From Candidatus Zixiibacteriota bacterium (GTDB taxonomy: Bacteria > Zixibacteria > MSB-5A5 > GN15 > FEB-12), in NCBI GenBank assembly GCA_020346225.1, contig CP070777.1, forward strand, positions 1,962,959 to 1,995,268: 32,310 bases of DNA, in the 5' to 3' direction. Each line of letters opens with the position of its first letter. Positions within the stretch are counted from its first letter, which is position 1. The notes under the pieces were generated by a model. That model was not told the DNA's origin. It made no database searches and saw only the letters and a program-made list of their open reading frames with translations. A program made the translations under genes and the position numbers. Of the stretch, positions 1 to 32,310 are shown piece after piece.

Positions 1-1108
1 GCTTGATATCTTCGCTGGTGGCTTTTTCCCGCAGCTTCTTCAAAGCCTCAAGATGCGCAACTTCAAGCGCCTGATCCTGCGGCACCTGAAGGTGTGGTTC
101 AATGCCGGTCCCTTCCCAGTTGGTCCCTGTGATCGGATTTATGGCCCGGCCAAAGGGGAGTGACATACCGACGTTAAGGTTGGCAAAGAGCCGGCCGTCG
201 ACCGGATGCGCCCCGCCGCCGGTGGTTTCACCAATTATGGTGGCCCGCTCCATATTCTTGAGGTTGTAAGTAAACTCCTCGGCGGCCGAGAAGGTGCGCT
301 CACTGGTCAGCACATAGAGATCAGCGTCGCTCATCCGCGGCCCCTGGACCTGGGCCTGAGTCCAGAACTGGCGGGTAGTGTCTTCCTTTCGGATGTAGAA
401 GCTGTTGAGATGCTGGGGTTCTTCGAAGAAATAGCTGGTGATGAGTTGAATCATACTGGGGTGGCCCCCGCCGTTGAAGCGCAGGTCGATGATGAGAGCA
501 TCGCAATAAGCCAGAAAGTTGAGTGCCGCGACAGCGGTAGCGCCACCGTAACGAGCGTCGTTGAAGCCGTCGAGCCTGAGATAGCCGACGTTTCCGGTCA
601 GGCGCTCGGCCCTGACGAAGCCGAAATTTTCATGCCGCATTTGTCTGAGATGTTCTTCTTCCAGCAACTTGGCTTCCTCGTCGCTGAGCGAATCCTGCTG
701 ATAGTGCTGGAAGTCTTCGGTGGGGACGTAGAACACACGCAGGTGCCTGTCGTTGCTTATCGACCGCAGGTCCTCGGAAAGTCTCAGTGCGAATTCGGCG
801 GTAGAGACAATACCTTTGTAGGCGCCGTCTTTGTGCTGTTTTCGAAGATGCTTTCCCATCTCGAGGGCGACATCGGGAAAAACATACACTTCGTCAAGCG
901 CGGCGGCAACGGAGTCAATTATCTGTGCCTGAATCTTGCCGTCGATTTTGGGGGATGCGTCGACGCCGCCCGGTAGCAACACCTGCCCGGCCGCCGGGAC
1001 GGCCAGAAGGAAAAGAATGCAGGCGACGACGACGAGAAGGGCGGACAGCCAAGCTACCTGCAGGCGCTGGTACCCGAACGCCCGAACACGGACATAGCGT
1101 GAGAACAT
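1..1108 (-). CDS. S41 family peptidase (IRBP/tricorn-like), C-terminus beyond window
   Basis: This is a secreted or periplasmic serine peptidase of family S41, read on the minus strand and still open at base 1, so its C-terminus is missing. The ATG at 1108 has an AGGGAG ribosome site just upstream. It opens with a long hydrophobic segment (residues about 19-40, ending in AVPAAG), a probable signal peptide or anchor. An N-terminal helical region (AQIIDSVAAALDEVYVFPD) resembles the S41_N domain of IRBP-like members. The catalytic core follows, with the nucleophile region TSERTFSAAEEF (Ser in FSAAE) and the conserved GETTGGGAHP loop near the end. IRBP-like S41 enzymes act on short or unfolded peptides; the substrate here is unknown. 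The gene is divergent from the nitroreductase gene. Family assignment is strong, and role is inferred only from family. Confidence 0.93.
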   Translation of the reverse strand, partial: MFSRYVRVRAFGYQRLQVAWLSALLVVVACILFLLAVPAAGQVLLPGGVDASPKIDGKIQAQIIDSVAAALDEVYVFPDVALEMGKHLRKQHKDGAYKGIVSTAEFALRLSEDLRSISNDRHLRVFYVPTEDFQHYQQDSLSDEEAKLLEEEHLRQMRHENFGFVRAERLTGNVGYLRLDGFNDARYGGATAVAALNFLAYCDALIIDLRFNGGGHPSMIQLITSYFFEEPQHLNSFYIRKEDTTRQFWTQAQVQGPRMSDADLYVLTSERTFSAAEEFTYNLKNMERATIIGETTGGGAHPVDGRLFANLNVGMSLPFGRAINPITGTNWEGTGIEPHLQVPQDQALEVAHLEALKKLREKATSEDIK

Positions 1109-1227
1109 TGCGTTTACTCCCTTTATGATGGTTGTTGTAGTCCATTCGAAACCGTCGGGATTCGGTCGCAAGATACCCGTGCATCTCGGACCTCCCGTCA
1201 TAATATTAAAAGTTGCGTATCCACGGA

Positions 1228-1323
1228 GTCTGACTAGATTTACCTCAAAATACCGATTCGGTTACAACCGCAAGCATGCAAAGGACTGTTCGAATCGGCC
1301 AGTTGTCTCTAATTTAGTCAGAC
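1228..1323. repeat. Nested inverted repeat in divergent intergenic region
   Basis: The 305-bp gap between the S41 and nitroreductase genes contains two concentric inverted repeats with the same centre (1275.5). Outer arms are 1228-1240 (GTCTGACTAGATT) and 1311-1323 (AATTTAGTCAGAC), with 12 of 13 positions complementary. Inner arms are 1253-1260 (CCGATTCG) and 1291-1298 (CGAATCGG), which are perfect. The 12-bp stretches between outer and inner arms are equal in length but not complementary. It could be a two-dimer regulator site, a folded leader, or the remnant of a small palindromic element. I recognise no family, and see nothing else certain in this gap. Confidence 0.6.
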
Positions 1324-1413
1324 GACGGAAGAGCTGCAAGGTTAACGTCCACAGACCGGTTACTTTGGGGACGATCTTCGTCTGTCTCCCATCTCCGCCG
1401 GTCAGCGACAATA

Positions 1414-2343
1414 ATGGCGAAGAATAACCAGTTGGATCACCACGGCGATCCTGACGGATCGAGGGGCAGTTACCCCAATGAAACGATGAGACTGGTGATA
1501 GAGCGAGCCAGTTGTCGGAGTTTCGCACCGAAGCAGATCGAGCCGGAGGTCATGGACCTCGTGCTCAGGGCGGGGGCGGCGGCGGCCAGCGGCGGAAATC
1601 TTCAGCCGTTCTCGATTATTAGAACGGAAAAACGGCAAACAGCCGAAAGACTGGCCGAGCTTTGCGGCGGGCAGCCGTGGATAGCGGAGGCAGCGGCTAA
1701 TCTGCTGTTTTGCATCGATTACCATCGGCTGGAGAGGTGGGCAAAACTTGAGACAGCGCCGTTTACGGCGACATGTTCGTTTCGCCATTTCTGGATATCG
1801 TTTCAGGACACCGTGATTGCGGCCCAGAATATATGCACGGCCGCCGATGCCATGGGCCTGGGGTCAGTTTATATCGGCACGGTTCTGGAGTGTCTGCGCG
1901 AGGTGCGGACCATATTCGAGTTGCCGGCGGGGGTCTTTCCGGTGGTGCTGCTTTCAATGGGATACCCGAAGGTTCGGCCTGAGCCGCGCAAGAAGCTGGG
2001 ACTCGGCGTAATCGTCCACAGCGAGAAATACAACGAAATCGAAGACCATGCGCTTGTCGCAGCATATGACAAGAAATATCCGCAGTCGAAGTTCGAGATC
2101 ACTGAAGACCGCCTGGCCACGATCGAAGTAGTGTGTCGGCGGACTTATGGGGAGGCGTTTGCCCGCGAGTGTATTGCCCGGATCAAGAGTCAAGGCTATA
2201 TCAGCGCGGCTCAGAACTATTTCGGCCTGCATTACCGGGCCGACGATTTGCCGCAGGGCAATGAGGAATTTCTGGAGATCATGGAAGAATTCGGATTCGG
2301 CTGGCTGAGAAAATACCAGCCCGACGTAAACGCGATACGGTAA
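1414..2343 (+). CDS. Nitroreductase family protein with C-terminal extension
   Basis: This is a probable FMN-dependent NAD(P)H oxidoreductase of the nitroreductase fold, 309 aa. Residues about 25-205 carry the family features: the N-terminal phosphate-binding SCRSFAPKQI, the ASGGNLQPF loop (usually PSxxNxQPW), and a central helix (QDTVIAAQNICTAADAMGLG) followed by the VYIG strand. About 100 residues (215-309) follow the canonical domain and match nothing I know. The start is uncertain: ATG 1414 has no clear ribosome site, and an in-frame ATG at 1486 would begin MRLVIERASC, close to the usual family start. Thirteen bases separate it from the methyltransferase gene, suggesting one transcript. 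Physiological substrate is not deducible. Confidence 0.88.
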   Translation: MAKNNQLDHHGDPDGSRGSYPNETMRLVIERASCRSFAPKQIEPEVMDLVLRAGAAAASGGNLQPFSIIRTEKRQTAERLAELCGGQPWIAEAAANLLFCIDYHRLERWAKLETAPFTATCSFRHFWISFQDTVIAAQNICTAADAMGLGSVYIGTVLECLREVRTIFELPAGVFPVVLLSMGYPKVRPEPRKKLGLGVIVHSEKYNEIEDHALVAAYDKKYPQSKFEITEDRLATIEVVCRRTYGEAFARECIARIKSQGYISAAQNYFGLHYRADDLPQGNEEFLEIMEEFGFGWLRKYQPDVNAIR

Positions 2344-2356
2344 CGGAGGCAAGCTG

Positions 2357-3100
2357 ATGTCGAAAGACGACAACGTGTGGCGGGATTTTTTCGATGCGCA
2401 TGCGCCGGATTACATGGACAATGTGTTCACGAAGAACACTGTGGCCGAAGTTGATTTCATCATCAAGGAGCTGAAGCTCGAAAGCGGTATGAGTGTTCTT
2501 GATGTCGGCTGCGGTACCGGTCGGCATTCAGCCCTCCTGGCCAAGCGAGGATGCAGGGTGACCGGCCTCGACCTGTCCTCCGGTATGCTTCAGGAGGCGA
2601 AGAAGGCTGCCAAGAGAGCCGGCGTGGAGGTCGAATGGATTCAGGCCGACGCCTCCGACTTCAATCTCGAAAGGCAGTTCGACGCGTCCATCTGTGTCTG
2701 CGAGGGCGCCTTCGGTCTGCTCGGCTCAGGCGATGACCCGGCCCAGCATGACCTGGCCATACTCCGCAACATTCATCGCGCTCTGCGTCCGGGCGGCAGG
2801 TTCTTGCTTACCGCCCTTAACGGTTTCAGGTTAGTCCGCATGTACGGCAACGATGACGTGGGTAGCGGGCGCCTTGACCCGATTCATCTGGTTGAAAGGT
2901 ACGAGTACGATCTTGAAACGGCCGGGGACAAAAGATCCTTTCGCGTGGCAGAACGCGGTTTTGCTCCGTCGGAACTTCTGCTCATGTTCCAGGCAGCCGG
3001 GTTCAGGGTGGACCATATCGGCGGCGGCACGGCGGGGCAATGGGGTCGAAGGCCCCTTGATCTGGATGAGATGGAAGTCATGGTGATTGCCGCCAAATAA
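2357..3100 (+). CDS. Class I SAM-dependent methyltransferase
   Basis: This 247-aa cytoplasmic methyltransferase has a Rossmann-type SAM-binding domain. Motif I is VLDVGCGTGRHS (about residues 47-58). An acidic ribose-binding strand follows (VTGLDLSSGML), then IQADASDF for adenine contact and a motif IV-like region at ASICVCEGAFGLL. The C-terminal part (residues 170-247) would form the substrate-binding portion, but gives no clue to the methyl acceptor. The ATG at 2357 has GGAGG eight bases upstream. It is the second gene of a pair with the nitroreductase, so the two could modify the same small molecule. That is inference from position only. Confidence 0.93.
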   Translation: MSKDDNVWRDFFDAHAPDYMDNVFTKNTVAEVDFIIKELKLESGMSVLDVGCGTGRHSALLAKRGCRVTGLDLSSGMLQEAKKAAKRAGVEVEWIQADASDFNLERQFDASICVCEGAFGLLGSGDDPAQHDLAILRNIHRALRPGGRFLLTALNGFRLVRMYGNDDVGSGRLDPIHLVERYEYDLETAGDKRSFRVAERGFAPSELLLMFQAAGFRVDHIGGGTAGQWGRRPLDLDEMEVMVIAAK

Positions 3101-3299
3101 CGCCCCGGCGCTCCGCCGCGGAGGCCCGGCTGTCACCGGAATTCACGCGGCCGAACCGGACTGTGGGCCATACCCCTTCAACTGTTTCAAAATGAACCAT
3201 GTCGGCAGGGTTCCTTCGAGCCGGCGCAGGGTCATCCGCACCAACAAGTATAAGTCCGGATCATAAAGGATTGTACGGTGAATACCGATACAAAAGAGT

Positions 3300-4829
3300 A
3301 TGCGGATAAACAACTTGAGTTCGACCAACCCCGCATTAGATCTGGTTCTCATCCGCCTGGCGGAAGAATATTCGTTATCGAAACGATACCAGCCCGGCGA
3401 GACCATTTTCACGGAAGGAGAACCGGGGAGCACCATGCTCCTGATAATTCATGGTACGGTGCGCGTGCTGAAGCAGGGCAGCGACAAGGTCGCGCCACGT
3501 CTGATCGCGATGCGCGGTCCGGGCGATTTCATTGGCGAGATGGCGCTGGTGGAAGAGTCCCCGCGGTTTGCGACGCTCGTAGCCGGTACCGAATGCGAGG
3601 TTCTGGAGTTTTCTCGAGAGAATTTCGAGAAGGTGATCAGCGAGCAGCCGGCTCTGGCAACGCGGGTGCTGCGGAGCCTGAGCAGCAAGCTGCGCGAGTC
3701 GGATTCTTCCCGGCTGGCCGAACTCGAGGAAAACAACCGTCTTCTGACGACCACCAACGAAGAATTGGTGCGGCTGAATTCGTTTCTCGACTGCGTGATT
3801 GACCAATCGCCCAGCTCCATTCTTCTGGCGACACGCATGGGCGATATCTTCCGCATGAACAAGGCCACGACCAGAATGTTCGAGATTCCCACGCCTGAAG
3901 ATGATCTCAATATAAGTACTCTTTTCGCCGACTTCCGGCTGGACGATCTGCTCGAGGACGAGCTCGATTCCTGGCACGGCGAGGCTACCGGCCTTCGTAA
4001 CGGAGAGCGGTTCCCGGTGTACCTGTCGGTGACGTCCCTGTCCGGACATGCCGACAGCCTGCTGCGTCTGGTTATCTGTCAGGACATTTCGGAACTCAAG
4101 CTGCTCAACGAAACGATCGTTGACGTCGAGAAGTACGAAAGCGCCCAGGAAACCGCGGCCGAACTGGCGCACGATCTCAAGAACTATATGGGGGTGCTGA
4201 TCGGAAACGTCGAGCTGGCCCTGAGCCGCCTTACCCCGGAGCAGAAAAGCCAGGTGAAGGGTTCATTTCAGTCGATATCGGACGCCTCCAAACAGATCGT
4301 CCAGTTTGTAGAGAACATGATGATCTACCGCGACGATAAGAGTGACTTTCGTCCCGTTAACCTGCCGGCGGTGATAAACGCCCTGATACGCTTCTGTCGT
4401 TCGCAGGCGGCCTTTCAGACCATCAAATTCGATTTCCAGGCAGCGCCCGATTTTCCCGTCCCGGCCCTTTTGAAGGAAGATCAGATCAGAAGGGTCATCA
4501 TAAATCTTCTGGTCAACGCGGCCGAAGCTCTGTCGCACTCCGCTGACATCCAGGACAAGCAGGTGACGGTGAGACTGGACGTGGCCAGCGGCGGTGATAC
4601 GGTGATCATGACGGTATCCGATAACGGTCCGGGCATCGACGAGGAGCACATCCCCAAACTCTTCAAAGAGCGTTTCACAACCAAAAGCGCCGGTCACGGC
4701 ATCGGCTTGATGTCGGTCGCCAAGATCATCCAGGCTCACGGCGGAACGATACAGGTTGACTCGGAGGTGGGCCGGGGGACGACGTTCGCTTTCACGTTGC
4801 CGATCAGAAAAGAGCGAGCCCATGATTGA
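3300..4829 (+). CDS. Sensor histidine kinase with N-terminal cyclic-nucleotide-binding and PAS domains
   Basis: This is a soluble sensor kinase of 509 aa with no membrane segment. Residues about 20-130 form a CRP-like cyclic-nucleotide-binding domain. Its phosphate-binding cassette keeps GE at 79-80 (FIGEMAL) and Arg89 (SPRFAT), the residues that hold the cyclic phosphate in known binders, so ligand binding is plausible. A coiled linker leads to a PAS domain (about 160-270). The kinase core has phosphoacceptor His291 (AAELAHDLKN), the N box (INLLVNAAEAL), DNGPGID, and the GHGIGL lid. No receiver domain or response regulator is in the window. Its last codons overlap the start of the DUF3307 gene, and a class III cyclase ends the operon, so cAMP is the obvious candidate ligand. 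The start has only a weak ribosome site (AAAAGAG). Confidence 0.93.
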   Translation: MRINNLSSTNPALDLVLIRLAEEYSLSKRYQPGETIFTEGEPGSTMLLIIHGTVRVLKQGSDKVAPRLIAMRGPGDFIGEMALVEESPRFATLVAGTECEVLEFSRENFEKVISEQPALATRVLRSLSSKLRESDSSRLAELEENNRLLTTTNEELVRLNSFLDCVIDQSPSSILLATRMGDIFRMNKATTRMFEIPTPEDDLNISTLFADFRLDDLLEDELDSWHGEATGLRNGERFPVYLSVTSLSGHADSLLRLVICQDISELKLLNETIVDVEKYESAQETAAELAHDLKNYMGVLIGNVELALSRLTPEQKSQVKGSFQSISDASKQIVQFVENMMIYRDDKSDFRPVNLPAVINALIRFCRSQAAFQTIKFDFQAAPDFPVPALLKEDQIRRVIINLLVNAAEALSHSADIQDKQVTVRLDVASGGDTVIMTVSDNGPGIDEEHIPKLFKERFTTKSAGHGIGLMSVAKIIQAHGGTIQVDSEVGRGTTFAFTLPIRKERAHD

Positions 4830-5181
4830 TCTTCTGTTCTTTTTGATACTGGGGCACCTTTTCGGGGACTTCGGCCTTCAGAGCGACCGCGTCGCGGCCG
4901 AGAAAGGCCGATCCAAAGCCACCCTTACCTATCACGTGTTCCTATATACACTGACCGTGGCTCTCTTCCTTTTCGCCGGTCTGGCGCTGAACGGCAGCGA
5001 CGGTTTCTTCCGGCTGGCAACGCTTTTGGTTCTGACATTCATCTTCCTCGCACATTGGATCCAGGATTACCTCAAAGCCTTCAGGTTCAACGGCACCAAG
5101 CAGGCCTTTTACCTCGACCAGGCGGTGCATATCCTCATCTTGTTTGCTGTTAGGATCCTGATATACAATGGGCAAGCGTGA
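4822..5181 (+). CDS. DUF3307 family membrane protein
   Basis: This small membrane protein of 119 aa has about three hydrophobic helices (residues 2-12, 36-56, 65-80) and a less hydrophobic C-terminal one. DUF3307-type features are visible: HLFGDFGLQSDRVAAEK near the N-terminus, LTYHVFLYT after it, and YLDQAVHILIL near the end. The family's biochemical function is unknown. I choose the ATG at 4822, which overlaps the kinase gene's stop by eight bases. An upstream in-frame ATG at 4756 would only add residues that shadow the kinase reading frame. The stop lies inside the start of the cyclase gene (14-base overlap), so the three genes are almost certainly co-translated. It may anchor or sense for the kinase-cyclase pair, which is inference. 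Confidence 0.85.
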   Translation: MIDLLFFLILGHLFGDFGLQSDRVAAEKGRSKATLTYHVFLYTLTVALFLFAGLALNGSDGFFRLATLLVLTFIFLAHWIQDYLKAFRFNGTKQAFYLDQAVHILILFAVRILIYNGQA

Positions 5182-8100
5182 GACCTACCACAGCAATCTG
5201 CTACCGTATATTCCGCGCACCATAGCGGACTGGTACCGGACCTCTCCGGCCGGAGAAAAACACGTGCTCAGCCGGCACGAGGGGATAATCGTCTGTATCG
5301 ATGCCTCGGGATTCACGGTTCTGACCCGCCGCCTGTCGAGCCGGGGTAAAGAAGGCCCGGAGATTTTGACCGGTGTCCTTAACCGGTTTTTTGAAGCGAT
5401 TTCCGGCGTAATCTTCCGCTACGGGGGCGATGTATTGAAATTCGCCGGCGACGCCCTGTGGGCCTTCATGCCGGACAATTTGAGGCTGGCCGACTTTTTC
5501 GGTTCGTTATTGGTGGCCCTTGATTCGGTAAATTCCTGCGACCTGCTGGCCGGAGGTGCCCCGCTCAAGATTCATGTCGGCGCCGAAACCGGCGGATTCT
5601 ATCTCGCTTCGATGGGCGACGCCGATGTGCGCCTAGAAGCCGAGCCGGTCGGTAACATTCTGGGCGTGGTGTATCGGGCGTGCGATACCGCCGGCGACAA
5701 CGAGTTTGCGGTCGGGCCGGCTTTGACCGGCCGACACGAAGGCAGCCACCTGCTGACCCCGACCGACAACAATTTCAGCCTGGTGCTGCCCAACCGCGAG
5801 GGAAGCGGTCCGTTCACGGGCGAGGGCGCACCGGACGGTGAGTCGGCCCAACCCGATGATCTGGATTTTCTAACGCCTTACATCGCCCAGGATGTTCTCC
5901 GCAAAATAAGAACTTCGGCGCCCTCGATGTCGGTGCAGGGAGAACATCGTCAGGTGGTCGTCCTGTTCGCCAACTTCGCGAACAACTTCGGTCGTCGCGG
6001 GGATGATCCGGGCGAGGCAATCACCGCCCTGAACCACAAACTGAAAACGGCCTTCGAGATTATCCGCCGGTACCACGGCAGCATTGCCCGTATCGATCCT
6101 TACGGTCGGGGGCATAAGCTGCTGGTTCTGTTCGGGGCACCAACGAAACGCGAGAATGACGAAATCAACGCCCTTATGTGCGCCACCGGGCTGATCAATC
6201 TTGCCGATGATTCCTTCCGCATCCGCATCGGTCTGGCCATCGGTACCCTTTTCTGCGGCGATGTCGGGGCGACCAGTCGGCGGGAGTACACGGTGATGGG
6301 AGAGGGCATCAACCTGGCGGCACGGTTGATGTCAAAGACGTCCTGGAAGGAGATTCTGGTCGGAGACACTTTGCGCTCCCGGCTGCCGGAGGAAGTGATC
6401 ACGGAACGGGTGACGCTGTCGCTCAAGGGCATCGGGGAAGCAGCGGTCTGTCATCGCTTTGTCGGGATCTCCGAGAAGTCACGGAGACGCCAGGCCGGTT
6501 TTACCACGATCGGGCAGCAGACGCAGGCGGATGGGTTGGCCGCCATCTGGAAGGAGACGCTCGGTGGGGCCAAGCGGTTGGTGATGGTTACGGGCGTCAC
6601 CGGCGTGGGAAAGTCTACCCTCGTCGACAACTTCGTGGCTCAAGTCGCCGGTGATGGTGGTTTCAATCTGGAGTGCAAGAACTCACTGCTTTTCGCGCGC
6701 GGCTGGCTCACGCGCAAACTTCTGGAGGGACTGCTGCGGAACAACGCCCGGCACCAAACAGAATCGGTGGAGGATTTTGTAGCGGCCGGCGTCGGTGAAA
6801 ACTGGCTGCCGCTGTTTGCGGACGTGCTCCGGTCAAGGGCCGCAGAAAACGCCTGGACGACCGGCCTCACGCCGGAATTACGGACTGCCAAGACAGCGGA
6901 ACTTTTTCGCGACCTGGTCACGGCCGCCGTCGGCGGACCACAGGTGGTGGTCATCGACGACTTTGACCTGGCGGACGAGTCCTTCCGCGCCCTGGTGATG
7001 TCTTTGGACGAGATACCCGGTGATTTGCCGCTGATGCTGGTACTGGTGGCGCGGGAAGCCGCGGGTCCGCTATCGGACGGTGATCATGTCGGAGGGTTTG
7101 TCAAGCTTCGGGTTGAAGAACCTTCTGAAGAGGAGTGGTGGCGTTTCTTTGACGAACAGTTCGAACCGGGCAAACGCGAGAGGGAACTCTTTGAACGAAT
7201 CCTGGATGCGTCCAAAGGCAATCCCCATTTCATCATGCAGTTTCTGGACAACTGCCGCCAGTCCAGCCAGATGGTGAAGAATGCCGTGACGGGGAGATGG
7301 GAACTGGCCGACTCCGGGATTCAGGTATCGGTACCGAGCAACCTGGCGTCGCTTCACCTGTCGTTGTTCGACGGTCTCCCCGAAATTCAGCGAACCATTC
7401 TCAAGGCGGCGGCGGTATCAGTTGGTAACTTCTCGGCTAAACTGATCGGCAACGTAGTGACAGAACTGCCGCAGGACGAGATCGATGACTGCCTTCACAA
7501 ACTGACCGAGGCGGATCTGCTGCAACACGAATCTCAGAAGAAGCGATTCAGTTTCACCCACACCTCGATGCGCCAGGCCGTATACGAGTGCATCCCGAAA
7601 TCACAAGTGAGAAGCCTGCACCTTCACTACGCCGGGGTAGCCGAAAACAAGGGGACCGGCGATCACGCCAACTTGCTGGCTTATCATTTTTACCGGGCCG
7701 GCCACTGGCGTAAGGGTTTCAAGTATTCCCTGAAGGCGGCGGTGCAGTCGTTCGACAACCGTGCCCTGACAGAGAGCGCCGGGTATTTCGGACAGTGTGC
7801 CGAGATTATCGACAGCGGCCGCGATTCCGAAGTGGCCGTAGCCGACAAGCTGGAATTCTTCAACCGTTTCTCTGAGTTTCTGGTTCATGAAGGGAAGTAC
7901 GCGGAAGCTTACCGGGCGGCCCGTTGCTGGCGGCGTGCGGGCAGGGCCGACAAGCGCACGCGCGACTGTCTGATGGCGGCGGTCACGACGGCTCTGCTGA
8001 TGTTTCGTCAGTCCAGGTACGCGCGGAGCCGCCAAGTGCTGCAGGCGGTTCTGAAGGCGGCCGCCCAGCACGGCGACCAGAAGGTGCTGGCCAGAGCCTA

Positions 8101-9253
8101 TTCGCTGAGCGTACAGGTTGACCGTCGCACCGGCGACTCGGCAGGGGCTCAGGCGAATGGAAAAAAGGCCGTCGAGATAGCCGAGAATATCGGTGATGTT
8201 GACATAATAGTGGAGGCGCGAAACCGGCTCGGACTGGCATACTGGAGTGGGGGCAAATTCGACAAAGCCGCGGAGAGTTATCAAAAGGCTATTGCCGCGG
8301 CCGAGGACAATCGTCTTCAGCTGGCCCTGATGCAAAATAACCTGGCACTGATTGAGCAGGATCGGGGGCATTTTGTTGCGGCGGAGCGTCTTTTCACCCA
8401 GGCTCTCGACACTTTCAGGAGCGTCGGCGACCGACGCAATGAAGCTTACTCGTCGGGAAACCTATCCAACCTGTGCCGCATATTCGGTAAACTTACGCAG
8501 GCCAAAGAACTTCTGCGGCAGGCTGATCTGATATTCGAGCGGATCGGTGATCGGCATTCCCACATGTACATCGTCGGTAACCTGGGCGACCTGGATCTCA
8601 TGCTGGGCAAGATGACACGGGCCGAAAGCCGGTTTTCCGAAGTGGCGGAGTTCGCCCGCGAGGTGGACGACAGGGAATTGATTTCGGAGTGCGAGGTTCG
8701 CTTCGGCGAGCTGGCCTTCTTTTCGGGTGATATCACCGAGGCGGAAAGCAGGTACCGCAAAGCCGTCAGCATCGCCGAGGAAATCGGTGCCGTGGAGTAT
8801 CTGGCCCGAGGCAGCATCGGTCTGGCCCGTCTGCTGATTGGCGAACGGGACCACGGCCGGGCCATTGAAATGATAGAAAAGCTCTCAGCCGCCGCCCGTG
8901 CCCATAACCTGGTGCTGGCCGAGCATGAGGCCCAGTTTCTCACCGGGGAGCATCATCGCATACAGAAGGACAACTCCCTCGCCGCCGATTGCTACCTGAA
9001 GGCCCTGGCCTACGGCCGGGAACAAAACCTCTTCGAATTGGTCCTGAAGGCGGCGGCTCGATTGTACGAAACCAGCCCGACGCATCTGGAAGAAGCCGCC
9101 ACTATTATAAGGAGCGGTCGGGACGATTTCATCGCCGACAACAGTGTTACCAGCTGGGAGCAGTTCGTTGGCGCGCCTTACTTTTCATACTTCTCCAAAA
9201 CGCTCAAGGAACTCCTGCCCCGAAAACAGTGGACCGAGGCCGAGACCGTGTAG
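5168..9253 (+). CDS. Soluble adenylyl cyclase-like protein: tandem class III cyclase domains, P-loop NTPase, TPRs
   Basis: This 1361-aa protein has the layout of animal soluble adenylyl cyclase (ADCY10): two class III cyclase domains, a STAND/AAA-type NTPase and a long TPR tail, with no membrane segment. C1 (about 38-185) keeps both metal Asp residues, D45 (CIDASGFT) and D95, plus K91 in DVLKFAGDALWAF, but has Gly166 where the transition-state Asn should be. C2 (about 262-405) has the opposite pattern. VVLFANFANN lacks the first Asp, while N382 and R386 of GINLAARLM are present. Together they make one complete composite site. Walker A is GVTGVGKST (476-484), Walker B is VVVIDDFD (near 592), and TPR-like helices fill about 870-1330. 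It most likely makes cAMP. It ends in TAG and is the last gene of the kinase-DUF3307 operon. Confidence 0.93.
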   Translation: MGKRETYHSNLLPYIPRTIADWYRTSPAGEKHVLSRHEGIIVCIDASGFTVLTRRLSSRGKEGPEILTGVLNRFFEAISGVIFRYGGDVLKFAGDALWAFMPDNLRLADFFGSLLVALDSVNSCDLLAGGAPLKIHVGAETGGFYLASMGDADVRLEAEPVGNILGVVYRACDTAGDNEFAVGPALTGRHEGSHLLTPTDNNFSLVLPNREGSGPFTGEGAPDGESAQPDDLDFLTPYIAQDVLRKIRTSAPSMSVQGEHRQVVVLFANFANNFGRRGDDPGEAITALNHKLKTAFEIIRRYHGSIARIDPYGRGHKLLVLFGAPTKRENDEINALMCATGLINLADDSFRIRIGLAIGTLFCGDVGATSRREYTVMGEGINLAARLMSKTSWKEILVGDTLRSRLPEEVITERVTLSLKGIGEAAVCHRFVGISEKSRRRQAGFTTIGQQTQADGLAAIWKETLGGAKRLVMVTGVTGVGKSTLVDNFVAQVAGDGGFNLECKNSLLFARGWLTRKLLEGLLRNNARHQTESVEDFVAAGVGENWLPLFADVLRSRAAENAWTTGLTPELRTAKTAELFRDLVTAAVGGPQVVVIDDFDLADESFRALVMSLDEIPGDLPLMLVLVAREAAGPLSDGDHVGGFVKLRVEEPSEEEWWRFFDEQFEPGKRERELFERILDASKGNPHFIMQFLDNCRQSSQMVKNAVTGRWELADSGIQVSVPSNLASLHLSLFDGLPEIQRTILKAAAVSVGNFSAKLIGNVVTELPQDEIDDCLHKLTEADLLQHESQKKRFSFTHTSMRQAVYECIPKSQVRSLHLHYAGVAENKGTGDHANLLAYHFYRAGHWRKGFKYSLKAAVQSFDNRALTESAGYFGQCAEIIDSGRDSEVAVADKLEFFNRFSEFLVHEGKYAEAYRAARCWRRAGRADKRTRDCLMAAVTTALLMFRQSRYARSRQVLQAVLKAAAQHGDQKVLARAYSLSVQVDRRTGDSAGAQANGKKAVEIAENIGDVDIIVEARNRLGLAYWSGGKFDKAAESYQKAIAAAEDNRLQLALMQNNLALIEQDRGHFVAAERLFTQALDTFRSVGDRRNEAYSSGNLSNLCRIFGKLTQAKELLRQADLIFERIGDRHSHMYIVGNLGDLDLMLGKMTRAESRFSEVAEFAREVDDRELISECEVRFGELAFFSGDITEAESRYRKAVSIAEEIGAVEYLARGSIGLARLLIGERDHGRAIEMIEKLSAAARAHNLVLAEHEAQFLTGEHHRIQKDNSLAADCYLKALAYGREQNLFELVLKAAARLYETSPTHLEEAATIIRSGRDDFIADNSVTSWEQFVGAPYFSYFSKTLKELLPRKQWTEAETV

Positions 9254-9319
9254 GTCATTCCCCTCACTTTTAGTCGTTTCGTCCCGATTGTTCAAACTCT
9301 CCGGTCGGACATTCAAAAC

Positions 9320-9335
9320 TTGCACACCCGGCTAA
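9320..9335 (+). promoter_or_regulatory. Putative enhancer-binding-protein site 1 (TTGCA-N6 dyad)
   Basis: TTGCACACCCGGCTAA is the first of four related 16-bp imperfect dyads (consensus TTGCAC-N4-CTGYAA). It is preceded by TTCAAAAC, shared with copy 2. The TTGC start lies exactly 78 bp before the -24 GG at 9398, near -100 relative to the inferred transcription start. That is a normal distance for a sigma-54 activator. This copy has the weakest right half. Confidence 0.65.
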
Positions 9336-9396
9336 GCTGCTGCCGCCCAGCAGACTGTCCTTCTTCGCCCACCTTTCGTGTGGATTTTTCATTCAA

Positions 9397-9412
9397 TGGC
9401 CTCACGGTTGCT
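9397..9412 (+). promoter_or_regulatory. Sigma-54-type promoter of lipoprotein gene 1
   Basis: TGGCCTCACGGTTGCT has the -24 GG (9398-9399) and -12 GC (9410-9411) separated by exactly 10 bases, with TTGC, as in the RpoN consensus TGGCAC-N5-TTGCW. The inferred transcription start near 9423 gives a leader of about 83 nt to the ATG at 9506. Just upstream is the shared box GTGTGGATTTTTCA. Confidence 0.75.
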
Positions 9413-9505
9413 TCACTGTGAAACAAATCGAAAGGCTGACTCAGTAGCCAGGGACGAGAGTAGAAGACACATAATTAGAATAGGTAGGCACGAAAGGAGC
9501 GCACC

Positions 9506-10090
9506 ATGAGAGACCTAAGCTGCAACCGGGGGCTTGTTGGGTGGCGTTTGATAACGCCCGTTCTGATAGCCTTGTTGCTGGGAGCCACATTCTGGCTATC
9601 GGGGTGCAGCAACGGACCGCTGGAGGTGAACACCACCGAAAGTGAAACCAGCTTCTTCGACCTCCCCTTTGACGAAGTCGAATTCACCAAAGGTGGAAAG
9701 ACGTACGACGGCATCTACTACGCCGATGACTACATCAAGGCTGACGAAGGGGGCTTGCTGACGGTAACCCATCGAGGGGCAACGTTTACGTTCGAAGTTA
9801 TGCCCAACTCAATTTCGGACGACATGTTGATTACCCTCGTGGTTTACGTCGTTGAAGACACACCGGAGCAGACCACGATAATATACGAGTTTGGCCCCGA
9901 TGGCCTGGTCTTCTCAGAGCCGGCTATCCTGACGCTGGAGGCCGAGGCTGTTACCGGTGAAGGATCCGATTCGGTCGACTGGTACTACCTCGATAGAGGC
10001 CGGTGGATGTATCAGGGCTCCTTCCATGCGGAGAAGGACGGCAAGATCAGAATCCAAATGGAACACTTTTCCCGGTGGGGAACTGACTAA
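9506..10090 (+). CDS. ZU5-like lipoprotein, paralogue 1 of 4
   Basis: This exported lipoprotein has 194 aa. A signal peptide ends in the lipobox LSGC with lipidated Cys34. The mature protein begins with a linker containing the family signature SFFDLPFDEVEF. It continues into one predicted beta-sandwich domain with ADEGGLL, IIYEFGPDGLVFSEPAIL, and a closing HFSRWGTD. The PDGLxFSxPAxL pattern is typical of ZU5-like domains in bacterial surface proteins. Molecular function is unknown. A ribosome site (AAAGGAG) precedes the ATG. The gene has its own sigma-54-type promoter and terminator, so it is a single-gene transcript. It differs from the others in lacking the LxWLNExT motif, having DWYYLDRGRW instead. 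I cannot tell which membrane it sits in. Confidence 0.9.
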   Translation: MRDLSCNRGLVGWRLITPVLIALLLGATFWLSGCSNGPLEVNTTESETSFFDLPFDEVEFTKGGKTYDGIYYADDYIKADEGGLLTVTHRGATFTFEVMPNSISDDMLITLVVYVVEDTPEQTTIIYEFGPDGLVFSEPAILTLEAEAVTGEGSDSVDWYYLDRGRWMYQGSFHAEKDGKIRIQMEHFSRWGTD

Positions 10091-10162
10091 AGAGGAGGAA
10101 ACAACCGGTCATACAATTTGACAATCATCAGAGTCACACTGAAACCAGCTAACTTTCAAGAC

Positions 10163-10193
10163 CCCGGGGCCAGGCGGCCCCGGGTTTTCTTTT
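10163..10193 (+). terminator. Intrinsic terminator of lipoprotein gene 1
   Basis: A perfect 9-bp GC stem (CCCGGGGCC at 10163-10171, GGCCCCGGG at 10176-10184) with a 4-base loop is followed by TTTTCTTTT. It lies 72 bases after the stop. Confidence 0.9.
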
Positions 10194-10206
10194 GGCCTTC
10201 CTTCGG

Positions 10207-10257
10207 CCCCGATCGCGGGGTCGGAGGCACCGCCCACCCGCCCCACAATCTGTGGGG
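10207..10257. repeat. Two small perfect hairpins between terminator 1 and promoter 2
   Basis: CCCCG-ATCG-CGGGG (10207-10220) and CCCCACA-ATC-TGTGGGG (10241-10257) follow the terminator. Neither has a clear T-run, so they may be back-up termination or mRNA-end structures. I see nothing else between here and the dyad at 10321. Confidence 0.5.
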
Positions 10258-10320
10258 TAAATCCCATATAAGAGAGCCGAATAACCCGGCGTTTCGTTTC
10301 TGAACGCAAACTTTCAAAAC

Positions 10321-10336
10321 TTGCACAGGGCCGCAA
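10321..10336 (+). promoter_or_regulatory. Putative enhancer-binding-protein site 2 (TTGCA-N6 dyad)
   Basis: TTGCACAGGGCCGCAA is a dyad (TTGC/GCAA) preceded by the same TTCAAAAC found at copy 1. Its TTGC starts exactly 78 bp before the -24 GG at 10399. Confidence 0.7.
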
Positions 10337-10397
10337 CAACCTTATCGGCAAAAGGATACGTCGCACTTTGGCTGCCCCGTGTTGAATTCTCCCCCAC

Positions 10398-10413
10398 CGG
10401 TCTGGTTCTTGCT
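10398..10413 (+). promoter_or_regulatory. Sigma-54-type promoter of lipoprotein gene 2
   Basis: CGGTCTGGTTCTTGCT has GG (10399-10400) and GC (10411-10412) separated by 10 bases, with TTGC kept. The -24 half is the least canonical of the four. The inferred leader is about 81 nt. Confidence 0.65.
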
Positions 10414-10504
10414 GAAACGATACCATGAACATACATGAAACCAGGTTCCACTGGCGGGAGCAGGTTTTGAGAGGCACGATGGCATTACGTTAGGAGGGCA
10501 AGCC

Positions 10505-11206
10505 ATGAGAAAAGCAGATACACGATCGAGGGCACTAAATGGGGGCATGATAGTATCGTTTCTTATAGTCCCGATGTTGGTGGGTGCACTGTTCATTTCC
10601 GGCTGCGGAGATACTTCGCTCATGCCGGAAGCGGATGATTCTTACGGCGATGGGACAAGTTTCTTTGAACGGCCCTTCGACGCCGATGCACTGGCCAAAC
10701 CGTCCTATTCTGACATCGACACGTCATATGTAGTCGTAGAATATCTGGAGGCTGCCGAAGGAGGCGTGCTTCTTATGGACGGTGCTGAAGATTTGTCGAC
10801 CGCGGAGGCGCTTGTAATTCAGGCCGAGTCTTTCGTGGCTGACACAACTTTTGTTGTCGAGGTCATCAAGATTGTTACCATTGACGGCGAATCACCGATT
10901 ATATACGAATTTCAGCCCGACGGCCTTCAGTTCTCGAAGCCGGCTATACTGAGAGTGAACGCCTGGGCAGATTTCGGTCATAAGGCCACCAAGGTCAGGT
11001 TGTTCTGGTTAAACGAAGTTACCAGCGAGTGGGAGCTCCAGGCGGAGACCCAGGTCGACCCGGAAACCGGAATGGCCTATTTCGACTGCCTCGACCACTT
11101 CTCCAAGTGGGGCACGGACGACGGAGGCTCGAGTACCAATGAGCCGTCCGGCCCTGATGACGGCAGCGGCAGCGGCGGAGGCGGTACCAAACCGACCGGC
11201 ACGTAG
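10505..11206 (+). CDS. ZU5-like lipoprotein, paralogue 2 of 4, with Gly/Ser-rich tail
   Basis: This 233-aa lipoprotein has the lipobox ISGC at Cys34, the same position as in paralogues 1 and 3. Family motifs appear in order: SFFERPFDADALAKP, AAEGGVLL, IIYEFQPDGLQFSKPAIL, FGHKATKVRLFWLNEVTSEWE, and HFSKWGTD. Unlike its relatives it continues for about 30 residues in a low-complexity tail rich in Gly, Ser and Pro (DDGSGSGGGGTKP), probably a flexible extension. The ATG at 10505 has TTAGGAGGGCAAGCC directly upstream, a strong ribosome site. It is transcribed alone from a sigma-54-type promoter and ends in TAG ahead of a T-rich terminator. Function is unknown. Confidence 0.9.
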   Translation: MRKADTRSRALNGGMIVSFLIVPMLVGALFISGCGDTSLMPEADDSYGDGTSFFERPFDADALAKPSYSDIDTSYVVVEYLEAAEGGVLLMDGAEDLSTAEALVIQAESFVADTTFVVEVIKIVTIDGESPIIYEFQPDGLQFSKPAILRVNAWADFGHKATKVRLFWLNEVTSEWELQAETQVDPETGMAYFDCLDHFSKWGTDDGGSSTNEPSGPDDGSGSGGGGTKPTGT

Positions 11207-11230
11207 AATACACGCAAAGAGTTATAGAAG

Positions 11231-11259
11231 AGGGCAGGCAGAGCGCCTGTCCTTTTTTT
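11231..11259 (+). terminator. Intrinsic terminator of lipoprotein gene 2
   Basis: The stem AGGGCAGGC (11231-11239) pairs with GCCTGTCCT (11245-11253) through one G:T pair. A run of T residues to 11259 follows. Confidence 0.88.
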
Positions 11260-11409
11260 GCTTTCTTTATTAAGGGGCCGTGAGGCGAAGGCATCTTGGC
11301 TTAGACACTGAAGCGCAAGCGGCGTGGCTCCAATAGACTGCTGGTATCTCCCCACACATTCGAGTGAATATCAGGGTGGCTGGCCTATAATCGGATAGCC
11401 TGTCAGTTA

Positions 11410-11425
11410 TTGCGCACTGCTGTAA
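11410..11425 (+). promoter_or_regulatory. Putative enhancer-binding-protein site 3 (TTGCG-N6 dyad)
   Basis: TTGCGCACTGCTGTAA is the dyad copy with one change in the left half (G for A) and a good right half (TGTAA). Its TTGC starts exactly 78 bp before the -24 GG at 11488. The TTCAAAAC flank of copies 1 and 2 is degenerate here (GTCAGTTA). Confidence 0.65.
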
Positions 11426-11486
11426 GCCGTTGTCTCACGGTGACAAGACGGCGCGATGCCGGAGGCGGTGTGGGTTTTTCGCTCAG

Positions 11487-11502
11487 CGGCCCACAGCTTG
11501 CT
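11487..11502 (+). promoter_or_regulatory. Sigma-54-type promoter of lipoprotein gene 3
   Basis: CGGCCCACAGCTTGCT has GG (11488-11489) and GC (11500-11501) with a 10-base gap. It is preceded by GTGTGGGTTTTTCGCTCA, matching the box at promoter 1. The downstream TTCAATTTGAAAC also resembles promoter 1 (TTCACTGTGAAAC). The inferred leader is about 81 nt. Confidence 0.75.
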
Positions 11503-11593
11503 TCAATTTGAAACGGAGAAAGCCGGACTGCTGCGGGCCGGCTGACGAATTGTGAAAGTAGACGGAAAGACATAATTGAGAAAGGAAGGCGCT

Positions 11594-12208
11594 ATGTTTG
11601 CCAGGCGCATTCAATCAAGGGCTGCCAAGTGGGGCTTGCTGGCGTCGATGCTGGCGGCCTTCGCTTTGTTCTCCGGCCTGTATCTGCCGGGGTGCAGCGA
11701 TAACCCGGCCGGCTCTTCAGATGTCACCGAATCGGGGGAGACGAGCTTCTTCGACCTGCCATTCGATGAGGTGGAGCTGGCCAAGAAAGTCGCGGATCCC
11801 ACGACATTGGTAACTGTCGCTCTCGGCGAGCAGGATATAATCGCCGCGGATGGAGGTCTCATCACACTGGTTTCCGTCGGCACCAGCGCCACACAGGAGC
11901 TGCTGGTTCCGGAGAATACTCTTCCGTATGACGTTACCATCTCGATTGAGCTTTTGAGGCTGGAGAGCAAGAAGAGTCGCGACGTAACGTTAATCTACGA
12001 ATGTTTGCCCGACGGATTGGTATTCACGCAGCCAGCCATTCTGAAGCTGGACCTGGTGAAGACTCTGGGCAAGAAAGCTACCTGCGCCCACATGTACTGG
12101 TTGAACCCGGTGACCAATCAGTGGGAATCCCAGGGCGACTACTATCCGGACGCTGCAGGTTTCGTCTATTTGCCCTTCTGGCACTTCTCGCGATGGGGTG
12201 TTGATTGA
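11594..12208 (+). CDS. ZU5-like lipoprotein, paralogue 3 of 4
   Basis: This lipoprotein has 204 aa, counted from the ATG at 11594. That ATG has AGGAAGG six bases upstream and places the lipobox (LPGC) Cys at residue 34, as in paralogues 1 and 2. An upstream in-frame TTG at 11576 is therefore rejected. Motifs are TSFFDLPFDEVELAKK, ADGGLI, LIYECLPDGLVFTQPAIL, LGKKATCAHMYWLNPVTNQWE, and HFSRWGVD. The first motif is nearly identical to paralogue 1, while the WLNxVT motif groups it with 2 and 4. It is a single-gene transcript with its own promoter and terminator. Function is unknown; export and lipidation are the secure predictions. Confidence 0.9.
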   Translation: MFARRIQSRAAKWGLLASMLAAFALFSGLYLPGCSDNPAGSSDVTESGETSFFDLPFDEVELAKKVADPTTLVTVALGEQDIIAADGGLITLVSVGTSATQELLVPENTLPYDVTISIELLRLESKKSRDVTLIYECLPDGLVFTQPAILKLDLVKTLGKKATCAHMYWLNPVTNQWESQGDYYPDAAGFVYLPFWHFSRWGVD

Positions 12209-12249
12209 CCAGAAGCAATACCAGTTCATTGAATCTACAAACCATATTC

Positions 12250-12282
12250 CCCCGGGGCCGTCAGGCTCCGGGGCTTTCTTTT
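12250..12282 (+). terminator. Intrinsic terminator of lipoprotein gene 3
   Basis: CCCCGGGGCC (12250-12259) pairs with GGCTCCGGGG (12264-12273) through one G:T pair, with loop GTCA. TTTCTTTT follows. Stem and tail are very like terminator 1. Confidence 0.88.
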
Positions 12283-12382
12283 GGATCCCGGGGTTGGCCG
12301 CAGTCACCACTCTATAGGACGCGGTCAATATTTCTCTTGATTTCAGCGACCCGTGAAACCCCTGCACGGCTGTCGTCAAATC

Positions 12383-12398
12383 TTGCACATCACTGTAA
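12383..12398 (+). promoter_or_regulatory. Putative enhancer-binding-protein site 4 (TTGCA-N6-TGTAA dyad)
   Basis: TTGCACATCACTGTAA is the most symmetrical copy apart from copy 2, with TTGCA opposed to TGTAA. It is preceded by GTCAAATC, resembling TTCAAAAC at copies 1 and 2. Its TTGC starts exactly 78 bp before the -24 GG at 12461. Confidence 0.7.
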
Positions 12399-12459
12399 TC
12401 TATTGAGCCCTTTAACACTAGGTCGACCGGCCGCCTGCGCCTGTGGATAATTCACTCAT

Positions 12460-12475
12460 AGGCCTACCCCTTGCA
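12460..12475 (+). promoter_or_regulatory. Sigma-54-type promoter of lipoprotein gene 4
   Basis: AGGCCTACCCCTTGCA has GG (12461-12462) and GC (12473-12474) spaced by 10 bases. It is preceded by CTGTGGATAATTCACTCA, matching the box of promoters 1 and 3. The inferred leader is about 79 nt. Confidence 0.72.
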
Positions 12476-12564
12476 CCACAAGACGACGGCGTTGTGGATA
12501 TTTCCCGCCCTCTCTGAAATTACGGGAAAGGGTTTCTGTCTCAGATACGGAAGAGGAGGACGCG

Positions 12565-13212
12565 ATGAGGAAGTTACTTACGCGGAAGATACCGAGCAAG
12601 TGGAGCATACTGATAACTCTATCGGCCCTGGTGGTCTTTGTCGGGGCCGTGCTGGTTCTGTCGGGCTGTAGCAACGACGGGATGCTTTCGGATGTGCCGG
12701 ATTCGACCGGCGACGATCCGAGTTTCTTCGACCAGCCCTATGACCCCGGCGCCCTGGCCAAACGAAGCGATATCAGCGATATCCAGTTCGACTCAGCCCA
12801 GGCCTATGTTCGGGCTGACGAGGGCGGCATGCTGGTACTGGGCGACGATGCCAACGTCGCAGCTCTTGTATTTCTGCCGGGCTCCGTTTCACAGGACACG
12901 CTGATCAGCGTCGAAATCACCAGCCTGGCGACGACGGCCGGTGAGACGCCGGTGATATGGGATTTCAAGCCCGACGGCCTTCAGTTCAGCCGTCCGACTA
13001 TCGTGCGCCTGAACGCCGCGGAGCTGTTCGGAACGTCCACGTCGTCAGTCACTCTATACTGGCTGAACGAGGCGACGCACGAATGGGAACCTGAGCAGGT
13101 AAGCGAGGTCGATAGCGAAGGTGTCGTCTGTCTGGAGCTCAAGCACTTTTCCAGCTACGCCGCAGGAGAGAAAAATGGAGACGACAATGTCGGAAGTGAA
13201 GCCGCCAAGTAG
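12565..13212 (+). CDS. ZU5-like lipoprotein, paralogue 4 of 4
   Basis: This 215-aa lipoprotein has the lipobox LSGC at Cys35. Motifs are PSFFDQPYDPGALAKR, ADEGGMLVL, VIWDFKPDGLQFSRPTIVRL, LFGTSTSSVTLYWLNEATHEWE, and a degraded closing motif (HFSSYAAG in place of HFSRWG). A short charged tail follows. It is closest to paralogue 2 by the shared GALAK/DALAK and KPDGLQFS patterns. AGAGGAGGACGCG before the ATG is a good ribosome site. It stops with TAG and is followed by its own terminator, after which a gene on the opposite strand converges. Function is unknown. Confidence 0.9.
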   Translation: MRKLLTRKIPSKWSILITLSALVVFVGAVLVLSGCSNDGMLSDVPDSTGDDPSFFDQPYDPGALAKRSDISDIQFDSAQAYVRADEGGMLVLGDDANVAALVFLPGSVSQDTLISVEITSLATTAGETPVIWDFKPDGLQFSRPTIVRLNAAELFGTSTSSVTLYWLNEATHEWEPEQVSEVDSEGVVCLELKHFSSYAAGEKNGDDNVGSEAAK

Positions 13213-13272
13213 CGGGACCGGCCCGATCACATGACAGAAGATCGAAAAGACTGAATAAAGCGGAATAATCCG

Positions 13273-13299
13273 GGGCACGCCACCAGCGTGCCCTTTTTT
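13273..13299 (+). terminator. Intrinsic terminator of lipoprotein gene 4
   Basis: GGGCACGC (13273-13280) pairs perfectly with GCGTGCCC (13286-13293), with loop CACCA and then TTTTTT. It lies 60 bases after the stop and protects against the convergent gene. Confidence 0.92.
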
Positions 13300-13377
13300 C
13301 ATCTCGGTTTCGCGGAACGTCGCCACCACCGATGCCCCGGTGTGGTTGCAACCTCCGGAGCAGAAAATCTCCCCGCG

Positions 13378-14826
13378 TTATTCAATACCGAGGTTCTTCA
13401 GAACCCGAACCGCGTTGGTGTTCTCGGGGTTCAACTCGAGCGATTTCTTATAGTTCTCGACGGCGCCCACGGTATCCCCCTTTCCCAGCAGCGCCTCGCC
13501 GTAGCTGTCATATGTATTGGCCGAGTTCGGAAAGAGCGCCACGTTTAGCTCAAGAATCCGGACAGCGTCGTCAACCCTGCCCCAGGCCAGGAATCGGTAC
13601 CCGAGCCGGTTGATGACAGCCTCATCTTCGGTAGTGAAGGTGGAACCGGCCTGCCTGAGCTCATCGCTTATCTTCCCAAACGACGCGGAATCCCCCGAAA
13701 TCACGGCCAGCTTAAGTGTCTGCTCCAGGGTCATCGTCTGCGGATAAAGCCTGAAGCTCTGCATGATCAAAGTTGAGGCCGGGGCCGGTTCGTCAGAACG
13801 GATAAGCCGGTCAGCCACCGAAGAAAGGAGCCGACCGTCAAAGATGCACAGATCCGCGTACCGGGCCTTCAGGCCGGCGTACTTCTCAAGACCGGCCTGA
13901 ATGCCGTCACCTACGACTGCGTCGAACAACATATCGGCAAGGTCGAGGTCTTCGCTTTTCAGGCGCTCAACGATGGCGGCATCGACCCAGAAGATATCAT
14001 CGGCGCCGTTGATGTTGCTGGCAAAGAACAGGTACTTTCCGTCGGGCGAAACGGCCGGGCAGTACTCGTGGGCCCCGGAGTTTATCCCGCCACCCATGTT
14101 TTTCGGGCGGCTCCAGGAGCCATCGGGCTTGCGGAAGCATATCCAGAGATCGCCGCCGCCAAAACCTTCCCCCCAGCCGAGCGACGTAAATACCAGGTAA
14201 CTTTCATCGGGAGCGATACAGCAGTTATATTCGTCCGAGGCGGTGTTAACTGAGTCGCCGAGTTTTTCCCGCACCGACATGACGCCGTCAACGAGTTTCG
14301 TTCGATACAAATCGTTTTCGGCGGAGGTGAAGTACATCCTGCCTTTTCTGGTAATAGAGGCGTAGAAGTCTCCCCGGTCGGTGAGCCTTTGCGGCTCCCC
14401 CCAGGCGGTGCCCTGGCGCGCCACCATCCACATCTGGTAACGTTCCGGTTCGCCCTGCCCCGATAACGAACGGTTGGAAATGTAGTACAGCCGACGGCCG
14501 TCGGGTGAGAGGCAGGCCTCGAACTCATAATAATCGGCGGAGAATGAAGCGGGCCTGGCGGTGGTCCACTGGCCATCTTTCAGCTTCATGACCATGATGG
14601 TAGCATCTCTCGTAAAATAGAATTCATCAAGGCCGCTCGAGAAGGTAACATCGCGCTCGCGGTGGTCAGAGGTGGAAATAACCCCGGGCGCGAATAGCTT
14701 GGGTATCAGGCCGGGCGGTGTTTGTCCCAGGTAGGCGCCGGCCGGCTGGGCGGTCTGGTCATCGCCGGCAGCATGCCCCGCCGTAGTCAGCATCGTCAGG
14801 GTAACCAGTAAAACGCGAATCTTCAT
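13378..14826 (-). CDS. Secreted PD40 (TolB-like) repeat protein with C-terminal TPRs
   Basis: This 482-aa protein has a signal peptide (residues 1-19, ending GHA). Residues about 50-280 contain repeated PD40/TolB-type beta-propeller blades: FSSGLDEFYFTRD, LSPDGRRLYYISNR, ITRKGRMYFTS, IAPDESYLVFTS, and VSPDGKYLFFAS. About 120 residues of mixed helix follow, then at least two TPRs near the C-terminus (AVINRLGYRFLAWGRVDDA and SYGEALLGKGDTVGAVENYK). Such proteins are usually periplasmic binding or assembly factors, and no catalytic motif is visible. The ATG has AGCAGGA just upstream. It converges with the lipoprotein array and lies downstream of the anti-sigma operon, separated from it by a terminator. 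Confidence 0.85.
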   Translation of the reverse strand: MKIRVLLVTLTMLTTAGHAAGDDQTAQPAGAYLGQTPPGLIPKLFAPGVISTSDHRERDVTFSSGLDEFYFTRDATIMVMKLKDGQWTTARPASFSADYYEFEACLSPDGRRLYYISNRSLSGQGEPERYQMWMVARQGTAWGEPQRLTDRGDFYASITRKGRMYFTSAENDLYRTKLVDGVMSVREKLGDSVNTASDEYNCCIAPDESYLVFTSLGWGEGFGGGDLWICFRKPDGSWSRPKNMGGGINSGAHEYCPAVSPDGKYLFFASNINGADDIFWVDAAIVERLKSEDLDLADMLFDAVVGDGIQAGLEKYAGLKARYADLCIFDGRLLSSVADRLIRSDEPAPASTLIMQSFRLYPQTMTLEQTLKLAVISGDSASFGKISDELRQAGSTFTTEDEAVINRLGYRFLAWGRVDDAVRILELNVALFPNSANTYDSYGEALLGKGDTVGAVENYKKSLELNPENTNAVRVLKNLGIE

Positions 14827-14993
14827 GTTCCTGCTCCGTTAATGGCCGCGACGGTCAGCGGCCGTTCAGGCTTTACTCGCCAGTCAAAGTTCGTCAAAAG
14901 GCAGACTCATGTCAATTTCTAACCGGGAGACAACGGCCCTCTTGAGTCCGGCTGACAAAAGGACGAAGCCGGGCGTGGTCTGTTTGATGAAAT

Positions 14994-15025
14994 GAAAAGA
15001 GGCGCCCCGGTCGGCACCTCTTTTC
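14994..15025. terminator. Probable terminator of the sigma/anti-sigma operon
   Basis: GAAAAGAGGCGCC (14994-15006) pairs with GGCACCTCTTTTC (15013-15025) with a single mismatch. On the minus strand it gives a GC stem ending in TCTTTTCATTT, 31 bases after the anti-sigma stop. Symmetry allows it to work on both strands. Confidence 0.75.
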
Positions 15026-15055
15026 AAAGAAGCCAGCCTGCTTAAGGCAAGTAAA

Positions 15056-16114
15056 TTACTGATCTTTCTTGAGTTTCAGTCTGAGAATAACGTCGTTGGC
15101 TCTGACTTCCTTACCGTCGATGTCACCGACCACCTCGAATTGAATAATGGCGTTGACGGGAACGCGTGAGGAGTCCATACCGTACCTGAGGCCGACGACG
15201 TCATCATCTGAGAATACTTCGATTTCCGGTTCAATATCGCCGCTGAGACTATCGGCTTTCATGCGCAGCACCAGCGACCGGGTGGCGCTGCCGTCATATA
15301 GAATCGCGCTTTGAACTTTCACCTCATGCGAGATGGCCATCCCGGCAAAAAGCTTCTCGATTTCGGCCTGGACTTCTTCGTCGGTCAAGCCGGTAGCCCT
15401 GAGCAGGGCGGTGAGACTGGTCTTGCCTATGACAAGCTGCCCGTCCTCAAAGCGCACTCTTACGGGCGCGACCTCGCGGGGTTTGACCTTGTCGGCAACC
15501 TGCGCGTAGATAGTAGCCGAAACGCTCCTGACTACCGGCTTGACGGCGATACGCACCTTCGGCGAAACAACAACTCTTACGGCTTCCGCAATCTCACGCG
15601 CCTCGATCTCGGACGGGATGCCGGAGATTTCGTATTCCCCGTTGACTTCGTCATAAGCCGAGGTTATGCGAAGATCTTCGAGTCCGGCGGTCAATAGAGC
15701 GGTCGTCACCAACTCCGATGACGCGACAGCCCGGGCATCGACATTGGACAGCGATACCTGGTAGGCCACCGTGCGCGTAACGGAGAAGGGAACCAGGGTA
15801 ATAAACAGAACCGTGATCACAGCCAGGCATAGCCCGGCGGTGAACCGCGGTCTGGCGAGATATTGATCCTTTATCGGCAACATGATTTTCTCCCAAATGG
15901 TTTGACCCGAAATCCGGGCGTTGATCAAACTCCGTGTTTGCTCGAACGACGGCACCGCTTCTTCAGAGGCAGCCAGCCTGAACATCCGCCCGACCAGACG
16001 GTCGGCTTCCGCAAAGCGAGCGCAGGAGGGACAGGCCGAAACGTGTTCGGCCACCCGGCGGTCGTGTTTGCCGGGGTTATCAGCCATCCACTGTCTTGCA
16101 TCTTCGCAGCGCAT
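15056..16114 (-). CDS. Zinc-finger anti-sigma factor with large extracytoplasmic domain
   Basis: This 352-aa membrane protein starts at the ATG at 16114, which has GGAGG eight bases upstream; a TTG two codons earlier is less likely. The N-terminal 60 residues form a zf-HC2 anti-sigma domain, with HVSACPSCARF giving the H-x3-C-x2-C zinc site. A single membrane helix follows (about 93-114, GLCLAVITVLFITLVPFSV). The remaining 240 residues lie outside the cytoplasm and contain repeated alternating beta/alpha stretches that I do not recognise. The gene starts inside the end of the upstream ECF sigma gene (35-base overlap), so the pair is translationally coupled. It should hold that sigma factor inactive until a periplasmic signal arrives, following the family model. 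Confidence 0.85.
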   Translation of the reverse strand: MRCEDARQWMADNPGKHDRRVAEHVSACPSCARFAEADRLVGRMFRLAASEEAVPSFEQTRSLINARISGQTIWEKIMLPIKDQYLARPRFTAGLCLAVITVLFITLVPFSVTRTVAYQVSLSNVDARAVASSELVTTALLTAGLEDLRITSAYDEVNGEYEISGIPSEIEAREIAEAVRVVVSPKVRIAVKPVVRSVSATIYAQVADKVKPREVAPVRVRFEDGQLVIGKTSLTALLRATGLTDEEVQAEIEKLFAGMAISHEVKVQSAILYDGSATRSLVLRMKADSLSGDIEPEIEVFSDDDVVGLRYGMDSSRVPVNAIIQFEVVGDIDGKEVRANDVILRLKLKKDQ

Positions 16115-16643
16115 AAGCAATTCCTCCGTCGTTCTGACCGGTCCGGCATCTGGCCAGGTGTCTTTCCAGACGCTCTCGCATCTTCGCTCTGGCCCGAAAC
16201 AACCGGGTCTTGACAGTGCCTCGCGGCTTGCCGAGAGTTCCGGCTATGTCAGCTACCGACCAGCCATCGATTTCGTGCAGGACAATGATGGCTCGGTCTT
16301 CGGGCGAAAGCACGCCCAGCAGCTCATCGAGCAGCCGACGGGCGGCAAACTCTTCCTGTGGATCAAAACCGGTCGCCGTTTCGAGCATGGCCGGTGTCAG
16401 CGATACGCGCCGTCGGTGCCAGAGACTCCGCAGGCGATTCTTGAAGCGGCTTATGATTATGCGGATCAGCCAGGGCCGAAAGGCGGTATGGTCTTTCAGC
16501 GAGCCCAGCCGGCGCAGGGCAACCATTAACGCCTCCTGGTAGAGGTCGTCACCGTCATCGCTGTCTCCGGTCAGTTTCCGGCAGAAAGCGGCCGCCATCG
16601 GATGAACCGGTTTCAGAAGCTTCCAGAAGAGTTCATTGTCCAT
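16080..16643 (-). CDS. ECF-type RNA polymerase sigma factor (second pair)
   Basis: This 187-aa sigma-70 family ECF factor has a region 2 with GDDLYQEALMVALRRLGSL and FRPWLIRIIISRFKNRLR. Region 4 has LDELLGVLSPEDRAIIVLHE followed by the helix-turn-helix WSVADIAGTLGKPRGTVKTRLFRAR. The ATG at 16643 sits behind AAAGGTG; an in-frame GTG two codons upstream is the alternative. A gap of 74 bases separates it from the preceding anti-sigma gene, so it may have its own promoter or be read through. The C-terminus (after ERLERHLARC) runs about 20 residues past region 4 and carries the start of the anti-sigma gene. It should direct polymerase to a small set of promoters on release. Confidence 0.93.
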   Translation of the reverse strand: MDNELFWKLLKPVHPMAAAFCRKLTGDSDDGDDLYQEALMVALRRLGSLKDHTAFRPWLIRIIISRFKNRLRSLWHRRRVSLTPAMLETATGFDPQEEFAARRLLDELLGVLSPEDRAIIVLHEIDGWSVADIAGTLGKPRGTVKTRLFRARAKMRERLERHLARCRTGQNDGGIAYALRRCKTVDG

Positions 16644-16717
16644 GCTCACCTTTAAGACACATCATACCGCGAGCAGGTTTCAATTTTATGTGCTAAGCGT
16701 CGGCGAGAGTTGACCTG

Positions 16718-17227
16718 TCACCGGTCTATCGAAATGGACCCCTGAGGCAGCGCTGCCTTACCCCTGGCGATAACCTTCAACCCTTCAGCCGAAAACCGGT
16801 GTCCGGCTATGGACGCCAGTTCGTACCGGGTTATGTCCGCGGGTAATTCCGCGATTTCTGATGTGGAAGGGCGGCCGCCGGAAGGATCGACAAGTAATGT
16901 CTTGGTGCTGTAGCCGGCAACGAAAATCAGGACCGCCGCAGCGACCCTCAGCAGCAGGCTTATCGGCTTGGGCATCCGGTATGCGGCTTCCTGTCCGGCC
17001 GCCGCCATATGGCGGTAAATATTGCTCTCGAGCTTCAGCTTTTCACTATCAGTGAGGTCCTGTGTACGGAAATGCTCAAAAGCCCGCACAACGGCGACGA
17101 GTTCATCGTACTCGCCACGGCATTCGGGGCAACCCTCGAGATGTTCTTTTAACCGGGCGGCCTCATCATCGGCAAGTTCACCGATAACGAACAGGGCGAT
17201 TTTGTCTTTACACTGCTTACAGTTCAT
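16718..17227 (-). CDS. Zinc-finger anti-sigma factor, single-pass membrane protein (first pair)
   Basis: This 169-aa protein begins MNCKQCKDKIALFVIGEL and contains LKEHLEGCPECRGEYDEL, a zf-HC2 anti-sigma domain with the H-x3-C-x2-C site. A single hydrophobic helix lies at about residues 91-110 (LLLRVAAAVLIFVAGY). The roughly 60-residue extracytoplasmic tail is short, unlike that of the second anti-sigma factor here. Its ATG overlaps the stop of the sigma gene as ATGA, typical of strict stoichiometric coupling. By family it sequesters the upstream sigma factor at the inner membrane. The activating signal is unknown. Confidence 0.88.
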   Translation of the reverse strand: MNCKQCKDKIALFVIGELADDEAARLKEHLEGCPECRGEYDELVAVVRAFEHFRTQDLTDSEKLKLESNIYRHMAAAGQEAAYRMPKPISLLLRVAAAVLIFVAGYSTKTLLVDPSGGRPSTSEIAELPADITRYELASIAGHRFSAEGLKVIARGKAALPQGSISIDR

Positions 17228-17739
17228 CGGTATTCCTCTTTTAGTAAAGGCACAAGACGTTTCTTCAAGTTCCTCAGGGCCCGGACGAGATGCACCTTGG
17301 CCGAACCCTCGGAAATTTTCAGAACGCCGGAAATCTCGGAGAAGGTTGCCTGCCCGTAGAAGCGCAAGAGGACAACCTCCCTTTGCTTGCGGGCCAGCGT
17401 CGAAACAGCCTCCGCCAGCAGAAGCGATTGTTCGGCTGATTCGAACTCCACGTCCGGTCTTCGGGCGGTGGCGCCGCCGGGAGCCTGCGAGGCAGCCAGT
17501 AACTTGGTTCGCCGCCGGGTGCGGTTTCTTCTGGCATTCAGGGCCAGATTAACGGCGGTCCGATAAATATAGGCTTTCATCCGCGATTTATCCCGCAGCC
17601 GTCCGTGGCCGGTCATAACTTTTAGAATTGCTTCCTGTGTCAAATCGCGCGCCTCGTCACGGTCGCCAACAATCCGGACAATCAGTCTGAAGGCGGTATC
17701 AAGGACTTCGGGAATGATTTCGTGTACTTCGTAAGCCAT
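17224..17739 (-). CDS. ECF-type RNA polymerase sigma factor (first pair)
   Basis: This 171-aa ECF sigma factor has region 2 motifs DRDEARDLTQEAILKVMTG and KAYIYRTAVNLALNARR. A variable linker follows, then region 4 with STLARKQREVVLLRFYGQ and the recognition helix-turn-helix FSEISGVLKISEGSAKVHLVRA. I use the ATG at 17739, which has AGGGTG in front; an in-frame GTG 15 bases upstream is possible. It lies 20 bases after the lipoprotein gene and overlaps its anti-sigma gene by four bases, so lipoprotein, sigma and anti-sigma are probably on one transcript. Confidence 0.93.
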   Translation of the reverse strand: MAYEVHEIIPEVLDTAFRLIVRIVGDRDEARDLTQEAILKVMTGHGRLRDKSRMKAYIYRTAVNLALNARRNRTRRRTKLLAASQAPGGATARRPDVEFESAEQSLLLAEAVSTLARKQREVVLLRFYGQATFSEISGVLKISEGSAKVHLVRALRNLKKRLVPLLKEEYR

Positions 17740-17759
17740 GTCGCACCCTGACACAAGTC

Positions 17760-18794
17760 TCAGTTCTCGACCACCGATACCGCATACAGGGACAGATCGC
17801 CGTCGTGGAGGGCCTTGCCGTCAAAGTGCCATTCCACTTTGCCCGGACTATCGGGATCGATGTAGCCGCTGGCGTCAACCACGACGCCCGGCAGATTCAA
17901 TTCAACGACGAAATTGTGGCCGTCGAGAGCGCCGGTAACATCACTGGCCTTGTTTACCATATCGAGCCGTCGATGAAACTTCTGCAGGAGTTCCGGTTGA
18001 TCGGGACCCAACTCGGATGAAAAGATACTGGTGAAGGCGCGGCGCACTTCGTCCTCCAGTTCACCGAAGCGGACCGCCAGGGAATCCTCATCGTTGCCAA
18101 GCATGCCGAGCAGCCTCACGGGAGTTACCGTATTCTCCAGGTGCTGCCAGGCGGTCGATTCGATATTGTTCTTGGCGTCTAAAGAAAGATCACCACTGAG
18201 AAACATGCGTCCCAGCGCCTCCCAGAGCACCCGCCATTGTTTGTAGGCAAAGGCCCCGGCAAACTGTTCTAGGTAGCCGGTGCGGTCCTCCTCGGAAACC
18301 TCGAAGATGCCCGCTTCCAGGACGCGGTTCTCCAGTTCATGGTCCCACAGGAAGCTCTCGGAAACATCATAGCAGCGGTGGCGGCGCCCCACGTAGGTTC
18401 TTTTGAATTCGTAATAAGTCCGGTTGCCTTCCCGGTACAGCTTCACCTCGGCGGGAAACTGCAGATTTACCTCGCGGTAGGGTGTATCCGGCCCGGCGAA
18501 CATCTCCGGGAGGAACTCGCCATAGGGCACAATTATCTGTGCCTTGAGTCGAATTTCCTCTTCCCCGCTTGCGAGAGTATCACGCCTGTCTTCCAGTATG
18601 GTCCATTCCGGTTCCGATGGCAGGGCCACCGGGTACGGAAAAGCGCTGGCTTTACCGCTGAATTCAGCGACAATCGTTGTAGTTCCATCCTTGTCAACAG
18701 TAATGGTCTCGTGTCGGTCAAAGCAGGATACGCAAAGCAGGGGCATCATGAGACCGATGGCGAGATATGTGCGGCGGAGGGCTGTCTTTAACAT
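17760..18794 (-). CDS. Predicted lipoprotein of unknown function upstream of sigma/anti-sigma genes
   Basis: This 344-aa exported protein has a signal sequence ending LLCVSC, with Cys24 as the likely lipidation site (the -3 position is Cys rather than Leu, so the lipobox is imperfect). Just after it comes HETITVDKDGTTTIVAEFSG, the short beta-hairpin start seen in several lipoprotein families that measure envelope state. The rest is mixed alpha/beta with no recognisable catalytic motif. I choose the ATG at 18794, behind CAGGGAGAGTAGG; longer in-frame starts exist upstream but lack a signal peptide. Being the first gene before an ECF sigma gene (20-base gap), it may be a sensor or a target of that system, which is inference. 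Confidence 0.78.
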   Translation of the reverse strand: MLKTALRRTYLAIGLMMPLLCVSCFDRHETITVDKDGTTTIVAEFSGKASAFPYPVALPSEPEWTILEDRRDTLASGEEEIRLKAQIIVPYGEFLPEMFAGPDTPYREVNLQFPAEVKLYREGNRTYYEFKRTYVGRRHRCYDVSESFLWDHELENRVLEAGIFEVSEEDRTGYLEQFAGAFAYKQWRVLWEALGRMFLSGDLSLDAKNNIESTAWQHLENTVTPVRLLGMLGNDEDSLAVRFGELEDEVRRAFTSIFSSELGPDQPELLQKFHRRLDMVNKASDVTGALDGHNFVVELNLPGVVVDASGYIDPDSPGKVEWHFDGKALHDGDLSLYAVSVVEN

Positions 18795-18927
18795 CCTACT
18801 CTCCCTGTTAAGTGTTTTACCCGTAAGACACCTGAAAAGGCTGTCCGGTAGACACCGGCCGGAAGAAAATTCGCTGCCATAATAAGTCGCTGGCCGCATT
18901 AGCGTAGGGCTGAGGCAGACCTGAAAG

Positions 18928-20055
18928 CTACTCAATGGGGACCAACTGACCGTCCCCCATAACCTTAAAGAAACGATTGTCCTGCCACAACAGGCCGTGG
19001 AACTGGAGAAGATCTTCGACCGGGACGTCAATAGCAATAATGCGCGCACCAAAGATGCGGTGTATCTCGGCACACTCGGTATGGCCGATCACAATGGTAG
19101 CAGCGTCGTAGCGGGAGAGCACGCTGTCAACCGAAGTTGAGCAGGCCTTTTCATACCGGCCTTCCATCCCATAGTGATATCCCCGGTACCAGAAAGGTCC
19201 GCGGCTCCCGAAGAGAAACCGGGCGGTATCGTCGAAGGCAAGCTGCGAAGAGCGCAGGTCGATCTTGCGGCGCACGAGGTCATTGATAGCATCCGGCGTC
19301 CAGCCTTCGCCGGCCACAAAAGAACCTATCCCCCCGTGAACAAAGATCATATCGTTAAGCTTGACGACGGTATTTTTGGTGCGCAACCACCGACCCAGTT
19401 CCGTGTCCGGGCCGTAGAGGTCTTCGTGCCGGATTCTGGTCTTCTTGCAGATGCCTTCCAGGTACTTCTCGTTAACGTACCGGTTATCGCCCCGCATCAC
19501 CATCAGCTCATGATTGCCCAGAACAAAATGCACCCCGCCGCCGGCCTTTCGTGCCTGCGATTCCAGACGGCGAATCAGCCACAGGCATTCGGTGACCCGG
19601 TCACCGCGGTCGAAAACGTCACCAACAATAACCAGATGTCCGATTCCCCAGCTCCAGTCGCCGCCGGCGTCGATAACACCCGTGTTTTTGAGTATGTCGA
19701 CGAAATACTCGTATTCACCGTGAATATCGCTGATGGCGAAGATCTTCGAGACGCCGGTATGAATATGCGGCAGGGGGGTGATTGCCCCGACAAATATCGT
19801 GTATGACGTCGATGAATCGCCGCAGAAACCACGGAAGACAACGCTGTCGGCCACGGTGAGAGGGCGCCGGTTGACTTCACCCGAACAGAAGTACAATACA
19901 GTGGCGGTCGAGTCGTTTTGCCAGACGACGTGAGGGCCATCGTCGAAGTAACCTGCCGGCCGCAGGGAATCGCCGGCCGTGTTGAGCGGATTTCCCCGCC
20001 CGGCGGCATAAGCTACGAGCGCGAAGATCACGGTAAGACGGATTATTCTGCGCAT
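18928..20055 (-). CDS. Periplasmic PPP-family (Shewanella-like) metallophosphatase
   Basis: This 375-aa protein has a signal peptide (MRRIIRLTVIFALVAYAAG). The two-metal PPP phosphatase motifs appear in order: SDIHGEYEYF (about 109-118), GDVFDRGD (145-152), LGNHELMVMRGDNRYV (179-194), IFVHGGI, and VIGHT. The sequence after GNHE (MxxxGDxRYV) is characteristic of Shewanella-like protein phosphatases rather than general calcineurin-like enzymes. It should dephosphorylate phosphoproteins, possibly phosphotyrosine, or other phosphoesters outside the cytoplasm. The start is uncertain: ATG 20055 gives a clean signal peptide but has a weak ribosome site, and ATG 20100 would add 15 residues. It is divergent from the DUF21 gene. 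Confidence 0.87.
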   Translation of the reverse strand: MRRIIRLTVIFALVAYAAGRGNPLNTAGDSLRPAGYFDDGPHVVWQNDSTATVLYFCSGEVNRRPLTVADSVVFRGFCGDSSTSYTIFVGAITPLPHIHTGVSKIFAISDIHGEYEYFVDILKNTGVIDAGGDWSWGIGHLVIVGDVFDRGDRVTECLWLIRRLESQARKAGGGVHFVLGNHELMVMRGDNRYVNEKYLEGICKKTRIRHEDLYGPDTELGRWLRTKNTVVKLNDMIFVHGGIGSFVAGEGWTPDAINDLVRRKIDLRSSQLAFDDTARFLFGSRGPFWYRGYHYGMEGRYEKACSTSVDSVLSRYDAATIVIGHTECAEIHRIFGARIIAIDVPVEDLLQFHGLLWQDNRFFKVMGDGQLVPIE

Positions 20056-20209
20056 AACGATGTTTCGTTTGAGCTTCGGTCTATGTGGATTGTAGGCCAT
20101 AAGCTTGCCGTCAGCAACAAGAATTCGGCGCCGAGCCCTCAGCAAATTCATTTTGCTGCTGCGGAGTGCGAACATATATTCTTACCACAAACCACATGGA
20201 GTAAATACG

Positions 20210-21238
20210 ATGGAAATAATTACCTGGATCGGTATGGGCTTGTGTCTGGCCCATTCGGCGACCTTTTCGGGGCTTAATCTGGCGCTTTTCGGCCTGACAC
20301 GGCTGCGGCTGGAGGTGGAGGTGACGGCCGGTAACCCGCACGCCAGCCGCATCCTTAACCTGCGGAGAGATTCGCACTTCCTGCTGACGACTATTCTCTG
20401 GGGGAATGTCGCGTTCAATACGTTGCTGGCCCTTCTGTCGAATTCCGTGCTGGCGGGAGTCTATGCTTTCCTGTTTTCGACCTTCTTCATCACCTTCTTC
20501 GGAGAGATTGTACCACAGGCCTACTTCTCGAGGCACGCGCTGCGCATGGGCGCCTTCTTAACCCCGGTGATCAAATTCTACCAGACGGTGCTGTATCCGC
20601 TGGCCCGTCCCTCGGCACTGCTCCTTGACCGCTGGCTGGGCAAGGAAGGGATCGGTTATTTTCGCGAACATCAGCTCAGAGAAGTTATACAAAAACATAT
20701 CGAGGCCGACGAGGCCGATGTCGACCGCCTTGAAGGTCTGGGGGCGCTCAATTTTCTGGCGCTGGACGACCTGCCGATCTTGCAGGAAGGGGAACCGCTT
20801 CATCCGACCAGCATCATTCCCCTGGCCACACGCCGGGGTATCCCGGAATTCCCGGCTTTCGAGCGTTCCACAACCGACCCGTTCTTAACCAAAGTCGAGA
20901 GTTCCGGCAAGAAGTGGATTGTACTTACGGATGAGGCCGAAAAACCGCTTATGGTGATGGATGCCGATGGATTTCTGAGGAAAGCTCTCTTTCAAACGGG
21001 TGAATGCAACCCGCTGCAATACTGTCACCGTCCGGTATTGGTGACGGACGAGTCGGTTGTCCTCGGCGACGTCTTACACCATATGACGGTTGAGCCGCAG
21101 ACGGATGAAGACGATGTGGTCGACAGGGATATAATCCTGGTCTGGGGAAAACGCCGGCGCGTCATCACCGGTGCCGACATCCTGGGGCGGCTGTTGCGCG
21201 GCATCGTGCTCCGAACGGGCTGGCACCCACCGACGTGA
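20210..21238 (+). CDS. DUF21/CNNM-domain membrane protein
   Basis: This 342-aa integral membrane protein starts at the ATG at 20210, which has ATGGAG nine bases upstream. The first 160 residues form the DUF21 (CNNM transmembrane) domain: SATFSGLNLALFGLTRLRLE, TTILWGNVAFNTLLALLSNS, and FSTFFITFFGEIVPQAYFSR, with small and polar residues in the helices as in CorC/CNNM ion transporters. The cytoplasmic part (about 185-330) looks like a diverged CBS pair, and no C-terminal CorC_HlyC domain is visible. The family is linked to Mg2+ efflux. The ion here is unknown. Confidence 0.85.
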   Translation: MEIITWIGMGLCLAHSATFSGLNLALFGLTRLRLEVEVTAGNPHASRILNLRRDSHFLLTTILWGNVAFNTLLALLSNSVLAGVYAFLFSTFFITFFGEIVPQAYFSRHALRMGAFLTPVIKFYQTVLYPLARPSALLLDRWLGKEGIGYFREHQLREVIQKHIEADEADVDRLEGLGALNFLALDDLPILQEGEPLHPTSIIPLATRRGIPEFPAFERSTTDPFLTKVESSGKKWIVLTDEAEKPLMVMDADGFLRKALFQTGECNPLQYCHRPVLVTDESVVLGDVLHHMTVEPQTDEDDVVDRDIILVWGKRRRVITGADILGRLLRGIVLRTGWHPPT

Positions 21239-21267
21239 ACGTGGTCACAGTCTGATCCGGCTGCGGC

Positions 21268-22134
21268 TTACAAATCCAGGGCCATCTCGTACTGGCTTGT
21301 GTACAGCTTGAAACCCATCCTTTCCAGAAAGGCCAGCATGGCGGTGTCGGTGCGTTCAACATTGACCAGATTGATCTGGGAGACATCGCCGTCGAAATTG
21401 GCGACGAAATCCGACAGAAGCGCCGTGGCGATGCCTTTCCGACGATATTCTTTCTTGACCACCAGGCTCATGATCCAGTTCAGGAGCGGGTAATAAGCAA
21501 GCAAGCCGATCGGCCGCCCGTCCGCGAAAGCGCCGTTTATGATAACCTCGTCGGGTATTCTCGCGATGGCGGCGAAGCTGTTCTCCCAGGACGGCTGCCA
21601 GTCGGCGAATTCACCGAAGGGTGTCACCTGATTCTGCGGGACGGGACGGACTTCTATCGAGACTTTCGGGGGACCGTCGAGACTGAAAGTACTGCGATCC
21701 AGGCCAAGGCAATCGAATTCACGCGTGATGCAAAAGCCTGACTTCTCATAGACCTTTATGGCCGGTTCGTTAACCTGAAGGACCTCCAGAAGGAACTTTT
21801 TGACGCCGCGCTCACGCAGCTTCGGCACTGCGAAGTCGAACATCCGTCTGGCCAGCCCCTAGCCCCGGTAGTCCGGGACTATACCGGTGCCGGCGTCGAA
21901 GGCGGCCGGCCGGCCCTGCCAGTCATCAATGCCGACAAGCGTAAAACCCACCATCCTGTCGCCGTCAAAGGCACCGACACTGCAGTCATACTGAACGGCG
22001 TTCTTGACGCCACGGTTGTACAGCCACTGATCGGCCTTTCGGGTTGACTTGAGATAATAGTCGGCAAAGGCTTCATCGAATGTTCGCGCTATCTGCGGGA
22101 ACTGTTTTTGAGAAAGGAAAGAACACTGACACAT
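21268..22134 (-). pseudogene. Double-GNAT acetyltransferase gene interrupted by an amber codon
   Basis: One continuous reading frame (ATG 22134, behind GGAGAACC) would encode about 289 aa with two GNAT domains, but a TAG at 21861-21859 cuts it. The stop falls in the acetyl-CoA-binding loop of domain 1: VPDYRG, stop, GLARRMFDF, where relatives read YRGQGLA. A single C-to-T change of CAG would cause it. Domain 2 is intact, with KEYRRKGIATALL and LAFLERMGFKLY. A restart at the ATG at 21843 is possible but has no ribosome site. TAG ends three other genes here, so recoding is unlikely. It is a recent nonsense mutation, a polymorphism, or a sequencing error. Confidence 0.8.
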
Positions 22135-22297
22135 CTGCAAGGTTCTCCGAACATTGCCTTAATCGACCTCTACGCTATTGGACGGATGCGGGGCCGGAAA
22201 GTTCGGTATTTTTCAGCTTGACCTATCGCGGCCGGCAGGACTAGGTTTGATTATCGCCCGTAGACAAATGCACCATTTTGACAAAGGGAGCTCCTTT

Positions 22298-23212
22298 ATG
22301 AGGTGCCAAACAAGTTCACGCCGCAGGTCATTCCTGTTGCTGGCCCTGGCCGCAATCGTATGTCTGCCAGTGGCGGCCGCAAGTGCAAAAGATGTTTCTG
22401 AGTCGCTGCGAATTCCCGATTCGGATGTAACCCAGATTGTCACGCTGAATGATGGCTCGACACTGGTAGGCCGAATTATCGAGATCAGTGATACCACCGT
22501 CAAATTCATGACCGAGATGGGTGAGTTCACCCTGGAGATTAGCCGCATCAAGGAAATCAAGGAGGTCACGGCAGCATCTTTTCGGGAAGGCAAGTACTGG
22601 TTTCCGAATCCCAATCGGACCCGGCTGTATCTGGCGCCGACCGGCCGATCGTTGCGGGCAGGAGAAGGGTACTTTAGTTCTCTGCTCCTGTTTTTCCCAT
22701 CGGTCGCTTTCGGCATAACCGACAACATCTCGATCAGCGGGGGCATGTCAATCTTCCCGGGAGTTGATTTCGAAGACCAGTTGTTTTACATCACGCCCAA
22801 GATAGGTGTCAACGTGGCTGAGAATGTGGCCATCGCCGGAAGCGCGATAATTATCAGGGTATCGGATTTCGACGATGAGGACGACGATGAAAAGATCGTG
22901 GGGGCCATTTACGGCATGTCTACCATAGGAACCGATGATATCAGCCTGACCTGCGGTCTTGGATTCGGCTATGTCGAGGACGACATCGCCGACAAGCCGG
23001 CTGTAATAGTCGGTGGCGAATGGAGATTCGCACGTCGCGCGAGCTTCGTGTCAGAAAACTTCATCTTTCCGGAGGTGGACGAACCGCTCATTTCATATGG
23101 CGTGCGCTTTTTCGGTGAGAAAATAGCCGTCGACCTGGCCCTGTTCAACATTCTCGGTGATGACGCCGTTTTCCCCGGCATACCGTTAGTCGGTTTCGTC
23201 TGGAATTTTTAG
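22298..23212 (+). CDS. Probable outer-membrane beta-barrel protein with N-terminal Sm/SH3-like segment
   Basis: This 304-aa exported protein starts at the ATG at 22298 behind AAAGGGAG. The signal peptide spans residues 1-30, ending AAASA before KDV. Residues about 45-85 (VTLNDGSTLVGRIIEIS and TVKFMTEMGEFTLEISRIKEI) form a small beta segment of the Sm/SH3-like type found at the start of many secreted bacterial proteins. The remainder (about 105-304) is a run of alternating amphipathic strands (FGITDNISISGGMSIFPG, VAIAGSAIIIRVSDF). It ends GFVWNF with a terminal Phe, as outer-membrane barrels do. Function is unknown. Confidence 0.78.
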   Translation: MRCQTSSRRRSFLLLALAAIVCLPVAAASAKDVSESLRIPDSDVTQIVTLNDGSTLVGRIIEISDTTVKFMTEMGEFTLEISRIKEIKEVTAASFREGKYWFPNPNRTRLYLAPTGRSLRAGEGYFSSLLLFFPSVAFGITDNISISGGMSIFPGVDFEDQLFYITPKIGVNVAENVAIAGSAIIIRVSDFDDEDDDEKIVGAIYGMSTIGTDDISLTCGLGFGYVEDDIADKPAVIVGGEWRFARRASFVSENFIFPEVDEPLISYGVRFFGEKIAVDLALFNILGDDAVFPGIPLVGFVWNF

Positions 23213-23221
23213 ACGCCGGTA

Positions 23222-23599
23222 CTACTGAATAAGCGACACCACTGCACCGGTCGGGTCCTGGATGACGGCGAAACGTCCCACGCCGGGAACTTCCTGCGGA
23301 CCGTGAAGCACTGTCCCGCCGAGTTCCAGAGTCTTTTTAACCACGGCGTCGATGTCGGCAACGGCAATGTAAGTCATCCAGTGGTCCGGCACCTCTTTGG
23401 GAATTTCGGCCGGCATTTCCATCAAGCCACCGGCATCCTTGCCGGCGATCTTAAAAACGGTGTATTTCATGCCGGGCATGCCGCTATCGGCGGCTTCCCA
23501 TCCGAGCAGTTCCGAATAGAATTTCGCAGCGGCGGGCACATCGCGGGTCATGAGCTCGTTCCAGCAGAACGTGCCATGCGGGAATTTGGTTTCTGACAT
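23222..23599 (-). CDS. VOC (glyoxalase/bleomycin-resistance) family protein
   Basis: This 125-aa cytoplasmic protein of the vicinal-oxygen-chelate fold contains two beta-alpha-beta modules. Module 1 is GTFCWNELMTRDVPAAAKFY with SELLGW; module 2 is WMTYIAVADIDAVVKKTLEL with GRFAVIQDPTGAVVSLIQ. The start at 23599 has AAGGA eight bases upstream and the typical family opening (FPHGTFCWNEL); longer in-frame versions lack support. It converges with the outer-membrane protein gene with only nine bases between stops. Substrate is not predictable. It lies 134 bases after the GNAT gene, so it may be read from the same transcript. Confidence 0.9.
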   Translation of the reverse strand: MSETKFPHGTFCWNELMTRDVPAAAKFYSELLGWEAADSGMPGMKYTVFKIAGKDAGGLMEMPAEIPKEVPDHWMTYIAVADIDAVVKKTLELGGTVLHGPQEVPGVGRFAVIQDPTGAVVSLIQ

Positions 23600-23733
23600 C
23601 GGCAGATTCCTTTTAAAAGATTGCTTGGCCTGCTCTCCAATATGGCGATTGCGGTTAAGCAAGTCCATCACATTTCCCGCATGCCGGAATTGGGACATCC
23701 TGGCCTGCATCGACTGCGCATCGGCCTGGCCAC

Positions 23734-24225
23734 TCACAGCTTCTTCTGCATCCATACCATGTCAAAAGTGCGGCTTCTTTTCATACCTATGTCTCTGAAT
23801 CGACCACACTCGACAAAGCCATGCTTTCTGTGAAAAGCGATACTCTGTGCATTGAGTGACGAGATAGACGCCAGGAGCACAGTGATGCCACGCGCCCTGG
23901 CCTCGGTTTCGAAATAGCCGAGGACGAGGCTGCCCAGTCCCTGGCCGGTATGTTCGGGCAGAATGAAGTAGCTCACCTCGGCGGTACTTCGAAAAGTCTC
24001 AGCCGGATGATAGGGGCGAAAAAAGGCAAAGCCGACGATCTCGCCGGATTCGGACTTGATCGTGATGGCGGGGAAGTCTCCGATCATGGCCAGAAAGCGG
24101 TCGAACATGTCGTAGCCGACTTTCTTCTCGCGGTACGCCGCAAACCCGTTCTCGATAAAGTAGTTGAAAATGTCGATCACCGGCTTGCGGTCGGCCGCTT
24201 CCATGGTGTCGAATGTGTATTCCAC
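23734..24225 (-). CDS. GNAT N-acetyltransferase, phosphinothricin acetyltransferase-like
   Basis: This 163-aa enzyme resembles the Pat/MnaT branch of the GNAT family. It has an opening of the form MEAADRKPVIDIFNYFIENG, AEVSYFILPEHTGQGLGSLVL containing the acetyl-CoA loop (HTGQGLG), LLASISSLNAQSIAFHRKHGF, and a closing DMVWMQKKL. Relatives acetylate the amino group of amino-acid analogues such as phosphinothricin or methionine sulfone; the native substrate here is unknown. It follows the aminotransferase gene after 22 bases in the same orientation, suggesting joint work on an amino acid or its derivative. Confidence 0.9.
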   Translation of the reverse strand: MEYTFDTMEAADRKPVIDIFNYFIENGFAAYREKKVGYDMFDRFLAMIGDFPAITIKSESGEIVGFAFFRPYHPAETFRSTAEVSYFILPEHTGQGLGSLVLGYFETEARARGITVLLASISSLNAQSIAFHRKHGFVECGRFRDIGMKRSRTFDMVWMQKKL

Positions 24226-24247
24226 TGCTAGCCCTCGCCCGATGGGG

Positions 24248-25489
24248 TCATCGGCCCGTGGTCTCGAGCATCAGCGAAGCGAGCTTTTCGATGCCGGTTC
24301 TTATGGCCGCTTCGTCGACATTGGAGAAATTCAAACGCGCGGTGTTGTTTCCTTCACCGGGCGTGGTGAAGAAGTACCGGCCGGGCACATAGGCGACATT
24401 GCGTTCGACCGCAAGCGGGTAAAGCTTCTCCGTGTCCAATCCCGCCGGGCCGGACAACCATAGGAACATGCCGCCCTCCGGGTGGGACCACGAGTAATTC
24501 TTCGGCAGCGACTCTTCCAGAGAGTCGAGCATAGCCCCAAGCCGCGGGCGATAGAGAGCGATGATATCGGGCAGATGGCTCTTCAGATAACCCCCGCTGA
24601 TATACTCGGCGGCGATGGCCTGGTCGAGCGAACTGGTATGCAGGTCCATACCCTGTTTAGCCAGAACAATCCAGCGCCTGATGAGAGGCGGAGCGACGCA
24701 GAAACCGATACGCATACCCGGCGACAGCACTTTCGAGAGCGTCCCGGCGTAGACCACAAGCTCCGGCGCCAGCGACCACAGGGTGGGCAGATGTTCGCCT
24801 TCGTAGCGGAGCGAGCGATAGGGATCGTCCTCAATAATGAGCGCTCCGTGCTTTCGCGCCATGGCCGCGATTGCCTTTCTCCGCGCGAGCGAAAGGGTTC
24901 TCCCGGAGGGGTTCTGGAAATTGGGGATAAGATACACGAACTTAATTACATGGTCCTCAAGGGCCTGCTCCAGAGCCTCAGGTATGACGCCGTCGTCATC
25001 GGACTCCAGGGCGACGTAGTCCGGCTGGTAGGGATTAAAGCCGCAGATGGCGCCAAGGTAGGTGGGCGATTCCACGGCGATCTTGTCCCCCGGCGATATG
25101 AGCACTTTGCCAAGGGCATCCAGAGTTTGCTGCGATCCGGTGGTGATGACAACCTCGTCGGCAGCAGCGACGACATCGCGCTCCGCCAGGTAACCCGCGA
25201 TGGCCTCCCTGAGGGGCAGGAATCCTTCGGTTGGCCCGTACTGGAAAATCGACGGACCGTGTTTTTTCAGGGCGCCCTCAATCAGCTCGTGGGCATAGGC
25301 CACGGGAAAGCTTTCGGGAGCTGGCAGGCCGCCGGCCAGGGAGATTACTCCCGGCCGGGAGGCCACCTTGAGGATTTCGCTAATGGCGCTGGCGCTCATG
25401 CGCCGCGTGCGCGAGGCCAGCCTGTCCTCGGAAACCGAGGCACCGGTAGCCTGAGCCGCGCGACCGTTTGCTTTCGTCGAAACTATCAT
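24248..25489 (-). CDS. PLP-dependent aminotransferase, fold type I (LysN/2-aminoadipate-type)
   Basis: This 413-aa cytoplasmic enzyme of the class I/II aminotransferase family opens with MSASAISEILKVASRPGVIS followed by LAGGLPAPESFP, typical of the LysN/AroT/MocR-like branch. Other motifs are FQYGPTEGFLPLREAIAGYL, ITTGSQQTLD, ESPTYLGA, PNFQNPSG (cofactor Asn), and IIEDDPYRSLRYEG (cofactor Asp). GTLSKVLSPGMRIGF contains the Schiff-base Lys253 and a phosphate-binding Arg. The ATG has AGGAGATCTATC directly upstream. It sits between two GNAT genes with gaps of 18 and 22 bases, under probable control of the divergent MocR-type regulator. Substrate may be an aromatic or 2-oxoadipate-like acid, by family only. 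Confidence 0.93.
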   Translation of the reverse strand: MIVSTKANGRAAQATGASVSEDRLASRTRRMSASAISEILKVASRPGVISLAGGLPAPESFPVAYAHELIEGALKKHGPSIFQYGPTEGFLPLREAIAGYLAERDVVAAADEVVITTGSQQTLDALGKVLISPGDKIAVESPTYLGAICGFNPYQPDYVALESDDDGVIPEALEQALEDHVIKFVYLIPNFQNPSGRTLSLARRKAIAAMARKHGALIIEDDPYRSLRYEGEHLPTLWSLAPELVVYAGTLSKVLSPGMRIGFCVAPPLIRRWIVLAKQGMDLHTSSLDQAIAAEYISGGYLKSHLPDIIALYRPRLGAMLDSLEESLPKNYSWSHPEGGMFLWLSGPAGLDTEKLYPLAVERNVAYVPGRYFFTTPGEGNNTARLNFSNVDEAAIRTGIEKLASLMLETTGR

Positions 25490-25507
25490 GATAGATCTCC
25501 TGTCTGT

Positions 25508-26095
25508 TTATCCGAGGCGCACCGCTGCGAGCTCCTCGCAGCCGGGCACATCGGTTCGAAGCCGGGTGTGCCGCAGGATGTGGCAGGTCATATACTCACA
25601 TCGGAGGATCGACATCACCTTTACGGTAACAAACCGATCACCTTTTCTGACCGCCTCGCGGTGCACCCCTTCATTTCTAAAGCCTTCCGATTTGTAGAGC
25701 TTATAAGCCCTTTTGTTGTTCTTCATAACGTCGAGCCAGAGGCGGTGGCAGGCCAGCTTCTCGAAGGCGTAAAACTGCACCAGGCGGACGGCATCGCGTC
25801 CAAAGCCAAATCTTTTGTCGGAGACAACAATACGCTTGAGTTCGAGGCTGAGATCGGGGTCGTTCACACCGACCAAAATGACAAAGCCCACCGGCCGATA
25901 GTCAAAAGCATTCTCGATTACAAAGTGAGCGACATTGGGGTCTTCAATCGCCGCCCGGTGCTGCTGGGTCGACCACTGGCGTATGAACGGCAAATTCTCG
26001 GGGTGCTGCTCCACAGCCAAGACGAAATCGAGGTCGGCCGGGCCGGTGGCGCGAAATGCCACCTTTCCGTATTGGAGATGTTCAGAGGTGTTCAT
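25508..26095 (-). CDS. GNAT N-acetyltransferase (RimJ/RimL-like), first gene of operon
   Basis: This 195-aa enzyme of the Acetyltransf_3 branch has VAFRATGPADLDFVLAVEQH at the start, LELKRIVVSDKRFGFGRDAV over the acetyl-CoA-binding loop, and LWLDVMKNNKRAYKLYKSEG with FRNEG, a standard GNAT C-terminal half. The loop reads KRFGFGR in place of the more usual RGxGxG/A pattern. The last 35 residues after VMSILRCEYM are unusual and may be frame drift after the domain end. The ATG is preceded by AAAGGAGG, a strong ribosome site. It is the first gene after the divergent promoter region shared with the MocR-type regulator. Confidence 0.88.
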   Translation of the reverse strand: MNTSEHLQYGKVAFRATGPADLDFVLAVEQHPENLPFIRQWSTQQHRAAIEDPNVAHFVIENAFDYRPVGFVILVGVNDPDLSLELKRIVVSDKRFGFGRDAVRLVQFYAFEKLACHRLWLDVMKNNKRAYKLYKSEGFRNEGVHREAVRKGDRFVTVKVMSILRCEYMTCHILRHTRLRTDVPGCEELAAVRLG

Positions 26096-26148
26096 ACAAA
26101 TATCCTCCTTTCATCCGGAGAGGGGTTGCCCGTAAAGCGTTCCCTCCT

Positions 26149-26220
26149 TTGTACTGCTACGATAGTAGTATATACTTTGTTTCCTAACCCGTCAAGGGAA
26201 AAGATTGTACTATCACAATA
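26149..26220. promoter_or_regulatory. Probable MocR operator region: repeated TTGTACT half-sites
   Basis: The divergent gap holds two related 16-bp sequences in the same orientation, at 26149-26164 and 26205-26220. Both start TTGTACT and agree at 12 of 16 positions, 56 bp start to start. The first is part of a near-palindrome (TACTGCTA-CGA-TAGTAGTA, 26152-26170). The second contains ATTGT-N6-ACAAT. MocR-type regulators commonly bind direct repeats in such divergent promoters, so this is the likely operator. Confidence 0.55.
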
Positions 26221-26300
26221 TAATCGGCAAATCGCATATTGCGTTGGTTTTCTTTTCGAATTGTCTTGCTACAGCTTTGTTAAGTCTTTATATTAGAGCC

Positions 26301-27686
26301 ATGTCCAAGTCATGGGTGCCAAAGATTGCGGGTGGCGATCAACCCGTCTATGTCGCCATAACGCAGGCTCTTGAAAACGATATTGTATCAGGTGACCTGC
26401 GTGCGGGCGACCGCCTTCCCACCCACCGAGAGTTGGCCGACCGCATGGGTCTGGCGGTGGGCACTGTCACCAAAGCTTATCGGGAAGCCGAGCGGCGGGG
26501 TCTTATCCAGGGCAACGGCCGACGAGGGACTTTTGTCAGGGGATTTCCGCGGCACCGGGAGACGCTCCTGACAGATTCCCGACCGGAGCCGGGTATAATA
26601 GACCTCAGCCCTTATTACACCCCGACGGTAACCAATCCCGACCTGTCGCACGCCCTCTCTCAACTGGCCGGCCGGGATACCCGGTATCTGGTGCAGTATA
26701 CCGGCCCCAGAGGCTACGCCCGGCATCGCGAGGCCGGGGCCAGATGGCTGGCCACGGTTGGGATGGACGTTGATGAGAGCGCCGTGATAATCACCGCCGG
26801 GGCGCAGCACGCTATCATTATGATACTGGCCGCGCTGGGCGAGAGAGGCGACATAATAGCCACAGCGACCCACACGTATCCCGGCCTTAAATGGGCGGCC
26901 GAACTGCTCGGACTAAGGCTGGTCGGGGTGGCAAGTGATGGAGAGGGGTTACTTCCGGATGCCTTCGAAGCAATCTGCAGCAAGCAACAGGTCAGGTTCC
27001 TGTATTGTATTCCCACGCTTCATAATCCCACCAATGTCACCCTCGGCGAGGCACGGCGGCGCTCTCTGGCGGAGGTTGCCGAAAAGTACGACGTAAAGAT
27101 TATCGAGGATGAAATAAATTGCCGGCTGCTTTCGAATCCGGCGCTGCCGATTTCATCGTTCGTACCAGAGAGGTCATTTTTGGCGGCATCACTGGCCAAG
27201 GTTGTCGCCGGGGGGCTGCGGATCTGCTATCTGTCGGCACCGCCTGGGTATCACGATCGCTTATACCAGGCCCTTCGCGGCACCACGCTTATGGTTTCAC
27301 CGCTGCTGGCCGAGCTGGCCACGATCTGGATCAATGACGGAACCACCGAAAGGGTTATCGCCCACAAACGGGCCGAAGCGGAAAAGAGAAACCGCGTAGC
27401 GGCAGAGGTTCTCAAGAATCTGAGCTTCACGAGTTTTCCCACGAGCTACTTCATCTGGCTCAAGCTGACCGAACGGTGGGCAACCGGTGACTTTTTCTCG
27501 GAGGCTCACCGGCGGGGTGTTATCGTGGCCCCCTCCGACATATTTGCGGTTGACCCGGCCAGCGTCGAGAAGGCGGTGCGGGTTTGCCTGGGCGGACATA
27601 CCGACATGGAGGCACTGCGGCGCGGTCTCGAACTGATTGCGTCGGTAATGCGCGGGGCGACCGGACCGGAATCGTCGGTCTTTTGA
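26301..27686 (+). CDS. MocR-type transcription regulator (GntR HTH fused to aminotransferase domain)
   Basis: This 461-aa regulator has residues about 13-80 forming a GntR winged helix (VYVAITQALENDIVSGDLRA followed by GDRLPTHRELADRMGLAVGT). A short linker joins a fold type I aminotransferase-like domain (100-455) with TGPRGYARHREAGARWL, YCIPTLHNPTNVTLG, IIEDEINCRLL, and SLAKVVAGGLRICY, where Lys300 is the expected PLP lysine. The cofactor-binding residues look intact, so it should bind PLP and respond to PLP adducts with amines or amino acids. The ATG at 26301 is chosen because the frame upstream lies in promoter-like DNA. It is divergent from the GNAT-aminotransferase-GNAT operon, its probable target. 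Confidence 0.92.
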   Translation: MSKSWVPKIAGGDQPVYVAITQALENDIVSGDLRAGDRLPTHRELADRMGLAVGTVTKAYREAERRGLIQGNGRRGTFVRGFPRHRETLLTDSRPEPGIIDLSPYYTPTVTNPDLSHALSQLAGRDTRYLVQYTGPRGYARHREAGARWLATVGMDVDESAVIITAGAQHAIIMILAALGERGDIIATATHTYPGLKWAAELLGLRLVGVASDGEGLLPDAFEAICSKQQVRFLYCIPTLHNPTNVTLGEARRRSLAEVAEKYDVKIIEDEINCRLLSNPALPISSFVPERSFLAASLAKVVAGGLRICYLSAPPGYHDRLYQALRGTTLMVSPLLAELATIWINDGTTERVIAHKRAEAEKRNRVAAEVLKNLSFTSFPTSYFIWLKLTERWATGDFFSEAHRRGVIVAPSDIFAVDPASVEKAVRVCLGGHTDMEALRRGLELIASVMRGATGPESSVF

Positions 27687-27701
27687 GATGCCGATCTTCG
27701 A

Positions 27702-29147
27702 TCAAGTACGCGGCGCCTGAGCGGCGGCTTCAGCTCGCCGGGCGATGGCTCGGATCAATCCCCTGAAAACGGATATGTGGACCGGATATACAAGGTACCA
27801 GTACAGGTGTCCCCATAGACCTTGCGGGTAATAGCGGGCGGTCTGGCGCAGCCTGGAGCCGCTGTCGCCGTTGGCTTCGACCTTAAACTCCAGCCAAGCC
27901 TCGCCCCATACTTTCATCTCGGCGCGGAGCAGGAGCCTTCGGCCACTCTCCAACTCGGCGACACGCCAGAAGTCGAGGGCGTCGCCGACCCTAAGATGTC
28001 GCGGATGGCGGCGACCGCGCCGAAGGCCGACGCCGCCCAGCTGCTTGTCGACAAAGCCCCTGACTTTCCAGAGCCAGTCGGCATAGTACCAGCCGTTATT
28101 GCCACCTATCGATGACACCGTGTCGAAGACAACCCGGGGCGGCGCCGTCACGTCGAGATCGCGTTCATCTATGCGGATATGCGACTGGTCGACGGCGGTG
28201 AATCGAACCACCGAGGAGGCATCGATCCAGGTCGTTTCGATATCGCCGTCATCGAGGCGACCCAGGGCCGCCAGGGCGGCCTGCTCGAAGCCTGTCGGCT
28301 CGAAATCAAAAATACTCCTGGCGCAACGGTCACTGCAGACTGTCTCGTGGCGGAGGCTGTCGATGAGAGCGCGGGCGGTGACGGTTTGCAGCGGCGTCAC
28401 CAGGTTGATCCAGTACGACGACAGCCGGGGGGTGAGAAGGGGCACGGATATCAGCTTCCGTTTCAATCCCAGCAAACGGGCCACGCTCATCATCATCTCC
28501 CCGTAGCTCATGATATCCGGCCCGCCGATGTCGAGGATCTGCCCGGTTGTCTCCGGTCTGTCGAGCGCCTGCGCCAGATACGTCAGGACATCCTCGATGC
28601 CGATCGGCTGGGTTCGGGTGTACACCCAGCGGGGACAAATCATGACCGGGAGCCGGTTGACCAGATGATGAATCATTTCGAACGAGAGGCTTCCCGAACC
28701 GACTATAACGGCGGCCCGGAATTCGGTGACCGGCACCGAACCCCTTCTGAGAATAGCCCCCACTTCGTGCCGGCTGCGCAGATGCGGCGATAGTTCCTCG
28801 TGGCTGCGACCCAGCCCACCCAGATAAATGATGCGCTTGACGTTGGATTGAGCGGCCACGGCGGCCGCGTTTTCCGCGGCGACCCGGTCAAGAGACTCAA
28901 AGTGCGCCAGGCCGGCCGCCATGGAGTGAACGAGATAGTAGACGACATCCACGCCGTCCATAGCCGGCCGGAGCGAGTCGATAGATAGCACATCACCCGG
29001 TACGATTTCGACTCGATCCGACCAGGGCCGAGCCGACACTTTAAGCGGGTCGCGGGTCAGGCACCGCACCCGATGGCCTCGCTCCAGCAAGCCTGGGACC
29101 AGTCGCCCGCCCACGTAACCCGTAGCGCCTAAAACCAGAATCGTCAT
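27702..29147 (-). CDS. NAD(P)-binding SDR-type protein with C-terminal DUF2867 domain
   Basis: This 481-aa two-domain protein begins with an atypical short-chain dehydrogenase Rossmann domain (residues about 1-300): ILVLGATGYVGGRLVPGLLE, CLTRDPLKV, VVYYLVHSM, RIIYLGGLG, and TGQILDIGGPDIMSYGEMM. The C-terminal 160 residues (about 318-478) form a DUF2867/START-like domain, with ending YYPQGLWGHLYWYLVYPVHI as in that family. SDR-DUF2867 fusions are widespread and mostly uncharacterised, and are annotated as nucleoside-diphosphate-sugar epimerase-like. It converges with the MocR gene with 15 bases between stops. The ribosome site is weak. Confidence 0.9.
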   Translation of the reverse strand: MTILVLGATGYVGGRLVPGLLERGHRVRCLTRDPLKVSARPWSDRVEIVPGDVLSIDSLRPAMDGVDVVYYLVHSMAAGLAHFESLDRVAAENAAAVAAQSNVKRIIYLGGLGRSHEELSPHLRSRHEVGAILRRGSVPVTEFRAAVIVGSGSLSFEMIHHLVNRLPVMICPRWVYTRTQPIGIEDVLTYLAQALDRPETTGQILDIGGPDIMSYGEMMMSVARLLGLKRKLISVPLLTPRLSSYWINLVTPLQTVTARALIDSLRHETVCSDRCARSIFDFEPTGFEQAALAALGRLDDGDIETTWIDASSVVRFTAVDQSHIRIDERDLDVTAPPRVVFDTVSSIGGNNGWYYADWLWKVRGFVDKQLGGVGLRRGRRHPRHLRVGDALDFWRVAELESGRRLLLRAEMKVWGEAWLEFKVEANGDSGSRLRQTARYYPQGLWGHLYWYLVYPVHISVFRGLIRAIARRAEAAAQAPRT

Positions 29148-29267
29148 CGTTTTGAATTGCCCCTGTGCAGATATACAACGCCGCGGCAGTCGAAATTGTG
29201 CCCTCCAGGGCGCCCCGCCGATATTGTTCCGGGCAAAGAGGTTCGCGGTTTGGCGAATCAGGAAAGG

Positions 29268-30278
29268 TCAGCGGCCCTTACGCCCGGTTATGAGCCAGAA
29301 GTCACCATATATCCGGCGGGGCTTGATTGACCTGAAGCCGCTGGCCCGAAGTCTCTCCTTTGCCCGGCCGACCGTGGGAAGCCACATCCTTTTCGACCGG
29401 AGTTGCCACATGAGCCGGTAGAACGGCTCGGTCAGGTCCTCGGTGGAGAAATCCTCGGCAATCGCTACCATGCCGTCCGGCGGCAGGGAGTCATGGGTCA
29501 TGCCGAGTACGTCGAGGGGAGACTCAGCGTCGCAGAACAGGATGACGTCATAACCGGAAGGGATGTTCTTTGTCATGTCGCCGACGCAGGTATCAATCCT
29601 TCGCGCCAGACGTTCGCGGCGGATAAGTTTTTTGGTTACCTTAATTACCGCCTCTATGTCGAGCACGCAGGCTTTGATATGTTTATACCGTCGCACCAGC
29701 GCTATTGACACCACACCGGAGCCACCGCCGACGTCCAGCACCCGGTGATGCTCTGTCAGGTCAAGGGCTTTTGCCAGCGCCCGCGCCACGGGCAGATGAT
29801 CGTAGTAAAGCATATGGGTGAAATCATGCGCCCACCGGGGATCCTTCTTCATCAGCTCCACATAGCCCTCTCTTTTGATACCCAGAATGCTCTCGAAATC
29901 GCGGCCGGTTATGAGCATTTGCTCCAGAACCGAGAAGGCTTGATACTCTCTCTGGCATTCCTTTGAGTAAATTCTGGTCCAGTGGATAGATCTGTCGCGC
30001 ACGTAGTACTTCTCGGCCAGGGCCGAGTTCTTATAGAGCTTGCCTTCTCTTTTGAGCAGTCCCAGCGAAACCAGGGCGCTTAGGTACGGGGCCAGGCGCC
30101 AGGAACGGATGCCCGTTTTGCGACCGATGGCGGCGGCTGTGAGTTTTTTGCCAGAGAGTTTTCGGAACAGTTCAACTCTTTCCGCGGCAAGCACGCATTG
30201 CGACGCCGTGAAAGCCGTTTGAATATCAATCTTGGCAAGGACGCTGCGCGGCAGCTTGTCCAAGGTCAGGTGAGTCAT
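29268..30278 (-). CDS. O-methyltransferase with N-terminal winged-helix dimerisation domain
   Basis: This 336-aa enzyme is built like small-molecule O-methyltransferases of the acetylserotonin/CrtF type. Residues about 20-95 form the dimerisation winged helix (FTASQCVLAAERVELFRKLS and APYLSALVSLGLLKREGKLY). The SAM-binding domain has HRVLDVGGGSGVVSIALV (motif I), ACVLDIEAVI, IDTCVGDM, and VILFCDA. In place of the catalytic His of plant enzymes the chain reads VLGMTHDSLPPDGMVAIAED. The ATG at 30278 has AGGAGGAGG eight bases upstream; a GTG three codons earlier is less likely. Acceptor substrate is unknown, and the neighbouring SDR gene, 120 bases downstream, could share a pathway. Confidence 0.9.
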   Translation of the reverse strand: MTHLTLDKLPRSVLAKIDIQTAFTASQCVLAAERVELFRKLSGKKLTAAAIGRKTGIRSWRLAPYLSALVSLGLLKREGKLYKNSALAEKYYVRDRSIHWTRIYSKECQREYQAFSVLEQMLITGRDFESILGIKREGYVELMKKDPRWAHDFTHMLYYDHLPVARALAKALDLTEHHRVLDVGGGSGVVSIALVRRYKHIKACVLDIEAVIKVTKKLIRRERLARRIDTCVGDMTKNIPSGYDVILFCDAESPLDVLGMTHDSLPPDGMVAIAEDFSTEDLTEPFYRLMWQLRSKRMWLPTVGRAKERLRASGFRSIKPRRIYGDFWLITGRKGR

Positions 30279-30416
30279 ATTGTGCACCTCCTCCTATCGC
30301 GTCACCGGCGCACTAACCGGCACCGGTGTAACACTCACTAAAAATGACACACTTGATGTCGCGAAGCAACCCTCGATGCGGCGGCGACCTGACGGGCCAC
30401 CGCCGGGATTAAGAGC

Positions 30417-30432
30417 GAGCCCACCGGGGCTC
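30417..30432 (-). terminator. Weak hairpin after the S37 peptidase gene
   Basis: On the minus strand GAGCCC-CGGT-GGGCTC, a perfect 6-bp stem, begins one base after the stop and is followed by GCTCTT rather than a true T-run. It could be a weak terminator. Confidence 0.35.
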
Positions 30433-30433
30433 C

Positions 30434-31768
30434 TCAACCGCCGTCGTTGATCGACACACCCAGCCAAGCACTGAGCGAGTCATAAACCACCTGGCGCTGG
30501 TCAAGGTCACTTATGTTCTGAAAATGCGTGCCGCCGGGCTGGATGATACGGATGGAGTTGGTGCTCGCACTTGGGGCGACAGCCGCCGCCGTGCAAGGGT
30601 CGTACTCACCGTAAAAGTGAATGATATTCATTCCCTCATTTTCCAGCCACTCACGGGCGCTCTCCGCGACATCAGGGTGAAAAACGGCGTCAACTCCCGG
30701 CGGGAGCATAAAAGTAAACGTTGGATCGTCGCCGACCACCTCCAGCAGGTCGCTGAGGTGCTCGGTGACATAACCGTAGTACCCGGTCTGGGTATAGAAC
30801 TGATAGAAATACGGTTCGAGAGTCTGGCATATAGCGTCATGAAGCCAGTTCATAGGGTTTATGCGCTGCATATATTCAAATAACTGCTCGGAGGATACAG
30901 TGGCGTCAGGTATCTGGTCGCACTCGACGGCGCCGTAGTACTGCCAGAAGACATAGCCATACTCCAGCACAGTGATTTCAAAGGCAGCTTCGAGGCCGCC
31001 AATTCTGGTGAAGGTATAGCCTTCGGTCCGGGCGTACTCCTCGTAAAGGGGCAGTAAACTTTCCCGCCGGCTCAACATTAAGCGCTGAAGCTGTCTTATT
31101 TTTTCGCGACACTCCCCTGTCCCGACAGTATTGGTGAGGAAATCATCCACTCTGAGATCATGCACCGAATTGAAGCAAGGGGCTACCCCGGAAACCGTGG
31201 CCTGCACGTCGTCGGGGTAGAACCGACGGTGAAAAGCCGCCGCCTTGCCTCCCTTGCTGAGACCGTAGTTGACCCAGGGGCCAGTATAGATGTCTTTAAA
31301 CAGTTCCACGATCCTGTGATGATCGGCCGCCGCTTGTTCAATGGTTAGATACGTCCAGTCGACGGGGTCGGGGCGGTTATCGCCGCCGTAGCGATGAGAC
31401 ACCAGAAGCTGGTTGGCACCGAGTATCTCCGGCAGTTCGTGAGAGCGGTTGCGGGTCACGTCGTAGCCCCACGTCACCAGCACCATCGGTGCCGATACGT
31501 CAACATGAGACAGAAAGACGCGCTGAGTAAAGCTCTGCCCCCCGGGATTGTCGTGGTCAACCGGCTGGGTTACGCTTATCTGAAAAGCCCGGGCATAGTG
31601 TGCCCCGGCGGGCGCCTCGATTTCCTCCACAGTGCAGCCCGGCAGGGCCTGCAGCAACTCATCAAGTGTTAGCGGCTCAGGGGTGGGATTGGTCGGCTTG
31701 TCTTTGCATCCCGCCGTGACAGCCACGGTCAGGACTACAGTAGCCATAAGGCTAAACAACTGATGCAT
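30434..31768 (-). CDS. Lipoprotein serine peptidase of the S37 (tripeptidyl aminopeptidase) type
   Basis: This 444-aa exported lipoprotein has a signal peptide with lipobox TAGC and lipidated Cys21, then a Pro/Thr linker. It is an alpha/beta-hydrolase resembling PS-10/S37 tripeptidyl aminopeptidases: QPVDHDNPGGQSFTQRVFLS, HRYGGDNRPDPVDWTYLTIE, and GPWVNYGLSKGGKAAAFHRR with nucleophile Ser171 in G-x-S-x-G. A probable acid residue lies in FYGEYDPCTAAA and a probable His in GGTHFQN, completing a Ser-Asp-His triad. It would trim tripeptides from N-termini of peptides outside the cytoplasm. The ATG at 31768 is chosen because longer starts lack a signal peptide. It lies 186 bases after the dipeptidase gene. 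Confidence 0.88.
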   Translation of the reverse strand: MHQLFSLMATVVLTVAVTAGCKDKPTNPTPEPLTLDELLQALPGCTVEEIEAPAGAHYARAFQISVTQPVDHDNPGGQSFTQRVFLSHVDVSAPMVLVTWGYDVTRNRSHELPEILGANQLLVSHRYGGDNRPDPVDWTYLTIEQAAADHHRIVELFKDIYTGPWVNYGLSKGGKAAAFHRRFYPDDVQATVSGVAPCFNSVHDLRVDDFLTNTVGTGECREKIRQLQRLMLSRRESLLPLYEEYARTEGYTFTRIGGLEAAFEITVLEYGYVFWQYYGAVECDQIPDATVSSEQLFEYMQRINPMNWLHDAICQTLEPYFYQFYTQTGYYGYVTEHLSDLLEVVGDDPTFTFMLPPGVDAVFHPDVAESAREWLENEGMNIIHFYGEYDPCTAAAVAPSASTNSIRIIQPGGTHFQNISDLDQRQVVYDSLSAWLGVSINDGG

Positions 31769-31954
31769 GATGCTGATCCTCTCGCTGTTGCGTTGGTTAA
31801 TGCGGGACACTTCCTTGCAATACGGATCGGGCCGGAATAGGTTGCGAAGGGCAAAAAGGAACAGCAGGAGACCCTATGACAGCAACTACAGCCTGGTCGC
31901 GGCAATCGGCAGTCCAGCTGTCCTGCTCGCGGAAAGCCAAAAACGGAAACCAGG

Positions 31955-32310
31955 TCACCGGCGCGGCCGCAGCTTCGCCAGTGTATCCATAGCGGCACCA
32001 ATAACACCCTGTGAATAGCCGGTCAGCAGCTTGATCGCGGCTTCGCGGTCATTCTCAAGAAGCGCCGCCGCCTGATTCTCGACCGTCGCCTGTTTCGACA
32101 GAGCCTCCAATTCGATCGCGTCCAGAGCCTGACGCACGTTCGCGGCGTGGTGGGCGTAGGTCTGTTCAACCGTGTATCTGAAGTGTGTGAACGTCCAGAA
32201 GGTCGAGGCAGGATCGATCTCGAAAGGGCGGTTTACTCTCTGCCGGTAATGGTCTTCTGTCGGTTGCACACTTTCCCCGCAGTAGCCGGCAGGGAATTCT
32301 TCGATACCGA
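31955..32310 (-). CDS. C-terminal end of a probable C69-family dipeptidase (partial)
   Basis: The frame is open to the window edge, so only the last 118 residues are visible. They read like the C-terminal helical part of bacterial C69 dipeptidases: a start EEFPAGYCGES, FEIDPASTFWTFTHFRYTVE, a long helix with LEALSKQATVENQAAALL, and the closing REAAIKLLTGYSQGVIGAAM. Catalytic Cys and the N-terminal domain lie outside the window. A GTG at 32269 is inside this continuous frame and need not be the start. Together with the S37 peptidase next to it, this suggests local peptide scavenging. Family call is moderate. Confidence 0.65.
   Translation of the reverse strand, partial: GIEEFPAGYCGESVQPTEDHYRQRVNRPFEIDPASTFWTFTHFRYTVEQTYAHHAANVRQALDAIELEALSKQATVENQAAALLENDREAAIKLLTGYSQGVIGAAMDTLAKLRPRR

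Follow-up and report, generated by a model that had tools for sequence, protein, structure and literature searches.

The window, a 32,310-nucleotide stretch of DNA lying in a 3.18-Mb single-contig genome of a Candidatus Zixiibacteriota bacterium, carries four tandem paralogous lipoprotein genes (A to D), and a genome search revealed that these four constitute the entire family in this organism. A purine-rich ribosome-binding site precedes each of the four starts (9506, 10505, 11594 and 12565), and a hairpin-T terminator was found 3' of each gene:

9506..10090, + strand: lipoprotein A, ZU5-like fold (translation, family search, structure prediction)
10163..10184, + strand: hairpin-T terminator of A
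10505..11206, + strand: lipoprotein B (translation, family comparison)
11226..11258, + strand: hairpin-T terminator of B
11594..12208, + strand: lipoprotein C (translation, family comparison)
12250..12273, + strand: hairpin-T terminator of C
12565..13212, + strand: lipoprotein D (translation, family comparison)
13272..13294, + strand: hairpin-T terminator of D

The earlier proposal that the array consists of single-gene units, each ending in its own terminator, is backed by these terminators and by the order of the cassettes in relatives (see below).

AlphaFold modelling of lipoprotein A predicted a beta-sandwich with confidence (pLDDT 82 on average and >90 across most of the domain); its best PDB structure matches are ankyrin ZU5 domains (prob 1.00, TM 0.45, E 1.4e-4), and we conclude from this model that the lipoprotein domain is predicted to adopt a ZU5-like fold. 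The predicted fold is thus shared with the ZU5 proteins ankyrin, ZO-1 and UNC5, from which the bacterial lipoproteins differ in lacking a Pfam ZU5 match above the curated cut-off: the profile scored 13.8 bits against a cut-off of 21, and this in one of the four paralogues.

The array lies 3' of a gene for a large protein (5168-9253) that combines a class III cyclase, an AAA_16/STAND ATPase and TPR repeats, resembles TOMM kinase-cyclase fusions and is laid out like soluble adenylyl cyclase; across the genus this gene retains its place beside the array. Two genes 5' of the cyclase, at 3300-4829, an orphan histidine kinase bears an N-terminal cyclic-nucleotide-binding domain and could possibly connect cAMP to the array by way of a two-component pathway. 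In the related genomes G017 and G013, genes 3' of the arrays encode proteins that fuse a cyclic-nucleotide-binding domain with a fumarase/aspartase-type lyase domain (L066:346-2229 and L063:649-2520, both on the - strand). Further along the window, two adjacent gene pairs resemble, by eye from the translations, an ECF sigma factor with its anti-sigma partner (15056-17754, - strand).

Upstream of all four lipoprotein starts, at a distance of 104-108 nt, lies a GG-N8-TTGC (i.e. GG-N10-GC) motif matching the -24/-12 elements of sigma-54 (RpoN) promoters:

9398..9411, + strand: sigma-54 -24/-12 promoter of lipoprotein gene A, GGCCTCACGGTTGC
10399..10412, + strand: sigma-54 promoter of gene B, GGTCTGGTTCTTGC, the weakest of the four
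11488..11501, + strand: sigma-54 promoter of gene C, GGCCCACAGCTTGC
12461..12474, + strand: sigma-54 promoter of gene D, GGCCTACCCCTTGC

The sequence-only reading had located GG-N10-GC with TTGC at these four places, with coordinates one base wider on each side, and its distances from GC to ATG (95, 93, 93 and 91) are correct for the starts given above. The bare GG-N8-TTGC pattern occurs 22 times in the window versus 22.8 matches expected from shuffles, and since this is chance density the pattern alone is no proof of promoters. What places the four sites beyond chance is their position and their conservation. Three same-genus genomes (4, 6 and 5 family members) and one from a neighbouring genus (2 members) contain a single array each, and GG-N8-TTGC is found at the expected place in 18 of the 21 array genes of the five genomes; the remaining three genes stand close behind another member, which fits transcription by read-through. 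In all 18 promoters GG and TTGC are invariant, and GG is mostly extended to GGC as in the consensus. In promoter B the positions other than GG and TTGC agree poorly with the consensus. A position weight matrix trained only on the 14 promoters of the four related genomes, with the window copies left out, ranked exactly the four window sites 1-4 of 64,394 positions (scores 82.6, 78.5, 57.9 and 25.1; next best position -7.8). A sigma-70 reading with TTGCACA, a conserved upstream motif, as the -35 element was discarded, as the alignment contains no consistent -10.

The RpoN assignment had been made to hinge on the presence of rpoN, and the genome indeed encodes one complete RpoN of 468 aa with the activator-interacting (AID), core-binding (CBD) and DNA-binding (DBD) domains. 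Its gene adjoins that of an ABC-transporter ATPase that is lptB-like by eye; lptB is the usual neighbour of rpoN. The genome also contains ~20 strong matches to the sigma-54 activator (AAA+) domain. On the grounds of rpoN and activators in the genome, the invariant GG and TTGC in 18/18 promoters and the occurrence of sigma-54 promoters at distant homologues, the four sites are, as judged from sequence, genuine sigma-54 promoters.

These distant homologues are single-copy genes, and all 12 with upstream DNA available possess both a GGCA-N6-TTGC consensus promoter and, directly 5' and in the same direction, an activator gene; the one such activator that was checked in full comprises a sigma-54 AAA+ domain and a Fis-type HTH. 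The DNA between activator gene and promoter contains GGAACnnTTCGTTCC-like sites near -186 from GG and, in the majority of loci, near -94 as well. Similarly, among 13 loci examined in other families of the phylum, an activator gene stands upstream in 10 and the promoter pattern is present in 7. Such promoters and activator genes at distant homologues indicate that sigma-54 control of the lipoprotein family is old. The distant loci (L098:5478-10693) run in the order activator, ZU5-like lipoprotein, TPR protein and TPR-HD (HD-GYP-like) protein. The array blocks described below differ in sequence from the GGAACnnTTCGTTCC dyad, and comparison of the loci indicates that the array lineage has lost the neighbouring activator and that its upstream motifs are altered. 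The activator adjoining the distant homologues has no orthologue in this genome (best 36-44%), and reciprocal best hits among six genomes disclosed no activator with the distribution of the array. A single lead, the candidate activator L026, was dropped as too widespread (30 of 54 genomes), and a TCAAAAATTGCACA match beside an activator in G013 is no more than the loose search pattern would give by chance.

The sigma-54 cores are less unusual than the conserved blocks upstream of them, which the sequence-only reading had not noted. When anchored on GG, the 18 upstream regions of the array promoters from the five genomes align ungapped and reveal a control unit of ~180 bases that consists of a distal dyad, a -85 block, an AA, a T-block and the -24/-12 core. 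Relative to GG, the dyad lies near -150 (GG..CC near -145/-136, clearest as TGTAGG-n6-CCCACA in group A), GTT is conserved at -108, TCAAAAyTTGCACA at -85..-72, AA at -64/-63 and TGTGGrTTTTTC..CA (the T-block) at -19..-3; these are followed by GGC, TTGCTTCA and, near the start, TGAAAC. In the window these elements are:

9248..9269, + strand: distal dyad TGTAGG-n6-CCcnCA, gene A
9312..9327, + strand: upstream block TCAAAACTTGCACA, -86..-71 from GG, gene A, putative activator/architectural site
9379..9395, + strand: T-rich block TGTGGATTTTTCATTCA abutting the -24 element, gene A
10249..10270, + strand: distal dyad TGTGGGGTAAATCCCATA, gene B
10313..10328, + strand: upstream block TCAAAACTTGCACA, gene B, putative activator/architectural site
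10380..10396, + strand: T-rich block, gene B
11338..11359, + strand: distal dyad-like CTGGTATCTCCCCACA, gene C
11402..11417, + strand: upstream block TCAGTTATTGCGCA, gene C, putative activator/architectural site
11469..11485, + strand: T-rich block, gene C
12311..12332, + strand: distal block, gene D (weak)
12375..12390, + strand: upstream block TCAAATCTTGCACA, gene D, putative activator/architectural site
12442..12458, + strand: T-rich block, gene D, contains TGTGGATAA

Read on the opposite strand, the TGTGGATAA of promoter D (12442-12450) is a perfect DnaA box. In promoter A the distal dyad shares bases with the cyclase stop codon (TG TAG G), an overlap that seems to recur in two relatives.

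The spacing of the blocks was assessed by leave-one-out placement in the 18 array promoters, with a free shift of 20 bp allowed in each direction. Both the -85 block and the T-block landed no more than 1 bp from their expected positions in 18/18 promoters, the distal dyad in 16/18 (one of the misses being masked sequence) and the -108 block in 12/18, and unconstrained MAFFT alignment placed zero internal gaps in 16/18 over the composite stretch. Conservation displayed a weak peak of helical periodicity near 10.75-11 bp. Among the four window copies the core and blocks share an identity of 0.695, versus 0.26, i.e. random, for the 42-bp spacer (-62 to -21), and the spacers between blocks have undergone no net length change.

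A sequence model of the full composite element finds only these four copies in the genome and none elsewhere. Across 54 genomes of the family, only the 18 array promoters were recovered at E < 1e-12, and other matches had E > 0.001 and were mostly partial; as the model was built from the same 18 promoters, recovering them is no test, and the result is the absence of others. Two additional genomic matches of TTGCACA plus GG-N8-TTGC have other spacings, are missed by the full model and were taken as chance. The term "dedicated" regulon is fair in that the element occurs in this genome only at these genes.

We favour, at a probability of roughly nine in ten, the interpretation that sigma-54 promoters on self-contained cassettes are opened by an NtrC-family activator acting at the upstream block(s). 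Each cassette would comprise an enhancer-promoter unit, the gene and its terminator. RNA polymerase with sigma-54 would wait in a closed complex on GG-N8-TTGC until an NtrC-family AAA+ activator, whose gene would lie at another place in the genome, attaches to the conserved upstream block(s) and uses ATP to open the polymerase complex. The putative activator sites span roughly -110 to -96 and/or -175 to -154 from the predicted start, and one activator would serve all four genes.

Known sigma-54/enhancer-binding-protein systems resemble the array in GG-N10-GC, TTGC at -12, the presence of rpoN and of NtrC-type activators in the genome, and conserved blocks some 100-175 bp 5' of the start. Activator sites are usually described as situated ~100-150 bp upstream and as working through looping, often aided by IHF (PMC7057263), and survey data indicate that their distances vary (PMC4641369), whereas in the array the main blocks are fixed within 1 bp in 18 copies from five genomes. 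Such exact spacing is unusual compared to enhancers that loop from varied distances and suggests a rigid complex: in place of an enhancer that loops freely, it might reflect a stereospecific protein-DNA assembly, possibly with a bend at the T-block. In its full form, a non-looping unit of ~180 bp in which dyad, -85 block, T-block and core stand in exact register for one rigid activator-polymerase complex and are duplicated and rearranged together with each paralogue as a cassette, this idea is tentative and in our view doubtful.

Rather unlikely as well is that a second regulator, be it a repressor or a co-activator, occupies the blocks and that the sigma-54 activator operates from another site or from solution. 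In favour of this reading, it is not clear that the -85 block, the -19 T-block and the -150 dyad represent a single motif, and a TTCA-n3-TGAAAC dyad overlaps the -12 element and the start region in most copies (group D lacks it), a typical repressor position; on the other hand, the -85 block and the distal dyad lie at distances usual for activator sites, and a dyad in the same range accompanies the activator gene of distant homologues. It is highly improbable that the blocks are simply retained ancestry from a recent tandem duplication, functionless beyond the sigma-54 core: the genes are indeed tandem paralogues, and orthologous promoters resemble one another slightly more than paralogous promoters do, but copies that had diverged neutrally to random spacer identity would have lost blocks and spacing, and here the blocks stand at ~0.7 with no net change in spacer length. 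Scarcely credible, finally, is a structured RNA or leader from an upstream start instead of a DNA-level promoter, for which constant length with variable spacers would be typical too, but against which RNAalifold found no stretch of the ungapped alignment with a consensus structure and, in gene A, the distal block extends into the tail of the preceding coding sequence.

The array promoters form four orthologous groups, with a slight but significant excess of identity inside groups (0.475 within versus 0.452 between groups, permutation p 0.0015), and such group-specific variants make separate tuning of the four genes plausible. In three same-genus genomes the array also lies 3' of the genes for the cNMP-binding histidine kinase, DUF3307 and the cyclase/STAND/TPR protein. 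By best hits the gene order is A-B-C-D here versus A-C-B-D in the genus relatives, and this difference in order suggests that cassettes move as units.

The "bacterial exterior" has been described as a theme of sigma-54 (PMC3162934). Control of lipoproteins by sigma-54, predicted from sequence for the array, has a counterpart in Borrelia Rrp2/RpoN, where control passes through RpoS (PMC6719511), whereas the array carries sigma-54 promoters directly on each lipoprotein gene and belongs to an unrelated phylum. The literature searched yielded no publication on sigma-54 in Zixibacteria and no earlier description of a regulatory module made up of an NtrC-type activator and a sigma-54-driven ZU5-like lipoprotein. 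With 18 promoters from five genomes, random spacers and fixed blocks, the array provides a natural dataset on how far sigma-54 enhancers need exact geometry. The activator/ZU5-like lipoprotein module occurs in several Zixibacteria families and in one lineage has expanded into an array whose genes mostly retain promoters of their own.
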